Source: Nitrospirales bacterium LBB_01 (GTDB lineage Bacteria > Nitrospirota > Thermodesulfovibrionia > Thermodesulfovibrionales > Magnetobacteriaceae). From it: a stretch of 64,000 bases of DNA. A model generated the notes under the pieces. That model saw nothing but the letters and a program-made list of their open reading frames with translations. It was not told where the DNA came from and ran no database searches. The stretch lies in contig CP049016.1 in the NCBI GenBank assembly GCA_004376055.2, forward strand, positions 2,790,001-2,854,000, read 5' to 3'. A program made the translations under genes and the position numbers. The stretch's first letter is position 1. Each line of letters starts with the position of its first letter. Shown one piece after another: positions 1-64,000 of this stretch.

Positions 1-124
1 ATACAGCTAAAGCAGGAAATCACTTTGTGTTGCTTTTTTGCAACACAAATGTTATCACAGGGAGCTGAAAACAGTGTTTACGGAAATCATTTGAGTTTTT
101 TAATTTTTTTTTACTATTCATAGG

Positions 125-154
125 TTGACATACAGGTATGTTTTATTTTATACT
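125..154 (+). promoter_or_regulatory. sigma70-type promoter of rplM-rpsI
   Basis: TTGACA at 125-130 and TATACT at 149-154 are separated by 18 bases. They lie 36 bases before the rplM start. A Shine-Dalgarno-like AAGGTGG follows at about 177-183. The upstream 120 bases hold no gene that I can see. Confidence 0.7.
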
Positions 155-190
155 TTTTAGGAAATCATTAAAACTTAAGGTGGAACATAA

Positions 191-619
191 ATGAAGACCA
201 GATATGTTACGAAAGACGAGGCAGATAGAAAGTGGTTTGTTGTGGATGCCGACGGCAAAATTCTTGGCAGGATGGCAGCTAAAATAGCTGTGTATTTAAG
301 GGGTAAGCATAAACCTACTTTTACGCCAAACGCTGACACTGGTGATTTTGTTGTAGTGGTTAACGCTGAGAAGGTAAAACTGACCGGCGATAAGCTAACC
401 GATAAGATTTACTATCACCACAGCGGCTACATCGGGGGCATCAAGGCAGAGGCCGCAAAAGACCGTATAAAGAGACAGCCCGAGGCCATGCTCAAGGACG
501 CCGTGTGGGGGATGCTGCCAAAAAACAGACTTGGCCGCGCTCTTATAAAAAAACTAAAGGTTTACTCAGGAAAAGAGCATCCGCATTCCGCACAGAAACC
601 TGAACTATTGAACTTATAG
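191..619 (+). CDS. rplM: 50S ribosomal protein L13
   Basis: This is the 142-residue large-subunit ribosomal protein L13, an early assembly protein that binds 23S rRNA. The length is typical. The family signatures are clear: the N-terminal [15 protein letters not shown] segment, LRGKHKPTF near residue 40, and the C-terminal [10 protein letters not shown] and HPHSAQKP motifs. The ATG start has a good ribosome-binding site. The next gene, rpsI, follows after 21 bases, which is the usual L13-S9 operon. A consensus-like promoter lies directly upstream. Confidence 0.98.
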
Positions 620-640
620 CCTGAGAAGGAGACGCAAAAG

Positions 641-1033
641 ATGGCAGATATAAAGTATGCGGCAACGGGTAAGAGAAAAACCTCTGTAGCGCGTGTTACA
701 TTAAAAAAAGGAACCGGCGATATTACTGTTAACTCAAGAACTTTTGAAAATTACTTCACAAGAGAGACCCTCAGAATGATAATCAAACAGCCGCTTGAGA
801 TATCCGGTATGATTGGCAAATACGATGTGCTGGCAAAGGTTAGCGGCGGCGGCCCCGCAGGGCAGGCCGGAGCAGTCAGACACGGTATTACAATAGCCCT
901 CATTAAATCAGACTCGGACTTACGCCCTAAACTTAAAAAAGAAGGGCTTGTCACCAGAGACCCCAGAGAGAAGGAAAGAAAGAAGTACGGACAGAAGGGC
1001 GCAAGAAAACGCTTCCAGTTCTCTAAGAGATAA
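641..1033 (+). CDS. rpsI: 30S ribosomal protein S9
   Basis: This is a 130-residue S9 whose C-terminal tail reaches into the ribosomal P site. It shows [14 protein letters not shown] at the N-terminus, [15 protein letters not shown] in the middle, and the basic ending [17 protein letters not shown], whose last arginine is the conserved tail residue. A ribosome-binding site (GAAGGAGACG) precedes the ATG. It is cotranscribed with rplM. The stop codon is followed immediately by a repeat element. Confidence 0.98.
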
Positions 1034-1034
1034 T

Positions 1035-1159
1035 ATACCAAGATGCCAGTCAGAAGTATAACAAGGCGGCAAGGAGAAAGCGACGGAGGCGTACTTTTAG
1101 TACGTTGAGGAGCTTTTGACGATGCCAACGAAGTTAGACGATTGAATGCGGCGTGGTAT
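1035..1159 (+). repeat. short interspersed repeat with ATACCA ends, between rpsI and argC
   Basis: The stretch starts with ATACCAAGATGCC right after the rpsI stop and ends with GCGGCGTGGTAT, so its termini are imperfect inverted repeats (ATACCA/TGGTAT). Inside is a palindrome around GTACTTTTAGTAC. The ends resemble those of the repeats at 16449 and 31981. The right end overlaps the likely argC start codon. This is seen directly. That it is a mobile, MITE-like element is inferred. Confidence 0.6.
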
Positions 1160-2207
1160 GAGTGGAAAAATACGTGCTGTAATATGTGGCGCAAGTGGTT
1201 ATACGGGTGCAGAGCTTTTACGGATTCTCTGCAGCCATCCTAAAGTTGAAGTAGTAGCAGCAACATCAGAAAAGTCGGCAAACAAGCCTGTTACGGACTT
1301 GTTTCCGCACTTATCACAGTATTCCAGTCTAACCCTTGAACCCCTCAACATTGAACCACTTCTGGACAAGGGCGATGTGTTTTTCATGGCTTTGCCTCAC
1401 GGAGCTTCTCAAAAAGCGGTCAATTCATTATATGAACATGGTAAACGGATTATTGATTTATCGGCTGATTTCAGACTAAGAGACCCTGTTGTTTATGAGA
1501 AATGGTACAAAGAAAAACACGGTTATCACACAGCCCTTTCATCTGCTGTTTACGGACTTCCTGAGCTTTACAGAGAATCCATTAAAAATGCAAAGCTGGT
1601 AGCTAATCCCGGTTGTTATCCAACATCGGCGATTTTAGCGCTTTTCCCTGCCCTTACTCAGAAAATTGTCAACACCGCAGACATTGTGATTGATTCAAAA
1701 TCGGGAGTTTCAGGGGCCGGTCGCAAAGCTGACCTTGCTCTTTCCTTTTGTGAGGTAAATAACGGATTTAAGGCTTATGGCGTCAGCACTCACAGACACA
1801 CGCCGGAGATTGAGCAGGAACTTTCGGTTATTGCCGGAACCGATATAAAAGTCAGCTTCACCCCGCATCTGATTCCTGTAAATCGCGGAATGCTGAGCAC
1901 TGTGTATGCCAAACTTAAAACTGATATTGCAATAGATGATGTAAGTGCTATTTATAATGACGCATATAAGAATGAGCCTTTTGTAAAAGTGCTGCCAAAG
2001 GGGATGTTTCCAGATACGCGATACGTTTCCGGCACAAATTACTGTCACATCGGGCTATCTATAAACCACAACAAGACACTGATTGTGGTCTCCGCCATTG
2101 ATAATCTAATAAAGGGCGCCTCAGGGCAAGCCGTTCAAAACATGAATCTCATGTTTGGCTACGATGAGACAACCGCACTGGAGAGCCTTTCGCCGGTTGT
2201 ACCCTAA
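1158..2207 (+). CDS. argC: N-acetyl-gamma-glutamyl-phosphate reductase
   Basis: ArgC makes N-acetylglutamate semialdehyde with NADPH in arginine biosynthesis. The N-terminal nucleotide-binding motif is GASGYTGAELLR, and the catalytic cysteine lies in ANPGCYPTSA (about residue 153 from this start). HTPEIEQEL and the TPHLIPVNRGM segment are also typical. I prefer the ATG at 1158 over one four codons upstream (1146), because the homologous part begins there and the bases before it belong to a repeat. About 349 residues, the usual length. No other arg gene is next to it. Confidence 0.96.
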   Translation: MSGKIRAVICGASGYTGAELLRILCSHPKVEVVAATSEKSANKPVTDLFPHLSQYSSLTLEPLNIEPLLDKGDVFFMALPHGASQKAVNSLYEHGKRIIDLSADFRLRDPVVYEKWYKEKHGYHTALSSAVYGLPELYRESIKNAKLVANPGCYPTSAILALFPALTQKIVNTADIVIDSKSGVSGAGRKADLALSFCEVNNGFKAYGVSTHRHTPEIEQELSVIAGTDIKVSFTPHLIPVNRGMLSTVYAKLKTDIAIDDVSAIYNDAYKNEPFVKVLPKGMFPDTRYVSGTNYCHIGLSINHNKTLIVVSAIDNLIKGASGQAVQNMNLMFGYDETTALESLSPVVP

Positions 2208-2319
2208 CGTCAGTTAACGTAGTGTCTAATTGCATAAATTACCGATAGTATTTATGAGTTGTGCACCTTTTATAATGCTTTGCAAAATTACAATGTCTAA
2301 GGGGGCTTACCCTAAAAGC

Positions 2320-2432
2320 TGAGATTGCCACAGCCCCTACGGGGCTTTGCAATGACGGCGTGGGGCTGCGCGCGGGTGTCCCTATCCGTCATTACGAGGA
2401 GCGGTAGCGACGTGGTAATCTCATCTTCTAAA
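2320..2432. repeat. palindromic repeat of the GAGATTGCCAC / GTGGTAATCTC type
   Basis: GAGATTGCCAC and GCAATGAC on the left face GTCATTACGAGG and GTGGTAATCTCATC on the right, forming a long imperfect palindrome. The same core occurs at about 16510-16605 and 32040-32130. The region 2208-2517 holds no credible gene besides this repeat. Confidence 0.6.
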
Positions 2433-2517
2433 GAATAATCAGAGCTAAAGAGTATATCATTTACTTTTGCAATTAGACCGTAGGCATAACTCTCCAACTT
2501 TTAACCATATATTATTA

Positions 2518-2734
2518 CAGGGCAAACGCATTTCACAGGAAATAATAATATATTGCCAATGCAGTGTAGCTTCGCTAAAAAACTGGATTCCTGCTTGCGC
2601 AGGAATGACAAAAAAAAGACATATCCTTCCTTGTCATTCCCGCCTCCGAGCGGGAATCCAGTCCTTTTCTCTAAAAATTCTGCCTTGCAACAGAGAAGTC
2701 TTTTGCTGCTTTTTTCTTTAATGCGTTTGCCCTG
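2518..2734. mobile_element. 217-bp MITE-like element with 15-bp perfect inverted ends
   Basis: The ends are CAGGGCAAACGCATT (2518-2532) and its exact reverse complement (2720-2734). ATATTATTA occurs directly before the left end (2509-2517) and one base beyond the right end (2736-2744), which looks like a target-site duplication. The interior carries the CTGGATTCC...GGAATGACA / TGTCATTCC...GGAATCCAG palindrome found in several other places here. It encodes no credible protein. Confidence 0.75.
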
Positions 2735-2759
2735 AATATTATTAGCTGTAGCAAATATT

Positions 2760-4775
2760 GTGCTGCTTAGTTATAATACTGCTGTGATCTATACACTATC
2801 AGATATTTTCAACGTTAAGGAGCTTCAGGAGCTATCCGCAAGCTTTACCAGACTTACCGGTGCGGTTACCACTATACTTGATTTAGACGGTAATATTCTT
2901 ACAACAAGCGGCTGGCAGCAGATATGTACCGATTTTCATCGTGTAAACCACATAACAGCAGTAAAGTGTATGGAAACTGACACTGTCCTTGCAAGCAAAC
3001 TACAGGCTAAAGAGCAGTACAACGTTTACAGATGCAAAAACGGGCTTGTGGATGTTGCAGTGCCTATAATTATTGACGGCGTACACATGGGCAATCTCTT
3101 TACCGGGCAGTTTCTTTTTGAGCCGCCAAATGAGCAATTTTTTATCAAACAGGCAGAGGAATGCGGATTTAATAAAGAGGAGTATCTTAAGGCTCTTTCA
3201 AAGGTTCCGATATTTAATGAGGAATATGCAAAAATGTTGGTTGATTTCATGCTGCGCCTTGCTAAAGTAATCGCTGAAACTGGCCTGACAAAAAAGAGAA
3301 TTCTGGAATCAACAGTTAACACACTGCCCGGCATATTTTACACTATTGACACAACAGGTAAGTTTTTAATGTGGAACAAAAACTTAGAGACGGTTTCAGG
3401 CTATTCTTACGAGGAAATTTCAAAAATGAACCCTTTGAATTTTTTTACCGGAGATGACAAAAAGACAATTAACTCAGCAATAGAAGAAGCATTTGAAACT
3501 GGAGACGTCGTTACAGAAGCTAACGTTCACACTAAAAACGGACGTGATATTCCATATTATTTCACCGGTTCGGTGATAGAAATTGACGGCGTTAAGTGCC
3601 TGACTGGACTGGGAACCGATATGTCAGAGTATAAGGCAATGGAAAGCAATCTCAGAGACAGCGAAGAAAAGTACAGATTGTTATTTGAACATGAAAATGA
3701 CGCAATATTTCTTTGTGACGCTGAAACGTATGAGTTTATAGATTCAAATGATGCGTGGTGTAATCTATATGGTTACAGCAGAGAGGAGATGAAAGGTCAA
3801 CGTGTGTTTATTCTATCTGCAGAACCTGAAAAATCAGAAAGAATAGCAAAAACTATAACAAGCCTGAGAGTGCCACATATCTTACATAAGCATAAGGATG
3901 GAACAGTTTTTTCTGTAGAGTTGAGTATAGGTTCTTTTACCCATAAAGGACGCAATATGTTTTGTGTAATATCAAGAGATATAACGGAGCGGATACGCCT
4001 TGAGGAGACACTAAAACAATTCACAGTCAATCTTGAAAAAAAGGTTGCTGAGGAGATTGAAAAAAACAGAATGAAAGACCAGCTGATGTATGAGCAATCG
4101 CGCCACATGGCAATGGGAGAGCTTTTGGTTAATATTGCTCATCAGTGGCGGCAGCCCTTGGCTGCAATTGGTCTTTTAGTTCAGGATTTACGGGACGCTT
4201 ACCTGTGTAATGAATTAAATGAAGAATATATAAATAAAAATATTACAGATGTTATGTCAGAGCTTGTGGCGCTATCAAACACGATAGACGGCTTTAAGGA
4301 TTTTTATCTTAGCAATCTGCAAAAAGAGGTACTCAGAATTAAAGACATGATAGAGAGCGCATTATCAGTGACAACCGTGTATTTTGAAGTAAAAGATATT
4401 GCGATTGAAAAGGAACTTGATGAGGAATTGACCATTAATGTAGTCCCCAGCGAGTTTGCTCAGGTCATACTAAACATATTGGCTAACGTCAGGGATGTTT
4501 TTGACCAAAGACACGTCTCAAAACGTATTGTTAAGATTAAGTCATACAAAGACACTGCTGCTGACAAGGTGGTTATCACGATAACCGATAACGGAGGCGG
4601 AGTTCGTGAGGATATTATCGGTAAAATTTTTGATCCCTATTTTACAACCAAAGACAAATCCAGAGGGACAGGGCTTGGCTTATATATCACAAAACTTATA
4701 GTGGAAAAGAGCATGAAAGGCACAATTTCTGTAAGAAACATTAATGGTGGCGCAGAGTTTAAGATAGAGGTGTAG
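2760..4775 (+). CDS. PocR-PAS-PAS sensor histidine kinase
   Basis: This is a cytoplasmic sensor kinase of up to 671 residues without membrane segments. Residues about 10-180 resemble the PocR ligand-binding domain (LSDIFNVKELQEL start, a cysteine-containing middle, and IIIDGVHMGNLFTGQF). Two PAS domains follow at about 185-300 and 300-425, then a coiled coil. The HisKA box has the phospho-accepting histidine at about 461 in HQWRQPL. The ATPase domain shows the N box, NGGGV and GTGLGLY. The start is uncertain: GTG at 2760 or 2784, with no clear ribosome-binding site. No response regulator is adjacent, so the partner is unknown. Confidence 0.85.
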   Translation: MLLSYNTAVIYTLSDIFNVKELQELSASFTRLTGAVTTILDLDGNILTTSGWQQICTDFHRVNHITAVKCMETDTVLASKLQAKEQYNVYRCKNGLVDVAVPIIIDGVHMGNLFTGQFLFEPPNEQFFIKQAEECGFNKEEYLKALSKVPIFNEEYAKMLVDFMLRLAKVIAETGLTKKRILESTVNTLPGIFYTIDTTGKFLMWNKNLETVSGYSYEEISKMNPLNFFTGDDKKTINSAIEEAFETGDVVTEANVHTKNGRDIPYYFTGSVIEIDGVKCLTGLGTDMSEYKAMESNLRDSEEKYRLLFEHENDAIFLCDAETYEFIDSNDAWCNLYGYSREEMKGQRVFILSAEPEKSERIAKTITSLRVPHILHKHKDGTVFSVELSIGSFTHKGRNMFCVISRDITERIRLEETLKQFTVNLEKKVAEEIEKNRMKDQLMYEQSRHMAMGELLVNIAHQWRQPLAAIGLLVQDLRDAYLCNELNEEYINKNITDVMSELVALSNTIDGFKDFYLSNLQKEVLRIKDMIESALSVTTVYFEVKDIAIEKELDEELTINVVPSEFAQVILNILANVRDVFDQRHVSKRIVKIKSYKDTAADKVVITITDNGGGVREDIIGKIFDPYFTTKDKSRGTGLGLYITKLIVEKSMKGTISVRNINGGAEFKIEV

Positions 4776-4839
4776 AAGGAGCTTCGCAAATTTCCAAAAA
4801 TTTATTAACAATCTGTTGATTCAGACTTTCCTTAAAAAA

Positions 4840-5610
4840 ATGATAAAAAAAATCCGGCTAACCATTCAATATGATGGAACAAATTATCTTGGGTGGCAAA
4901 GGCAGCCCAAAGGGAAAACCATTGCAGGCACAATAGAGACTGCTCTAAAGAAAATAACCGGTGAGGACGTCACATTAATCGGCTCAGGACGCACCGACTC
5001 TGGAGTTCATGCGCTTAAGCAAACAGCCGCCTTTACCACATCATCAGCTCATGAGCCTGATGTATTTATGAAAGCCCTAAATAGCACACTCCCATTTGAT
5101 ATTAAAATAACCACAGCCGCAACTGCTGCCCTTAACTTTCACCCCCAGTATGATGCCAAAAGTAAAACATACTTCTACTTAATCTATAACTCAGAGGTGT
5201 TAAGTCCGTTCTTTTATCGTTACTGCTGTCACCTGAAGCGACCCCTTGATATTATCAAAATGACTGATGCTGCTCAATGTTTTATCGGGAAAAAAGACTT
5301 TAAATCGTTTACGGCCTCAGACTCTGATATTAAAACAACAGTCAGAGAGATTTTTTCGTTAAACATAACCGTAATGGAGCATGTTGAGCTTTTTGGAACT
5401 ATGATTGACGGAGACTTTATAAAAATAACTATAACAGCCAACGGTTTTCTTCGCCACATGGTCAGAAACATAGTTGGCACTCTGGTTGATGCAGGCTACG
5501 GTAAAGTTGACACTCTAAAAGTAATTGAAATTATAAATGGATGCGACAGAACTCTTGCCGGTAAAACCATGCCTGCCAAAGGTCTGTTTCTTGAAGATGT
5601 TTTTTATTGA
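4840..5610 (+). CDS. truA: tRNA pseudouridine(38-40) synthase
   Basis: TruA converts uridines 38-40 of the tRNA anticodon arm to pseudouridine. The catalytic aspartate is D53 in GSGRTDSGVHA. YDGTNYLGWQRQP at the N-terminus and NGFLRHMVRNIVGTLVDAG at the C-terminus are family hallmarks. I chose ATG 4840, giving 256 residues, because the family begins with the KKIRLTIQYDGT strand. A TTG at 4816 is possible. The gene follows the kinase after about 60 bases and may be cotranscribed. Confidence 0.96.
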   Translation: MIKKIRLTIQYDGTNYLGWQRQPKGKTIAGTIETALKKITGEDVTLIGSGRTDSGVHALKQTAAFTTSSAHEPDVFMKALNSTLPFDIKITTAATAALNFHPQYDAKSKTYFYLIYNSEVLSPFFYRYCCHLKRPLDIIKMTDAAQCFIGKKDFKSFTASDSDIKTTVREIFSLNITVMEHVELFGTMIDGDFIKITITANGFLRHMVRNIVGTLVDAGYGKVDTLKVIEIINGCDRTLAGKTMPAKGLFLEDVFY

Positions 5611-5717
5611 GTTATACAATTAAGAAAATATTTGACTCCAATTCGGCATATTGATTTAATAAACCATTTGTGATATGATATGCCTGATGTTACGGCAGTA
5701 GTCTTTAGGAGGGACAG

Positions 5718-5777
5718 ATGGTTGCATATGAGGACTGTCAGCTTGTGGCAAGGAGATGTCACGTGACAGTACCTTAA
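5718..5777 (+). CDS. possible 19-residue leader peptide with hairpin
   Basis: An ATG behind a strong AGGAGGG site opens a 19-codon frame (MVAYEDCQLVARRCHVTVP) that stops 16 bases before the next gene. Within it, the perfect palindrome TGTCACGTGACA sits in a larger stem starting at CTGTCA. A possible promoter is TTGACT (5632-5637) with TTTAAT (5655-5660). It could be a translated leader or a regulatory hairpin for the AAA+ regulator downstream. No family is recognised, and the call rests only on the ribosome-binding site and position. Confidence 0.3.
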   Translation: MVAYEDCQLVARRCHVTVP

Positions 5778-5793
5778 AAAAATCTAACAACTA

Positions 5794-6903
5794 ATGGAGC
5801 TTTGTTCGTTTATGGACAAGAAAGAGAAAGCAGATGAGTTACAACCAGTAAAGGCAAAACGCGGCAGGCCAAGGTTATCGGAGAAAATTCCAGGGCAGTA
5901 TGACCAGTCAGTTTCAAAATCCCCGTCAAAACTAAGTTTAAAACAACAACCATATGGCGAGGTGGTTTCATGTTCGGTTTTAGACAAGAGCACAGAAAGC
6001 GCCATAACTTTTTTCACTCGGGATGATGCAATGAAGCAAATCCTTAACGACTTAAAAGGTGTTGCAAAGACCAATTACAAGGTGTTAATCCACGGATTGC
6101 AGGGATGCGGTAAAACTCTGATGGCAAGGATGATCCATAACCTAAGTGAACGGGCAAACAGCGCCTTTGTTGAGTTTGATACAAAGGCAATTGCACCGGA
6201 TGATATGGAAAGTTTCTTATTTGGACAGACAAGCCTTTTAAGTAAGGCAAACCATGGAACACTGTATATTAAAGATTTTTTAAATATGCCTGTCTGGCTT
6301 TTGGAAAAGCTCGTAGCTGCCGTGGATAGTCACAGATACGTACCAGTTGGAGGCGTTGAACCAGAAAATCTAAATGTTCGCCTTATTACATCTGTAAGCA
6401 AAGACATAAAAAGTGTTGCTAATTCTAATGACGTGACTGAAAACTTGCTGTACAGGTTGAGTGATTTCTTTTTACCTGCACCTCCGCTTAAGGATAGGGC
6501 AGCAGATGTAAAGATTTTATTTGACCACTTTTTGGCAAACACATGCGCCAACCTTAAAATTGACGTACCGGTTGTTTCCAATGAGGCATACAGGCTGATG
6601 GACACTCACGACTGGCCAGGTAACATTGCAGAGGTAAAGAGTATTGCCAAAAATGCCGTGCTCAAAGCAGCACCTAATATGATTACAATTGAGCATATAA
6701 TGTTTCTAAAGCAGCCATACACGCTCCCACAGGATGGCCCGCTCAGATTAAAAGAGGTAATCTCAGGGGTTGTAGCCACTTACGAGACAAACATCATCCG
6801 TGAGCTTCTTGAGAGATTTAAGGGTAATAAGAGCAAAGTGTCCAGATACCTTGCCATTGACTACAAGACACTGCTTAATAAGATAAAGGAACATAATATA
6901 TAA
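5794..6903 (+). CDS. degenerate sigma54-activator-like AAA+ regulator with Fis-type HTH
   Basis: The order of parts is a basic N-terminus with an AT-hook-like KRGRPR (about residues 23-28), a sigma54-interaction-type AAA+ domain (about 75-310), and a C-terminal Fis-like helix-turn-helix (GNKSKVSRYLAIDYKTLLNK). Walker A is kept as GLQGCGKT. The loop that should read GAFTGA is missing: the chain runs from FLFGQTSLLSKANHGTLYIKDF. Walker B is altered, with IKDF where LDEI is usual. It therefore probably cannot activate sigma54 polymerase, and may be a DNA-binding repressor or scaffold. ATG 5812 is an alternative start. Confidence 0.8.
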   Translation: MELCSFMDKKEKADELQPVKAKRGRPRLSEKIPGQYDQSVSKSPSKLSLKQQPYGEVVSCSVLDKSTESAITFFTRDDAMKQILNDLKGVAKTNYKVLIHGLQGCGKTLMARMIHNLSERANSAFVEFDTKAIAPDDMESFLFGQTSLLSKANHGTLYIKDFLNMPVWLLEKLVAAVDSHRYVPVGGVEPENLNVRLITSVSKDIKSVANSNDVTENLLYRLSDFFLPAPPLKDRAADVKILFDHFLANTCANLKIDVPVVSNEAYRLMDTHDWPGNIAEVKSIAKNAVLKAAPNMITIEHIMFLKQPYTLPQDGPLRLKEVISGVVATYETNIIRELLERFKGNKSKVSRYLAIDYKTLLNKIKEHNI

Positions 6904-6926
6904 CTGATTTCAAAATTGGAACAATA

Positions 6927-6990
6927 TGACTGGAAGGACCACATCCTTCCAGTCAAGCCTCTGTCCACATGGGGAGATGATTTCCCCATG
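6927..6990 (+). terminator. two tandem hairpins after the AAA+ regulator gene
   Basis: TGACTGGAAGGA (6927-6938) pairs perfectly over 12 bases with 6944-6955. A second stem, CATGGGGA (6968-6975) with TCCCCATG (6983-6990), follows. Neither has a run of T after it, so these may stabilise the 3' end or act with Rho rather than form a classical intrinsic terminator. Confidence 0.45.
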
Positions 6991-7058
6991 ACCCCAGCAA
7001 GATTTTTACCAGCCATTTGGTAGTTGCATTTAAAGCGACCTCTGCTTGATATCGTGTA

Positions 7059-7088
7059 TTGACTACGTTTGCCGCCAATTGATATTAT
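7059..7088 (+). promoter_or_regulatory. promoter of hicBA
   Basis: TTGACT at 7059-7064 and TATTAT at 7083-7088 have an 18-base spacer. The ribosome-binding site AGGAGG lies just before the hicB ATG at 7110. Such operons usually repress themselves through HicB, but I cannot point to the operator with confidence. Confidence 0.55.
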
Positions 7089-7109
7089 TAGTTAAATAGG
7101 AGGCCGGAA

Positions 7110-7310
7110 ATGAGACAGGTGATAATTTATCCTGGAGAGGACGGATATTGGGTTGCACAGTGCCCAACACTGCCAGGATGTATAAGTCAGGGGATAACAA
7201 AAAATGAAGCGCTCCACAATATCAAGGAGGCCATAAGCCTGTATATTGAAACATTAAGCGAGGATGGACACTTAATACCTGAGGATAATTTGGAATTAGT
7301 AAGAGTATGA
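7110..7310 (+). CDS. hicB: HicB family antitoxin
   Basis: This is the 66-residue short form of HicB, consisting of the RNase H-like fold that binds and blocks HicA. The signature is EDGYWVAQCPTLPGCISQG followed by a helix with EALHNIKEAISLYIE. There is no separate DNA-binding domain, so autoregulation may need another factor. It overlaps the toxin gene by four bases (ATGA), so the two are translationally coupled. The antitoxin-first order occurs in many HicBA loci. Confidence 0.9.
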   Translation: MRQVIIYPGEDGYWVAQCPTLPGCISQGITKNEALHNIKEAISLYIETLSEDGHLIPEDNLELVRV

Positions 7311-7525
7311 AATTACCTGTTGTTTCAGGTCGTGATTGCGTAAAAGCCCTTGAAAAGTCAGGATTTATATTCAAAAGACAGCGTAGCAGCCATATAATAC
7401 TAATGAGGGAACATCATTACTCGCTAATTGTAGTGCCGGATCATGCCACATTAGACAGAGGAACTTTAAGAGCAATCATAAGACAAACCGGACTTGCTGT
7501 CGACGAGTTTTTAAAACTGCTTTAA
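7307..7525 (+). CDS. hicA: HicA family mRNA interferase toxin
   Basis: This 72-residue double-stranded-RNA-binding-like toxin cleaves mRNA when not held by HicB. It has the family pattern VSGRDCVKALEKSGF, then SSHIILMRE with the catalytic histidine at position 29, and a hydrophobic C-terminal helix (IIRQTGLAVDEFLKLL). The reading frame and active site are intact, so the locus looks functional. Confidence 0.92.
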   Translation: MKLPVVSGRDCVKALEKSGFIFKRQRSSHIILMREHHYSLIVVPDHATLDRGTLRAIIRQTGLAVDEFLKLL

Positions 7526-7559
7526 ACTATGCCGGTTTCTGAATTCCCTGTAGTTAAGG

Positions 7560-7565
7560 TATAAT
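7560..7565 (+). promoter_or_regulatory. -10 box of proB, giving a nearly leaderless mRNA
   Basis: A perfect TATAAT lies only seven bases before the proB ATG at 7573, so transcription would start at about the start codon. The -35 region is weak. No ribosome-binding site is placed properly for either the TTG at 7570 or the ATG. Confidence 0.45.
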
Positions 7566-7572
7566 TGACTTG

Positions 7573-8673
7573 ATGTCAGAAACTATAGTGGTAAAGATAG
7601 GGAGTAACATTTTAGCCTCTGAAAAGGGGCTAAATGAAAAGACAATAGAACAGCTGGCATGGGACATATCGGCAGCGCACGATGAGGGGTATGACATGGT
7701 GGTAGTGTCCTCTGGGGCTGTTGCGGCTGGGCGATATAAGCTTTCTATAGAGGGGCGTATCCGCGATATAAATTTAAAACAGGCAGTTGCCGCAGTTGGT
7801 CAGAGCTCTCTTGTGTGGGCTTATGAGAAAGCGTTTGGCGCATTTGGCAAAAAAGTAGCTCAGGTGCTCCTCACCAGAGATGTTTTTTCAGACAGAAAGC
7901 GGTTTATAAATGCCGGAAACACGCTTAACACCCTTCTTTCGTTAAAGGTAATCCCGATTATAAATGAAAATGACACGGTATCGGTAGAGGAGCTTAAGTT
8001 TGGCGACAATGACATGTTGGCAGCCCTTGTTGCAACTCTGCTTAATGCTTCAAAACTCATAATACTTTCCGATATAGACGGTCTTTACACAGCCGACCCA
8101 AGGAAAAACAGCAAAGCAGAATTAATCGGCGAAGTAGCTGAGATAACCGATGAGATTGAAGCGCTGGCAGGAGGCGCTGGCACAATATCCGGCACAGGCG
8201 GAATGTACTCAAAAGTTAAGGCCGCTAAAATTGCCACAGCACACGGCGTCACTGTAACCATCATAAATGGAAAGAAGTCAGGGCAGCTTGCGAGTGTTTT
8301 AAGAGGAGGCACTGCCTTTGGCACTACATTTGCGGCAAAGGCAAAAAAACATGGCGCACGAAAAAGCTGGATAGCCTCCTACCTTCATACGCGCGGCAGT
8401 GTCTGCCTTGACGAGGGCGCAGCAAAAGCCGTTGTCAGTAACGGGAAAAGCCTCCTGCCCTCAGGAGTCAGGTCAATTGAAGGGAGCTTTGAACGCGGCG
8501 ATGCCGTTTACTGCATCACACTTGACGGTAAGAAGATTGCTAAGGGGATAGTCAACTACGGAAGCTCCGAACTTCTGCGTATTGCGGGGCATAAGACCTC
8601 AGAGATTGAGGGCTTACTTGGTTATAAGTACTCTGATGAGATAATACACAGAAACAATCTGACGTTGTTATAG
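7573..8673 (+). CDS. proB: glutamate 5-kinase with PUA domain
   Basis: ProB phosphorylates glutamate at the gamma-carboxylate, the first step of proline synthesis. The amino-acid-kinase fold spans about residues 1-255, with VVKIGSNIL, VVSSGAVAAGR, INENDTVS and FGDNDMLAALVA. The PUA domain spans about 275-365 (AYLHTRGSVCLDEGAAKAV). The length of 366 residues is that of the full two-domain enzyme. ProA is not next to it. ATG 7573 fits the homology; an upstream TTG adds one residue. Confidence 0.96.
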   Translation: MSETIVVKIGSNILASEKGLNEKTIEQLAWDISAAHDEGYDMVVVSSGAVAAGRYKLSIEGRIRDINLKQAVAAVGQSSLVWAYEKAFGAFGKKVAQVLLTRDVFSDRKRFINAGNTLNTLLSLKVIPIINENDTVSVEELKFGDNDMLAALVATLLNASKLIILSDIDGLYTADPRKNSKAELIGEVAEITDEIEALAGGAGTISGTGGMYSKVKAAKIATAHGVTVTIINGKKSGQLASVLRGGTAFGTTFAAKAKKHGARKSWIASYLHTRGSVCLDEGAAKAVVSNGKSLLPSGVRSIEGSFERGDAVYCITLDGKKIAKGIVNYGSSELLRIAGHKTSEIEGLLGYKYSDEIIHRNNLTLL

Positions 8674-8775
8674 ATGCGTAAAGTGTAGTCCTAAGTAATG
8701 GTAGCACCTTTCTTATTATACGACTAATGGTATAGAATATATAACAGGACGCAAAAAATATGGAGGGTGGGTACA

Positions 8776-9741
8776 ATGACAAATATAATAGATCAGATAA
8801 AGTCTGAGATACTTCTGGAGACGGGAACAAATGAGTTGGAAATTCTTGAGTTTTACATCGATGAAGAGAGCAGGCTTGGGCAGGAGAGCCGCTCATTCTT
8901 TGGGATGAATGTTGCAAAAGTGATGCAGGTCATAGAAAACCCTAACCTTAAGCCGAGAGACTATGCCCAAAATCCGTGTTTTTTAGGCACCATTCCTCTT
9001 CGTGACCACATAGTGCCAATAATAGACCTAAGCATCTGGCTTGGCGTACAGAGAACGGCTGACTCCGGCATCATAATCATCACTGAATTCAGCAAATCAG
9101 TTCAAGGTTTTTTGGTTTCAGGGGTCACAGAGATAACGCGTTTTCAGTGGAAAGAGGTGGTGCCTCCGGGTCGGTTCATATCGCATCTGGGTTCAAAGGC
9201 AATCGTAGGTATGGTTTATGCCAAAGACCATTTTATACAACTCCTTGATCTTGAACATATTATCTCAGATTTAGACCCTCACTCATCACTTGATTCGTGG
9301 AAAACCACAGTGAGGGCACAGACTCAGTATCGAGCGCTTATTGTGGATGACTCAGAAACAATCCGGGAGATAATCAGAAGAAACATGGAGGCAGCCAACT
9401 TTAAAACAAAACTATTAGACAATGGACAAGAGGCACTGGAGTATTTAAAGGGGCTAGGAAAGAAAGGAGCAGCCGAGGGCAAAGACATTATTGAATACGT
9501 TGATGTTGTCATATCAGATATAGAGATGCCTCTTCTTGATGGCTACACATTGACTAAAAACATAAAACAAGATCCGTATTTACAAAAAATTCCAGTAATT
9601 CTGTACTCATCACTTATCACAACCGAGCTGCGTCACAAGGGAGAATCGGTGGGAGCGGATGATCAGGTATCAAAACCGGATTTAAATGAAATGGCAGCTA
9701 GAGCAATAAAACTCATAGAGGAGAGGTTGGCGTTAGTTTAA
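8776..9741 (+). CDS. cheV: chemotaxis coupling protein CheV (CheW-REC)
   Basis: A CheW-like domain (about residues 12-165) couples receptors to CheA, and a receiver domain follows (about 185-320). The receiver has VDDSETIRE at the acidic pocket, the phospho-accepting aspartate at about 248 in ISDIEMP, and the conserved lysine in QVSKPD. I chose ATG 8776, which sits eight bases after GGAGGGTGG. No other che gene is in view except the Hpt protein that follows nine bases after the stop, so the pair may form a small adaptation or phosphate-sink unit. Confidence 0.93.
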   Translation: MTNIIDQIKSEILLETGTNELEILEFYIDEESRLGQESRSFFGMNVAKVMQVIENPNLKPRDYAQNPCFLGTIPLRDHIVPIIDLSIWLGVQRTADSGIIIITEFSKSVQGFLVSGVTEITRFQWKEVVPPGRFISHLGSKAIVGMVYAKDHFIQLLDLEHIISDLDPHSSLDSWKTTVRAQTQYRALIVDDSETIREIIRRNMEAANFKTKLLDNGQEALEYLKGLGKKGAAEGKDIIEYVDVVISDIEMPLLDGYTLTKNIKQDPYLQKIPVILYSSLITTELRHKGESVGADDQVSKPDLNEMAARAIKLIEERLALV

Positions 9742-9750
9742 GAGCGTACT

Positions 9751-10158
9751 ATGGTGAGTACTGAAAATGATTCAGATTTATTAGTGACATTTGGGATGGA
9801 AACGCTAAGGCGCCTCCATGAGATAGATTCTTTGCTCCTTAAACTTAAAGAAGGCGGTGTTTCTTTTGAAAGCAGTATCAATCAAATATTCAGGGATGCT
9901 CACTCTATAAAATCCGGCGCTAATCTTTTAAAACTTAAAAATATAGAGCAGCTTGCACATGCGGTTGAGGATGTGTTGCATGTCCTGAGAGACAGGAAAA
10001 TCATTCCTGACACACACTCAACCAACATAATCTTAGAAGCGACAGACTTTCTCAGACAACTCATCTATTTGATTAAACTAAGTAATCATGCAAATATAGA
10101 ATCAGTCGTCAGAAAGCTCAACGGGCTTTCGGCGTCGCTTCAAAAAAGAAGTAATTGA
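9751..10158 (+). CDS. Hpt domain protein
   Basis: A 135-residue all-helical histidine phosphotransfer protein. The phospho-accepting histidine is residue 51 in RDAHSIKSGANLL, followed by the helix with LAHAVEDVLHVLRD, as in the P1 domain of CheA. There is no kinase domain. Its position directly after cheV suggests it receives phosphate from, or delivers it to, the CheV receiver. The CheA-like sequence rather than an ArcB-like one supports a chemotaxis link. That link is an inference. Confidence 0.85.
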   Translation: MVSTENDSDLLVTFGMETLRRLHEIDSLLLKLKEGGVSFESSINQIFRDAHSIKSGANLLKLKNIEQLAHAVEDVLHVLRDRKIIPDTHSTNIILEATDFLRQLIYLIKLSNHANIESVVRKLNGLSASLQKRSN

Positions 10159-10225
10159 AGTGATTTTGCATTAAGTTTGGTTTTAGCTTCACAACAATCT
10201 AATTTTCTCTGGAATAATTTATTGC

Positions 10226-11500
10226 TCATGTATTTTCGTAATTTATATCAATATGTCTGAATTTATTACCTACTCTTTGAGCAATACCTTTAATCTTTAT
10301 CCGTTCACTCTTGTATAAGCTTTCTGTGTACTTTGTTTCCTCAAGTGGCTCTTTACCCGATATTTTTATAGATGGTCTTGAGTGTGTTTCAGAATCTACA
10401 GAATCTTTTATTAACGCAGTACCCCTTCTTGAATCAGTGTTCAAATGATATATCAATAATTCATAATCTTGAAGTTTTTGATCTGCGGATACTTTTCCAA
10501 TAAATTTTTCGTCAATAATATCCCTTGATTTTGATATATTCTCGCTAAAAGAAGTGTCCAGAACTGCTAATGTGTTTTCATGCCCATCGTAAATATTAAT
10601 CATTTCTAAATGTGTAAAATTATCACCTATATGTTTACTAATGGAGTATAGATCAGTTACTGAATTTGTTATGCTTTTTACCAAAACATCTTTTAAATCA
10701 GCGGGAAATTTCATACCTGATGATCTAAAAATATCTTCACGTTCGCGTAATATTTCAGAGAAGTGTGGTGGAAAAGTATTAGCATTTTCCAGAATGTCAG
10801 CTACCTCAACAGGCAAATAATTGACACAAAAATTAAAATAATTATTTAAATGTTTACTTATTAAGTCTTTATCTATATGTAGATCAGGTTGCTTTACATC
10901 ATCTAACTTAATATCAAGGTGAAGTTTAAAACTCCCAGGACTAAATGCGCGGGCGTAAACTCTGGGTCTTAACTTAAATTCTTTTAAAAATATTGCTGGT
11001 TTGCTTAGAAATTTTCTAAACGGCTCAAGAATGTCAATAAGGTCATCCAAAGACAATAAGTGCTTGTCAGCCTCTTTACCCTTGAGGCTAACAACGTACG
11101 ATAAAATACTATCCATTGCACGTTTAGGACAAAAGGATTCATCTGTCGGTAAATACTCTTCAGGAATTTCGTTTATATCAACAGAATAAACCTTTTCTTC
11201 ACTTTCATCAAAAACTCTATCTATGACAAAAAAAGATTCAGCTTTTTCTAATATTTCTCTATATGTTGTTTTTTGGCTTAGATAATCGCTATATACGACC
11301 GAGTCAACAATTACATGAAAGACTCTTTCTATTTTATTCTCATAATCCTCGTCAACTGAAGAACCTATAATTATGTTTCCATACGCATTGGTACCGGTAA
11401 ATAAAATAGGCATATCATAATAGATTAAAACCTCATAGTTACTGACTATTTTATGCAGGTCCGTTCTCGTTAACTTATTTTGATTTATTTCAAACATCAT
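10226..11500 (-). CDS. uncharacterised 424-residue protein, second gene of a two-gene cassette
   Basis: I do not recognise a function. The N-terminal 110 residues (YEVLIYYDMPILFTG, then acidic stretches and FFVIDRVFDESEEKVYSVDI) resemble a DUF6575-type region, recalled with low confidence. The rest is charged and mixed helix/strand, without signal peptide or membrane segments, and ends in a basic tail. It overlaps the upstream gene by four bases, so the two are coupled. The region looks richer in A and T than its neighbours, which may mean transfer. A defence or toxin-antitoxin role is possible but unsupported by any motif. Confidence 0.6.
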   Translation of the reverse strand: MMFEINQNKLTRTDLHKIVSNYEVLIYYDMPILFTGTNAYGNIIIGSSVDEDYENKIERVFHVIVDSVVYSDYLSQKTTYREILEKAESFFVIDRVFDESEEKVYSVDINEIPEEYLPTDESFCPKRAMDSILSYVVSLKGKEADKHLLSLDDLIDILEPFRKFLSKPAIFLKEFKLRPRVYARAFSPGSFKLHLDIKLDDVKQPDLHIDKDLISKHLNNYFNFCVNYLPVEVADILENANTFPPHFSEILREREDIFRSSGMKFPADLKDVLVKSITNSVTDLYSISKHIGDNFTHLEMINIYDGHENTLAVLDTSFSENISKSRDIIDEKFIGKVSADQKLQDYELLIYHLNTDSRRGTALIKDSVDSETHSRPSIKISGKEPLEETKYTESLYKSERIKIKGIAQRVGNKFRHIDINYENT

Positions 11501-11928
11501 ATCGGCCTTATTGCAATTATTTCCAATTTATCAATTTGAAAATCATCACTCTTAAAAAAATTGTAATGAGCCTTATCCTTACCGCTCTGCTTTAACAAAC
11601 CTGCACTATTTTTCAGTTTTAATAAACAGTAGTGTGTAAATCGTGTGCTCATTCGTTTATGCGCTTTAATTTCCTTGAATTTGCTTTGTATTTCAGTCTC
11701 ATCATTAACCACATAAACCGAAACACCCTTATGATCGCAGACAAGCTCACAATTTTTACCATCCTTTACAGTACGTCCCTCATCCCAGTATGACTTAAAG
11801 TCATTTGCAATAGCTTTCTCACCCGTTATCCTTCTTGCAAAAACATTGCCCTCATCTGCCTTTGCATTTTCAATACAATTACAGTCAGTATCTCTATGTA
11901 GCTCATTAAATGTCATTGTCCCACTCAC
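11497..11928 (-). CDS. uncharacterised 143-residue protein, first gene of a two-gene cassette
   Basis: A soluble, lysine-rich protein with three cysteines in the N-terminal third (DTDCNCIENAK) and a region RMSTRFTHYCLLKLKNSAGLL. No family comes to mind. It has a start with a usable GGTGAG site and ends in a four-base overlap with the 424-residue gene. Small-then-large coupled genes of unknown family on an AT-rich patch are typical of accessory cassettes; that is context, not evidence of function. Confidence 0.55.
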   Translation of the reverse strand: MSGTMTFNELHRDTDCNCIENAKADEGNVFARRITGEKAIANDFKSYWDEGRTVKDGKNCELVCDHKGVSVYVVNDETEIQSKFKEIKAHKRMSTRFTHYCLLKLKNSAGLLKQSGKDKAHYNFFKSDDFQIDKLEIIAIRPI

Positions 11929-11978
11929 CTAATTAAATATATAACACATTTTCAAGTTTAACACAATTATAGATAAAC

Positions 11979-12794
11979 TCACTTCTTTTTAACCAGTCCG
12001 AGAACGTTTGGAATAGGCCAGAAGGCATCACTTGTATTTATGTTAATGCCCGATTTACCAGCCCGTTGGATTTCTCTGCCTCCGGCATTTATATACAATG
12101 ACGCCTGCTTGCCTCCCTCCAGATACATCGCAACATGAATTTTTAAAGGAAGCTGTAATATTATCTTGATGAAATCATGCACACTCAGAGGGGTCACCGA
12201 CATTAGAAAAAGAATGTTTCCCGACTTATCCATTCCTAAAGCTGCAACACTCCATGAATTGGTTTGCGGCGTCCATACATTTTCCTGATTGCAGCTTATC
12301 ATTCTGATGTTTTGTATCACAGTCTTGTATCTGTTTATTGTTGTGTTGTCTTTTTCACATTCCATATCAATAATCTCAAAATCACGATCGTATTTATTTT
12401 TCGGTTCAAGCGCCAACATTGTCTTATACGCTTTAGCAATGCGTGAGTTAAGAATACGCCCCTTACTTTTCATAAATCCCACACTTGTCTTCCCATCCTC
12501 CTGATACATTCCGGCATTGGTTACCGCTAAAAGCTTAAACTTCTTAGCCCACTCTTTAGCGGTCATGCTCTCGCCTCCTAAATCAGAAGTGGTGAATAAT
12601 TTTAATTCAAAATCTCTGGGATTTACTCTTAGAACGGATATTTTTACCTTATCACCTGTTGTATCAGCCGATGCTTCAAACTCAGCAAATTCCATTCCGG
12701 TATCTAACTTAATCCAATTTGCCTCTAAGCCATGCGCTGTGCTTGCTGCAAGCGCTAAGGAAACTAAAAATATCCTGAATAATAAAATCGGCAT
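11979..12794 (-). CDS. secreted phosphodiester glycosidase (NAGPA-like) family protein
   Basis: A 271-residue protein with an N-terminal signal peptide (about 1-22, ending near AHG). It belongs to the NAGPA / DUF2233 fold that cleaves phosphodiester-linked sugars. The characteristic pieces are VTNAGMYQEDGKTSVGFMKSKGRILN in the middle (the NAGM part being the active-site loop) and MYLEGGKQASLYIN near residue 225, with the conserved glycines. It probably acts in the periplasm. The substrate is not predictable. It lies 16 bases downstream of the four-helix membrane protein and may share its transcript. Confidence 0.8.
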   Translation of the reverse strand: MPILLFRIFLVSLALAASTAHGLEANWIKLDTGMEFAEFEASADTTGDKVKISVLRVNPRDFELKLFTTSDLGGESMTAKEWAKKFKLLAVTNAGMYQEDGKTSVGFMKSKGRILNSRIAKAYKTMLALEPKNKYDRDFEIIDMECEKDNTTINRYKTVIQNIRMISCNQENVWTPQTNSWSVAALGMDKSGNILFLMSVTPLSVHDFIKIILQLPLKIHVAMYLEGGKQASLYINAGGREIQRAGKSGININTSDAFWPIPNVLGLVKKK

Positions 12795-12810
12795 ATTTTT
12801 TCACTAAAAA

Positions 12811-13302
12811 TTAAAATTTGCCTTCGTGACCCTGATAAACGCCAATGAATACGACTATCAGGCTTACTGTCATAACTATCCAGTGAAACATGGTGAGGCG
12901 TATAAAGATTTTCTTTGTATCGTGCTGAGCCTGCCCTTTAAATATTATATTAAAGAGCTTTTTTTCAAAAGTAAGCACCGTTAAAAACACTACCCAAAGA
13001 AACAACATCATTGTCAGGTAGAGACCGTCCTTGTGGAAAAGGGTGTGTAATATGTCTTTTAAATAGACAATAAGCCCGCCAGTGAAACCGGCAATCAAAA
13101 CGCATACTTTAGCGATTTTTGCAAATCTATGCTCAACGCCTTGAAAAAGCATAACTTTTTCCATGGAGTCATCCATGCGTACTATTATTGGAAATACAAT
13201 TGTAGTAACAAAAACAACTCCGCCTATCCAAATCAGCACACTCACTACATGCACGGAGGTTAATAGCGGCACAATTAAGCCTTCAATCAGTGGGTTTTTC
13301 AT
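12811..13302 (-). CDS. CopD/HemJ-like four-helix membrane protein
   Basis: A 163-residue integral membrane protein with four predicted helices (about 12-35, 60-82, 92-112 and 138-158). The histidine in LLTSVHVVSVLIWIGG and the TMFHWIV histidine are placed like the haem- or metal-binding residues of the CopD / DUF4149 / HemJ superfamily. It might be a copper-resistance-type protein or a protoporphyrinogen oxidase-like protein; sequence alone does not decide. No haem or copper gene is adjacent. Confidence 0.6.
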   Translation of the reverse strand: MKNPLIEGLIVPLLTSVHVVSVLIWIGGVVFVTTIVFPIIVRMDDSMEKVMLFQGVEHRFAKIAKVCVLIAGFTGGLIVYLKDILHTLFHKDGLYLTMMLFLWVVFLTVLTFEKKLFNIIFKGQAQHDTKKIFIRLTMFHWIVMTVSLIVVFIGVYQGHEGKF

Positions 13303-13351
13303 TTTACAAGTTGCTCCTTCATGCTGCCTCTTATTTGCAACAGCGGTTATT

Positions 13352-13427
13352 TGGCTCCTGAGGAGGGATTCGAACCCCCGACAAGGTGGTTAACAGCCAC
13401 CCGCTCTGCCGACTGAGCTACCCAGGA
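13352..13427 (-). tRNA. tRNA-Asn(GUU)
   Basis: Reading the minus strand, TCCTGGG pairs with CTCAGGA in the acceptor, the D arm is GCTCAGTCGGCAGAGC, and the anticodon loop CTGTTAA gives GUU. The T arm is GGGGGTTCGAATCCC(T)C, followed by G and an encoded CCA. The length is 76 with all stems intact. Confidence 0.97.
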
Positions 13428-13544
13428 TCTCCTTGCCTACAGCCTTCATAATTATAACAGCAGAGAATTTCAATTGTCAATTTGTACCTTAAAAATTTTT
13501 AACATTTTATTTTACTAATGTTATAATACCAGCACACAGGGATT

Positions 13545-14243
13545 ATGCAAAAAGCTATTGTCTTAACATATCATTGTATCGGGAGCCCCAAAAAGACTGT
13601 CAGGCTGCCGGGCCTCTACGTTACACCTAAAATGTTTTCCTTTCAAATGTACTATCTGAAAACTTTTGGATATAACGTTGTAAGACTTAACGATATTTTG
13701 GATTTTTCACTTGAAAAGTCCTTAAACTCACAGATGGTAGCCATAACTTTTGACGACGGCTTTAAAAGTTTTCTGGAGTTTGCGTATCCAGTCCTACAAA
13801 AATATAAATTTCCTGCCACCGTTTTCCTTGTGTCATCCCTGATTGGTAAACATAATGAATGGGACAGCGGCTATGTAAACGAAAAACGGCAGCTGATGAA
13901 CTGGGATGATATTAATTTCCTAAAGGAAAACGCAATTGACTTTGGCGCTCACTCAAGGACGCACCCGTCACTTACTAAACTCACGGATTCTGAGCTTGAG
14001 GCAGAAATCAGGGGATCAAAAGACGATCTTGAATCAAAATTGGCTATGCCGATAGAGTTCTTTTGTTATCCTTACGGTGACAGTGACAACAGGGTCATAG
14101 AGAGTGTGAAACAGGCGGGTTTTAAAGGCGCATTTACCACTAAAAAGGGTTATATCAAAGCCGGCGGCAATCCTTATGAGTTTAATCGTATGTCAATTAA
14201 ACTAAATACGGGCCCGCTTGCGTTTTCATACAAGTTGCTGTAA
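13545..14243 (+). CDS. polysaccharide deacetylase (NodB-like, CE4)
   Basis: A 232-residue carbohydrate esterase 4 domain that removes N- or O-acetyl groups from polysaccharides in a metal-dependent way. Motif 1 is TFDDG (aspartates at about 70-71), motif 2 is the metal-binding HSRTHPS, and motif 3 is FFCYPYGD. There is no signal peptide. The stop overlaps the start of the next glycosyltransferase (TAATG), so the two act in one pathway, probably surface polysaccharide or glycan synthesis. Confidence 0.92.
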   Translation: MQKAIVLTYHCIGSPKKTVRLPGLYVTPKMFSFQMYYLKTFGYNVVRLNDILDFSLEKSLNSQMVAITFDDGFKSFLEFAYPVLQKYKFPATVFLVSSLIGKHNEWDSGYVNEKRQLMNWDDINFLKENAIDFGAHSRTHPSLTKLTDSELEAEIRGSKDDLESKLAMPIEFFCYPYGDSDNRVIESVKQAGFKGAFTTKKGYIKAGGNPYEFNRMSIKLNTGPLAFSYKLL

Positions 14244-15328
14244 TGAAAAAAATCCTCCTTTTGTACACAAACACTAAGTGGAGCGGTATTGGCTCTCACG
14301 GAACAACTCTTGCCCGTGAACTTTTAAACTCAGGAGTAAATGTCATCGTTGGATGCCCACGTGAAAGCGCCGTGTATGAAAATTGTGCGTTAGCAGGTGT
14401 GCCAGTGTATCATCTTAAATTAAAAAATCTCATGGATTTTGCTGCACTTTTCAGGCTTATTTACATAGTGTATAAAGAGGGAATAGATATTATAGTGTCC
14501 AATCTCGGCAAAGAGTACTGGCATGTAGCGTTTGTTTCAGTTTTGTTAAGGCGTAAGTTTGTAATAGTGCGGCATCAGGCAAACAAGTTGAAATATATCA
14601 CTAACTTATTAATGACATTGTGTTGTGACCATGTTATAGCTGTAAGCGGCGCCGTTAAAATGGCGCTTACCGATTGCGGTGTAAGCCCGGGAAAAGTCAC
14701 AGTTATTTATAACGGAGTTGACTTATCAATTTTTGACAGGTCAAAGTTCAACAGAGCTGATGCAAAAAAATCCCTTTCTATCAAAGATGGCAGGGTAGTT
14801 ATAGGAACCTCAGGCAGATTGTATGAAGACAAAGGCGGGCTGGTCCTATTTAATTCATTTATAATGCTGCTAAAAAAGTTTTCCAATCTTCACTTGCTTT
14901 TTATAGGCGAGGGGCCCCTTAGAGAGGTTATTGAACGTGAGGCCGCAAGCAATGCCATTTCAGACCGGGTGACAATTACCGGTTTCAGGGCTGATATACC
15001 GTTTTTATACAGCGCTATAGATATTTTTGTGTTGCCTACGTCTGGGCTTGAATCGTTTGGACTTTCGCTTGTTGAAGCAATGGCTATGGAAATTCCCGTG
15101 ATAGCCTCTAATATCGGAGGAATCCCTGAGATTATTGCGGACAATCATAACGGGCTGCTGGTTATTCAAAATGATCCGGCTGCTTTAGCTGATGCGATTT
15201 ACAGACTATTAGAGAATTCATCCTTTAGCGATATAATTTCTAAAAACGGGCGCTTAACAGTTGAACGACATTTCTCAGCTCAATCGTTTTCTGATGAGTT
15301 TGTCAGATTCCTTGAAGGAACTCAGTAA
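14243..15328 (+). CDS. GT4 family glycosyltransferase
   Basis: A 361-residue GT-B fold glycosyltransferase of the retaining GT4 type. The N-terminal domain contains WSGIGSHGTTLARELLNSG. The C-terminal nucleotide-sugar domain contains GTSGRLYEDKGG, GEGPLREVIE and the E-x7-E-type region ESFGLSLVEAMAMEIPVIASNIGGIPEII. No membrane segments are seen. It is translationally coupled to the deacetylase. The sugar donor and acceptor cannot be told from the sequence. Confidence 0.9.
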   Translation: MKKILLLYTNTKWSGIGSHGTTLARELLNSGVNVIVGCPRESAVYENCALAGVPVYHLKLKNLMDFAALFRLIYIVYKEGIDIIVSNLGKEYWHVAFVSVLLRRKFVIVRHQANKLKYITNLLMTLCCDHVIAVSGAVKMALTDCGVSPGKVTVIYNGVDLSIFDRSKFNRADAKKSLSIKDGRVVIGTSGRLYEDKGGLVLFNSFIMLLKKFSNLHLLFIGEGPLREVIEREAASNAISDRVTITGFRADIPFLYSAIDIFVLPTSGLESFGLSLVEAMAMEIPVIASNIGGIPEIIADNHNGLLVIQNDPAALADAIYRLLENSSFSDIISKNGRLTVERHFSAQSFSDEFVRFLEGTQ

Positions 15329-15355
15329 AAGATTTACTTGATAAATATACTAAAA

Positions 15356-15556
15356 AATGCTTATAAAGTTAACTCTGGTTGAGACTTTTCATGATTTTGA
15401 GGAGATAGGTTTCAATATTTATTTAAAGTTGAAAAAGTGACTGGATTCCCGCTCGGAGGCGGGAATGACAAAGGAGTGGATTTTCTTATTTTTTTGTCAT
15501 TCCTGCGAAAGCAGGAATCCAGTCCTTTTATTAGTGGAGTTAACTATAAAGGCAAT
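15356..15556. mobile_element. MITE-like repeat, GAGTTAACTC family, copy 1
   Basis: The ends AATGCTTATAAAGTTAACTC and the reverse complement of GAGTTAACTATAAAGGCAAT form imperfect inverted repeats. TACTAAAA flanks both sides (15348-15355 and 15557-15564), an 8-bp target duplication. The inside holds the CTGGATTCCCGC / GCAGGAATCCAG palindrome. The right duplication overlaps the stop codon of the aminotransferase gene. Confidence 0.8.
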
Positions 15557-15558
15557 TA

Positions 15559-16413
15559 CTAAAATACATTAACCTCTTTTTTGTATAACGTACTTAACAA
15601 ATTAGTAACTTTCCGGCTGCCGCTAAAAAGTCTGCCGTCAATTTCTCCTACCGGCATTATCTCCATAATGGTGTTTGTTAAGAAAACCTCATCGGCGCGG
15701 TACAGAGTGTTTAGAAAGTATTTTCCCTCATGCACGGTAATACCCTGTTTTTTTGCAATATCAATGACAACTTTTCGTGTGATGCCGTCAAGTATTCCAC
15801 ACTCAAGCGACGGAGTATATAGCGCCTCACCATTTACAAAAAAAATATTTGATACGCTGCACTCGGTTATGTATCCAGAGGTATCAAGCAAAAGAACCTC
15901 CCCTGAGCCGCGGGACTCAATTTTAGCAAGAACGTTAGGCAGAAAATTGATGGATTTAATCTGCGCACGAGTCCCCCAGTGAGGGCACTCAAGCGGGCTT
16001 CTTCTGACTGACGCTGTCATTACTTTAATGCCCTGTTGGTAGTACGACTGCGGGTATGGTTTAAAGGCGTTAGCGTATATAAAGATAGTCGGCTTCGGGC
16101 AGATTTCTGGATCAAGCCCAAGCGGGCCCGCTCCTCTTGACACTGTCACTCTGACTGTTGCATCAGTTAGTGAGTTTAATTCTACTGTTTTATAAATTAA
16201 TGATTTCAGCTCATCTGACGTTATCCCTAAATTAAACCCCAGCAGACTGACTGCCCTATTGAATCTCTCCATGTGCTCCGCCACTTTAAAAATCACACCG
16301 TTATACGTGCGAAGTGTCTCAAAAAATCCGTCGCCATAGAGAAACCCGTGATCAAGGACTGATATTTTAGCGTCCTCAAGCGGTAAAAATTCACCATTTA
16401 AATACACTATCAT
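15559..16413 (-). CDS. ilvE: class IV PLP aminotransferase (branched-chain type)
   Basis: A 284-residue fold-type IV aminotransferase. The PLP lysine is K153 in the IKSINFLPN segment. The N-terminus VYLNGEFLPLEDAKISVLDHGFLYGDGFFETLR and EVFLTNTIMEIMPV are typical of IlvE and its relatives DAAT and PabC. Branched-chain aminotransferase is the most likely role, given leuA elsewhere in the window, but aminodeoxychorismate lyase or D-amino-acid transaminase is not excluded. The 3' end abuts a mobile repeat. Confidence 0.8.
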   Translation of the reverse strand: MIVYLNGEFLPLEDAKISVLDHGFLYGDGFFETLRTYNGVIFKVAEHMERFNRAVSLLGFNLGITSDELKSLIYKTVELNSLTDATVRVTVSRGAGPLGLDPEICPKPTIFIYANAFKPYPQSYYQQGIKVMTASVRRSPLECPHWGTRAQIKSINFLPNVLAKIESRGSGEVLLLDTSGYITECSVSNIFFVNGEALYTPSLECGILDGITRKVVIDIAKKQGITVHEGKYFLNTLYRADEVFLTNTIMEIMPVGEIDGRLFSGSRKVTNLLSTLYKKEVNVF

Positions 16414-16448
16414 TCTAAACTCCTATATTACCTTTTAGGGCTGGTATT

Positions 16449-16670
16449 ATACCAAGTTGCGTTCATAGTGGTAAATTTCTCTGTCAAACAGGTTAATTTG
16501 CTGGTTACTTAGGACGAGATTGCCACGTCGCTATCGCTCCTCGCAATGACAGATAAAAAAGCCCAAATTTGTCATTGCGAGCGTAGCGTGGCAATCTCAT
16601 CAAACCAACAAAACGTTAGATTTCAGTTTCTCTTTCATCAATAGTTTCTTTCTTCTTTGACTGCTACTTG
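16449..16670. mobile_element. MITE-like repeat, ATACCAAGT family, copy 1
   Basis: It runs from ATACCAAGTTGCGTTCATAG to GCTACTTG and carries the central palindrome GAGATTGCCACGTCGC / GCGTGGCAATCTC. About 220 bases are closely similar to 31981-32203. The right end overlaps the last codon and stop of the atpI-like gene, so its CAAGTAG supplies the terminal K and stop. Confidence 0.75.
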
Positions 16671-17002
16671 TTATTAGACACTATTATTCCAACGGCGGCT
16701 ATAGTAACAATTGTGAGGGTAAAACCTGTAAATAAGCCGACCACATTTGCCAGCCGAAAATATATCAATACTGAGAGCAGCGCAATAAAAAACATCAAAC
16801 GAAAACTGTTAAAAAAAATTGCGGCAGGTTTAGCATCCAAAAGCTTTGTAACTCCGTATGACAAAAGTATGAAATTGATTAAGGTTACAGCGCTCCCGAT
16901 TAATACGCTAAAGGCAGTGTCGCTCCTCCCTGTGAGAAATAGGATTATAAATATTAAAACTGACAACAAAACAGTGCAAAGGGTTGCCGATTTAATCATC
17001 AT
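16664..17002 (-). CDS. atpI: ATP synthase subunit I-like protein
   Basis: A 112-residue protein with four hydrophobic helices, of the AtpI / UncI type that helps assemble the F0 ring or supplies Mg2+. It overlaps atpZ by 11 bases. In most genomes atpZ-atpI precede atpB; here a mobile repeat and an aminotransferase follow instead, so the pair has been cut off from the rest of the operon or moved here. The last codons lie inside the repeat. The family call rests on the helix pattern and the partner gene. Confidence 0.65.
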   Translation of the reverse strand: MMIKSATLCTVLLSVLIFIILFLTGRSDTAFSVLIGSAVTLINFILLSYGVTKLLDAKPAAIFFNSFRLMFFIALLSVLIYFRLANVVGLFTGFTLTIVTIAAVGIIVSNNK

Positions 17003-17213
17003 CTTTTATAGCTTTTTGAACCAGCCTAAACGTTTCAAAAAAACCGGAAATTATACCAAAAATCAGAAACGTAATCGTTAGCCACGGAGTTGTGTTAAAT
17101 AAGTAGTCAAGCCCGCGCCCGATAGCATATCCCACCGCAGTTGCAACTACAATGTTCAGCCCTACCTGACTGGCAAAGAAGATGTGCTTAAATACGCCGG
17201 ATTTATCTGTCAA
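16992..17213 (-). CDS. atpZ: AtpZ/AtpI-type F0F1 ATPase accessory protein
   Basis: A 73-residue two-helix membrane protein of the ATPase_gene1 type: SQVGLNIVVATAVGYAIGRGLDYLFNTTPWLTITFLIFGIISGFFETFR is spread over residues 15-64, with glycines and the basic turn as in AtpZ. It begins with TTG and overlaps the NrfD gene stop by four bases (TTGA), so it is read with the respiratory module upstream. That is unusual for this gene. Confidence 0.75.
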   Translation of the reverse strand: MTDKSGVFKHIFFASQVGLNIVVATAVGYAIGRGLDYLFNTTPWLTITFLIFGIISGFFETFRLVQKAIKDDD

Positions 17214-18460
17214 TGAGCTGCTGGCTTGTGAAAGTCTCTGAGATTGTGCCTCATGTTGTGTGAAAGGAAACTAAGCTCTCCTTTGTATATCGGTATTGCA
17301 GTCTTTAGCAAAAGAGTGTAGAAAAAGGCGCCAAATGCCCATATCCCAGCACTTATGCTTAACTCTGTGTATGATGGCAAGTAGTCGTATATCTCCCCAA
17401 GCGTATCCGGCACAAACCCGGGAATTACAAAGCCCATACCCTTTTCAATATAAACCCCGATAAAAACAAGTACACACGCTATGTTTAAAAATAAAAAACG
17501 GTTTCTAAGCCTTGGCGAAAGGAAGATGATAAAGCCTGTCAAGTTAAACACCAGCGCTGTCCACGTAAAAGGTACTAAAAGTGTGTGCTCCTTTAGTCCA
17601 AAAAACAGGTACTCAACCGGCGCAAGGTGAATGCTTTGTGAATAGAACTCTTTGAATAACTCAGCCCCATACAAAAATAGATTGAACCCCATAGCGTATG
17701 CTATCAGTTCGGCGATTTTAAAAATCGCCTTATCGTTGACCTCAATGTCTGAGACCTTTCTGGCAACTTGAAACATTAGTATCATAAGGGAGGGGCCTGA
17801 GCACATTGCAGAGGCTATAAATCGCGGAGCTATTATAGAAGCATTCCAAAACGGCCTTGATGATAAACCATTATATAAAAAAGCGGTTACCGTGTGAATA
17901 CTAAATGCCCACGGGATAGATACCAGCACAAGGGGCCACATGATTATCATCTTATATTCTCGTCCATGAGCTGCACAGTAGAGAACATAACAGACGGCTA
18001 ACGTGTTTAGTATGAGGTAGCCGTTTAGCACTATCACATCCCACATAAGTATTGAACGCGGAAAATTCGGAGTTATAAATAAATGCCATGAGGCTAAGGG
18101 CTTACCTAAATCAACCATTATAAACAGTAAACACATCATCACAGCAGTTACAGCCACCATTTCGCCAAATAGCGCTATCTCTTTGATTGGTTTGAAGTGA
18201 TAAATATACGAAGGTATTACCAATATTACCGCAGCTGCAGCCACACCTACCAAAAAAGTGAAGTTTGATATATAAAAACCCCATGAAATCTGATCCCGCA
18301 TATTTGTAACTATAAGCCCCCTATCAAGCTGCATAATATAGGAAACCATAGCATTAAGCATTGCTATGCTCAAGAGACCCAGCCAAACAAAATATGTTTT
18401 GTTTCCTCTGGTAAGATGCCTCATCCAATCTCTGATAAATTGCAGCAATGTCATATCCAC
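17210..18460 (-). CDS. NrfD/PsrC-type membrane quinol-interacting subunit
   Basis: A 416-residue protein with about ten transmembrane helices of the NrfD / DsrP / HmcC family, which passes electrons between the quinone pool and a periplasmic Fe-S partner. Family traits are FLVGVAAAAVILVIPSYIY, MVDLGKPLASWHLF, RSILMWDVIVLNGY and SIHTVTAFLYNGLSSRPFW. It follows the four-cluster ferredoxin by seven bases. With the tetrahaem cytochrome it would form a DsrOP- or Qrc-like complex. The electron acceptor is unknown. Confidence 0.88.
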   Translation of the reverse strand: MDMTLLQFIRDWMRHLTRGNKTYFVWLGLLSIAMLNAMVSYIMQLDRGLIVTNMRDQISWGFYISNFTFLVGVAAAAVILVIPSYIYHFKPIKEIALFGEMVAVTAVMMCLLFIMVDLGKPLASWHLFITPNFPRSILMWDVIVLNGYLILNTLAVCYVLYCAAHGREYKMIIMWPLVLVSIPWAFSIHTVTAFLYNGLSSRPFWNASIIAPRFIASAMCSGPSLMILMFQVARKVSDIEVNDKAIFKIAELIAYAMGFNLFLYGAELFKEFYSQSIHLAPVEYLFFGLKEHTLLVPFTWTALVFNLTGFIIFLSPRLRNRFLFLNIACVLVFIGVYIEKGMGFVIPGFVPDTLGEIYDYLPSYTELSISAGIWAFGAFFYTLLLKTAIPIYKGELSFLSHNMRHNLRDFHKPAAH

Positions 18461-18467
18461 ATCTCCT

Positions 18468-19361
18468 TTATAGACTAAAGAAATAGTAAAATTTAGGCTG
18501 AGTATTTAGCTCTTCTTTAAGCCGAAACACACGCTTTGTTTCTATTAACATGCGTATCTCACTTTCCGGATCAAGCAGGTTGCCAAATTTTCTTGCTCCA
18601 ACCGGACATATCTCCACACAGGCCGGGTACCTTCCCGGATTTTCTCTGACTCTTTGAATACAGAACGTGCACTTTTCCACACAGCCCTTAATGCGAGGTC
18701 TATTTCCCAGATAATGAGTCTCTGTGTTTATCTCCTCAACTGGGATAGTAGGCTCTGCCCAATTAAACTTGCGGGCGCCATACGGGCAAGCCGCCATGCA
18801 GTAGCGGCACCCTATGCACCAGTTATAGTCAACCACAACTATCCCGTCAGGCTCTTTCCACGTGGCTTGAGTAGGGCATACCTTTACACAGGGGGGACGT
18901 TCACACTGCTGACACTGTACAGGCATATAAAAGTGCTCAGGGGCCGGTACTTCCTCGGGATTGTAGTATTTGTTGGATTCCTCTAAATCGCTGACCCATT
19001 TCTCACCCTGTTTAAACTGCAACACTGTTATATAGTGAATTTGAGGATTGCGTGACTGGTTGTTTTCGGTAACACAAGCATAAACGCACCTTCTACAGCC
19101 TACACAACGGGATAAATCAAGCCCATAGCCGTAAAGAACTTTTGGCAGAGGCGCAGCAGATTTAACGCGTATGTGTTTTTTATATTTTTCCTCATACTCT
19201 CTCTCAAGCCTTGCTACTACGTCTTTTTTCTCTTTATCGTTCATTTCCCTGTAGTACTTTTGAAAAAAAGCCTCCCAAACAGATGCTGGGCTGTCTTTTG
19301 CAGGAAGCAGTATGCCGCCGACGCCCAATGCTGCTGTTTTTAGAAAATTTCTTCTATTCAT
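18468..19361 (-). CDS. periplasmic four-cluster [4Fe-4S] ferredoxin subunit (DsrO/HmcB-like)
   Basis: A 297-residue protein with a twin-arginine-type N-terminus (MNRRNFLKTAALGVGG), so it is probably exported folded by Tat. Cysteine groups occur at CVGCRRCVYAC, CQQCERPPCVKVCP, CIGCRYCMAACP and CTFC...CVEICP, enough for four [4Fe-4S] clusters. This is the electron-wire subunit paired with NrfD membrane proteins. It lies between the cytochrome and NrfD genes in one transcription unit. Confidence 0.9.
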   Translation of the reverse strand: MNRRNFLKTAALGVGGILLPAKDSPASVWEAFFQKYYREMNDKEKKDVVARLEREYEEKYKKHIRVKSAAPLPKVLYGYGLDLSRCVGCRRCVYACVTENNQSRNPQIHYITVLQFKQGEKWVSDLEESNKYYNPEEVPAPEHFYMPVQCQQCERPPCVKVCPTQATWKEPDGIVVVDYNWCIGCRYCMAACPYGARKFNWAEPTIPVEEINTETHYLGNRPRIKGCVEKCTFCIQRVRENPGRYPACVEICPVGARKFGNLLDPESEIRMLIETKRVFRLKEELNTQPKFYYFFSL

Positions 19362-19376
19362 AAAATTATCCTTCCC

Positions 19377-19976
19377 TTACTTTTTGTACTCAGGTATGTA
19401 AAGTTTTTTACCGTCAATTACAATTGACTTACTGCCTTGTATTTTTGTAACATCCTGCGGTTTAGCAGGTACAGGAAGCGGTTTTAACGGCTTAAAACGA
19501 GGTGAGTGAGGATTATGGCAATTTACACACAAATAGTAGGTCTTATCTCCGTTCCAGTAACCTGTTCGTTTACCATGAATTCCTGTTTTCCAATCCCTTA
19601 AAATATTACCGTGACATTGTCCGCAGAGATTATATGAGTTTTCAAACGTTACGTGGTCGCCATTAGCCAGTTTCAGCACATCACGATTATCTGAATTGTG
19701 GCAGTCCAGACACCAACGCTGCTTTTGAGCGTGTTTTAACTGGATTTCCGTGTGAAAGGCAAGCTCGCGTCTTTGGGGATTGGGCGTCATAGAGGAATGA
19801 CAGGTTGAACACGGAAAAATCCCCTCTGTAAACTCCGGCTTTGTTGTTACAAACCCGGGGATGTCAACCACTGTTGCATTATCAGGTGCGGTCATATTGT
19901 CCTGAGCGTTTGAATAAATCGGCATTATAACCATTACCGCCACCGCTAACAAAAAGTACATCAGCTTACCTGCCAT
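19377..19976 (-). CDS. periplasmic tetrahaem cytochrome c
   Basis: A 199-residue protein with a cleavable signal peptide (about 1-24) and four CxxCH haem-binding motifs: CSTCH, CLDCH, CGQCH and CVNCH. Several extra histidines (FHTEIQLKHAQKQ, GDHVTF, GIHGKR) can be distal ligands, as in NapC/NrfH-like or DsrJ-like cytochromes, but there is no membrane anchor apart from the signal. It is the first large gene of the Fe-S/NrfD module. The system II maturation genes at 46.5-49.1 kb would attach its haems. Confidence 0.88.
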   Translation of the reverse strand: MAGKLMYFLLAVAVMVIMPIYSNAQDNMTAPDNATVVDIPGFVTTKPEFTEGIFPCSTCHSSMTPNPQRRELAFHTEIQLKHAQKQRWCLDCHNSDNRDVLKLANGDHVTFENSYNLCGQCHGNILRDWKTGIHGKRTGYWNGDKTYYLCVNCHNPHSPRFKPLKPLPVPAKPQDVTKIQGSKSIVIDGKKLYIPEYKK

Positions 19977-19978
19977 CT

Positions 19979-20074
19979 TTAAAACCTCTCCGGCATATAT
20001 ATTTTATAAACTCCGCCTATTATAAAGGAAACAAGAGAAAAAATAGAAGCATTTTTAATAAATAAATTTTTCAT
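19979..20074 (-). CDS. 31-residue single-helix membrane peptide before the cytochrome gene
   Basis: The ATG at 20074 has an AAGAGG site five bases before it, and the frame ends two bases before the cytochrome gene. Residues about 8-26 (ASIFSLVSFIIGGVYKIY) form one membrane helix. A longer frame from 20176 exists but lacks a ribosome-binding site and overlaps the gene upstream. It may be a small subunit of the respiratory complex. No family is recognised. Confidence 0.55.
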   Translation of the reverse strand: MKNLFIKNASIFSLVSFIIGGVYKIYMPERF

Positions 20075-20132
20075 ATAACCTCTTAGCAAATTATTATGGC
20101 AGTGCTCATCTGTTTTAACCTGCCTGCCATAT

Positions 20133-22187
20133 TCAACCCGTGTATTTAAGTTCAAACACTTTATGAAGGCCGGCAATTCCTTTTAATTCAAAAAATCCGA
20201 CCGGCTGTACCCTTATTCCAGCCATTTTAGCTGCTTCGCCAACAACGTGCTCGGTTACAAAAATTCTGTTTACAAGGGGCATATCCTCTGGTCTCATGCC
20301 GCCCTCTAATGATTTTAAATCTGAGGGCTTTACACCCTCTACGCGAAATGTCATGTTGGTAGCAACCCCAAGTCTGTCCCCTTTGGCGTCAGTGCGTGTC
20401 TCACCAAAATTTATGGCAAACCGCAGGTCTATGTGTGCCGAGTCCTCAGCGGCCTCATTATACTTAGCCATCTCTCTGAGCAGGTCTAAAGCAAAGTTAA
20501 CAGCATTTCTAATTTTAGGAAATGTTATAAGAAAACCGTCTCCAGTGCTTTTTGAAAACTGCGCCTGTTCACGTCTGGAGATGGGTTTTGCCGTTTCTGT
20601 GAGTGTTTTTGTTAGATTTAGAGCAAATTGATCCCCAAATCTGTTGGCGATACCGGTTGAATCACACAGATCAACAACAAGGATAGCCTCAGTTTGAATT
20701 GAGCCCTCAGGAAGCATATGACCCACCACGGTTTTAGTCCCGATAGCTCCAGTCTCCTGTGACTTACCATCGCCAATTCTGAATAATTTCCCAGTGATTT
20801 TCTTTAAGGCGTCAACTGCCTCAATTTTAATATCATCATCGTCGTCGTTTAGAAGTTCTTTGATTTGCGGTACCGATTCAGGGTTTCTAAGTTTTCCCAG
20901 AGCTTTAAGCGCTTCGATGCGCACACGTTTCTGTCTGTCGTTCATTAAAGTAAGCAATGGCTGGATTACCTCAGCGCCTCCAATTTTAAAAAGAGCATCA
21001 GGGATAACCCCTTTGATTTCCTCATCGTCCATCAGTTTAGAAAGTGGCTCAATGGCTCGTTTATTTTTCAAAGTGCCAAGAGCAGCCACTGCTTTCTCTC
21101 TGACCCACCAGTCGGTGTCATCAAGTGCGTGAATTAAAGGCTCAAGGGCCGACTCATCCGGCACCTTTGAGAAAAACTCTGCTGCTAATCGTCTTAAACT
21201 CTCATCGGATGAATCTTTAAGCATAATAATAAAAAACTTAACGATATTTTCGCCCTTAAGCTCAGAGAGCGCATCTGTTGCAATCTGTCTGACCCACCAA
21301 TCGGAGTCCTTCATGGCTTTAAGCAGTACCTCAGAAGTTCTCGCATCCTTTAGGCCGTTTAAAACATCCACCGCACAACGCCTTACATTTACATCCCTGT
21401 CTCTCATTAACGCTATAACATCCGGGATAACATCGGAGTCAGCCACCTGAAGAATAAACTCAACAGCTTTCTGTCTGATAACCATATCGGTGTCTCTAAG
21501 CATTAAAAGCATGGGGAGCGCCGCCCGTTTGTCCCCTATAGAGCCAAGTGCCTCCAAAGTAACACGCCGTATTTGTGCATCCTCCTCGGAGAGTTTCTCT
21601 ACTAAGAGTTTTACGGCATCATGGTCTTTCATCGCTCCAAGTGCTCTGACAGCAGCCACCCTGACTGAAAGAACACTGTCGTTAAGCGCCCCCATTATGA
21701 CCTTTGATGCTGAAGGGCCGCTGGTTTCAGACAATATTTTAATTATATTTCTCTTTGTTTCAGAATCACACTCGTTAAAAATAGTAATGAGCTTAGGAAG
21801 AGCCTGCTGACTTTTTATCACACCCAGCAGCTCTGTGGCATTAGCCCTGATTGTCATATCAGGAGACCTTAGATAATCAATAAGAAAAGGAACTGATGCC
21901 TCTTTCCACCTTTTCAGAATTAATTCTTTAGCTACCATTCTGACATCACTCTGTCTGTCACCAATTAATGGCAGCACCTCATGAAGGCAGCTTTCGTCGC
22001 ATATTTTCTGTGCAATGTAGTGAAACCGCTCATAACTGATGCGCCTGTTCCTGAATATGTCCACGACGCGGATAAACGCAGCGCTCCCAAATGATATTAA
22101 ATCATCTATTGCACTATTTTGTTCCTCTTCAGTCTTTGCCTCTTCAAGCCTGACCAGAATTTTTTTTATTCTTATTCCTTCAAACAT
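20133..22187 (-). CDS. HEAT-repeat protein with C-terminal class III nucleotide cyclase domain
   Basis: A 684-residue soluble protein. Residues about 30-460 are some thirteen HEAT / PBS-lyase-like repeats of about 31-38 residues (ALGAMKDHDAVKLLVEKL-type units). Residues about 500-684 are an adenylate/guanylate cyclase domain, with the metal aspartates in VVDLCDST and the segment FSKSTGDGFLITF. The usual cyclase lysine and late catalytic residues are less clear, so it may be active or only sense nucleotides. A cyclic-nucleotide-binding protein lies just upstream on the same strand, which suggests a cyclase-receptor pair. Confidence 0.85.
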   Translation of the reverse strand: MFEGIRIKKILVRLEEAKTEEEQNSAIDDLISFGSAAFIRVVDIFRNRRISYERFHYIAQKICDESCLHEVLPLIGDRQSDVRMVAKELILKRWKEASVPFLIDYLRSPDMTIRANATELLGVIKSQQALPKLITIFNECDSETKRNIIKILSETSGPSASKVIMGALNDSVLSVRVAAVRALGAMKDHDAVKLLVEKLSEEDAQIRRVTLEALGSIGDKRAALPMLLMLRDTDMVIRQKAVEFILQVADSDVIPDVIALMRDRDVNVRRCAVDVLNGLKDARTSEVLLKAMKDSDWWVRQIATDALSELKGENIVKFFIIMLKDSSDESLRRLAAEFFSKVPDESALEPLIHALDDTDWWVREKAVAALGTLKNKRAIEPLSKLMDDEEIKGVIPDALFKIGGAEVIQPLLTLMNDRQKRVRIEALKALGKLRNPESVPQIKELLNDDDDDIKIEAVDALKKITGKLFRIGDGKSQETGAIGTKTVVGHMLPEGSIQTEAILVVDLCDSTGIANRFGDQFALNLTKTLTETAKPISRREQAQFSKSTGDGFLITFPKIRNAVNFALDLLREMAKYNEAAEDSAHIDLRFAINFGETRTDAKGDRLGVATNMTFRVEGVKPSDLKSLEGGMRPEDMPLVNRIFVTEHVVGEAAKMAGIRVQPVGFFELKGIAGLHKVFELKYTG

Positions 22188-22304
22188 AGCTTAATTCAAG
22201 ACATCCACTGGCATCTATATTACTATATCCTCTCATATGCTGCTTTACACATCAAGTATAACTCTATATATGGCGCCAACTCTGTTGGTAACAGGGTTAT
22301 GCTT

Positions 22305-22691
22305 CTATTTTCTTAAAATATGGTTTTCTGCTGTCAGTGATACAAGCTGTGATGTTGTCTGCCTTAACCTTTCAACCAGAGTAGTTAATATTAATTTGAA
22401 TTCTTCTGATGTTTTATTAATCTCATCCTCAAGAAAATTCTTATCAAGCAAACCACACTGGACATCTCCTACGGCAACTGCCGAGGCTGAACGGGGTTGT
22501 CTGTCAAGATAACTCATTTCACCGAAATAATCACCTTTTTCAAGCGTCGCTATTACAAGGTCAACATTCTTAACTTTTTTCACGATATGTACTTTTCCGC
22601 TAAGAATCACATAGGTACCCTCGCCGTAACTGGACTCCTTAAAAATCACCTGCCCATCCTTATAGGTTTCCTTTACCGCTATTCTTCTCAT
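22305..22691 (-). CDS. stand-alone cyclic-nucleotide-binding domain protein
   Basis: A 128-residue Crp-type beta-roll domain with VIFKESSYGEGTYVILSGKVHIVKK and the phosphate-binding cassette region GDYFGEMSYLDRQPRSASAVA (glycine-glutamate ... arginine-serine-alanine), so it should bind cAMP or cGMP. It has no DNA-binding domain. The C-terminal helix (LTTLVERLRQTTSQLVSL) may dimerise. It lies 117 bases upstream of the HEAT-cyclase gene. Confidence 0.88.
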   Translation of the reverse strand: MRRIAVKETYKDGQVIFKESSYGEGTYVILSGKVHIVKKVKNVDLVIATLEKGDYFGEMSYLDRQPRSASAVAVGDVQCGLLDKNFLEDEINKTSEEFKLILTTLVERLRQTTSQLVSLTAENHILRK

Positions 22692-22824
22692 TTGTTCCTG
22701 CCTCTTGTGGTATTATCAATCCTCACGTCATGCGATTGTAACATATTTCTGAAAAAAATAAAACATCACCTTGATATAATCGTCAGGTTTTATATATTAT
22801 TCAATAAACACCGATTATAACACT

Positions 22825-24138
22825 ATGGAAAAAGTATCAAACATATATCAAGGGGCGGATAAGCAGCAAGGGCGCAAGCGTGTTGTTATAGTAGGCGCGG
22901 GCTTTGGTGGGCTTTGGGCGGCAAGGAGTCTTGCTAACAAGAAAAATGTTGACGTTCTGCTTGTTGACAAAAATAATTACCACACATTTTTTCCACTTCT
23001 TTATCAGGTGGCAGCAGCAGAGCTTGAACCTGAGGACATCGTATATCCAATAAGAAGTATATTAAGGAAATATTCCAACATAAAGTTTATTTTGGCTGAT
23101 ATTGAAAAAATAGATTTTGCAAATAAAATAGTAAAAAGCGCTGGATATGCCATTCACTATGACTATCTGGTGCTTGCTACGGGTACTGTGACCCAATTTT
23201 TTGACACTCCTGGAGCAGCACAACATGCGTTTCAACTTAAAAATCTTCATCAGGGGGTTGAGTTAAGAAACCACATCCTGAATTGCTTTGAGATGGCCTC
23301 AAGAAAAATCTCTGAGACGCATAAACAGAGTCTTCTTACTTTTACAGTAGTTGGAGGCGGTCCCACTGGAGTGGAATTTTCCGGAGCCCTTGCAGAACTG
23401 ATTCACGGGCCATTTAAAAAAGACTACCCAACGATAGATTTTAACTACGTTCATGTAATCTTAATTGAGGCAGCTAACAGTATTTTGCTGACTTTCCCTA
23501 AAAATCTCAGAGACTATGCACAAGACAAACTCAGCCGGATGGGGGTTGAGATAATGCTTCAGACTTTTGTCTCTCATGTAACGGGTCAAACAGTGCACCT
23601 GAAAGACAAAGGGGTGATTCCAACAGAAACTGTGGTGTGGACGGCGGGAGTGTGTGCCGATCCTATTACGGAGAAGTGGGGACTTCCCGTCACTCGCAAC
23701 AATCTGGTGCGGGTGCTGCCCACGCTTGCTCTTGAAAGTTACCCTGAGGTGTTTGCCATTGGGGATGTGTCTTCAATTGATGAGGGACGAAGGCAGCTTC
23801 CTATGACAGCGCCTGTTGCGCTCCAACAAGGGGTTTTAGCCGCTAAAAACATTCTTGCCTCAATTGCTGGCAAGCCTCAGCAGGATTTCACCTATAAAGA
23901 CAGAGGGGCAATGGTCACAATTGGCCGTAACACGGCTGTTGCTCTTGTAGGCAAGAGAACCTTTACCGGTTTCATTGCGTGGATACTGTGGCTTGTCATT
24001 CATCTGATGAATCTCATCGGTTTTAGAAACCGCGTAATGGTGCTGATTAATTGGGCGGTTGACTATCTATTCCTTGAAAGAGCGATACGGTTGATTTTTC
24101 CAGCTCCTAAGCCAAAACAGCCGCCTGATGCCGGTTAA
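22825..24138 (+). CDS. ndh: type II NADH:quinone dehydrogenase (NDH-2)
   Basis: A 437-residue two-dinucleotide-binding flavoprotein that oxidises NADH and reduces quinone without pumping protons. The FAD site is VVIVGAGFGGLWAARSL and the NADH site is FTVVGGGPTGVEFSGALAEL. YHTFFPLLYQVAAAELEPEDI, VLPTLALESYPEVFAIGD and AVALQQG are family hallmarks. Hydrophobic C-terminal segments (about 385-425) should attach it to the membrane. It overlaps the next gene by 11 bases. Confidence 0.93.
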   Translation: MEKVSNIYQGADKQQGRKRVVIVGAGFGGLWAARSLANKKNVDVLLVDKNNYHTFFPLLYQVAAAELEPEDIVYPIRSILRKYSNIKFILADIEKIDFANKIVKSAGYAIHYDYLVLATGTVTQFFDTPGAAQHAFQLKNLHQGVELRNHILNCFEMASRKISETHKQSLLTFTVVGGGPTGVEFSGALAELIHGPFKKDYPTIDFNYVHVILIEAANSILLTFPKNLRDYAQDKLSRMGVEIMLQTFVSHVTGQTVHLKDKGVIPTETVVWTAGVCADPITEKWGLPVTRNNLVRVLPTLALESYPEVFAIGDVSSIDEGRRQLPMTAPVALQQGVLAAKNILASIAGKPQQDFTYKDRGAMVTIGRNTAVALVGKRTFTGFIAWILWLVIHLMNLIGFRNRVMVLINWAVDYLFLERAIRLIFPAPKPKQPPDAG

Positions 24139-25171
24139 AAACAGCGCTTTGCAAATACATGCGACCATTGGGCCAGCTAGCAAAGATGCGCTCAAAGAGT
24201 TAATCAGTGCAGGGGTCACTGCTTTTAGGTTGAACATGTCTTATGTGGCGCCGGGTGAGATGGCTGAGGTGGTTAAAACTATAAGGAGTGTCTCCTCATC
24301 TGTTAAAATCGGAGCCGACATAAAAGGCAGAAAACTCAGAGTTGGCCCAATTGATGCACCCATATCACTAAGTGCCGGAGAGCACATTACTCTCATTCCA
24401 TCTGCAGGGGAATTTATGGGTAGCCGTGCCGGAGTATGCGTTAATTATCCTCAGATGGCGTCTTTGATAACCGCAGGCAGTCAGATTTTGCTTGATGACG
24501 GCACAATCTCTCTGGCTGTCTCCGATATAACAAGCAACGGAATAGTTTGTACGGTCATAAAGGGCGGAAAACTTACAAGCCGAGCCGGAGTAAATGTGCC
24601 CGGCATTGCATTAAATCTGCCTCCGTTAACCGATAAAGACAGAGCGGATTTATCGGAAATTGCCGACTCCGGAGTTGATATGCTGTATTTTTCCTATGTT
24701 GAGACAAAAGAAGATATAGCTGCACTCAGAGAAGCTGCAAGTGCTGTGGGCTTAAATGTGCCTATTGTGTCAAAGGTGGAAACAGTGTATGCGGTTAAAA
24801 ACATCTCAGAAATCTGCCTTCATTCTGATGCAATTTGCATAGCAAGGGGTGACCTTGGAGTAGAAGTGCCTCATGCAACGCTGCCTTTTGTTGTCAGAGA
24901 GATAACAGCAGCGGCAAAGAGCGCTGGAAAGCCGGTTTTACTTGCCGGCGAGGTCATGTATTCACTTGTAACCAGAGAGGTGCCGTTTCGGGCAGAGCTA
25001 ACAGATGTCGTTACCGCCATAGAAAGCGGCATTGACGGCTTTATCCTTTCTGATGAGACTGCTATTGGTATTAATCCGGTTACCGCAATTAATTATATAA
25101 CAGCTATTGCTAAGGAAGTGCATAACAGGAAAGATGTGCTCAGACAGCCGCAGTTTTTCTCACAAACTTAA
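24128..25171 (+). CDS. short, divergent pyruvate kinase-like protein
   Basis: A 347-residue protein with the pyruvate kinase barrel: HATIGPASKDALKELI, RLNMSYV, IGADIKGRKLRVG, the B domain (about 75-160), SKVETVYAV in place of KIEN, ARGDLGVEVPHA and FRAELTDVVTAIESGIDGFILSDETAIG. The regulatory C-terminal domain of normal 470-residue enzymes is missing. The KIENxEG lysine is kept as SK, but the surrounding asparagine is changed. Activity is uncertain. It overlaps NDH-2 by 11 bases, an odd pairing. It could be a pyruvate kinase paralogue with another substrate. Confidence 0.75.
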   Translation: MPVKNSALQIHATIGPASKDALKELISAGVTAFRLNMSYVAPGEMAEVVKTIRSVSSSVKIGADIKGRKLRVGPIDAPISLSAGEHITLIPSAGEFMGSRAGVCVNYPQMASLITAGSQILLDDGTISLAVSDITSNGIVCTVIKGGKLTSRAGVNVPGIALNLPPLTDKDRADLSEIADSGVDMLYFSYVETKEDIAALREAASAVGLNVPIVSKVETVYAVKNISEICLHSDAICIARGDLGVEVPHATLPFVVREITAAAKSAGKPVLLAGEVMYSLVTREVPFRAELTDVVTAIESGIDGFILSDETAIGINPVTAINYITAIAKEVHNRKDVLRQPQFFSQT

Positions 25172-25402
25172 AATACAGAACAAACCCCATCAGAAACGAT
25201 TCAACTTTAACAGCGTCACCCTGAGGCGTTATACTTTCAAATGATGCGCCCTTTGTTACGGCGGCTAACGGCGCAGATAAATAAACCAAAGCCGTTGCGT
25301 AATAGTTTTTAACTTGTAACCACAGAACAAGAGAGTGTTCAGCAAACTGTGTCATGAGCTTTGAATAATAATATAAGAAAAGCTAACAGTAGGGATGACA
25401 CA

Positions 25403-26110
25403 ATGAGTAAGCAAGAGCCGACACAATTAAAGGGATTCGATTTTGAATCATTTCAACAAGAGGCAATCAAGCAGTTAAAATCAGGCAAACCGCTAAGTGG
25501 TAAAGAAGGAGTAGTCACCCAGTTAATAAAGCGAATTATTGAGGCGGCATTGGAAGGGGAGTTAGACAACCATCTAAGTGAAGAAAGAGAATCCGGCGGC
25601 AAGAACCGGAAAAACGGGTCAATCTCCAAGACAGTGAAAACGGATCAAATAGCGTTTGAACTGGAGACGCCAAGAGACCGTAATAGTAGTTTTGAGCCTG
25701 AGATAGTTAAAAAGCGTCAGACCTATCTTGGATATGAGAGAACAAAATAATATCCCTCTATAGTCTTGGTATGAGTTACAGAGACATATCTGGGCATATA
25801 TAGGGGTATCCCCTCTGGGGACGGATGGATGCAATTCATTACAAAGTGAGGGAGGACGGCAGAGTATGTCAAAAGGTGGCCTATACACTTCTTGGCATAA
25901 ATCAGCGAGGGTTAAAAGAGGCACTCGGCATCTATATATCCGAAAGCGAAGGGGCTAATTTCTGGCTTCAGGTGTTGGCTGATTTATCCAACATGGGGGT
26001 AAAGGATATATTGATAGCAAGCGTGGATGGGCTTAAAGGTTTCCCTGAAGCTATAACGACTATTTTCCCTAAGACAGAGGTTCAACTTTGTATAATCCAC
26101 TAAATACGTA
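25403..26110 (+). pseudogene. IS256-family transposase, 5' part, broken
   Basis: The frame from ATG 25403 matches the IS256 N-terminus (GKEGVVTQLIKRIIEAALEGELDNHL). It shifts frame near 25735, where LYSLGMSYRDISGHI continues in another frame. A small GGTATCCCCTCTGGGGA repeat replaces the next part, and it resumes at MDAIHYKVREDGR to LCIIH. There the glutamine codon CAA has become TAA (26102-26104), followed by IRN, where a repeat cuts in. Clearly dead. The 3' part is missing here; similar 3' sequence lies at 40.6 kb. Confidence 0.85.
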
Positions 26111-26306
26111 ATACCAAGTAGCTTCCAAAAAGGTAATGTAATAGAGGAGAGAAAGGACTGGATTCCCGCTCGGATGCTGGAATGACCTCCCCTAAAGGGG
26201 ATTCCCCTATGACGCCCTCTCTCTGTTATTCTCTTTTTTCTTGTCATTCCTGCGAAGGCAGGAATCCAGTTTTTTCTTTGCGGAGCTAAGTGCATAAGCA
26301 ATTATA
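26109..26306. repeat. hybrid palindromic repeat inserted in the IS256 remnant
   Basis: The left end is ATACCAAGTAGC, as in the 16449/31981 family. The right end, GCGGAGCTAAGTGCATAAGCAAT, is like the GAGTTAACTC family. The inside has the CTGGATTCCCGC / GCAGGAATCCAG palindrome plus CCCCTAAAGGGG. It therefore looks like a mosaic of two repeat families. The rest up to 26402 holds no credible gene. Confidence 0.6.
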
Positions 26307-26402
26307 TGTATATAATGATACCAGAGTTACCAATATATTATAGAGGAGATTCGCATGGATAAGTTAATAATTAAATGTGCTTTAATTTCTGGTTCTATAA
26401 AT

Positions 26403-27692
26403 TTAAAAGTATCTTTTTATGATACCATTAAGGTAGTGTTCTAAGAAAGTATCCTCTGCTTTACAGAAAGAATCATATATGTCCTTTGATATCCTAAAAA
26501 ATATATCAAGCAGTATCGGGTCAAAGTGAGTGTGTCTCCCGTCCTCTAAAATGGATATGGTCTGTTCATAAGTAAACGGTTCTTTATATGGTCTTTTTGA
26601 AGTAAGCGCATCAAAGACGTCTGCAATAGCAAATATTCTGGCGTTCAGCGGTATCCCATCACCCTTAAGGCCGGTTAAGTACCCTGAGCCGTCAATTTTT
26701 TCGTGATGATACCTGACTACGTCAATTGAGTCCTTAAGCCAATTATACTTACCAACAATATCATCGCCGTGAAATACATGCGTTTTCATTATTTCAAATT
26801 CCTCGTCGGTAAGCTTTCCGGGCTTTAATAAAATATTGTCAGATATCGCTATCTTTCCAATATCGTGAAGAAATGAACCCTTAATTAAGCTCCTTAGACC
26901 TTCTTTGCTTAGCCCTGCGATTTCCCCAAGTTTAACAGCGTAGATGGTCACTCTGTAATTATGAATATTTGTATCGCTGTCACGTTTAGCTATAGCGCTG
27001 CCAAGCGCTATAAGCATTCCAATGTTTGCCTCTGACAAATCCCCGGAAAGTTTAATTAAATCCTTATTCATCACAATTATTATGGGATAGACAATTGCAG
27101 TGGTTGCAAACACGGATATAACTACCAACAGAAGAGAGCCAATGAGTAAATCCACGATTCCCTTCATAGTGCTTTCATCAACTCTATAAACGCCCTCAAA
27201 GTAACCTGCGATTGAACCGCCTGCCTCTTTAAGAGGTACAAATACCTGTAAAAAAATAGTTCCAGAATAATACAGCCTGTGATAGCTGACTGTATCTTTA
27301 AATTTATGCGTCCTTTTTTCTTTCACTACCAGCTTTTCATAACTATGTACAGTGTTTGCATCGGGAGATGCTACCTCAACAACCTTTTTCTTGCTTCTGT
27401 CGTATAGTTCTACTATAATAAAGTGTCCCATCTCTATGTGTTTGTACATGGCTTGTGACAGATATTGCACACACTCTTGTCTGTCACAATTTAGATATTC
27501 CAATTGAGTTTTATCCTCAACGAGTGGACGTGATTCTCTTTCGGCAAGTTTTGTAACCAATTCGTCAATGCTCTCAAGTTTGATGAAAAACACGATAGAT
27601 CCTAATACCAAAGATAGAATAACCCATCCTGCCGTAAGCCTTGAAATAAGTTTTAAATGGATGCTTCTCCGAGTTTTACCTGTTTTTATCAT
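26403..27692 (-). CDS. membrane HD-GYP-type phosphodiesterase-like sensor
   Basis: A 429-residue protein with a helix at about 20-38, a periplasmic sensor region to about 178, a second helix at about 180-208, and an HD-GYP domain at about 225-400 that would hydrolyse cyclic di-GMP. The metal dyad is H276-D277 in FLHDIGK, with later HVFHGDD, YHHEKIDGSGY and ADVFDALTSKRPYKE. The signature reads GYL where GYP is normal (GSGYLTGLKGDGIP). The protein is probably still metal-binding, but activity is open. It is transcribed divergently from the transporter gene. Confidence 0.85.
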   Translation of the reverse strand: MIKTGKTRRSIHLKLISRLTAGWVILSLVLGSIVFFIKLESIDELVTKLAERESRPLVEDKTQLEYLNCDRQECVQYLSQAMYKHIEMGHFIIVELYDRSKKKVVEVASPDANTVHSYEKLVVKEKRTHKFKDTVSYHRLYYSGTIFLQVFVPLKEAGGSIAGYFEGVYRVDESTMKGIVDLLIGSLLLVVISVFATTAIVYPIIIVMNKDLIKLSGDLSEANIGMLIALGSAIAKRDSDTNIHNYRVTIYAVKLGEIAGLSKEGLRSLIKGSFLHDIGKIAISDNILLKPGKLTDEEFEIMKTHVFHGDDIVGKYNWLKDSIDVVRYHHEKIDGSGYLTGLKGDGIPLNARIFAIADVFDALTSKRPYKEPFTYEQTISILEDGRHTHFDPILLDIFFRISKDIYDSFCKAEDTFLEHYLNGIIKRYF

Positions 27693-27766
27693 TACTGTTA
27701 TTATAACAATGTTAAGAATTTATATCTATCGTTATATCAAGGATGTCTAAGTAAAGGGGGTAGAAA

Positions 27767-29122
27767 ATGCATGAGGCTGTACAAACCACAACTGCCGGAG
27801 GTTTTGTTTTCTGGGCTTCTACAATAATTTTTATTTTAACTTATGCTGCGATAATCTCTGAAAAAATCCATAAAACCGTAGCAGCCATATTTGGCGGCGC
27901 TCTTATGATAATTATTGGAATATTGACCCAGCACGAGGCTTTCCATGTTGAGGAGCTTGGTGTGGACTGGAATGTTATCTTTCTTCTTATTTCAATGATG
28001 GTCATAATTAACCTAATGCGTCCTACCGGTTTTTTTGAATACATTGCAATTAAAGCCGCCCGTCTTGGAAAAGGCGACCCAGTCCTAATATTGATTATTT
28101 TTGCGGTAGTTACCGCCATACTGAGCGCTCTTTTAGACAATGTCACAACAGTTATGCTTATAACTCCGGTCACTATTCTTATAGCCGATGCGCTTGAGGT
28201 TGACCCCGTACCGTTTCTAATCATGGAGGCCGTGGCGTCAAATATCGGTGGAACGGCAACGCTCATCGGAGACCCGCCTAATATGATGATTGCCTCAAAG
28301 GCAAAACTGGTTTTTATGGATTTTATCGTACATCTTGCTCCAATAGTTGTTTTAATTATGGTTGTGCTTATTGTTGTGATAAAAATAATATTTGGCAATA
28401 AACTAAAAACCACAGAGGAAAGAAAACAAAGAATACTTCAAATGAATGAAAACGATGCCATCAAAGATTCGTTGATGCTTAAGAAATCTCTATTTGTGTT
28501 GACACTGGTGCTCACAGGATTTGTTTTTCATGGTAAACTTCACTATGAGCCGGCAACGATAGCACTTTTTGGCGCGGGACTATTGCTTTTACTGTCAAAG
28601 ACTGATGAGCCGCATCACATACTTGCCGAGGTTGAATGGCCTGTGATTTTCTTTTTTATCGGACTTTTTATACTGGTCGGTGGTGTGGTAAAGGGCGGCC
28701 TTGTTACTTTAATGTCACATAAAATGCTTGCCCTTACGCATGGAAATATGTTTGCTACAAGCATGGTGGTTTTGTGGTTTTCTGCGATAGCATCCGCAAT
28801 AATTGACAACATTCCTTTTGTAGCGACGATGAACCCTCTGATAATTGATATGGCGCATCAGCTTTGGCCAAATCTTGACGGCGTCGCACTCCTTCAACAT
28901 AAAGACCTTATGCCGGTGTGGTGGTCGCTTGCGTTGGGTGCCTGTCTAGGAGGCAATGGTTCTGCAATCGGCGCCACAGCTAACGTTATAGTAGTTGGAA
29001 TGGCTGAGAAGGCAGGACGCAAGATTTCCTTTATACGATTTGCGGCTTACGGTTTTCCTATCATGATTCTGACCATTTTAATATCCATGATTTATATTTG
29101 GCTGAGGTACTACCTGTTTTAG
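27767..29122 (+). CDS. ArsB/NhaD (SLC13-related) permease
   Basis: A 451-residue protein with about twelve membrane helices in two related halves. The ion-transporter signatures are LLDNVTTVMLITPVTI, NIGGTATLIGDPPNMMIASKA in the first half and IIDNIPFVATMNPLII, GGNGSAIGATANVIVVGMA in the second. These fit the arsenite / Na+-H+ / P-protein group. The substrate is not clear. It has a GGGGTAGAAA site. A cation diffusion facilitator gene follows 86 bases later, so cation homeostasis is plausible. Confidence 0.85.
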   Translation: MHEAVQTTTAGGFVFWASTIIFILTYAAIISEKIHKTVAAIFGGALMIIIGILTQHEAFHVEELGVDWNVIFLLISMMVIINLMRPTGFFEYIAIKAARLGKGDPVLILIIFAVVTAILSALLDNVTTVMLITPVTILIADALEVDPVPFLIMEAVASNIGGTATLIGDPPNMMIASKAKLVFMDFIVHLAPIVVLIMVVLIVVIKIIFGNKLKTTEERKQRILQMNENDAIKDSLMLKKSLFVLTLVLTGFVFHGKLHYEPATIALFGAGLLLLLSKTDEPHHILAEVEWPVIFFFIGLFILVGGVVKGGLVTLMSHKMLALTHGNMFATSMVVLWFSAIASAIIDNIPFVATMNPLIIDMAHQLWPNLDGVALLQHKDLMPVWWSLALGACLGGNGSAIGATANVIVVGMAEKAGRKISFIRFAAYGFPIMILTILISMIYIWLRYYLF

Positions 29123-29208
29123 TTTTCTGATGTTTATTTCATTACAAACTCTTTTTTACTGCAAAATATGTAATAATATTGAAACACATCTGGAGTAATA
29201 ATATAAAA

Positions 29209-30078
29209 ATGGAAAACAACATTAGACAAATACGGCAGGTATTGATATACACGATGGTTTTAAACCTGACGGTATCCGGCTTTAAGATTGTCTATGGAAT
29301 GATGACTCATTCGGTGTCTATATATTCGGATGGATTTCACTCTGTGTTTGATGGGCTTTCAAATGTGGTAGGTTTGGTCGGTCTGCGGTTTGCCTATAAT
29401 CCGCCTGACAGCGAACATCCTTACGGCCACAAAAAAGTGGAAATTCTTCTTACCGTTATGATTTCGCTTATGATGTTTTTTGCCTGTTTTGAGATTTTTA
29501 AAAATGTATATACTTCACTTACAGGGAAGACTCCGGAGTTAAAAATTTCGGTTGAAAGTTTTATCGTAATGATTTCCACTCTTGCCATAAACTTGTTTGT
29601 CTGCACCTACGAAAAAAGGATGGGACAAAAGCTAAACAGTGATTTTTTGATTGCCGATTCGGCTCACACAAAAAGCGACATATATGTAACCTCAGGGGTA
29701 TTAGTTGGGCTAGCTTTGTCAAAACTTGGACTGCCTCATATTGACCCTGTTGTGGGCGCCGTAGTCGGTGTGATGGTAGCGTGGGCAGGGGTTTCAATTT
29801 TGAAGTCAACCATAAGTGTGCTGATTGACGCTAACCAAATTGACACGGAGCTGCTGCGTGAAATTTCCTGTAAGACTGAAGGTGTTGCAGGCTGCCACAA
29901 GATTAGAACCCGCGGAGCGAGGGGCTGCGTGTTTGTTGATTTACATATATTTGTTGACCCCTCCTTAACTGTAGCAAGAGGACATGAAATCGCTCATATT
30001 GTGGTCAATGCTATAAAGAGAGAGATGGACGGCGTTGCAGATGTGGTCGTCCACGTTGAACCAGCTAAAAAAACTTGA
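29209..30078 (+). CDS. cation diffusion facilitator family transporter
   Basis: A CDF (MamB/FieF/CzcD superfamily) exporter of 289 residues from ATG 29209; a TTG ten codons earlier is weaker. Six helices are followed by a cytoplasmic ferredoxin-like domain (about 205-289). Both metal half-sites are present: SDGFHSVFDG in helix 2 and DSAHTKSDI in helix 5 (HxxxD each), so it should export divalent cations such as Zn, Fe or Mn. The -35 box of the leuA leader overlaps its stop codon. Confidence 0.92.
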   Translation: MENNIRQIRQVLIYTMVLNLTVSGFKIVYGMMTHSVSIYSDGFHSVFDGLSNVVGLVGLRFAYNPPDSEHPYGHKKVEILLTVMISLMMFFACFEIFKNVYTSLTGKTPELKISVESFIVMISTLAINLFVCTYEKRMGQKLNSDFLIADSAHTKSDIYVTSGVLVGLALSKLGLPHIDPVVGAVVGVMVAWAGVSILKSTISVLIDANQIDTELLREISCKTEGVAGCHKIRTRGARGCVFVDLHIFVDPSLTVARGHEIAHIVVNAIKREMDGVADVVVHVEPAKKT

Positions 30079-30104
30079 CAACCGGTTAAAAAATTTTGTA
30101 CAAT
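30075..30104 (+). promoter_or_regulatory. promoter of the leuA leader
   Basis: TTGACA (30075-30080) and TACAAT (30099-30104) have an 18-base spacer. It places transcription start near 30111, about 190 bases before leuA, leaving a long structured leader. Confidence 0.75.
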
Positions 30105-30131
30105 CACACCATGGTAGTTTCAGTTGCTATA

Positions 30132-30215
30132 ATGAGAGTTAATTTAAAAGGGTTGCGCCGACTATGTGAGGTTCTGCGGCCCATGCTAAGGAGTGTTATC
30201 AGCGTAGATAATTAA
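30132..30215 (+). CDS. leucine-rich leader peptide of leuA
   Basis: A 27-codon frame with five leucines at positions 5, 8, 11, 15 and 19 (MRVNLKGLRRLCEVLRPML, then RSVISVDN), using codons TTA, TTG, CTA, CTG and CTA. It stops 29 bases before the terminator hairpin that precedes leuA. There is no strong ribosome-binding site. The composition and place are what ribosome-mediated attenuation by leucine supply predicts. The leucines are spaced rather than consecutive, so this remains an inference. Confidence 0.6.
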   Translation: MRVNLKGLRRLCEVLRPMLRSVISVDN

Positions 30216-30244
30216 CAGTACTGTAAATAGATAACTTTGACGAT

Positions 30245-30290
30245 AAAGGGTTGTGGAATATGAAAAAACCGCAGCCCTTTTTTTATTTTT
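30245..30290 (+). terminator. attenuator terminator in the leuA leader
   Basis: AAAGGGTTGTGG (30245-30256) pairs with CCGCAGCCCTTT (30269-30280), with two G-U pairs, followed by TTTTATTTTT. An almost identical AAAGGGTTGCG at about 30146 and CTGCGG at about 30173 inside the leader peptide can pair with the same 3' arm, giving a rival structure. The leuA ribosome-binding site follows at once. Confidence 0.75.
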
Positions 30291-30304
30291 AAAGGAGGTA
30301 ACAA

Positions 30305-32023
30305 ATGAATAGAATGCAGGTTGAAAAATACCGCCCATATAAGGCAGTGAGTTTAGAGGAGCGTCTGTGGCCCTCACGTGTGTTGGAAAAAGCTCCGGTT
30401 TGGTGCGCTGTGGATCTCAGAGACGGCAACCAAGCGCTGCCCTCTCCAATGGAGATAGATGCAAAACTTGTGATGTTTAAACTGCTTACTGAGATTGGGT
30501 TTAAAGAAATTGAAATCAGCTTTCCATCAGCTTCAAAGGTTGATTTTGAATTTACACGCTGCTTGATTGAAAATAGTCTTATTCCTGATGACGTTACAAT
30601 TCAGGTAATTACTCAGGCTCGTGTTCACCTGATTAATAAAACTTTTGAAGCCATAGAAGGAGCAAAGCGGGTAAATGTGCACCTTTACAATTCCACATCG
30701 GAACTTCAACGCAGGGTGGTCTTTAAAAAGAGCAAGGCTGAGATTATTGCTTTGGCTGCGGAGGGTGCGGAATGTATAAAAAATGAGACATTAAAACACA
30801 GGGACACGGAATTTGTCCTTGAGTACTCTCCTGAAAGTTTTACGGCAACGGAACCTGAGTTTGCTCTTGAAATATGTATGGCGGTAATGGATGTTTGGCG
30901 ACCGGATGTTAAAAGTAAGATGATAATAAACTTGCCCTCTACGGTGGAACACTCATCTCCAAACGTATATGCCGATACGATAGAGTGGTTTATCAAAAAC
31001 ATGGGTAGGGCTAAAGTGGAGAAATCCATAATAAGCGTTCACACACATAACGACAGAGGAACCGCCGTTGCAGCAACGGAGCTGGCGCTGTTGGCTGGGG
31101 CTGAGCGGGTAGAAGGCACACTGTTTGGAAATGGCGAGCGCACAGGAAACGTGGATATTATCACGGTTGCTCTTAATATGTTTACTCAGGGAGTTAATCC
31201 GCATATTTACATCGGAGACATCAACCGGATTGTTGAAACGTACGAACGCTGTACCGGAATGAACGTACACAGCCGCCATCCGTACGCCGGAGGGCTTGTC
31301 TTTACTGCATTTTCAGGCTCTCATCAGGATGCTATCAAGAAAGGAATGCGTGCCATGAAAGAAAGCAATTCTCAATTTTGGGAGGTTCCATACATTCCCA
31401 TAGACCCCTCAGATATTGGGAAAACGTATGAGTCAATCATCAGGATAAACAGCCAATCCGGCAAAGGTGGAATAGCCTACATTATGGAGGAGGAATTTGG
31501 ATTTAAGATTCCTAAAGAAATGCAGCCGGAGTTTGCAGCGATTATCCAAAAAATTTCGGAAGAAACCGGAAAGGAAATCAACGCCGGCGCCGTTTGGGAT
31601 AGTTTTAAAAAGCACTACCTTAATGTGACATCTCCGATTGAGCTTATAAATTGTAATATAACTGAGTCACAGGTAGATGACAACGGTTCTGTTACTGTGG
31701 ATGCGAATGTGAAGGTCAGCGATAAACAGGCACATATCTCAGGGAGTGGCAATGGTCCTGTGGATGCTTTCTGTAATGCTATACGAAGGGAGATGTCCAC
31801 TGAGTTTAGTCTCATAAGCTATCATGAACACTCGCTGGAGATTGGCTCAACCTCACGTGCGGCTGCTTATATTCAGTTGGAGGATAACAAAGGACGGCAG
31901 ACTTTTGGCGTAGGTGTTGACAGCAACATCAGCATAGCTTCAATTAAAGCTGTCATCAGCGGTCTTAACAAACTTACATCAAGTAGCGTTCATAGTGGTA
32001 AAGTTCTCTGTTATACAGATTAA
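30305..32023 (+). CDS. leuA: 2-isopropylmalate synthase
   Basis: LeuA condenses acetyl-CoA with 2-oxoisovalerate, the first committed step to leucine. This is the long form (572 residues). The HMGL-like barrel has DLRDGNQALPSPM and HTHNDRGTA, the metal-binding region. The C-terminal LeuA dimer/allosteric domain (about 440-565) contains VSDKQAHISGSGNGPVDA, the leucine-feedback part. The ribosome-binding site is AAAGGAGGT. A mobile repeat begins at about 31981 and supplies the last fourteen codons or so and the stop. Confidence 0.95.
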   Translation: MNRMQVEKYRPYKAVSLEERLWPSRVLEKAPVWCAVDLRDGNQALPSPMEIDAKLVMFKLLTEIGFKEIEISFPSASKVDFEFTRCLIENSLIPDDVTIQVITQARVHLINKTFEAIEGAKRVNVHLYNSTSELQRRVVFKKSKAEIIALAAEGAECIKNETLKHRDTEFVLEYSPESFTATEPEFALEICMAVMDVWRPDVKSKMIINLPSTVEHSSPNVYADTIEWFIKNMGRAKVEKSIISVHTHNDRGTAVAATELALLAGAERVEGTLFGNGERTGNVDIITVALNMFTQGVNPHIYIGDINRIVETYERCTGMNVHSRHPYAGGLVFTAFSGSHQDAIKKGMRAMKESNSQFWEVPYIPIDPSDIGKTYESIIRINSQSGKGGIAYIMEEEFGFKIPKEMQPEFAAIIQKISEETGKEINAGAVWDSFKKHYLNVTSPIELINCNITESQVDDNGSVTVDANVKVSDKQAHISGSGNGPVDAFCNAIRREMSTEFSLISYHEHSLEIGSTSRAAAYIQLEDNKGRQTFGVGVDSNISIASIKAVISGLNKLTSSSVHSGKVLCYTD

Positions 32024-32203
32024 TTTGCTGGTTACTTAGGACGAGATTGCCACGTCGCTATCGCTCCTCGCAATGACAGATAAAAAACAGCCCAAATTTG
32101 TCATTGCGAGCGTAGCGAAGCAATCTCATCAAACCAACAAAACGTTAGGTTTCAGTTTCTTTTTCGTCAATAGTTAATTACTTTTTTGACAGCTACTTGG
32201 TAT
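31981..32203. mobile_element. MITE-like repeat, ATACCAAGT family, copy 2, in the 3' end of leuA
   Basis: It starts AAGTAGCGTTCATAGTGG and ends GCTACTTGGTAT, closely matching 16449-16670 over its length, including the GAGATTGCCACGTCGC palindrome. The first 43 bases are read as the end of leuA. Confidence 0.75.
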
Positions 32204-32219
32204 CCGGTAAGTTTTGATT

Positions 32220-32251
32220 AAGGGGAAAGAGTTTTTTAGCTCTTTCCCCTT
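32220..32251. terminator. bidirectional hairpin between convergent leuA and methyltransferase genes
   Basis: AAGGGGAAAGAG (32220-32231) and CTCTTTCCCCTT (32240-32251) form a perfect 12-bp stem with a T-rich loop. It sits between two convergent genes and can serve both. The T runs after it are short. Confidence 0.6.
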
Positions 32252-32257
32252 ATCATG

Positions 32258-33451
32258 TTAAAACGTTGGCACTGGGATGTTTCCCCAGCCTGTGTCGCCG
32301 GAGAGTTCTTTAAAGGTAATCAGCTTTAGATTGTGAATATCAACATCGGCCATAAACTGCGGCTCACGCTTTGCGTTTATTGCCAACATGCCGCTTAAGG
32401 CGATATTGTTTACATTTGGGATTTTAAGAAAAATCAGTTTTCTAATCACTGTGCCAGCCGCTCTGTGTTTCATGTGCGCAGCAACATTCCCGTTATGTTC
32501 CATTGCGCTGTGTGCCTGACAAAGGTGACTAAATGGGTGAAACACCCAGTCAGTAATCATAGAGATTGCATGATGCTGTTTGTAGAGTTTCCAGTTGTCT
32601 CCGGTATCGGCAATTAGCCCTTGCATGATGTAATTGGGCGGGAGAAAATAGACAAGGTATTTTTCGTCAGCTTTGATGTGGGATTTGATTTCCTCAATCT
32701 CAAGCACTTGTGCCATCCGGTGATCCATTTTAAACTTATCTTCGTTCATAATTGACACGGCTGTAATGTTGTTGTTATCAGTCCATGAGCTTAGGTGAGA
32801 TATTGTGTATGACCTCAGAGAAAACCCTGTCGCAATTGTAATTACCGACAACAAAACAAAAGCTGCAATTCCGCCTGTTACACTTCTTGGCATGATAACC
32901 TGTTCAATCCTTTTTGGTAAAAACATACCGGTTTGTGTCATGTAACGGCTGTAGTCTTTATTGTGCAGTTTGAGCATTCTTTGTTCCTCGTCTTTTGACA
33001 GGAGGTAGTAACACAGTACCATGAAAAGCCATAGAACCAGAACTAAGAATCTCGGCCAAAGGACGGCAAGTCCAATGCCGGCAGTAATCAAAGCTGCATA
33101 CTGAGGGTGTCTGATGAATGTGTAAAGGCCTTTGACAACAGCGCCTTTTTTTAAGAACTTCGCTCTGTAAACTAAAAAGGCGCATATAAAGAACAAAGAT
33201 ATTCCGCCAACGAAAAACACAGAGCCCATTACGCGTATAAATTTCAAAAAGGCGTCCGGCGGAACAACCATGTGTGGAAGGAAAAAGACGCTCAGCCAAC
33301 GCGTGGCGGTAAATTTAGAGGTCGCAAGCAAAAATGGATTAAAAGCAGAATAGAAAAATCCGGCAAACGGACTTATCATTATAAGCACTTCTAAGCCTAT
33401 AATAAAGTAAAACACTGCTGCAGCGCTAAAGAAAGTTTTAGATTTATTCAT
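32258..33451 (-). CDS. membrane isoprenylcysteine/phospholipid methyltransferase-like protein with His-rich C-terminal region
   Basis: A 397-residue protein. The first 180 residues hold about five helices and the PEMT/ICMT core: GLYTFIRHPQYAALI and SKDEEQRMLKLHNKDYSRYM, which bind S-adenosylmethionine. A further helix lies at about 195-215. The C-terminal 180 residues are outside known methyltransferases and contain many histidines and methionines (QHHAISMITDWVFHPFSHLC, HMKHRAAG). That part could bind metal or haem. The acceptor substrate is unknown. Confidence 0.75.
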   Translation of the reverse strand: MNKSKTFFSAAAVFYFIIGLEVLIMISPFAGFFYSAFNPFLLATSKFTATRWLSVFFLPHMVVPPDAFLKFIRVMGSVFFVGGISLFFICAFLVYRAKFLKKGAVVKGLYTFIRHPQYAALITAGIGLAVLWPRFLVLVLWLFMVLCYYLLSKDEEQRMLKLHNKDYSRYMTQTGMFLPKRIEQVIMPRSVTGGIAAFVLLSVITIATGFSLRSYTISHLSSWTDNNNITAVSIMNEDKFKMDHRMAQVLEIEEIKSHIKADEKYLVYFLPPNYIMQGLIADTGDNWKLYKQHHAISMITDWVFHPFSHLCQAHSAMEHNGNVAAHMKHRAAGTVIRKLIFLKIPNVNNIALSGMLAINAKREPQFMADVDIHNLKLITFKELSGDTGWGNIPVPTF

Positions 33452-33536
33452 AAAAGATCTCCTGTCGTTTTTTTAGTTATTCAACCCTCTGTGATAAAAC
33501 ACAAAGAGAGCATTAGCTATGTTTAGAGCTAACTGA

Positions 33537-33857
33537 TTAAACGGCAGGGGGTTTTTGAAATAGATTTGGAAATGGATCATTGTATATATCTGACGAACTT
33601 AAAACGTAATCGCTGCATACCGGAAAACAACGGCTTACAGTTTTTATATCTGAAATTGTTAAAACAAATGTTTGATGAAAAATCTTTCCAATTTTCTCAT
33701 TGACGGTATCCCGTTTTTCAGAGCAATTGTGACAACATTTTTTCAATTGGCAGTCATGAGTTTTGGCAGATAAAAACCCAGTCTTTGCCGCAAAACCATA
33801 AACACAAGTGTTTTGAAGCATAAGTGCGCACACTATAAGAAACACTATCGTTTTCAT
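33537..33857 (-). CDS. small secreted cysteine-rich protein, unknown
   Basis: A 106-residue protein with a signal peptide (about 1-22) and a cysteine cluster, HDCQLKKCCHNC, followed by two further cysteines near residue 78. It could bind metal or form disulfides in the periplasm. No family is recognised. It lies 85 bases upstream of the methyltransferase-like gene on the same strand and borders the metal-handling cluster. Confidence 0.55.
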   Translation of the reverse strand: MKTIVFLIVCALMLQNTCVYGFAAKTGFLSAKTHDCQLKKCCHNCSEKRDTVNEKIGKIFHQTFVLTISDIKTVSRCFPVCSDYVLSSSDIYNDPFPNLFQKPPAV

Positions 33858-33947
33858 ACGTTTTCATTGTAACTTTATACTGGCACAAAATGGAATAGGT
33901 AATCCAGCGATATAGAAATCAGTTGAACCTCATAAGGAACTGTGAGG

Positions 33948-34013
33948 TTAAATCCCAAGAATTCCGCTGATACACCACATAACTACCCATAATATTGCAA
34001 ATATCTTTCCTAT
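33948..34013 (-). pseudogene. second copy of the 21-residue membrane peptide gene, start codon ATA
   Basis: This is nearly the same as the gene at 36008-36073: 16 of 21 codons give the same residue (IGKIFAILWVVMWCISGILGI), with the same G-rich stretch before it. The first codon is ATA where the other copy has ATG, and no other in-frame start precedes it. It may be a decayed copy, or ATA may be used weakly as a start. Confidence 0.5.
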
Positions 34014-34048
34014 GACTTCACCCCCCCTTTTCAGAACAAAAAGCAAAA

Positions 34049-34408
34049 TTACTCTCCTCCTATGTGAAGAACCCTGTCGGCAGAGAAACAACTGGCAAGA
34101 TACATGTCTGCGCTCTTTACTCTAAATCCGCTTATCAAGTCTTCCTTGTGAATTCCACGCGCCTCAGCACATGCCTCACACGCTGTTACATTTGCACCGT
34201 CAGCAACAAGTTCTGTGATAGTCTTTTCCAGCGACGAGTAGTCCTTAAAAGAACGCTGCCCCTTCTTTGACAGCATCGTGCCGTTTCCAGAAAGCCAGAT
34301 ATCAACGTCATGGCCTTTCTTTCTTGCCGCCTCAGCCAGCTTCACGGCAAAGTCCAGCGTCATCGACCCTATAAGTGAAGAGAAGCAACCAATCGTTAAT
34401 TTACCCAT
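34049..34408 (-). CDS. DsrE/DsrF-like small protein
   Basis: A 119-residue DsrE-fold protein (SSLIGSMTLDFAVKLAEAARKKGHDVDIWLSGNG). The conserved cysteine region reads TACEACAEARGI near residue 77-87, followed by LISGFRVKSADMYLASCFSADRVL. Such proteins carry sulfur on a cysteine or act as small binding subunits. The ribosome-binding site AGGAGG is well placed. It is the third gene downstream of the Mms6-like and MamB-like genes and may be part of their transcript. Confidence 0.8.
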   Translation of the reverse strand: MGKLTIGCFSSLIGSMTLDFAVKLAEAARKKGHDVDIWLSGNGTMLSKKGQRSFKDYSSLEKTITELVADGANVTACEACAEARGIHKEDLISGFRVKSADMYLASCFSADRVLHIGGE

Positions 34409-34504
34409 TTCATATCCTCCTAAGAGTCAGATTGTTTTCTATAGTGTGTTAAAATTAGGGCGGTGAGTGCGTCAAAACTCAACCCTTCATGAAATTGCGT
34501 CATT

Positions 34505-35629
34505 TTACCACGGCTGCAACCAACGAGCGTTGCGACCGAAGCCTCTGTCAACATTGGCTCCTAATGCCAGAGCAAGGTTCTGCTGACTAAAATCCATATA
34601 CGCATCCCTAACCATACCAGGCTGCTCAATGTAATACATTTGCACATGGAGCGCTTTGAGATCAGTGAACATTTCCTGACCTATGACCTCTGCTAGCACA
34701 ACATCCACTCCATTGTCCTGCACAATTGACACAAGATTATGACTGACGTCTCCTTTAAAATTCATGTCTTTGTTTGGGACATAAACAATGGTGTTGTCTT
34801 TTTCGTTGTATATTATAAAATAGCGGGCACGTCCGAGAAGTGCATCTACCTGGCTGTCCGGCGTCTTGCCCTCAGACGGGATAAGAACCACATGTTTATA
34901 ATTGATTACAGTTGCCGTGTTATAGGCAAAGAAAACAACGATAAAGACTGCTGCAACGCTAATCACATATTTTGTCCTCTGTTTTATGATAGTTGAAAAT
35001 TCCGCATCACGTGCAGAAAGTGCATTAAACATCTCAATAGCAGAGCCTATCATAAGAGAGCCAATCACAACGGCCGCCAGTGGATCAAAGTAGAGGAGGC
35101 CTAGATCAGCCAGCACCACACCGACAAATGATATGCCCGACGATATAAAATTTGTCCTATTTTGGATTTTGCATATAAACGTATGGATATCGCTTAATTG
35201 AGCATCAACACAGCGGGACACATTGTATAGGTAGCCGTTTAATATGCAGGCTACAATGGAAACAATGATACTCATAAGACCAGGGCGTGTTGCCTTGCCA
35301 ATTATCAGAACTGAGAGGTTATTTGCGCATAACCACAGTCCGGCAAGGAGTGTAAGAGCTGTAACAAAGGCGGTTGTACCGGTTACGGATATGGCAGTAC
35401 CCGACTTTTGGGGATTTTTTGCGCTATAATAATTAATGCCAAATGATACGGTGTCAGACAGTGAATGCAGCGCATCAGCCATTAGAGCCTGACTCCCACT
35501 CATAAATCCGATACTCCATTTAAATAAAACGGAGAGGATATTTGAAACGAAAGAAAGTTTTATAACCTGCATGCGGCATGGCATACAGGTTGCTTTGTTA
35601 TCGTCTGTAGTAAAACAGCCTTCTTTCAT
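34505..35629 (-). CDS. MamB-like CDF protein fused to a NifX/NifB-type domain, second metal site lost
   Basis: A 374-residue protein. Residues about 20-215 form the CDF membrane domain. The N-terminus, C15-MPC-R-x-x-V, then LFKWSIGFMSGSQALMADALHSLSD, closely recalls MamB (C-x-x-C-R, LFK..LG.MSGS.AL.AD.LHS). Helix 2 keeps H55xxxD59. Helix 5 reads Q156-NRT-N160 where MamB has D-NRS-D, so metal binding there is lost. The C-terminus (about 240-374), with VVLIPSEGKTPDSQVDALLGRARYF, is a dinitrogenase FeMo-cofactor-type domain instead of the usual CDF tail. It may be a regulatory or scaffolding partner rather than a transporter. The start lacks a near ribosome-binding site; the gene follows the Mms6-like one by 18 bases. 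Confidence 0.75.
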   Translation of the reverse strand: MKEGCFTTDDNKATCMPCRMQVIKLSFVSNILSVLFKWSIGFMSGSQALMADALHSLSDTVSFGINYYSAKNPQKSGTAISVTGTTAFVTALTLLAGLWLCANNLSVLIIGKATRPGLMSIIVSIVACILNGYLYNVSRCVDAQLSDIHTFICKIQNRTNFISSGISFVGVVLADLGLLYFDPLAAVVIGSLMIGSAIEMFNALSARDAEFSTIIKQRTKYVISVAAVFIVVFFAYNTATVINYKHVVLIPSEGKTPDSQVDALLGRARYFIIYNEKDNTIVYVPNKDMNFKGDVSHNLVSIVQDNGVDVVLAEVIGQEMFTDLKALHVQMYYIEQPGMVRDAYMDFSQQNLALALGANVDRGFGRNARWLQPW

Positions 35630-35647
35630 AGCGGCGATTTTGAGTAA

Positions 35648-35932
35648 TTACTCCTTATCCTCTGACGCTACACAGACGGGACTGCTTTTGAAAATAAAGT
35701 AACCGGCAGCAATGCCTGCTCCTACCAAAAGCAATGGGGCCCACGCTCCAAGACCGAGACCAAGTCCGAGACAAAGTCCTTTTGAACCAATCCCTGCTCC
35801 GGCTGCTTTGCCGGCAAGTGTTTTATAACCGACTAATTTACATGCTCCAGGGTAGAGTCCTTGCCCTGCCGCCTGATTAGCCGCAACAACCCCAGGATAC
35901 TTAGCCGTCATACAACGTCCTAACATGTGCAT
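35648..35932 (-). CDS. Mms6/MamD/MamG-like LG-repeat single-helix membrane protein
   Basis: A 94-residue protein from ATG 35932, which lies eight bases after AGGAGG; an ATG two codons upstream is too close to that site. After an alanine/glycine-rich N-terminal half comes GIGSKGLCLGLGLGLGAWAP (residues 48-66), then a hydrophobic helix to about 82, the basic FKS, and a short acidic tail EDKE. In magnetosome proteins Mms6, MamD and MamG, the same order occurs: (LG)n, AWGP, helix, Y..KS, acidic end. I recall that pattern from the families. The long acidic iron-binding tail of Mms6 is short here. Three cysteines (C7, C31, C54) are unusual. Confidence 0.7.
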   Translation of the reverse strand: MHMLGRCMTAKYPGVVAANQAAGQGLYPGACKLVGYKTLAGKAAGAGIGSKGLCLGLGLGLGAWAPLLLVGAGIAAGYFIFKSSPVCVASEDKE

Positions 35933-35974
35933 AATCATCTCCTCCTCTGGTTATTAAACTACTTACTAATCAGA

Positions 35975-36003
35975 ATTTTACATTATAAATCCACTTTTGT
36001 CAA
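35975..36003 (-). promoter_or_regulatory. strong promoter of the Mms6-like/MamB-like operon
   Basis: On the minus strand TTGACA (36003-35998) and TAAAAT (35980-35975) have a 17-base spacer. It overlaps the end of the 21-residue peptide gene and lies 43 bases before the Mms6-like start. Confidence 0.75.
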
Positions 36004-36007
36004 ATTG

Positions 36008-36073
36008 CTATAATCCAATAATTCCGCTGATACACCACATAACTGCCCATAGTATTACAAATATCTTTCCCAT
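36008..36073 (-). CDS. 21-residue single-helix membrane peptide
   Basis: ATG with GGGGGTGA placed eight bases before it encodes MGKIFVILWAVMWCISGIIGL, one hydrophobic helix with two tryptophans and one cysteine. A near copy lies at 33948-34013 on the same strand; conservation between the copies at protein level, including W9, M12-W13-C14 and G17, suggests a real product. The size recalls small subunits of membrane enzymes, but no family is recognised. Confidence 0.6.
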   Translation of the reverse strand: MGKIFVILWAVMWCISGIIGL

Positions 36074-36144
36074 AACTTCTCACCCCCTTTATGTGATATT
36101 TCCATTATTCAGCAAAATATACACTTTGCTTACAGCCGTTACAA

Positions 36145-37113
36145 TCAATTAAAAGCAAACTTAGTACCGACAGCCGGCAAAACGAACGAGTTAGGAAATT
36201 CCCCGGCTATAGCATGTACAGCGGCAAAACCGGTACAGTGGCACGGAATAATGTGAGATGGGTTAAATTTCTTTAATTCAGCAATTGTTTCAGGGATTAT
36301 CTTTTCAAACAAATAGCCGGATAAATGAAATCCACCTAAAACAGCATATACTTTATTGATCCCTGTAAGTTTAACAGCATACTTTATTATATTGATTAAA
36401 CCTGAGTGAGCACAACCTGTCAGTATCACAAGTCCTTTGTTTGAAACATTTATAATTATGCAAATGTCATCTTTTATTTGAGTGTCTGAAACCCACTCTT
36501 GCCCACGTTTTATATAGTGAAAGGGGAAACCATTTTCAAATTCTGTAATTCGTGGAATCTCCCCTGAAATTAACAACCGTCCATCATAAAGAATTGTTGG
36601 CTCAGTAACCATTGTTATATCAAATTTTTCAGAATAAACGAGAGCGTTATCTATAGTTGGCAACATTATTTCTTCTTTATTAGGCAGAATTAGTTTTCTT
36701 TCAAGCAAGGCATCAGAATGAAAATATATTTTGACTTGCTGCCCCTTCAGCTTGTCGGCTATAACCTTTAACCCTCCAACGTGGTCAAAGTGTCCATGGC
36801 TTAGGATTATTGACGATACCTCTGTCAAATCAATATCAAAAACATCAAGGTTGTGTTCGTAACTGTTGTGATTCAAACCCGTGTCAAATAAAAAATTCTC
36901 TTCAATTCCGTCATCTATAATTGATACTATTACAGAGAAACCATGTTCTGCCACAGGAAGATGCTCGCTGTTTAATCTGTTGTCAGGTCTGTAACGCTTT
37001 GCATGAGCCGTGTCAGTCATAAGAATGTCTGTATAATTGTCCATTATGACAGAGATTCTTACCTCCTTAACTGCTTTTAAAAGATTATTGTATTTAAGCG
37101 GCGGCACTATCAT
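36145..37113 (-). CDS. MBL-fold hydrolase of the DHPMP-synthase-like/arylsulfatase-like group
   Basis: A 322-residue metallo-beta-lactamase fold protein. The metal motif is LSHGHFDHVGGL (HxHxDH), with a later GCAHSGLINIIKYAV, GGFHLSG and IIPCHCTGF. These match the family named after 7,8-dihydropterin-6-methyl-4-aminobenzene-phosphate synthase. It is cytoplasmic. The true substrate is unknown. The ribosome-binding site is weak, and ATG of MDNYTDILM (residue 20) is an alternative start. It is divergent from the padR unit. Confidence 0.85.
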   Translation of the reverse strand: MIVPPLKYNNLLKAVKEVRISVIMDNYTDILMTDTAHAKRYRPDNRLNSEHLPVAEHGFSVIVSIIDDGIEENFLFDTGLNHNSYEHNLDVFDIDLTEVSSIILSHGHFDHVGGLKVIADKLKGQQVKIYFHSDALLERKLILPNKEEIMLPTIDNALVYSEKFDITMVTEPTILYDGRLLISGEIPRITEFENGFPFHYIKRGQEWVSDTQIKDDICIIINVSNKGLVILTGCAHSGLINIIKYAVKLTGINKVYAVLGGFHLSGYLFEKIIPETIAELKKFNPSHIIPCHCTGFAAVHAIAGEFPNSFVLPAVGTKFAFN

Positions 37114-37182
37114 TCACTTACTGCTATACTAACACTGGCAACATTTCTTTACAAGCTATATAAATAACAAAATTTTTTTTAA

Positions 37183-37376
37183 ATTGCTTATTGAGTTAAC
37201 TCCGGTAGAGGACTTCATGACGTTTGCGGATGTAGAGGAAATGACTGGATCCCGCCTCCCCTCAAGGGGATTCCCCTGCAAGTGCGGGATGACAAAGGAG
37301 GAAAGCTTCTTTTTCTGTCATTCCTGCGAAGGCAGGAATCCAGTCTTTTATTGGCGGAGTTAACTACAAAGGCATT
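37183..37376. mobile_element. MITE-like repeat, GAGTTAACTC family, copy 2
   Basis: The ends are ATTGCTTATTGAGTTAACTCC and the reverse complement of GGAGTTAACTACAAAGGCATT. The flanks share ATTTTTTTTAA on both sides, so an 8-bp duplication such as TTTTTTAA is likely. The centre holds CTGGATCCCGCC...GCAGGAATCCAG. It fills the 307-base gap between the MBL gene and padR, directly upstream of the padR promoter. Confidence 0.75.
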
Positions 37377-37392
37377 TTTTTTAATTTTTCTC

Positions 37393-37439
37393 TTGACAAG
37401 ACATAGATTATATGTTAAGCTATGTATAGATACTACATA
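37393..37439 (+). promoter_or_regulatory. padR promoter region with candidate PadR operator
   Basis: A TTGACA occurs at 37393-37398; no -10 box at ideal spacing is clear. At 37421-37439 the palindrome TATGTA-TAGATAC-TACATA resembles the ATGT...ACAT operators bound by PadR-family repressors. It ends 18 bases before the padR start, so self-repression is likely. Confidence 0.55.
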
Positions 37440-37457
37440 GATAAAAAAGGGGATATA

Positions 37458-37838
37458 ATGAACAGAATGCGGCATGGACAAGGACAGTGCAAAAGACGGC
37501 TTGGAGGTTCTTTGGAGCTTATGGAGTCGTGTATTCTCCTGACACTGAAAAAACAACCTGGGCACGGCTATGAGCTAGCAAAGTCTTTAGATACATATGG
37601 TATTGGTAAACGTGGATTGGGGCCGCTCTATACAATTCTTAATAAAATGGAAGAAAGAGGGTTAATCAAATCACAGTGGGACACAAACTCTAAAAATGGG
37701 CCTGCCAGACGGATTTATGAGATAACAGAGGACGGGTTAGCTTATCTTGAACTTTTGGTTGGCATTTTACAGGAGACACTTAAGACGGTTTCCTCGGTTA
37801 TTGATGGGTTTAATTCTAATGGAGAGAATGGCTCATAG
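37458..37838 (+). CDS. PadR family transcriptional regulator
   Basis: A 126-residue winged-helix regulator from ATG 37458, which has AAGGGG before it; a start 12 codons upstream lacks a site and overlaps the operator. Typical are GSLELMESCILLTLKKQPGHGYELAKSL, then LGPLYTILNKMEERGLI (recognition helix and wing) and ARRIYEITEDG. The N-terminus is basic with HGQGQCKRR. It is the first gene of a set of small proteins and a CDF-NifX transporter, and probably controls that set. Confidence 0.88.
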   Translation: MNRMRHGQGQCKRRLGGSLELMESCILLTLKKQPGHGYELAKSLDTYGIGKRGLGPLYTILNKMEERGLIKSQWDTNSKNGPARRIYEITEDGLAYLELLVGILQETLKTVSSVIDGFNSNGENGS

Positions 37839-37876
37839 TTATTGTTAACCTCAATAATTAAAAGGAGGTGTCGATT

Positions 37877-38077
37877 ATGTCAGCTCTTAAGAAGATTAAG
37901 AAGGCAATTTTAAAGGGCGAAGTTGTTGATGTTGTTAAATCAGCGGGAGATATTGCAGGACTCTTTAGATCGCTTATTGATATGGCTGCAAGTTCGGGCT
38001 TATCTAAATATCCTGCCATAAAGAGCATTTTTACTGATTGCAGTAAAAATGACACGTCACAGAGCGGATGTAAATGA
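37877..38077 (+). CDS. 66-residue amphipathic small protein, unknown
   Basis: ATG 37877 follows AAAGGAGGTG by six bases. The protein has a lysine-rich start (MSALKKIKKAILKGEVVDVVKSAGDIAG), a weakly hydrophobic middle helix with FRSLIDMAASSG, and two cysteines near its end. No family is recognised. It is between padR and the next small gene in one direction, suggesting cotranscription. Confidence 0.65.
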   Translation: MSALKKIKKAILKGEVVDVVKSAGDIAGLFRSLIDMAASSGLSKYPAIKSIFTDCSKNDTSQSGCK

Positions 38078-38128
38078 GGCGGGCAGGGGTGCCGTTTTAT
38101 TAACAATGCAGAAATGGAGGGAATTAAA

Positions 38129-38350
38129 ATGCAAGGACACGGTAAAGGAAATGGCATGTGTGGCAGCGGCGGTGCGATGGAGCATCGCGGCCAGGGGATG
38201 GGTAAGGGTTTTTGTCACGGAAAACGTTTTGGCGGCTCAGACGTAACAGATACCGATGCTCTTAGAAACCGGCTGAATATGTTGGACAAGGAGCGTGATG
38301 AGGTGGCTAACCGACTGTCTGAACTTGATAAGTCAGATACTAAATTATAA
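38129..38350 (+). CDS. 73-residue Gly/His/Met-rich protein with C-terminal coiled coil
   Basis: ATG 38129 has GGAGGG at a proper distance; an ATG five codons upstream does not. The N-terminal half (MQGHGKGNGMCGSGGAMEH, then RGQGMGKGFCHGKRFGG) is rich in G, H, M and C, suggesting metal binding. The rest (ALRNRLNMLDKERDEVANRLSEL) is a short coiled coil. Such DUF5320-like proteins often sit beside NifX-type Fe-S scaffold genes. Here a CDF-NifX gene follows. Confidence 0.7.
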   Translation: MQGHGKGNGMCGSGGAMEHRGQGMGKGFCHGKRFGGSDVTDTDALRNRLNMLDKERDEVANRLSELDKSDTKL

Positions 38351-38375
38351 TGCGGTAAAATCACGGTCAAATATG

Positions 38376-38418
38376 TGCCGGAGAGTTTCCGAAATGACAG
38401 TGTGGGAACTCTCCGGCA
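38376..38418 (+). other. long RNA hairpin between small-protein gene and CDF-NifX gene
   Basis: TGCCGGAGAGTTTCC (38376-38390) pairs with GGGAACTCTCCGGCA (38404-38418) over 15 bases with one G-U. No T run follows, and the next gene's AGGAGG lies 11 bases later. It may set different mRNA levels for the two genes or act as a processing site. Confidence 0.5.
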
Positions 38419-38441
38419 ACCATATCAGGAGGTAGCTACTT

Positions 38442-39680
38442 ATGGAAAGTAAACAATTAACGCCGTCACAGGCAGCCGGCAGAAGAAAGTGGGTTGTAGC
38501 TCTGACTGCTGTAAAATGCCTGATAGAGAGCGCAACGAAATTAATTTTTGCCTATTTTACGGGAAGCGCAGGATTATTAGCCGATGCTATACACTCTATG
38601 ACTGATGTTGCAGGCTCACTTGTAGTATGGGTAGGCATTAGAGTGTCAAACAATAAATACAGAAGATTTACGTATGGTTTTTATAAAATAGAAAATCTGC
38701 TTGCAATGACAATCGGTGTTGCCATACTGTATGCCGCTTATGAATTGGCTCTGGGTTTTGTTCACAGTAAATCTGTGATGCCGACAAATGTTACAACATC
38801 CATCATGGCTCTTTTGCTTCTCATTGCCGTAAATTTTTTATGGGGACGGTTTGAGGTAAAAACCGGACAGCTGATAAACTCTCCCGGCATAGAGGCAAGT
38901 GGTAAACACACATTTACTGACCTCTACTCATCCATAGCGGTGCTTGTTGGGCTGGTAGGCGCCGAGTTTGGCGTTAATCTTGACAAGTGGGCGTCACTGT
39001 TTGTAGCAGTAATCCTCATAAAAGTAGGGTACGTTATAATTTGGGACAATTTAAAGGTGCTCCTTGATATTTCACTAGAGGATGAGATGCTAAGAGAATA
39101 CACGGCAGTTATTCAAAAGATTCCCGGAGTTGTTTCAGTTAAATCGATAAGAGGCCGGAATTCGGGAAGTTATCGGCTTATAAATGTTGAAATCAATATA
39201 AACACGTTTGATTTGGCAAGTGCAGAGGAGATTGCCTCAAACATTGAAAAAGCTGTAAAGCAGTATGATAATTCAATTGACACAGTATTTGTCCACTACA
39301 CTAAGGAGCTTCCATCTGTCCTTAAGGTTTTTATTCCAACAGAGTTAAATGGAGATGTTATATCTGAGCATTTTGGAAAAGCACAATTTATGACGACCTT
39401 AACGTACGACAAACAATCGATGAGATTTTATGATGTTAAAACAGAGCTAAACCCTTTTATGAAGACCGAAAAAGGCAGAGGGAAACAGATGGTGGAACAT
39501 ATCAAAAAAAACAGTGTTGATAGTGTTTGCACTAAGGAAAATTTGCAGGAAAAGGGACCTGGCCTGATGCTCTATCATCATGGTATAGATACAAGAATTA
39601 CTGAGTTAACATCTGTAAGTGAATTGCTTCAGGACTATGTAGGAAATTCAAGAGCTATCTTTGCAGAAAGGGGCAATTAG
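38442..39680 (+). CDS. cation diffusion facilitator with C-terminal NifX/NifB-type domain
   Basis: A 412-residue fusion. The CDF membrane domain (about 15-215) has both metal half-sites: DAIHSMTD in helix 2 and KHTFTD in helix 5. A CDF cytoplasmic domain follows (about 215-300, IPGVVSVKSIRGRNSGSYRLINVEI). Then a dinitrogenase FeMo-cofactor-type domain (about 305-400) has LKVFIPTEL, SEHFGKAQFM and KENLQEKGPGLMLYHHGI. It should export a divalent cation, perhaps with sensing or Fe-S binding by the last domain. It is the active-looking partner to the MamB-like protein at 34.5 kb. Confidence 0.88.
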   Translation: MESKQLTPSQAAGRRKWVVALTAVKCLIESATKLIFAYFTGSAGLLADAIHSMTDVAGSLVVWVGIRVSNNKYRRFTYGFYKIENLLAMTIGVAILYAAYELALGFVHSKSVMPTNVTTSIMALLLLIAVNFLWGRFEVKTGQLINSPGIEASGKHTFTDLYSSIAVLVGLVGAEFGVNLDKWASLFVAVILIKVGYVIIWDNLKVLLDISLEDEMLREYTAVIQKIPGVVSVKSIRGRNSGSYRLINVEININTFDLASAEEIASNIEKAVKQYDNSIDTVFVHYTKELPSVLKVFIPTELNGDVISEHFGKAQFMTTLTYDKQSMRFYDVKTELNPFMKTEKGRGKQMVEHIKKNSVDSVCTKENLQEKGPGLMLYHHGIDTRITELTSVSELLQDYVGNSRAIFAERGN

Positions 39681-39722
39681 ACGGCAATTTTGTGTTAACA
39701 ATTATCACAAGGAGGATATGCC

Positions 39723-39857
39723 ATGTATGCAAACGTATTGATAAGGGTTTTAAAGTATGCCATCCCTGTTATTGTCACACTGATGGAAAAGTCGTCATTA
39801 TTAGATTTTGTAATAGGTTCAAAGAATACTGATGTCAGAGAAACAGCGAAAAAATAG
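39723..39857 (+). CDS. 44-residue small protein, unknown
   Basis: AAGGAGGATATGCC precedes the ATG. The protein has a hydrophobic stretch (LIRVLKYAIPVIVTLMEK) that may lie in or on the membrane and a polar, lysine-ending tail. It follows the CDF-NifX gene by 42 bases, so it can belong to the same transcript. No family is recognised. The remaining bases to 39936 show nothing I can support. Confidence 0.55.
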   Translation: MYANVLIRVLKYAIPVIVTLMEKSSLLDFVIGSKNTDVRETAKK

Positions 39858-39936
39858 AGATAAAACATTTTAGAAATGCTGGTAAAAAACGAAAAGGAGA
39901 TGTACTTATTTGCAATAGTAACAATTGAACTTGTAA

Positions 39937-40472
39937 TACCCTGTAGCTTGCTACAGGGTAACCTTATGAGCTAATCTTTTATGTGGAAGTAAAGAGTCGA
40001 GTAAAAAAAGGATACCATTGTGCATGGCAGATACATTATCACATAGTATTTCCAGTGAAATACAGAAAAGCACTCTTAGATGCAGATGTTATAAGAATAA
40101 TAAAAGAAACGTCATTGGTAATAGAGGAAAGATACGATATTGAGTTTGAGGCTTTAGGAATGGATAAAGATCATATTCATATTTTGTGTGGAGGCCATCC
40201 AAAAATATCACCAGGGCAGATAGTGAGAATATTTAAAAGTATAACAGCAAGGGAAATATTTAAACAAAAACCCTCAATAAAAAAGGAATTAAGGGGTGGA
40301 GAGTTTTGGACGGATGGGTATTTTGCTAGCACGGTGGGAAAACACGGTAATGAGGATACAGTTTTGAGTTATGTGAAAAAGCAAGGAAAGGAATATCGTA
40401 AAATTTATGAAGATCGCCAGTTGGCTCTCTTCTAACAGATACCCCGCTGCTTGCGGCGGGGAACTTCATTCA
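39937..40472 (+). mobile_element. IS200/IS605-type insertion sequence
   Basis: The left end has an 11-bp perfect hairpin with TT loop (TACCCTGTAGC, 39937-39960). The right end has CCCCGCTGC-TT-GCGGCGGGG (40442-40461) followed by AACTTCATTCAC. These are the subterminal hairpins expected for Y1 transposases. There are no inverted-repeat ends or target duplications, as usual. It sits at the start of an IS481-like fragment. The exact ends are uncertain by a few bases. Confidence 0.8.
39983..40435 (+). CDS. tnpA: IS200/IS605 family transposase TnpA
   Basis: A 150-residue Y1 HUH transposase that moves single-stranded DNA. WQIHYHIVFPVKYRK begins the core, the HUH pair is in DHIHILC, and the catalytic tyrosine region is DTVLSYVKKQGKEY. 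The start is GTG 39983 just after the left hairpin. The frame is intact, so it may be active. No TnpB partner is present. Confidence 0.92.
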   Translation: MEVKSRVKKGYHCAWQIHYHIVFPVKYRKALLDADVIRIIKETSLVIEERYDIEFEALGMDKDHIHILCGGHPKISPGQIVRIFKSITAREIFKQKPSIKKELRGGEFWTDGYFASTVGKHGNEDTVLSYVKKQGKEYRKIYEDRQLALF

Positions 40473-40886
40473 CCCCAGAGTAATGGTATCTGTGAACGCT
40501 TCCATAAGACTGTACTTGAGGAATTCTACAATGTAGCCTTTCGTAAAAAGATTTATCAGTCCATTGAACAATTGCAAAAAGACCTTGCCGAACATAAACT
40601 CTCAGAGCTGGATTTAATCTGTGGCAAGAAATACCCAATTGTTATAAAGTCATGGAAGGGTAACTGGGACAATCTCTCTAACTATTTCAAGTATCCTCAT
40701 GAAATCCGGAGTCTTATCTATACGACAAACGCAATTGAGGGATTCCATCGCCAGATTCGCAAGGTTACCAAGAGGCTTTTTCAAGTGAACCCTCCCCAGA
40801 GGGGATACCTCTGTTCAGAAAAGTGGAGCCAGCCTTTAAGAAACTGGAGCCAAACTATTTCTCAACTTGCTTTGAGGGTAGGCTAA
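40473..40886 (+). pseudogene. fused remnants of IS481-like and IS256-like transposases
   Basis: About 40473-40604 matches the end of an IS481-type DDE transposase (PQSNGICERFHKTVLEEFY). About 40605-40886 matches the C-terminal part of IS256 transposase (KYPIVIKSWKGNWDNLSNYFKYP, then IRSLIYTTNAIEGFHRQIRK), interrupted near 40790 by a CCCCAGAGGGGATACC repeat. The two are joined in frame by chance. This fragment would roughly complete the IS256 piece at 25.4-26.1 kb, with about 45 codons missing. Confidence 0.8.
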
Positions 40887-40966
40887 AATTGGATATTACC
40901 GTTTAAGGTGATTTCAGACTTGACACAGTTTATTGATTATAGCCATCTGCGGGGAAAAAGCCTTTA

Positions 40967-41374
40967 CTACTCTTTAGAAAAGCCATACTTTTCAAGTATC
41001 ACTGACAGCTTTTGTAAGTCAATCGGTTTTGTAAGATAATTTTCAGTTCCTTTTACAGCCGTGTCCTCGTTATCGGGAAAACTTCTTGGTGCATCCAACG
41101 ATGTAGTCACAATAAGTTTAACTTTTTTGTCAGACGAGATTCCCATAGATTTTTCTTTATTACGAATCTTTTCCAACACCTTCATCCCATTCATTTCAGG
41201 CATCAGGATGTCAAGACAAATGATATCGTAAGGTTGATTCTCATCCAGTGCACGCATAAAAACATCGACAGCCTCTTCACCGTTTACAGTGACATCTACA
41301 TCGCCATAGTCCTCCAAAAAACGCTGCAAGATCATACGGCTTGCTAAGTCATCTTCTGCTATAAGTATTTTCAC
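40967..41374 (-). CDS. single-domain response regulator
   Basis: A 135-residue receiver domain without output domain. The acidic pocket is IAEDDLASR, the phospho-accepting aspartate lies in IICLDILMPEMNG (about residue 57), and the lysine in YLTKPID. It is probably CheY-like or a phosphorelay intermediate. A good GGAGGG site precedes it. No kinase is adjacent; several are at 57-64 kb. Confidence 0.93.
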   Translation of the reverse strand: MKILIAEDDLASRMILQRFLEDYGDVDVTVNGEEAVDVFMRALDENQPYDIICLDILMPEMNGMKVLEKIRNKEKSMGISSDKKVKLIVTTSLDAPRSFPDNEDTAVKGTENYLTKPIDLQKLSVILEKYGFSKE

Positions 41375-41451
41375 AAACGCACCCTCCCATGTTTTATTAA
41401 CTCACACGCCTATGTCAAAGTTAGTTACGTATTGTATCCAATATGCGTGTA

Positions 41452-43941
41452 TTAAATCACAACCGACAAATGAACCCCAAGGTTTTTGTAGTTAGAGAGC
41501 CAAAGCTCGGCTGTCTTATCGCCAAAAGCTGCACGCTCTTTTAAACTATCCATGTGCTCTTTCCCAATAATAAAATATGAGTTCTGAGCGCTCCACAAAT
41601 CAGGCTCAATCCCTATAGAAGTTAAAGACTCAAGCACCCCCGCTATTTTTTCATACAACTCGGCGTACTCCCATTGATTCTTTAAAGCATCCATCAAGTA
41701 GTTAACGTGTTTTGTCGCATAGAGATTAAGTCTTTCCTTGTCTATATGTACATCCCATCGTTTTACCTCAGAGACTGCGTCTTTTAGTTTTTCCGCATCA
41801 AGAAACCTCTCCTCCAATACACTTTCAAGGTCCCTCTTAAGCACATACACAAGCGCTATGGAAAGGGACTCAGGAAGCGGAATATCCAGTCCCCTGTGGA
41901 AATTCATAAGAGAAATATTGCTTTCACAAATCTGTCTATAGAGGCTGTCAATTTTTTCATACGAGCGTAGAAGTATCTCATCAAGGACTTTTCTCTGCTC
42001 ATCCTTAAACAAGTGCCACAGTGAGTAGTGACTGTCACCAAAGCGTTCGTGCATAATCCTTACAGAATAAGGAATGCGGCCTTTTTCAAATGAGTCAAAG
42101 ACCTCTTTTCTAACGAACGAAAACTCCTCCTGTGTGGTGTAGTCGGCAAGGGCACAGTTTACGCCGTGTTCTCCTCTAAAGACAAAGAACTGAAACATCT
42201 GCTCATCCCATGTGTTTTCTGAAAATATTTTTAAGGTGCCGGCAGCAATCCTCAGTCTCCCTGAGCGTTTCTCATCATAATACAGAGTTTCCACCTGATA
42301 GTTATACACTTTTACCTTTGGCGGATAGTGTTCAAATATTGATGAGATAGCAAAATGAGCGCCTGCACGCTGAAGATCAACCTTCTGGGGCTTTACAAAC
42401 ATCTCGTAAGCATATTCCCCAGCGCCATAGACATTACTCTCAGCCTCCCTGAGTTTATTTATAAACTCGCCCTCTAAGGTGCTGCCATCAATAAACCCTC
42501 CGGCATACTGCATGGCAAGCGCTGCATAAGCCATAGACTGCACTGTTTCTATTCCTGAGATTTCATCAAAAAACCACCCGCAGCTGGTAAACATGTACAT
42601 GGCGTTTTTTTGCATTTCCATAAGTTTAAGCACAAGGCGACACTCCTCAATGGTTAACTCCCTGAGAGCGTGGCGGTTTATAAAATTGCTGAGACTATCC
42701 TTGTCGCTTACTAACAGACACTCTACATAGTCATCCCGTGCCTTCCACGGCTCTTTCAGATATTTTTTACCTCCATCCTCAAACACATCTGCAAGCCTGT
42801 CTCTTACAACATCCATTGCCTGCCTAAGCGGCGCTCTCCAGTGCTGTGTCCACTCCTGCTGCATACCGGAGTTGCAGCCGCAGTGTTCTTTCCACCGGCC
42901 TACGCCGTGAATACAGCTCCATGAGGAGTTGTCATATATTTTAACCTCATAAATAGGCTGGTGCATTTCCATAAATTGACCGTAGTTCGTGAGTTTAACT
43001 ATATCCTGTCCGTGGTACTGCCCCTGTTCAAAGAGGTGGAGGCAGTAGGTCAGAGCCATTTCGCCGTTTCTGTGGTGATGACCGTAGGTCTCTCCGTCTG
43101 TGGCTATGTGGATAAGCTGCTGGTGCTCTCTCTCGTCTGAGATAGCGCCCATCAGTCTCTCTACAAAATTTTCACCGCTATTAAGGAGCCCAGAAAAGGC
43201 GATATCTGAGGAAATAGGGCCGTCATAGAAAAACAGGTTTATAGTCTTACCTGATGGCAGGTTACAAAGATATACGGTTGAGGGGTCAATTCTGCCATTG
43301 CTGACGTCAGTCCATGGGTCAAGGGCAGGCTCATTATCGTCATCCTGAGAGAAATCTTCACGATTAGGTATCTCATCCGGCACAATCTTTTTTACCATAG
43401 AGGCCTGCCTCGGAGCTAGTATCGTAAACTTTATACCGTGTTCCACTAAGATTTCAAGAGTTTCCAGATCAACGGCCGTCTCAGGAAGCCACATCCCCTC
43501 AGGCATTCGGTTAAACCGATACTTGAAATCTTCAATAGCCCACACAACCTGAGTGATCTTGTCTCTTTCGTTAGATAGCGGCATAATCATGTGGTTATAG
43601 CACTGGGCAAGAGCAGAGCCGTGCCCGGAAAATCTCTTCATGCTTAACTTATCGGCTTCAAGAATCGCTTCATAGACGTCAGGGCGGTGTCTTTGTAGCC
43701 ATGACAGCAAAGTTGGCCCAAAGTTAAAACTTATCCTTGAGTAATTATTTACAATATCTGTAATTTTTCCAAAACTATCCAGCATCCTTGAGGCGGTGTT
43801 TGGGGCATAACACTCAGCCGTAATACGTTCATTCCAGTCGTGGTATGGGTAGGCCGAATCCTGAAACTCAACCTCGCCAAGCCACGGATTTTCCCTCGGC
43901 GGCTGATAAAAGTGCCCGTGTATGCAAACATATTTTTCCAT
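41452..43941 (-). CDS. glycoside hydrolase family 57 protein
   Basis: An 829-residue protein. The GH57 barrel starts with CIHGHFYQPPRENPWL and continues with HGSALAQCYNHMIMPL, PEGMWLPETAVDLETLEILVEHG (motif containing the nucleophile-type glutamate) and HIATDGETYGHHHRNGE (the DGE acid motif). A DUF3536 region makes up the C-terminal 450 residues. The family includes alpha-amylases and glycogen-branching enzymes, so glycogen or alpha-glucan metabolism is likely. It has no signal peptide. Confidence 0.9.
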   Translation of the reverse strand: MEKYVCIHGHFYQPPRENPWLGEVEFQDSAYPYHDWNERITAECYAPNTASRMLDSFGKITDIVNNYSRISFNFGPTLLSWLQRHRPDVYEAILEADKLSMKRFSGHGSALAQCYNHMIMPLSNERDKITQVVWAIEDFKYRFNRMPEGMWLPETAVDLETLEILVEHGIKFTILAPRQASMVKKIVPDEIPNREDFSQDDDNEPALDPWTDVSNGRIDPSTVYLCNLPSGKTINLFFYDGPISSDIAFSGLLNSGENFVERLMGAISDEREHQQLIHIATDGETYGHHHRNGEMALTYCLHLFEQGQYHGQDIVKLTNYGQFMEMHQPIYEVKIYDNSSWSCIHGVGRWKEHCGCNSGMQQEWTQHWRAPLRQAMDVVRDRLADVFEDGGKKYLKEPWKARDDYVECLLVSDKDSLSNFINRHALRELTIEECRLVLKLMEMQKNAMYMFTSCGWFFDEISGIETVQSMAYAALAMQYAGGFIDGSTLEGEFINKLREAESNVYGAGEYAYEMFVKPQKVDLQRAGAHFAISSIFEHYPPKVKVYNYQVETLYYDEKRSGRLRIAAGTLKIFSENTWDEQMFQFFVFRGEHGVNCALADYTTQEEFSFVRKEVFDSFEKGRIPYSVRIMHERFGDSHYSLWHLFKDEQRKVLDEILLRSYEKIDSLYRQICESNISLMNFHRGLDIPLPESLSIALVYVLKRDLESVLEERFLDAEKLKDAVSEVKRWDVHIDKERLNLYATKHVNYLMDALKNQWEYAELYEKIAGVLESLTSIGIEPDLWSAQNSYFIIGKEHMDSLKERAAFGDKTAELWLSNYKNLGVHLSVVI

Positions 43942-44129
43942 CTCATGCCCCTTGTATGCTTTATTTGCAATTTCTGTAATCTATAGGTCATCTCTATTAT
44001 AGAACCCGCAAGGGTTAATTCTCAAGGGGGTTTGCTGAAATATGAATATGTCAGATTATACATCTTGATTTTATTGGAGCTGTGGTATATTATACAGAAA
44101 CTAACGATTAAGCAAATTGATGGAGGGTT

Positions 44130-44798
44130 ATGGCCATGATAACATCTAAGGACGTTGCTGACGGGGAGATGATGTTGACCCCAAAGCATAACGGTGTGCC
44201 TTTTGTTATGGAAAACAAAGCTGCATCCATCCGTTTTGATGGTTTTTTTGTTGATATTAGCTCCGCTTTAATTGTCAAACTTAATGACAAGAGATTAAAC
44301 AGTGGTACTGAGGATTATTTCACTGTTGGCGACAGCATGGATATAAGTTTTTCATTGTGCGATAGATTTTATTTTTTTAAGTCGCAAGTTACAACTGTAA
44401 TAAAAGAACCCACGTTGTTGGTGGGTTTAAGCTGCCCTGAAAAAATTGAAGAGTATGAACGCCGCAGAGCTGACAGGGTCGACTGTAAATTACCTTGCAA
44501 AATAATATTGAAAAATAACAAAATTAAAGCCATTGTAACAAACATTAGTAACTCGGGCTGCAAGTGCGAACTCTACGAATCCAGCCTCATTGACAAAGCG
44601 TCTATGCACTTTTTCTACGAAGACAATTGTTCTGTAAATGTTTTAGTACCTGTCAAAGGGACTGCAAATGAACAGAGTTTTAATGGAAAGCTGAGGTATT
44701 TTAAGGAATCTGACAATTCGTATGAGGTGGGAGTTGAGTTCTGTTTTGCCAATGCTGAGGAAATTGCAGCTTTGGAGACTATTGTAAACATCGCTTAA
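44130..44798 (+). CDS. PilZ domain protein
   Basis: A 222-residue protein. The C-terminal half (about 108-215) is a PilZ domain with the c-di-GMP motifs ERRRADRVDC (RxxxR) and NISNSGCKC ((D/N)xSxxG). The N-terminal half has an YcgR-like beta domain (DGVPFVMENKAAS-type start; precise family unsure). It has the GGAGGGTT site. It could read the c-di-GMP level set by the HD-GYP protein at 26.4 kb, for motility or surface behaviour. Confidence 0.82.
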   Translation: MAMITSKDVADGEMMLTPKHNGVPFVMENKAASIRFDGFFVDISSALIVKLNDKRLNSGTEDYFTVGDSMDISFSLCDRFYFFKSQVTTVIKEPTLLVGLSCPEKIEEYERRRADRVDCKLPCKIILKNNKIKAIVTNISNSGCKCELYESSLIDKASMHFFYEDNCSVNVLVPVKGTANEQSFNGKLRYFKESDNSYEVGVEFCFANAEEIAALETIVNIA

Positions 44799-44891
44799 CA
44801 ATCTATCGTCACACATAGCATCACAATCTTCTGCGTTTACCTGCCGTTTCTATATGTAACGAAAAGCCCGGAAAGTTACATATAGATTTTT

Positions 44892-46237
44892 ATGCAAAAA
44901 GAGTTTTATACTTTGCTAATGAAAAAAGACCTTAGTTATTTTCATTCAGGCAGCATTAAGAAACAATATGGATACGAGAGCTTTTCGCCATCTTTAATAA
45001 ACAGGCCGTATAAATGGAAAGACAACAAGATAGACATACTGTTGGAAAGTGCTGTGTTTCATATAGGGGAGTTGAATGCCTACTCGCTGCTTGTGCCGGA
45101 TATAGACTTTTTCATTCGTATGTATATATTTAAGGAGGCCGCTAAATCAAACCGGATAGAAGGAACAATGACTGATATAGACGATGCAGTTATGCCGCAA
45201 GAGGAGATAAAACCGGAAAATTTAGACGATTGGCAAGAGGTTAAAAACTATACAGAGGCTATGAATTATGCAATAAAAAAGTTGGAAACATTGCCTGTTT
45301 CTATGAGACTGCTTAAGGAGACGCATAAGATATTATTAACCGGTGTGAGGGGTGAGAGCAAGCTGCCCGGAGAGATTAGAAGCAGTCAAAATTGGATAGG
45401 CGGTTCTAATCTTAACGATGCTTATTTTATTCCCCCCCACCAAGATGAGCTGCCTGAATTGTTATCTGATTTGGAAAGATTCTTACACAATGACAGCTTA
45501 GACATCCCAAATCTGATAAAAACAGCCATAGCCCATTACCAGTTTGAAACAATTCATCCTTTTTTGGATGGGAATGGTCGTATTGGGCGCCTGTTGATAA
45601 CATTATATCTTGTAAGCAAGGGGTTTTTAAAAAAGCCAACTCTGTATCTGTCTGATTTTTTAGAAAAGAATAAAGACTTAAATGCTTATTGAGTTAACTC
45701 CTGTAATTTTTTTTCAGTTAGCAAATGATACAGTTAAAAGGACTGGATTCCCGCTCGTAGGCGGGAATGACAAAGGGGGTAATTTCTTTTTCTTGTCATT
45801 CCTGCGAAGGCAGGAATCCATTTTTTTGTTTGCGGAGCTAACTGCATATGAAATAAGACTTATATTATGAATGTCTGACTATTGTCAGGAAGTCTCACAG
45901 ATTGGAGCATTGGATAAAGTTTTTTTTAAACGGCTGCATAGAAACAGCTAAAAGCGGACGCTCCACTTTGGAGAAAATTATAAAATTAAGACAAGAGGAT
46001 GAGGCTAAATTGTTTAAGCTAGGTAAAAGGTCAAAGACCGCTCACAATTTGCTAAAATTATTGTATTCCTATCCCTTCTCCTCAATCCCCTTTATCAGCA
46101 GAGAGCTAAAAATATCGCACCAAAGCGCAAGTAAAATTATCGCCGAATTTCAGAAATCAGGGATATTAAGAGAAACCACCGGTTATAGCAGAAACCGTAT
46201 TTTTGTGTATGATGAGTATATGAAATTATTTCGCTGA
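44892..46237 (+). pseudogene. Fic family protein, split by a mobile repeat
   Basis: The first part (to 45692) has the Fic core with [12 protein letters not shown] and the inhibitory helix KSNRIEGT upstream, and ends after NKDL with three element-coded residues. The second part resumes after the element as YYECLTIVRKSHRLEHW and runs to a C-terminal winged helix at 46237. Removing 182 bases (element plus one 8-bp duplication) gives an unbroken frame of 387 codons. The intact protein would be an AMP-transferring enzyme with HTH. The truncated first part still contains the full catalytic motif and may be made. Confidence 0.9.
45681..45854. mobile_element. MITE-like repeat, GAGTTAACTC family, copy 3, inside the Fic gene
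   Basis: A 174-bp element flanked by AAGACTTA at 45673-45680 and 45855-45862. The ends are AATGCTTATTGAGTTAACTCC and the reverse complement of GGAGCTAACTGCATATGAAAT; the inner palindrome is CTGGATTCCCGC / GCAGGAATCCA. The host gene shows exactly where it went in, so the ends and the 8-bp duplication are well defined. Confidence 0.9.
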
Positions 46238-46296
46238 TTAAAATCGCTGAAAAACATTTGTTTACAAATTACTGTTATTTTTGTTAAATTTATACC

Positions 46297-46533
46297 ATGC
46301 CGGATGGTGTGATAATGGTGGTAATCTTAATGGTGTTTGCCTTTATAATAAATTTACCTTTTGGTTACCGCAGATCAAGAGAGAGAAGGAAGTCTCCTAA
46401 ATGGTTTATGTACATACACATACCGATACCGTTTGTTGTGCTGATGCGGTATAATCTGCACATGGATATACGGTATCTGCCGCTTTCGCTTGCGGCCTCC
46501 ATTGTGGGGCAGTATATCGGGGGCAGGTTGTGA
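46297..46533 (+). CDS. small conserved-type membrane protein
   Basis: A 78-residue protein with a first helix at about 5-22, a basic loop FGYRRSRERRKSPKW, and a second helix at about 38-52 plus a weakly hydrophobic end with SIVGQYIGGRL. The basic loop puts both ends outside the cytoplasm. It lies 32 bases upstream of the resB gene and is probably part of the cytochrome c maturation operon. No function is known to me. Confidence 0.7.
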   Translation: MPDGVIMVVILMVFAFIINLPFGYRRSRERRKSPKWFMYIHIPIPFVVLMRYNLHMDIRYLPLSLAASIVGQYIGGRL

Positions 46534-46565
46534 TCATACTGAAACATTATCGGAACATTTGCTAA

Positions 46566-47993
46566 ATGGAAAAATCAGCTAAAAAAAGCGGTTCAGTTGT
46601 TGATAAAGTTTGGGAACTTTTCTCATCCGTTAAACTTGCAGCAGTTTTGATCTTAACCATAGCAATTACCTCCATAGCAGGCACGGTAATTGAGCAGCAG
46701 GCGGAGCCTGCAAAAAACGTCAAACTGTTTGTCAAAATCTTTGGAGACAAACTTGCTCCGTCAATTTATGACGCCTCTGTCGCTCTCGGTCTTATGGACA
46801 TGTATCACTCATGGTGGTTTACCGGTCTTTTGATTCTCTTTTGCACAAACCTTATAATCTGTTCCATAGATAGGCTGCCTAAGATAGCGCGTCTCGTTAA
46901 CGAGGAGCTAAAGCCTATGGAGGAGCCGGCATTTAAGAAATTCACAATTAACAAGGAATACAACCTTCAACGCAGCACAAAAGACGCCACAAGTCAGATA
47001 CTAAAAACCGTGAAATCTCTGGGATTTAACCCTAAAGAGCAGAAAACTTCCGAGGGGCTTCAGTTCTATGGTCAGAAGTGGGGTTTTAGCCGGTATGCCG
47101 TGTATGTGGTTCACATCAGCATAGTTTTGATACTTCTCGGAGCTGTAATCGGCATGAAATTTGGATTTAGCGGCTATCTGTCACTGCCAGAGGGCGAATC
47201 GTCACAGGTAGCATACTCAAGGGATGGTAAAGCGCAGCCTCTTGGGTTTCTAATCGGATGTGATGATTTTACCGTAAATTTCTATAACGATACAGATATG
47301 CCTAAGGAATATATGAGCTGGCTTTCGATATACGAAAACAATAAAGAGGTGATGAGTCAGTCTATAGAGGTAAACAGACCGCTTAAGTACAAGGGATTTA
47401 CGTTTTATCAGGCCAGTTATGGGCCTTTGCCTGATAAGGATGCTCTTATCATTTTAAAGGTAACCCCTGTAGGAGGTAAAACCGAGATAATGTCTCTGCA
47501 CACAGGAGATTACTTTAAAATTCCCGGCACAGGTATTGAGGGTAAGGCTGTGTATTTCTCTACTGCACTTGCCTTCGATAAAGAGACAAAAGAGCCATAT
47601 ACATATTCAAAGATGTTGAATAATCCGGCTGTGTTCATAGAATTTAAAAAGGACGGTAAAGACTTGTTTGAGGGTTGGGTGGCTAAGCGCTATCCAAAAA
47701 CATGGAATCTGCCTGACAACAACACTGTACAGCTGGTGGATTACTGGGGGTATCAATACACGGGGCTGCAGGTCAGAAAAGACCCCGGCGTGTGGGTTGT
47801 GTATCTTGGGTGCCTGACAATGCTGCTTGGTCTTTATGGGGCATTCTTTATGAGTCACAAAAAGCTATGGGTATTGGTTAAAGACAACAAGAGTAATACA
47901 CATGTAATAGTAGCAGCGACAACAAACAAAAATCGTCTGTCATTTGAGGGCGATATATATAAAGCATTTGAAATGCTCACGGGCAAAAGATGA
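46566..47993 (+). CDS. resB: cytochrome c biogenesis protein ResB
   Basis: A 475-residue ResB (Ccs1) of system II, which delivers haem and reduced apocytochrome outside the membrane. It has helices at about 20-42, 78-97, 175-197 and 415-435 and a large outer domain between the last two. Signatures are WELFSSVKLAAVLILTIAI, SWWFTGLLILFCTNLIICS, and GFTFYQASYGP near residue 280. It is paired with the next gene. It would serve the tetrahaem cytochrome at 19.4 kb. Confidence 0.93.
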   Translation: MEKSAKKSGSVVDKVWELFSSVKLAAVLILTIAITSIAGTVIEQQAEPAKNVKLFVKIFGDKLAPSIYDASVALGLMDMYHSWWFTGLLILFCTNLIICSIDRLPKIARLVNEELKPMEEPAFKKFTINKEYNLQRSTKDATSQILKTVKSLGFNPKEQKTSEGLQFYGQKWGFSRYAVYVVHISIVLILLGAVIGMKFGFSGYLSLPEGESSQVAYSRDGKAQPLGFLIGCDDFTVNFYNDTDMPKEYMSWLSIYENNKEVMSQSIEVNRPLKYKGFTFYQASYGPLPDKDALIILKVTPVGGKTEIMSLHTGDYFKIPGTGIEGKAVYFSTALAFDKETKEPYTYSKMLNNPAVFIEFKKDGKDLFEGWVAKRYPKTWNLPDNNTVQLVDYWGYQYTGLQVRKDPGVWVVYLGCLTMLLGLYGAFFMSHKKLWVLVKDNKSNTHVIVAATTNKNRLSFEGDIYKAFEMLTGKR

Positions 47994-48024
47994 TAAGCGG
48001 AGTGGTTTTTATGAAGGGAGGTAA

Positions 48025-49101
48025 ATGATGGGAAGCCCACAATTTTTTGGAGCAGCAGAGGTCGGTTATTTTTTTGCAATGATGGTCTATATTGCGTGCT
48101 TTGTGTTTCGCAGTGACAGCGTAGGCAAAGCAGCCACAGTGATAACTTCTGTTTCTTTTGTCTCACAAACTGCTGCAATACTGCTTAGATGGTTTGAGTC
48201 CTATCAGATGGGTATTGGCAGAGCGCCTCTTACCAATTTGTACGAATCGCTTGAGTTTTTCGTTTGGTGCTTAATCTTAGGGTATCTGATAATAGAGTTT
48301 AAATATAAAACCCGTTCCTTTGGCGCTTTTGTGACACCTGTTGCCGGTTTAGCGCTTGGGTTTATAGACTTAACTGCAATGAGGACAACTATAGAGCCGC
48401 TTGTGCCGGCTTTGCAGAGCAACTGGCTTTTAGCTCATGTTACGATGAGTTTTATATCCTACTCTGCTTTTGGATTGTCTTTTGCCGTTGCCATGATGTA
48501 TCTGATAATGAATTCTGAGAACAGAAAGGGTTCGGCATATTGGTTTTGGACAATAATGGGGAGCATATTTGTATCCGTACTTGCGGCTATGCTGATAGAT
48601 TACCTTAATTACCATATACTTCAGACCTCAGTTGCTGGAGACAAGCGTGACATTTTGGGTTCAACTCTCAGAAGCAAATCCTCTGGTGTGAGACTATTTA
48701 GCTATATTGTCGCAGCGATTTTTACTGCGGTTGTGTGGCGGTATGGTGGAGTGTTAAAGCGGACACTTGCTTACTTTAAAATATCTGCGGAGCTTTTGGA
48801 TGAGTTAAACTACAAATTGATAGCGCTTGGGTTTCCGATTTTCACATTGGGCGGGTTGATTTTTGGCGCGGTGTGGGCAGATCAGGCGTGGGGCGTGTAT
48901 TGGAGCTGGGATCCAAAGGAGACATGGTCATTAATAACATGGCTTGCGTACGCATTTTACCTTCATGCCCGCTTTATTAAAGGATGGCGCGGTACAAAGG
49001 TCGCCGTTGTGTCTGTTATAGCGTTTGTAACAGTGGTGTTTACATATCTTGGAGTCAATATATTCCTGTCTGGGTTACACAGCTACGGCGAGATGCCCTG
49101 A
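48025..49101 (+). CDS. ccsA: cytochrome c biogenesis protein CcsA (ResC)
   Basis: A 358-residue multi-helix haem handler of system II. The tryptophan-rich WWD signature is WGVYWSWDPKETWSLITW (about 290-307). Histidines before and after it (LLAHVTMSFISY and YLHARFIKG, LSGLHSYGEMP) are the haem ligands. It starts 31 bases after resB with an AGGGAGGT site. Together they form the CcsBA synthetase. Confidence 0.95.
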   Translation: MMGSPQFFGAAEVGYFFAMMVYIACFVFRSDSVGKAATVITSVSFVSQTAAILLRWFESYQMGIGRAPLTNLYESLEFFVWCLILGYLIIEFKYKTRSFGAFVTPVAGLALGFIDLTAMRTTIEPLVPALQSNWLLAHVTMSFISYSAFGLSFAVAMMYLIMNSENRKGSAYWFWTIMGSIFVSVLAAMLIDYLNYHILQTSVAGDKRDILGSTLRSKSSGVRLFSYIVAAIFTAVVWRYGGVLKRTLAYFKISAELLDELNYKLIALGFPIFTLGGLIFGAVWADQAWGVYWSWDPKETWSLITWLAYAFYLHARFIKGWRGTKVAVVSVIAFVTVVFTYLGVNIFLSGLHSYGEMP

Positions 49102-49117
49102 TTAGAAGGGTAGAGTC

Positions 49118-50473
49118 ATGAGAAGCCTTGGTAAACTGCTGCTTGAGGGTACATTTACCACAGACAAAGAGGATCTTATCTGTTATGGGTATGATGCCTC
49201 TGGACTTGATAATTGTCCTGCAACCGTAGTGTGGCCTATCAACACCCTTGATGTAATCAAGACGGCTAAATTTGCGCGGGAGAACGGGTTAAAGATAATT
49301 CCGAGGGGCGCTGGGAGCGGCATGACAGGTGGTTCAGTGCCGGGAAAAGATTCTCTTGTGCTGAGTTTTGAGAAAATGAACCGCATCCTTGAAGTTGACA
49401 CGGGGAATTTGACAGCAATAGTTGAGCCCGGAGTGATAAACGGTCATCTTCAAGGGGAGCTTGAGGACAGCGGGTTTTTTTATCCCCCTGACCCAGCCAG
49501 TTTAAACATATGCACGATAGGTGGAAATGTCGCTGAAAATGCGGGAGGGCCTCGGGCGCTAAAATATGGCGTAACAAGAGACTACGTGATGCAGATAGAG
49601 GCTGTGCTGCCTGATGGCAGGTTAATTAGCACAGGGGTTGAGACCTCAAAGGGAGTGGTCGGGTATGATCTTACGCGCCTACTTGTAGGCTCTGAGGGAA
49701 CGCTTGCCATGATAACCAAGATACGGCTTAAAATTCTGCCCGCGCCTGAAGCTATTGTCACAATTCTATGCGCTTTTAATAGTATAGAGCAGGCGGGAAA
49801 AACAGTCTCTAAGATAATAGCCTCAGCGCTTTTGCCAAGAACTATGGAGATAATGGATAGGATGACCCTGATGGCCGTAAATAAGTACAAAAACGTAGGG
49901 TTTCCTGAGGATGTAGAGGCGATGCTTTTGATTGAGCTTGACGGCAATCGCAGGGCGATAGTGCAGGATGCTGAGAAAGTCTCTAACATTTGTAATTCTT
50001 TTGAGGGTAAGATAAAAATTGCCGAGGATGCCTCATCACGTGAAATGTTGTGGGAGGCAAGGCGCGCAGTGTCGCCGGCGCTTTATAAAATAAGCCCAAC
50101 TAAGATTAATGAGGATATTGTAGTTCCCATAACGAGGGTAGCTGATATTTTGGTTTCTGTGCAGCGAATTTCCGAAAAATTTGGTATTCCTATCGCATGT
50201 TTTGGTCATGCTGGGGATGGCAACATTCACGTCAATATCATGGTGGACAAAAATAATAAGGAAAGCATAGCAAAATCAGAAAAAATCGTCAGAGAGATAT
50301 TTAAGGCAACACTTGACATGGGAGGGACAATTTCCGGAGAGCACGGGATAGGGCTCACAAAGGCAAAGTATCTTGATATGGAACTTGATGCCGTTAATAT
50401 TGAAATGATGAAGGGAGTAAAGAAATTATTTGACCCTGAAAATATATTAAATCCCGGCAAAGTTTTTCTTTAA
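49118..50473 (+). CDS. glcD: FAD-linked oxidase, glycolate/lactate dehydrogenase GlcD type
   Basis: A 451-residue PCMH-type flavoprotein. The FAD part has IPRGAGSGMTGGSVPG and NVAENAGGPRALKYGVTRDYV; the C-terminal cap has CFGHAGDGNIHVNIM and GEHGIGLTKAKYL ending LFDPENILNPGKVF. It oxidises glycolate, D-lactate or a related 2-hydroxy acid. It follows ccsA by 16 bases and may share the operon. GlcE/GlcF partners are not in view. The 153 bases after it hold nothing recognisable. Confidence 0.9.
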   Translation: MRSLGKLLLEGTFTTDKEDLICYGYDASGLDNCPATVVWPINTLDVIKTAKFARENGLKIIPRGAGSGMTGGSVPGKDSLVLSFEKMNRILEVDTGNLTAIVEPGVINGHLQGELEDSGFFYPPDPASLNICTIGGNVAENAGGPRALKYGVTRDYVMQIEAVLPDGRLISTGVETSKGVVGYDLTRLLVGSEGTLAMITKIRLKILPAPEAIVTILCAFNSIEQAGKTVSKIIASALLPRTMEIMDRMTLMAVNKYKNVGFPEDVEAMLLIELDGNRRAIVQDAEKVSNICNSFEGKIKIAEDASSREMLWEARRAVSPALYKISPTKINEDIVVPITRVADILVSVQRISEKFGIPIACFGHAGDGNIHVNIMVDKNNKESIAKSEKIVREIFKATLDMGGTISGEHGIGLTKAKYLDMELDAVNIEMMKGVKKLFDPENILNPGKVFL

Positions 50474-50626
50474 TAATGAGAATACAAATTTTAACAGAAA
50501 GGCAGCAAAGCGTTCTGAAAGCATGAAATCTCAATCGCCAAGAGGCATAGTTCAGTTAACAGATCCAGCGGCAATGGGTTCTGACACTAAAGTATCGTCA
50601 TGATTACAACAACGCAGAGCCTTTCA

Positions 50627-53140
50627 CTAACGCACTCCTCCCTTCGTCTTATTCAAAAACTGACCGGTGTATGAATTTTTATTGAGTGAAATCTTCTCAG
50701 GTGTGCCCTCGGCTATCACATTGCCTCCCAGATTGCCGCCCTCTGGGCCCAAATCTATTACGTAATCGGATGCCCTTATAACATCAAGATTGTGCTCTAT
50801 GACTACCACCGTGTTGCCCAAATCAGTGAGCCTGTGAAGGATTTTAAGCAGTCTGTCAACGTCAATAAAATGAAGCCCGGTTGTCGGCTCATCCAAAATA
50901 TAGATGGTGCGTCCGGTTGCCCGTTTTGATAATTCCCGACAGAGCCTGAGTCTTTGCGCCTCACCGCCGGATAGTGTATTTGCCGACTGCCCAAGCGCAA
51001 TGTAACCTAGCCCCACCTCCTCAAGCAAGGTCAGTTTCTCACTTATAGTAATTACCGGCAGAAAAAACTCCCGCGCTTCACTTACTGTCATCCTGAGCAC
51101 ATCGGTTATGCTCTTGCCCTTATACTTTATGTGGAGCGTCTCTCGATTAAACCTCTTACCGCCGCACATGTCACAGACAACATAAGCATCCGGCAGAAAG
51201 TGCATCTCATATTTTTTTATACCTGCCCCCTTACATGACTCACACCGCCCGCCCTTTAGGTTAAAACTAAACCGCGAGTGACTGTAGCCCTTTGTGCGGG
51301 AATCCAAAAGCGCCGCAAACAACTCCCGAATGTGCGTAAACATCCCCATGTACGTACAGGGATTTGATCGCGGAGTTTTGCCAATTGGCGATTGATCGAC
51401 GTAAATCACCCGATTGACCTCATTAACTCCACTTATAGATTCATACTTACCCTCTTTTAACTTGCTCTCATAGTTGGCATTAAAAAGTGCCGGATAAACG
51501 GTGTCAAGAATCAGTGAACTTTTACCAGAGCCGGATACTCCGGTTACACTTAAAAACACGCCAAGAGGAATATCAATATTGATGTTTTTTAGATTGTTCT
51601 CACATGCGCCAGTGAGTTTTATAAAACCTGTCGGTACTCTTCTTTGTTGTGGAACCGGTATCGAGAGTTTTTTGGAGAGATATGCGCCTGTCAGGGAGTT
51701 TTCATCTTTCATTATCTCAGCCGGGCTGCCCTGTGACACCACGTATCCACCGGCAGTGCCGGCCCCTGGCCCCATATCCACTATCACATCTGAGGCTAAA
51801 ATTGTCTCCTCATCATGCTCTACCACAATGACCGTGTTCCCGCTATCGCGGATACTTTGCAAAGTTCCAATGAGTTTAGCGCAATCACGCGGGTGCAGCC
51901 CAATACTGGGCTCATCCAGCACATACAACACACCGGAAAGTTTTGCTCCCAGTTGAGTAGCCAGCCGTATACGCTGTGCCTCGCCGCCTGAAAGTGTCCA
52001 CACCATCCTGTTCAAAGCCAGATACGAAAGCCCTACCCTTTCTATAAATGTAAGCCTGCTAAGGATTTCCTTTAAAATCCTGTCCGCTATGAATGTCTCT
52101 CGCTCTGTCAGTATCATGTTCTGTAGAAATTCCTTTATATCACTCATAGGCAGCGAGCATAACTGACCGATATTAAGCTCCCCAAGTTTAACGCTAAGCG
52201 CTACCTCATTTAAACGCAATCCGCCGCACCTTCTGCATGAGATCAGAGCGTCAATTCCCGTGTCGTATTCGCTCAGATTTTCATACCCGATACCGTTACA
52301 TGCAGGACAAGCTCCCAGTTGACTGTTAAATGAAAAAAACATGTGGTTTAACTCCGGGATACTTATCCCGCAGTCAGGACACACCTGTGTCTTTGAAAAC
52401 ACAATATCCTTGTTTTCATCCAGTAGATTAATGACGGCTACACTGCTGAATCTCAATGCAGTGTTTACGGCTTCTTTAAGTTTTTTCTCTATGCCGCTTT
52501 TAACCATCAATCTGTCCACTACAATTTCAATGGTGTGACGCTTATTTTTATTGAGTTTGACGTCTTCCGTCAAATCCACCATCTGACCATCTATTCTGGC
52601 TCTGACAAAGCCCTCACGCCGCATTGAGGCAAGTTCCTTTTCGTACATACCTTTCCGCTGTTTTGCAATTGGGGAAAGCACCTGAAGTTTCGTTCCAGTG
52701 GGATATGCTGTAATTTTGTTAAAAATCAGCTCAGTATCCTGAGAAATTATTGGCTGTGAGCAGTTCGGGCAGCAGGGCTTTCCGATGCGGGTATATAGCA
52801 CTCTCAGGTAGTCGTAGATTTCTGTTAAAGTGCCGACAGTTGAGCGCGGACTTCGTGTGATGGTTTTCTGTTCGATTGCAATGGAGGGAGAAAGTCCCTC
52901 TATGGAATCAAGATCAGGCTTTTGCATCTCACCCAAAAATTGTCTGGCATAGATGGAAAGACTCTCCACGTAGCGTCTCTGTCCCTCAGCGAAAATCGTA
53001 TCTATTGCAAGAGTGGATTTTCCTGAACCGGAGGGCCCCGTTACCACGATAAATGAGTTTCTTGGCAAGTCCAGATTGAGGTTTTTAAGGTTGTGCTCTC
53101 TGGCTCCTCGTATTGTGATATATCTCTGTGCAGTTTCCAT
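50627..53140 (-). CDS. uvrA: excinuclease ABC subunit A, lacking the insertion domain
   Basis: UvrA finds DNA lesions and loads UvrB. It has both ABC ATPase modules: Walker [12 protein letters not shown] and GVSGSGKSSLI, and signatures WTLSGGEAQRIRLA and NTLSGGEAQRLRLC. The UvrB-binding domain (about 120-240) and zinc modules (CPDCG...CPACNG; CESCKG...CDMCGG) are present. The chain is 837 residues instead of about 940: between CPACNG and CRRCGG there are only about 20 residues where usual UvrA has about 125, so the insertion domain is gone. The first 380 bases are repeated, damaged, at 56981-57359. Confidence 0.93.
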   Translation of the reverse strand: METAQRYITIRGAREHNLKNLNLDLPRNSFIVVTGPSGSGKSTLAIDTIFAEGQRRYVESLSIYARQFLGEMQKPDLDSIEGLSPSIAIEQKTITRSPRSTVGTLTEIYDYLRVLYTRIGKPCCPNCSQPIISQDTELIFNKITAYPTGTKLQVLSPIAKQRKGMYEKELASMRREGFVRARIDGQMVDLTEDVKLNKNKRHTIEIVVDRLMVKSGIEKKLKEAVNTALRFSSVAVINLLDENKDIVFSKTQVCPDCGISIPELNHMFFSFNSQLGACPACNGIGYENLSEYDTGIDALISCRRCGGLRLNEVALSVKLGELNIGQLCSLPMSDIKEFLQNMILTERETFIADRILKEILSRLTFIERVGLSYLALNRMVWTLSGGEAQRIRLATQLGAKLSGVLYVLDEPSIGLHPRDCAKLIGTLQSIRDSGNTVIVVEHDEETILASDVIVDMGPGAGTAGGYVVSQGSPAEIMKDENSLTGAYLSKKLSIPVPQQRRVPTGFIKLTGACENNLKNINIDIPLGVFLSVTGVSGSGKSSLILDTVYPALFNANYESKLKEGKYESISGVNEVNRVIYVDQSPIGKTPRSNPCTYMGMFTHIRELFAALLDSRTKGYSHSRFSFNLKGGRCESCKGAGIKKYEMHFLPDAYVVCDMCGGKRFNRETLHIKYKGKSITDVLRMTVSEAREFFLPVITISEKLTLLEEVGLGYIALGQSANTLSGGEAQRLRLCRELSKRATGRTIYILDEPTTGLHFIDVDRLLKILHRLTDLGNTVVVIEHNLDVIRASDYVIDLGPEGGNLGGNVIAEGTPEKISLNKNSYTGQFLNKTKGGVR

Positions 53141-53313
53141 ATTTTAGTATTAGCAGATAATATAACTGATTTTAGATATTACGTGCAAAAGCATTATCGT
53201 TTGGGGCATTGTGAACTTGTTCTTACAAAAACAAATCGACTGTTTGGGTAATAAAAAAATCTTGACAAAAAAAACAATCTGTGTGATAATAGGCATCGCA
53301 ATGCTGCTTAAGC

Positions 53314-53389
53314 GGGCGGATAGCTCAGTTGGTAGAGCACAGCCCTTACAAGGCTGGGGTCACAGGTTCGAGCCCTGTTCCGCCTACCA
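53314..53389 (+). tRNA. tRNA-Val(UAC)
   Basis: The acceptor is GGGCGGA/TCCGCCT, the D arm GCTCAGTTGGTAGAGC, the anticodon loop CTTACAA (UAC) and the T arm ACAGGTTCGAGCCCTGT, with encoded ACCA. The length is 76. A promoter-like TTGACA lies at 53262-53267. It is repeated on the minus strand at 56732-56807. Confidence 0.97.
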
Positions 53390-53426
53390 TAGTTTACTGT
53401 GGTATTCAAACAACGTCTAATGCAGC

Positions 53427-53503
<77 letters not shown>

Positions 53504-53701
53504 TATAAAATCCTTACAAATCAATGACTTAGCTCACACACACCCCTAAAACACCGTGGACCAACTGTGGACCGTTTAATGGGGAGGATTTGGAGGGAGC
53601 TTAGCCCAATATCAGGCTAAAGTCGTATAGCTGTAAACTGTAAATAATCGTTCAATTTTGACCCATCAAAGCCAGTTGTAGTTCATAATCTTTTCAATCC
53701 T

Positions 53702-53862
53702 CTATACATTTAAAGAATTTTTTATTTACCCCGCAAAGTGGGCATCTCCAGTCATCCGGTAAATTCTCAAATTTTGTGCCCGGTGGTATCTTTCCTTTCT
53801 TGTCTGTCACGGGTCGTTGGGTTGTATATGTAACCACAAGTTGGTGCTTGACACTGCAACAT
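53702..53862 (-). pseudogene. rubredoxin, frameshifted copy
   Basis: This is the same gene as at 56264-56422 but with one extra A in AAGGAAAG (near codon 23) and one more in a run of A near the end. The frame breaks after about 23 codons. Both differences are in or next to A runs, so a sequencing error is as likely as a mutation. Confidence 0.75.
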
Positions 53863-54094
53863 AGTCTTTACCTCCTAATTATTAAACAAAAACGGGATGA
53901 ATTAAATCATCTTATAATACACTCAAAGGGAGATGTTAAATAGACATTTGATCCTACATTAATATCAACTACCAATATTTTAACCATGCTTCCCCTCTAT
54001 CATAGAAATAAGCTTGCTCTCAAAGTCTATAGTGGATCCCAAATATGAGACAATCAGTTAAGATAGAGCTGGTTGTAATGAATGGGAGGATAAA

Positions 54095-54388
54095 ATGAAA
54101 AACAGACGGAAGTTTGGCAAAGAGTACAAAGCAAAAGTAGCAATAGAAGCGCTCAAAGGTCAGAGGACAGCCAATGAGATAGCGCAGGAATTTGATATTC
54201 ATGTGAACCAGGTGAATGAATGGAAAAAGCATTTAGTAGAAGGGGCGTCAACGTTATTTAATGGAGTGCAAGAAAATTCTCAGGCGGCATATGAATCAGA
54301 GCGAGAGCGGTTATATAGTCAAATAGGGAAGTTGCAAGTAGAAGTGGACTGGCTAAAAAAAAAGAGCCTGTTACTTGCGCAACGGTAA
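54095..54388 (+). CDS. IS3 transposase OrfA
   Basis: A 97-residue DNA-binding first frame: RRKFGKEYKAKVAIEALKGQRTANEIAQEFDIHVNQVNEWKK is spread over residues 4-45, an HTH of the IS3 type, followed by a leucine-zipper-like helix. Near its end lies a run of nine A then G (54355-54364), the slippery site for -1 frameshifting into orfB. Confidence 0.92.
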   Translation: MKNRRKFGKEYKAKVAIEALKGQRTANEIAQEFDIHVNQVNEWKKHLVEGASTLFNGVQENSQAAYESERERLYSQIGKLQVEVDWLKKKSLLLAQR

Positions 54389-54402
54389 GTGAGAAACGAG
54401 CG

Positions 54403-55230
54403 ATGATAGAGCCAGCAAATAAGGAATTGGGTATTCGTCAGCAGTGTAACCTGCTAAGCCTTCCACGCTCCAGTTATTATCGTCAGGCAGTACCGGAGAG
54501 CGAGGAGAATTTGAAGGTGATGAGGGCAATAGATGAGCAGTACACAATGCATCCATGGTATGGAAGCCGCACAATGGTTTACATTCTTTTCCGAGCAGGA
54601 TATAAAGTAAATCGCAAGCGAGTAAAGCGTTTGATGATGTTGATGGGTCTTGTATCTATAGCACCCAGAAAAAGAACGACAGTACGGAATAAGCAACATA
54701 AAGTTTACCCTTATCTACTGCGATTATTAGATATTACTATCATCAACCAAGTCTGGTGCAGTGATATAACGTATATTCGAATGAGACATGGCTTTGTGTA
54801 TCTGACAGCAGTAATGGACTGGTATAGCCGCTATGTGCTGTCATGGGAGGTGTCAGTGACAATGGATGATGGTTTTTGCGTAAGTAGCCTTGAGCGAGCC
54901 CTTAGGCTCTATGGCAGTCCTGAGATATTCAACACAGATCAAGGCAGCCAGTATACAGGGGCAGCGTTTATCAATGTGCTTCAGAGCAATGGGATTCGGA
55001 TAAGTATGGATGGCAGAGGACGGGCTATGGATAATATCATGATTGAGCGGCTGTGGCGCAGTGTCAAGTATGAGGAGGTTTATATAAAAGATTATGAAAC
55101 TGTTGATGAGTTGATTAAAGCGCTAAGGAGCTATTTTGATTTTTATAACAATGAGCGTCCGCATTCTACGCTTAGAGGCAAAACACCTGCCGAGGTTTAT
55201 AAAAGCTCTGATTTTGCGATGGCGGCGTAA
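54403..55230 (+). CDS. IS3 transposase OrfB (DDE)
   Basis: A 275-residue catalytic part with the DDE triad: D in WCSDITYIRM, D in FNTDQGSQYTG, and E in IMIERLWRSVKYEEVY. HTH_21-like YGSRTMVYILFRAGYKVNRKRVKRLM precedes it. It lies in the -1 frame relative to orfA, so the active enzyme is probably an OrfAB fusion made by frameshifting. The frame is intact. Confidence 0.93.
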   Translation: MIEPANKELGIRQQCNLLSLPRSSYYRQAVPESEENLKVMRAIDEQYTMHPWYGSRTMVYILFRAGYKVNRKRVKRLMMLMGLVSIAPRKRTTVRNKQHKVYPYLLRLLDITIINQVWCSDITYIRMRHGFVYLTAVMDWYSRYVLSWEVSVTMDDGFCVSSLERALRLYGSPEIFNTDQGSQYTGAAFINVLQSNGIRISMDGRGRAMDNIMIERLWRSVKYEEVYIKDYETVDELIKALRSYFDFYNNERPHSTLRGKTPAEVYKSSDFAMAA

Positions 55231-56263
55231 GGATGCATTACCCTATCCCTTACCCTTATACTAACAGACTAAATACCCTCTTAGAGGGCTATACCTTAAG
55301 TCCACTAAAAAGTGGTCTTGACAATGGGGTCCACTATAGTCGTCTGCAATCGGCTTACTGATATAATAATCGCATCCTGCTTCTAATGACTTACCTGCAT
55401 TATGATCCATTGCTGATCGTTCTTTCTGGGTGCTATCGATATAAGACCCATCAACATCATCAATCGCTTTACCTCGCACTTGCTGATTTAGCTTTATATC
55501 CATGCTCGGATTACAGGCATGTGCATATCCATTGTGCGGCTTCACATACCATGGATGTATTGTGTACTGCTATCTATTGCCCTCATCACCTTCCAATTCT
55601 TCCTCGTCTGGTTCTGCCTGACTATAATAACATGATGTCGTGGAAGGCTTTTAAGCAGGTCTACACTGCTGACGAATACCCTTGTTATTTGCTGGCGTCT
55701 ATCATCGCTCTTATTACTCATTTTAGCCGTTAGCCCTCACGATATAGCAGGACTCTTTTTTTTAGCCAGTCCACTCTCTATTTGGTACTTCCCTATTCTG
55801 ACTATATAATTGCTCTCGCATCTGATTCAGTATGCCGCCTGAGTATTTCTGTAATGCAACTAACCATTAAATAACGTTGACGCCCCTTCTACTAAATGCT
55901 TTTTCCATTCATTCACCTGGTTCACATGAATATCAAATTCCTGCGCTATCTCATTGGCTGTCCTCTGACCTTGAGCGCTTCTATTGCTACTTTTGCTTTG
56001 TACTCTTTGCCAAACTTCCGTCTGTTTTTCATTTTATCCTCCCATTCATTACAACCAGCTCTATCTTAACTGATTGTCTCATATTTGGGATCCATTATAG
56101 ACTTTGAGAGCAAGCTTATTTCTATGATAGAGGGAAGCATGGTTAAAATATTGGTAGTTGATATTAATGTAGGATCAAATGTCTATTTAACATCTCCCTT
56201 TGAGTGTATTATAAGATGATTTAATTCATCCCGTTTTTGTTTAATAATTAGGAGGTAAAGACT

Positions 56264-56422
56264 ATGTTGCAGTGTCAAGCACCAACTTGTGGTTACATAT
56301 ACAACCCAACGACCCGTGACAGACAAGAAAGGAAGATACCACCGGGCACAAAATTTGAGAATTTACCGGATGACTGGAGATGCCCACTTTGCGGGGTAAA
56401 TAAAAATTCTTTAAATGTATAG
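56264..56422 (+). CDS. rubredoxin
   Basis: A 52-residue one-iron electron carrier. The iron cysteines are C4 and C9 ([12 protein letters not shown], a CxxxxC variant rather than CxxC) and C40 and C43 ([10 protein letters not shown]), with the usual [13 protein letters not shown] between. The ribosome-binding site is AGGAGG. This copy is intact, whereas the one in the left arm is frameshifted. Rubredoxins of anaerobes serve oxygen or peroxide reduction. Confidence 0.88.
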
Positions 56423-56617
56423 AGGATTGAAAAGATTATGAACTACAACTGGCTTTGATGGGTCAAAATTGAACGATTATTTACAGTTTACAGCTATACG
56501 ACTTTAGCCTGATATTGGGCTGCTCCCTCCAAATCCTCCCATTAAACGGTCCACAGTTGGTCCACGGTGTTTTAGGGGTGTGTGTGAGCTAAGTCATTGA
56601 TTTGTAAGGATTTTATA

Positions 56618-56694
<77 letters not shown>

Positions 56695-56731
56695 GCTGCA
56701 TTAGACGTTGTTTGAATACCACAGTAAACTA

Positions 56732-56807
56732 TGGTAGGCGGAACAGGGCTCGAACCTGTGACCCCAGCCTTGTAAGGGCTGTGCTCTACCAACTGAGCTA
56801 TCCGCCC
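56732..56807 (-). tRNA. tRNA-Val(UAC), copy in the right arm
   Basis: This is the same as the tRNA at 53314-53389 on the other strand, with all stems, the UAC anticodon and encoded CCA. It may be an artefact of the duplicated arm. Confidence 0.85.
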
Positions 56808-56980
56808 GCTTAAGCAGCATTGCGATGCCTATTATCACACAGATTGTTTTTTTTGTCAAGATTTTTTATTACCCAAAACAGTCGATTTATTTTTATAAGA
56901 ACAAGCTCACCATGCCTCAAACGATAATGCTTTTGCATGTAATATCTAAAATCAGTTATATTATCTGCTGATACTAAAAG

Positions 56981-57359
56981 ATGGAAACTGCACAGAGATA
57001 TATCACAATACGAGGAGCAAGAGAGCATAATCTTAAAAACCTCAATCTGGACTTGCCAAGAAACTCATTTATCGTAGTAACGGGGTCCCTCCGGTTCAGG
57101 AAAATCCACTTGCAATAGATACGATTTTCGCTGAGGGACAGAGACGCTACGTGGAGAGTCTTTCCATCTATGCCAGACAATTTTTGGGTGAGATGCAAAA
57201 GCCTGATCTTGATTCCATAGAGGGACTTTCTCCTCCATTGCAATCGAACAAAAAACCATCACACGAAGTCCGCGCTCAACTGTCGGCACTTTAACAGAAA
57301 TCTACGACTACCTGAGAGTGCTATATACCCGCATCGGAAAGCCCTGCTGCCCGAACTGC
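56981..57359 (+). pseudogene. 5' fragment of uvrA in the right arm
   Basis: It starts with the uvrA ATG and its first 22 or so codons, then shifts frame at GGGGTCCCTCC (extra base) and again near 57107 and 57233. Similarity to the intact uvrA stops at 57359 (CCGAACTGC), where a histidine kinase gene on the opposite strand begins abruptly. Confidence 0.88.
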
Positions 57360-58732
57360 ATCTGTTCCTTCTGTCTGTGTTTTTCTATCTCTTCACTAAC
57401 CAAAACTTGTAGATTTTCGTTTAAGTGTTGAAGTTGTATTGCCTTTTCTTTTAATTCCATCTCCACTTTTTTAATGTGCGTTATATCTTTGGCAATGTGG
57501 ACGGAACTTGTTAAGTTGCCTTGCTCATCAAAAACTGGTGAAACACTTTCAAGGACGGGTACAGATATATTTTCATCTAATATCTCCTGCACTTCCGGTA
57601 TTTTTGATTGAATGCACCGCAAATGGGGACAGTCATTAAAAGGGTGTGTTGAGTCGTGAACAATCTCATAGCACTTTTTACCTATTACATCTTTATGCGT
57701 TACACCATAAAAATTTAAAAAAGCATTATTAACTCGCTTTATGGAAAAATCTACGCCATGCACTGATATCATATCTGATATAGAATTAAAAATTGTATCC
57801 CATTCTTTTTCGGCAACTCTTAAAAATTCTGCCATTTGTTTACGTTCTGTTATTTGTATCAATAAGGGTTTAAATACAAAGAAGTACATTATCGGGTAAA
57901 GCACAAATACTAAAATAAGGCTATCCATAAAATTAAGTAACAGTTCTGAGGATATACTTAAATTCTTCTTTATTCTGTCAAGCATCACCATGATGAAAAA
58001 TTCAGAAATAAATACAGTAGCCATTGTGATAACAAACAGGTAGATTGACATATACTTATGTTGTTCTAAATAGTTATCCAACGTATTAGAAATACTATAT
58101 TCTTTTCTATTTCTTAAATATATAAACAGTGACATTGCCATAAATATGATGGATAAGATGATAACCATGATGGATGAACGGGACACCAAGTCTGTGAGCA
58201 ATTCCTTCTTAAGTGTTACATCATAATAAATCTCAAATGCTCCAGCGAACTTGCCATCCCTCATAATTGGGATGTATGTCTCAACAACATCTGAATTTAG
58301 TGTTTTATTTTCTGATGACTTACTCATTTTAGGTACAAGTTTCGTATATTTATGCCCTTTGGCTACAATTTGGTGGAAGTATGTATGTTGGTTTACCTCT
58401 CCTATATCCTCAGTATCTGAGCAATACAACACCTCACCATCAGGTGCATAAATTTTGAGTTCTATAATTTCAAAATCTGATTGCATATTCTCCAGGTTCT
58501 TAATAAACTCCTGAGATATGTCATTTTTATTAATTTTCTCATTATTCAAAAAAACTGATGAAGATAAAAAACGGGCTGTCCTTACTGCCTCATCTTCAGT
58601 ATTTTTTATAAGTAATTCGTCAAAGGATGGGTATAAAAAAACAAGATTGTACGCAGGAAAAGCGATTGTGACTAATATAGAAATAATTAGTAAAATATTT
58701 GTTGTCCTATTAGTGATATCCCTCTTTGTCAC
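57360..58732 (-). pseudogene. membrane PAS sensor kinase, cut off before the kinase core
   Basis: About 457 native residues remain: helix at about 13-33, an outer sensor region (dCache-like, with YCSDTEDIGEVN and ETYIPIMRDGKFAGAFEIYYDV) to about 185, helices at about 188-208, 233-253 and 270-290, a PAS domain (about 310-430) and a coiled coil ending [12 protein letters not shown]. The neighbour continues from the same motif with LIQQSKMASMGEMI and the H box, but here the sequence passes into reversed uvrA. The catalytic part is absent. The stop overlaps nothing native; the start is four bases into the upstream kinase gene. Confidence 0.82.
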
Positions 58733-60009
58733 ATTATATCCTCTTCATTACTGCATTGGGCATTGAGAATTATTGAAAACTCTGCACCCCCTTCAATATT
58801 TCTTACTGTCAAACTACCGCCCATATTTGTTTCTATTATTGTTTTGGACATGTAGAGCCCTATCCCTGTGCCTTCCTTTTCTTTTGTTGTAAAGTATGGC
58901 TCAAATATTTGTCCTATTACATCATCCGGAATTCCACCGCCGTTATCTGATATAGTGGTAATAATTTTTGACTTGTCTTCGTTGTTACCAATATTAACAT
59001 TTATACATCCTCTAATACGAAAACTTATTTTCTTTTTTGAGACTATTGCATCTTTAGAGTTATTCAAAATGTTGAGAACAACCTGTTTAAACTCGTTAGG
59101 ATATCCTAAGACGATCAGAAGTGCATCTTGTTCAACATTTACAGAAACATGTATATTGCTCTTTCTAAAGATACTTCCGAACATTGACATTAGTTCATTT
59201 ATGGCCGAATTTACATCGAACAATAGTTTATTCCTTGTAGGTATAAAGAAATTTCTGAAATCATCTATAGTTTTTGCCATAAAGTTAATTAGATTCATCG
59301 TAGAACCTACAGCATCATCAATATATTTATCATCAACTTCACCATAGGTATATGCATCTTTTAAGTCCTGTATTTTTATTCCCACAGCATTTATTGGCTG
59401 TTTCCATTGGTGAGCAATTAACCCAATCATTTCACCCATAGAGGCCATCTTAGATTGTTGGATTAACATCTGTTCTTGTGCTCGTCTTTTTTCTATTTCC
59501 GCATTTACCATTTCCTTAAGGTTGTTATTTAAATTTCTTACCTCCTCCTCAATCTGTTTACGTTCGGTAATATCGTCAACTAAGATAAAAGTATAAAGGG
59601 TTTGCTCTGTTTCTACAAACATCGGAACACAGACAATGTTCAGCCATACCGTTTTAGAATCCTTACGAACATATAGTTTTTCCATATGCAAAATACGGTG
59701 TTCACTGTTAAACAATCGGTCTATTCTATCAATTTGCTGCTCTAAATCATATGGCTGCATAATATCTTCAAACGTATGCTCTGGGAGTTCCTCAAAAGAG
59801 TAACCGATAATATTGCAAAACATCTGATTGACCTGAATACATTTTCTGGTTTTATACTCAATAAGTGCAATACCTATCGGTGATTGCTCAAAAATAACCC
59901 TGAATCCCTGCTCACTTAGAGATAATTGATCTTCAATATCTTTTCTCTTTTCTGTAACTCTTGCCACTCTTGATTGCAATTCAAGTTCTTGTTTTATTAT
60001 AGGTTCCAT
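58729..60009 (-). CDS. PAS sensor histidine kinase
   Basis: A 426-residue soluble kinase: coiled coil (1-30), PAS (about 30-150, FEQSPIGIALIEY), coiled coil with AEIEKRRAQEQM, HisKA-type box with the histidine in LIAHQWKQPINAVG, and ATPase domain with NEFKQVVLNILNNSKDAI, DNGGGIP and GTGIGLYMSK. It overlaps the next (truncated) kinase gene by four bases. It may work with the receivers at 60-64 kb. Confidence 0.92.
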   Translation of the reverse strand: MEPIIKQELELQSRVARVTEKRKDIEDQLSLSEQGFRVIFEQSPIGIALIEYKTRKCIQVNQMFCNIIGYSFEELPEHTFEDIMQPYDLEQQIDRIDRLFNSEHRILHMEKLYVRKDSKTVWLNIVCVPMFVETEQTLYTFILVDDITERKQIEEEVRNLNNNLKEMVNAEIEKRRAQEQMLIQQSKMASMGEMIGLIAHQWKQPINAVGIKIQDLKDAYTYGEVDDKYIDDAVGSTMNLINFMAKTIDDFRNFFIPTRNKLLFDVNSAINELMSMFGSIFRKSNIHVSVNVEQDALLIVLGYPNEFKQVVLNILNNSKDAIVSKKKISFRIRGCINVNIGNNEDKSKIITTISDNGGGIPDDVIGQIFEPYFTTKEKEGTGIGLYMSKTIIETNMGGSLTVRNIEGGAEFSIILNAQCSNEEDIM

Positions 60010-60058
60010 TGTCCTGAAATATCCCGTATGTCAAACTAATATAACTCACCAGCTTTAT

Positions 60059-61636
60059 TTATACACTTTCGTTAGGAATCTCTATTGTAAATGCTGCCCC
60101 TTTATCCGTATTATTTACGTAGAGTTTGCCGCCCATATTATGTTCTATTATAATTTTTGACATATATAGGCCAATTCCCGTCCCCTCGTCTCCTTTAGTA
60201 CTAAAATAGGGCTCAAATATTTTATTAAGGAGGCTCTCTGGAATGCCTCCTGCATTATCTTCTATTATTACCTTAATGCCTTCTTTGTCATTTAATGAAG
60301 TTATCTGAATCACTCCATTTTCGTTATCTTTAAGCATCCCTTTTAATCTTGCCGATGTTATTGCGTCCTTAGCGTTTACTATAATATTTAACAGCACCTG
60401 CTTTATTTCATTGGGATAGACGAGTACATTTAGAAGGTTATATGCACATGTTTTTATAGATGTACAATTCTCTGATGATAGATCATGAATCATACATTTA
60501 CATTTATGATTAATTGTAATTTTTAAATGCATCAGCTCCGAGGCTACTATGGCTAACACTGAATTGATCACTATGTTTATATCTATTTGTACTTTTACTT
60601 TTGTCGGTTTAAAGAAATCCCTGAAATCGGTTACTGTATCAGACATAAAGATAATTTGCTTCATGGCTGAGTCTATAGTGTCATCAATATATTTTTCATC
60701 CATTTGCTTAAATATATAGGCCTCCTTGATATCCTGAATGATAAGACTTAGAGAGTGAAGCGGCTGCTTCCACTGGTGTGCTATAGAGTTTATCATCTCA
60801 CCCATTGTGGCCATTTTGGATTTTTGAATTAATAAATTCTCCTGTATCCTGCGCTTTTCTACCTCCTCTATAACTTTTTGCTCTAAATTCTTATTTAAAT
60901 CGCTTATTTTTGCCAAGAGCCGCTTCCGCTGTGTAATATCACGTAAAGAAGCTAAAAGTACAATCTCATCCTCCCACTCCATTTCAACAACTTTCATTTC
61001 TATCGAGGCAGATCTTCCGTTTTTATGCAAAATCTCTATCTCAGTCTTATTTGACGATACAACTGGAAAACCAAAATACTCACCTACCAGCTCATCTGAT
61101 TTTTTACCGAATAATTTCTCAGCAGCAGGATTTACAAATCGCACACGCCCATCCATATCAATTATTAAAATGCCATCAGCATTTTGTTTAATTATTTGAT
61201 AAAAACGAAGTTCATTCGATTGCTTTATCCTTTGAGTAAGTTTATGATGCTCTACGGCATGGTATATGGAGCGTGCCAATGCTCTGCTTTTAAGTTCACT
61301 TTTAACAAGATAATTCATGGCTCCCTCAAGTACTGCCCGATTGGCTAACTCCTCATCCTCCAGTCCTGTCAAAATCAATATGGGGATATTAGGCGTCAGC
61401 TTTTTTAAATGTAAGAACGTATCGAAACCGTAAGAGCCAGGAAGGTTAAGATCCAGCAATATCACATTCGTGTCAAAGGCAAGGGAAAGATATTTTTTCG
61501 CCTCTGTAAGGCTTTGCACATTTTCTATGATAAAGTTGATGCAAGTAATCTCAGACAGCAGCTCACTTATGTAATCTGCATCGCTTGTGTCGTCTTCAAT
61601 AAGCAACACTTTTATTTTATCGGTATTATCTTCCAT
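60059..61636 (-). CDS. REC-PAS hybrid histidine kinase
   Basis: A 525-residue protein with an N-terminal receiver (about 8-130: LLIEDDTSD, VILLDLNLPG with the phospho-accepting aspartate, and VKSELKSR), PAS (about 145-255), coiled coil, HisKA histidine in SIAHQWKQPLHSL, and ATPase domain with DNAGGIPESLLNKIFEPYFSTKGDEG in pieces (N, G1 and GTGIGLY boxes). Having the receiver first suggests that it takes phosphate from another kinase and changes its own output. Confidence 0.92.
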   Translation of the reverse strand: MEDNTDKIKVLLIEDDTSDADYISELLSEITCINFIIENVQSLTEAKKYLSLAFDTNVILLDLNLPGSYGFDTFLHLKKLTPNIPILILTGLEDEELANRAVLEGAMNYLVKSELKSRALARSIYHAVEHHKLTQRIKQSNELRFYQIIKQNADGILIIDMDGRVRFVNPAAEKLFGKKSDELVGEYFGFPVVSSNKTEIEILHKNGRSASIEMKVVEMEWEDEIVLLASLRDITQRKRLLAKISDLNKNLEQKVIEEVEKRRIQENLLIQKSKMATMGEMINSIAHQWKQPLHSLSLIIQDIKEAYIFKQMDEKYIDDTIDSAMKQIIFMSDTVTDFRDFFKPTKVKVQIDINIVINSVLAIVASELMHLKITINHKCKCMIHDLSSENCTSIKTCAYNLLNVLVYPNEIKQVLLNIIVNAKDAITSARLKGMLKDNENGVIQITSLNDKEGIKVIIEDNAGGIPESLLNKIFEPYFSTKGDEGTGIGLYMSKIIIEHNMGGKLYVNNTDKGAAFTIEIPNESV

Positions 61637-61756
61637 TAAGCCTAAAACCCTTTTCTGTCACTTATGATTATACCCCTCGAAAAAGACAAAATAAAGTAAA
61701 ATTATACATGCGAAATACAGAAGGGGGTTAAGAACTATTTACTTGACAAACGCAAA

Positions 61757-62410
61757 CTAATCTATCAGCAACTTTTCTGATACCTGTAAAGTCTTTAAAA
61801 CTCTCTCACCGTCTCTCGTTAATTTGTAAAGTTTATCAGTACCTTGAATGATAATATTGAGTTCTTTTAGATTCTTCAGATGAAAGGCAGCCTTGGCATT
61901 ATCCTCTACGTCAAGATATTTAAGTATATCGGAAAACCGCGCTTTTTTGTTAATGCCTAAAAATTTAATAATTTTTCTTCTAAGCGGATTTGAAAGTGTA
62001 CCCATGATGTTGTCAAGATCAGGTTTGTTAGAAAGATGCTCTTCAAATCCAGCCTCTTCAATTACCCTTCGAATGATAACAAGCAGTTCCTCTACGTCAA
62101 ACGGCTTTGAGATAAATTCATCTGCCCCCTTTTTTATTGCCTCTATGGCACTATCTATAGTTGCAAATGCAGTTATTACGATTATTTTTACTTTCGGATT
62201 TTGTTTCTTAAATTCTAAGATGGCATCTAAACCCTTAATTCCAGGCATGATTAAGTCCATCAGTACTATGTCAAAGTTTTCTATATAACCTGCATCCAAA
62301 GCTTCTGAGGCTGAACTTGAAGTTTTTGCTTTAAAACCGGCAACCTCCAACGCTTCCTGAAGATTTTCCCGTAAATCAGCGTCGTCATCAACTACCAGTA
62401 TCCTATTCAT
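61757..62410 (-). CDS. response regulator with ArsR-like winged helix
   Basis: A 217-residue protein: receiver (about 1-118, VVDDDADLREN, aspartate in VLMDLIMPG, lysine in FISKPFDVEE) and a winged helix (about 138-210) with LSNPLRRKIIKFLGI and DNAKAAFHLKNLKELNII, which is like ArsR-type domains rather than OmpR or NarL. It overlaps the upstream kinase gene by eight bases, which makes that kinase its likely partner. Confidence 0.9.
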   Translation of the reverse strand: MNRILVVDDDADLRENLQEALEVAGFKAKTSSSASEALDAGYIENFDIVLMDLIMPGIKGLDAILEFKKQNPKVKIIVITAFATIDSAIEAIKKGADEFISKPFDVEELLVIIRRVIEEAGFEEHLSNKPDLDNIMGTLSNPLRRKIIKFLGINKKARFSDILKYLDVEDNAKAAFHLKNLKELNIIIQGTDKLYKLTRDGERVLKTLQVSEKLLID

Positions 62411-63827
62411 GTACCTCTGCCTGTGGAAACTTAATTGTTACAACGACTCCTGTATTTTTAGGAGAAGTAATTACTATGCTCCCATCGTGTTCTCTAACAA
62501 TACTGTAGCAAATATAAAGTCCCATGCCTATTGACGTCCCACTTTCTTTAGTCGTATAAAACGGGTCAAAAATATTTTTCATGTGCTCATCTGAAATGCC
62601 AATTCCGGTATCGGTTACCATTACTTCTACAAATCCATCTGATTGTTTGGTTGTTATATTAAGCTGTCCTCCATAGGTCATTGCCTCTGCTGCGTTGTTA
62701 AAAATATTAATAAACACCTGCTCAAGCCTCATATAATCACATCTTATGCCAGGAACATCTGACAGTTTTTTAGTGATTTCTATTCCCTTTAGTTTTGAAG
62801 AAACTAAAGTAAGTGAGCTTTCAATTATATCGTTAATGTCTGCGTAAATCATATTTGTGGGACTTTGCCTTGAAAAAGTTAGCAGTTCTTTTGTTATCGC
62901 TGTAGCTCTTTCAATGTTTTTTTTGAGCAAGTCAAGTTTTTTTACTATATAGTCGTCAGTGTTTGAACTTTGGAGTCTGTTTTTCAGAGTGTGGGTAATC
63001 AGTAAGACATTACTTAAGGGATTGTTTATCTCGTGTGCTACGCCTGAGGCAAGGCGTCCGATAGAAACCATTTTTTCAGATTGGAATAGCAACTGTTCTG
63101 TCTTTTTTCTCTCTGTTACATCACGAAGTGAGGCAAGATAAACAGTCTCACCTTCCCAAGGGAATTCTACCATTCTCATCTCTGCTATTTTCATGGTTCC
63201 TGCCCTATTTACAATATCAATCTCTACAGTTTCACCGGCCACCATTGGAAATCCAAACAGTTCACCGATAAGATCCTCGCATGCTCGTTCAAACATCTCC
63301 TCAAGAGCCGGATTAACAAATAGAATGAACCCGCTCCTATCAACGATTACTATAGCGTCAGCATTTTTCTCAATTATTTTAAAAAACCTGTTCTCCGCCG
63401 CTTGTTCTATTTCAACAAGCAGCCTGTTACGCTCTATGGAGTATTTAATTGTACGCACCAAAACCTCGCCGTTAACTTTCCACTTAAAAATATAGTCCTG
63501 AGCACCTTCTTTGATAGCTCTAATGGCAAGGTTTTCATCGTCCAGCGCTGAGAGTATTATTATAGGTTTCTTTTTGGCATTTAGACGAAGTAGTTTAAAT
63601 GTATCTATCCCTTCGCTGTCAGACAAAAACAAATCAAGTAATATGACGTCAAAGCTATCTTCTTGTAAGGCATCAATAGCGGCTTTAAGGCTTTTTGCAA
63701 AACAAAGCTCAAACAAGGTAGTATCGGTCTCTGAGAGAATTTCTTTCAGGTAATAGATATCCTCTTCGTCATCCTCAACCAATAATACCCGTGTTATATG
63801 CTCTTGTGACATCACAGACTGGGGCAA
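62403..63827 (-). CDS. REC-PAS hybrid histidine kinase, partner of the ArsR-type regulator
   Basis: A 474-residue protein with receiver (LLVEDDEEDIYYL, aspartate in VILLDLFLSD), PAS (about 150-255), HisKA with SGVAHEINNPLSNVLL, and ATPase domain (DTGIGISDEHMKNIFDPFYTTK in the N-G1 region and GMGLYICYSI). ATG 63812 is an alternative start nearer the homology. It is followed by the response regulator with an eight-base overlap and preceded closely by a KaiC-like gene. Confidence 0.92.
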   Translation of the reverse strand: MPQSVMSQEHITRVLLVEDDEEDIYYLKEILSETDTTLFELCFAKSLKAAIDALQEDSFDVILLDLFLSDSEGIDTFKLLRLNAKKKPIIILSALDDENLAIRAIKEGAQDYIFKWKVNGEVLVRTIKYSIERNRLLVEIEQAAENRFFKIIEKNADAIVIVDRSGFILFVNPALEEMFERACEDLIGELFGFPMVAGETVEIDIVNRAGTMKIAEMRMVEFPWEGETVYLASLRDVTERKKTEQLLFQSEKMVSIGRLASGVAHEINNPLSNVLLITHTLKNRLQSSNTDDYIVKKLDLLKKNIERATAITKELLTFSRQSPTNMIYADINDIIESSLTLVSSKLKGIEITKKLSDVPGIRCDYMRLEQVFINIFNNAAEAMTYGGQLNITTKQSDGFVEVMVTDTGIGISDEHMKNIFDPFYTTKESGTSIGMGLYICYSIVREHDGSIVITSPKNTGVVVTIKFPQAEVHE

Positions 63828-64000
63828 TCAACTGTCTTTAAATAATTCGGCGGTTCTGTTAACCTCAGAGGATGAAATCTGCATCGGGTTACCTGTGAGT
63901 ATTCCCACCACATTTCTAAAGGGATTCCCAATGTGCATTCCTTTGCTGTCTATCTGAAACTCACGAATTTCTTTATCGTGGGTAGAGCCTCGCATTTTTA
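63828..64000 (-). CDS. C-terminal end of a KaiC/RAD55-like ATPase, cut by the window edge
   Basis: Only the last 56 codons are visible. KMRGSTHDKEIREF, then SKGMHIGNPF and the tail VVGILTGNP, agree with the end of the RecA-like domain in KaiC/RAD55-family ATPases (KMRGS.H..EIRE). Such proteins often sit before histidine kinases and serve in signalling. It ends at the base before the next kinase start. Confidence 0.7.
   Translation of the reverse strand, partial: KMRGSTHDKEIREFQIDSKGMHIGNPFRNVVGILTGNPMQISSSEVNRTAELFKDS

Follow-up and report, generated by a model that had tools for sequence, protein, structure and literature searches.

A candidate accessory magnetosome locus with an LG-repeat protein and a MamB-like CDF-NifX fusion in a Nitrospirota genome

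In the window analysed here (the whole stretch of 64,000 nucleotides from Nitrospirales bacterium LBB_01), the minus-strand genes at positions 33,948-36,073 are best read, with a probability somewhat better than even (about 0.55), as an accessory (satellite) magnetosome locus that has so far gone unrecognised; the metal module next to it is unrelated. The genes of the locus encode an LG-repeat protein resembling Mms6, MamD and MamG and a MamB-like CDF carrying a NifX domain (hereafter MamB-NifX). Among proteins that shape magnetite, Mms6 and its relatives have been studied best, and bullet-shaped crystals are made by Nitrospirota and Desulfobacterota; a magnetotactic-restricted LG protein in Nitrospirota would extend the Mms6-type class to a deep-branching lineage and would be a candidate for the control of bullet-shaped crystal habit.

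Results

The host genome, a single contig of 3.27 Mb, belongs to the family Magnetobacteriaceae of the Nitrospirota. The mam, mad and man genes that were to be sought in the rest of the genome form a complete main magnetosome cluster (C1:2404-2429 kb) with mamA, B, E, K, M, P and Q as well as mad/man genes, including a regular MamB of its own, at a distance of about 395 kb from the 6-kb locus. Between feoB and this cluster there are about 680 kb.

Every gene that the original prediction listed between 33948 and 39857 is present where it was predicted or very near, including several peptides shorter than 70 residues (21 aa, its near-copy, 66 aa and 44 aa). The single metal-handling module that it made of them stands in gene content and not in unity: the 6-kb stretch consists of two halves on opposite strands, separated by a metallo-beta-lactamase-fold gene (36145..37113, minus strand; Pfam Lactamase_B, E 5e-9) and a REP-like intergenic region. 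The metallo-beta-lactamase-fold gene lies upstream of the minus-strand genes, and its membership of their unit is uncertain. The minus-strand half encodes a 21-aa peptide, the LG-repeat protein, MamB-NifX, a DsrE protein and a second copy of the peptide, which may be co-transcribed; the plus-strand half encodes a PadR regulator, small proteins and a second CDF-NifX fusion.

The LG-repeat protein (35648..35926, minus strand) is recognised by its NCBIfam match (E 2.8e-9), its orthologues and its alignment with Mms6. Its reading frame opens at 35938, and the ribosome-site context and the homologues indicate the start at 35926, which gives a protein of 92 aa with a YPGACK-GY-LAGK motif, (LG)4, GAWAP and a hydrophobic tail. 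It scores 37.4 bits with the Mms6 profile, 36.5 with MamD and 32.6 with MamG (E-values of 3e-9 to 7e-8), below the curated equivalog cut-offs of 200, 100 and 100 bits respectively, and because of these scores it is classed from its sequence as LG-type and not as an Mms6 orthologue; a bona fide Mms6 itself scores 136 bits against the cut-off of 200. Aligned with Mms6 (from L064, L070 and L074), the protein shows the LG repeat, then GxWxP, then a hydrophobic/basic tail. Local alignment scores lie 16-21 SD above shuffles for the Nitrospirota homologues and 8-9.5 SD above them for true Mms6, with none of 1000 shuffles reaching the observed values. The homologue in G300 is 58% identical, the non-repetitive YPGACK-VGY-AGK stretch included.

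Orthologues of the LG protein were located in G007, G300 and G013. Among 326 Nitrospirota genomes, where those with both MamB and MamM were counted as magnetotactic, clear orthologues occur in 3/14 magnetotactic genomes and in 0/312 others (Fisher p = 6e-5); weak profile matches (E 1e-4 to 0.05) from further Nitrospirota were left out of these counts, and the three inspected (L054, L055 and L057) showed no LG protein. The predicted likeness to Mms6/MamD/MamG therefore holds, with profile matches above the generic level and a magnetotactic-only distribution within Nitrospirota, other phyla being poorly sampled. When the genome collection was scanned with the LG alignment, none of the 592 pattern matches was confirmed as a relative, probably owing to low complexity. 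A DNA pattern one repeat short, which leaves the window protein unmatched, returned real Mms6 genes and the LG gene of G007, and is no survey of phyla beyond Nitrospirota. The LG gene is present in four of the 23 magnetotactic-lineage Nitrospirota genomes examined and in none of the same-genus relatives among them, so that it would be dispensable for magnetosomes in general.

MamB-NifX (34505..35629, minus strand; 374 aa) has MamB as its best NCBIfam model, with 75 bits against 49 for the generic CDF model, although, like true Nitrospirota MamB, it remains below the curated MamB cut-off. After the six-TM CDF domain come a seventh TM helix (about 222-240) and a NifX domain (258-348; Nitro_FeMo-Co, E 1e-13), and ZT_dimer, the cytosolic C-terminal dimer domain of CDFs, is absent, the seventh helix and NifX standing in its place. 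Its cysteines comprise an N-terminal C15xxC18, aligning with the cysteines of MamB and MamM, and C140 in a loop; this combination is found in all Nitrospirota MamB/MamM examined and in 0/12 of the other CDFs compared. The CxxC is known to matter, since the C9Y change in MamB of RS-1 results in a non-magnetic phenotype (PMC4287615). In the tree MamB-NifX falls on the magnetosome-type side with support of 98/99 against generic CDFs. The original description of it as a MamB-like CDF-NifX fusion is thus borne out by both the profile and the signature. In TM2 D52 and D59 are retained, the metal site in TM5 is degenerate (Q156/N160) and the HPxGxGK loop is missing; with its TM5 metal ligands lost, the protein probably does not transport. 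No full-length relative was found among the 326 genomes, so that the pairing with the LG gene is not conserved, and the plasmids searched carry no relative of the protein. For its NifX part taken by itself, the 23 magnetotactic-lineage genomes likewise yielded no relative. The NifX domains of the two CDFs in the window are not close to one another.

The other products of the minus strand are small. The 21-aa hydrophobic peptide MGKIFVILWAVMWCISGIIGL (36008..36073) is preceded by a strong ribosome-binding site, and its second copy (33948..34013; start ATAGGAAAG, IGKIFAILWVVMWCISGILGI) has ATA in place of ATG and has possibly lost its start codon. The host genome has these two copies, and none was found in 18 related magnetotactic genomes. 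The DsrE-family protein (34049..34408, 119 aa) matches Pfam DsrE with E 1.2e-13, as predicted, and by eye is near-identical to the DsrE of the relative G013 (L107:7331-7690).

The changed start codon, together with the very long branch of MamB-NifX in the tree and its lost TM5 ligands, would suit a decaying remnant, in which magnetosome-type genes once acquired or duplicated were rearranged near mobile elements and no longer serve magnetosomes. Synteny with the genus relatives ends directly after leuA, at about 32 kb, transposase genes lie at 39983-40886, and the LG gene of the family member G013, which is not one of the 3/14 counted above, is frameshifted. Decay is nevertheless an unlikely explanation: the frames of the LG and MamB-NifX genes are intact with a codon-position composition resembling that of their neighbours, all differences between the peptide copies are synonymous or conservative, and the predicted structure of MamB-NifX keeps the CDF fold with pLDDT > 90 in most TM regions (the model being trusted for the CDF domain alone, as its NifX part is of low confidence).

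On the plus strand the first gene encodes the predicted PadR-family regulator (37422..37838; Pfam PadR, E 4e-18). It is followed by a protein of 66 aa (37877..38077) with the ribosome site AAGGAGGT and by the Gly/His/Met-rich protein that had been foreseen at 38129..38350 (73 aa, with a charged helical tail), neither of which matches any Pfam or NCBIfam family, then by the second CDF (38442..39680), with ZT_dimer and a C-terminal NifX, and by a peptide of 44 aa (39723..39857). The metal sites of the second CDF are intact in TM2 and TM5, as first described; its best model is the generic CDF (182 bits), it groups with generic CDFs in the tree, and its homologues (E < 1e-45) occur in six sampled Nitrospirota genomes, all lacking the MamB/MamM pair. 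Judged from these sequences, the plus-strand genes are an ordinary metal-efflux module independent of the minus-strand locus.

The closeness of PadR, CDF-NifX and the Gly/His/Met-rich protein, and the homologues in those six genomes, could also be taken to mean that the whole stretch is one PadR-controlled general system for metal stress or efflux (iron, zinc or manganese), its magnetosome likeness being due to CDF ancestry and to convergence of membrane peptides. We regard this as improbable: the halves lie on opposite strands, the signature of the first CDF was seen in no non-magnetosome CDF examined, and LG orthologues are confined to magnetotactic genomes or their family, where they do not adjoin CDF-NifX genes. 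Recruitment of mam genes from an iron or cation system, the other possibility raised at the outset, is likewise disfavoured, because the cysteine signature places MamB-NifX among the magnetosome CDFs.

What survives of the proposed satellite magnetosome locus is its minus-strand half, where the LG protein and the first CDF are linked to magnetosome profiles above the generic or low-complexity level, and where the nearness of LG to mamK in G300 also speaks for it; the plus-strand half, with its generic CDF, is not supported as part of it. The comparison of relatives divides in the same way: the LG gene is seen only in magnetotactic genomes and their family, but is kept in few of them, and MamB-NifX is found only here.

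Discussion

If the minus-strand genes are an accessory magnetosome locus, the hydrophobic LG/GAWAP segment of the LG protein would insert it into the magnetosome membrane, and the protein would touch the growing magnetite face, as Mms6, MamD and MamG do, to tune crystal size or shape. MamB-NifX would be a MamB-derived membrane partner that keeps the cytosolic CxxC and the loop cysteine of magnetosome CDFs, and its seventh helix would put NifX on the lumenal side of the magnetosome membrane; there the domain may bind or hand over iron or an Fe-S species. That the LG proteins of Nitrospirota serve instead another trait, such as sulfur-globule or chemosensory membranes, could be argued from the DsrE gene here, from the CZB-domain gene adjoining LG in G007 and G013 and from the kinase close by in G007 and G300, but is very improbable, as the similarity spans the functional tail of Mms6 and in G300 about 8 kb separate the LG gene from man2-mamK downstream of it, mamP being found at the end of that contig.

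We tentatively propose, as a possibility we hold with less confidence than the accessory locus itself, that some magnetotactic Nitrospirota have a separately encoded crystal-control unit, made of the LG protein and, in this genome, of a non-transporting MamB derivative with a lumenal NifX. If so, LG-type crystal proteins would extend beyond Pseudomonadota and could account for differences in habit among bullet-shaped magnetosomes. We know of no earlier magnetosome CDF for which a cofactor-binding domain is predicted in the lumen, and MamB-NifX would be the first. Small-protein genes outside the main cluster, as here, are of the kind overlooked by cluster-based annotation.

Comparison with known systems

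With Mms6, MamD and MamG of Pseudomonadota the LG protein shares the order AGKG-(LG)n-GxWxP-hydrophobic-Y-(K/R) tail, its nature as a small membrane protein and a magnetotactic host. It differs from them in its Nitrospirota host and in scores under their curated cut-offs, and it lacks the QIANGV N-terminus and the acidic C-terminus of Mms6, having its own YPGACK-GY-LAGK segment; mms6 has been reported absent from Nitrospirota and likewise from Desulfobacterota (PMC9840458).

MamB-NifX has in common with MamB the CDF transmembrane domain, the N-terminal CxxC, the loop cysteine and the TM2 aspartates, and departs from it in TM5 (Q/N for E/D), in the missing HPxGxGK loop, in the seventh helix and NifX domain that replace the cytosolic dimer domain, and in its position about 395 kb outside the main cluster. 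The generic CDF-NifX fusions, in six sampled Nitrospirota and in the second CDF of the window, have the same domain order, but lack the cysteine signature, keep HxxxD intact in most cases and have a NifX that is probably cytosolic. FmpB of Desulfovibrio magneticus RS-1, a predicted magnetosome protein, also has a NifX domain, there beside a magnetochrome domain and together with PDZ, and has no CDF (PMC4287615). Ca. Magnetocorallium paracelense XS-1 (PMC10278575; G007) has an additional MamB, a full CDF without NifX that lies inside the main cluster and scores well with MamV. It is a weak sister of MamB-NifX in the tree, and in both LG-positive genomes the protein is the third CDF of MamB type and its metal site is altered.

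Organization of the locus and the main magnetosome cluster

The genome is a single contig of 3,273,455 bp, of which the window spans C1:2790001-2854000. All the genes listed in the original prediction are present, as judged by ORFs and by family and profile matches, and they make up two blocks on opposite strands. The minus-strand block starts with a 21-aa hydrophobic peptide (36073-36008), followed by an LG-repeat protein of Mms6/MamD/MamG type (LG protein, 35926-35648), a MamB-like CDF-NifX fusion (MamB-NifX, 35629-34505), a DsrE protein (34408-34049) and lastly another copy of the peptide, with ATA where ATG is expected (34013-33948); a metallo-beta-lactamase-fold gene lies directly upstream on the same strand (37113-36145). 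The plus-strand block is composed of PadR, a 66-aa protein, a Gly/His/Met-rich protein, a second CDF-NifX and a 44-aa peptide. Between the blocks (37215-37365) there is a REP-like intergenic repeat with a CATTCCTGCGAAGGCAGGAATCC palindrome; a similar sequence (translated as SFLRRQESS) adjoins the mad28-like gene of the main magnetosome cluster.

This complete cluster, found when the rest of the genome was checked for mam, mad and man genes, is located about 395 kb away (C1:2404-2429 kb), and by gene content the host is magnetotactic. It includes coiled-coil mad genes, TauE/mamO-Cter, mamQ, mamE, mamA, mamB, a second mamQ, mamM, mamP, man genes, mamK and a mad28-like actin, the names being given on the basis of gene order and similarity to the cluster already published. 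The order matches that of Candidatus Magnetomonas plexicatena LBB01, whose closed genome is 3.27 Mb (PMC9376291). The LBB01 publication lists the main cluster, feoAB and mad28/29 as magnetosome regions, with no LG or MamB-NifX gene region among them (PMC9376291). The main cluster and the single FeoB_C match in our genome (C1:3109363) are about 680 kb apart; the distance published for LBB01 is 276.8 kb.

CDF3 and leuA, upstream of the locus, are syntenic with two same-genus relatives (G016 and G017), but synteny stops directly after leuA, and neither relative was found to have any of the cluster genes. Transposase genes come next (39983-40886): by eye, an IS200/IS605-type ORF and then an ORF resembling a chimaera that joins two distinct transposase fragments. 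The synteny break and the transposase genes thus place the locus in a rearranged stretch. At least DsrE is native to the family, since it is near-identical by eye to that of the family member G013 (L107).

MamB-NifX and the other CDF proteins

The MamB-likeness originally proposed for the first CDF-NifX holds: its top model is MamB (75 bits, versus 49 for generic CDF), while the top models of the second CDF and of a third one at 29179 are non-magnetosome. In a transmembrane-domain tree MamB-NifX falls, on a long branch, on the magnetosome-CDF side, which is separated from generic CDFs and from CDF-NifX proteins with 98/99 support; its weak neighbour is the extra MamB of Candidatus Magnetocorallium paracelense XS-1. 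The tree alone is no proof of magnetosome descent, because MamB-like CDFs from another Nitrospirota family share that side. In four loci of family f25 (L091, L094, L095, L098) the single MamB-like CDF of each genome reaches about 200 bits to MamB without the cysteine signature, so that bit score by itself would mislabel it as MamB. The extra MamB-like CDF of XS-1 (G007:C96, L048 5427-6416; 328 bits to MamB, 306 to MamV) far outscores the regular MamB of that strain, carries His for the TM2 Asp, and was possibly acquired from Pseudomonadota.

Residues discriminate more sharply than the tree. The N-terminal CxxC (C15/C18) and loop C140 of MamB-NifX have counterparts in all the MamB and MamM proteins examined, and this signature occurs in none of 12 other CDFs compared, including the other-family MamB-like ones of the tree. 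Magnetosomes of RS-1 depend on the corresponding cysteine of its MamB, a residue described as specific to magnetosome MamB (PMC4287615). The TM2 aspartates are retained; Q156 and N160 stand at the TM5 ligand positions (otherwise E/H and D), and there is no HPxGxGK loop between TM2 and TM3. In place of the cytosolic dimer domain there is a strongly hydrophobic helix (222-240) that follows KQRTK, and then a NifX domain (258-348); by the positive-inside rule NifX is predicted outside the cytosol, which would be the magnetosome lumen if the protein sits in the magnetosome. No full-length relative was found in 326 Nitrospirota genomes, nor any relative on plasmids.

In the second CDF-NifX the metal sites are intact and the cysteine signature is absent. 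Its homologues in six other sampled Nitrospirota (27-34% identical across nearly the whole length) all occur in genomes without a MamB/MamM pair. The satellite magnetosome locus originally considered is supported for the first CDF and the LG protein but not for the plus-strand half, best read as an ordinary PadR-regulated metal-efflux module.

The LG protein and its distribution

The LG protein scores 37.4 bits to Mms6, 36.5 to MamD and 32.6 to MamG (E 2.8e-9 to 7e-8), all under the equivalog cut-offs; a bona fide Telmatospirillum Mms6 scores 136 bits. By curated threshold the LG protein is not an Mms6 orthologue, yet its sequence assigns it to the same LG class. Homologues occur in XS-1, in G300 (a different family of the same order) and, frameshifted, in G013; every alignment scores above 1000 of 1000 shuffles, and identity with G300 reaches past the repeat (GLYPGACKxVGYxxxAGK).

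Among 326 evenly sampled Nitrospirota genomes, clear orthologues are found in 3 of the 14 with both MamB and MamM and in 0 of the 312 others (Fisher p 6e-5). With its single cysteine-signature CDF, G025, outside the 14, may represent a fifteenth magnetotactic member.

The LG gene of G300 is about 8 kb upstream of man2-mamK on one contig, at whose end mamP begins; the LG gene's immediate upstream neighbour encodes a small membrane protein, possibly of DUF697 type by eye (L105 8974-9492). In XS-1 the contig with the LG gene, 112 kb long, does not carry the main cluster. A CZB-domain gene adjoins the LG gene in XS-1 and G013 (L046 5203-7727; L047 290-1146), followed in XS-1 by a protein kinase and a universal stress protein. 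In G013 a frameshift within the glycine-rich stretch breaks the LG gene (L047 287-455), through assembly error or real decay.

Proposed role and comparison with known systems

Patchy conservation and the apparent uniqueness of MamB-NifX are the weak points of this reading of the locus. Desulfobacterota and Nitrospirota were stated to lack mms6 in a 2022 survey (PMC9840458), and the literature searched contained no report of LG proteins in Nitrospirota. Most likely, the LG protein would act on the surface of the crystal, in line with what is inferred for Mms6/MamD/MamG, and MamB-NifX would be a non-transporting membrane partner with its NifX domain in the lumen.

LBB01 crystals measure 108 x 45 nm (shape factor 0.45, [111] axis; PMC9376291) and those of XS-1 110 x 46 nm (shape factor 0.43; PMC10278575). 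If our genome is that of LBB01, both LG-positive strains with described crystals form short bullets of similar size, although two strains prove nothing. Precedents for the proposed mechanism are the NifX domain of FmpB, whose loss results in fewer particles (PMC4287615), and the extra mamB that XS-1 possesses (PMC10278575).
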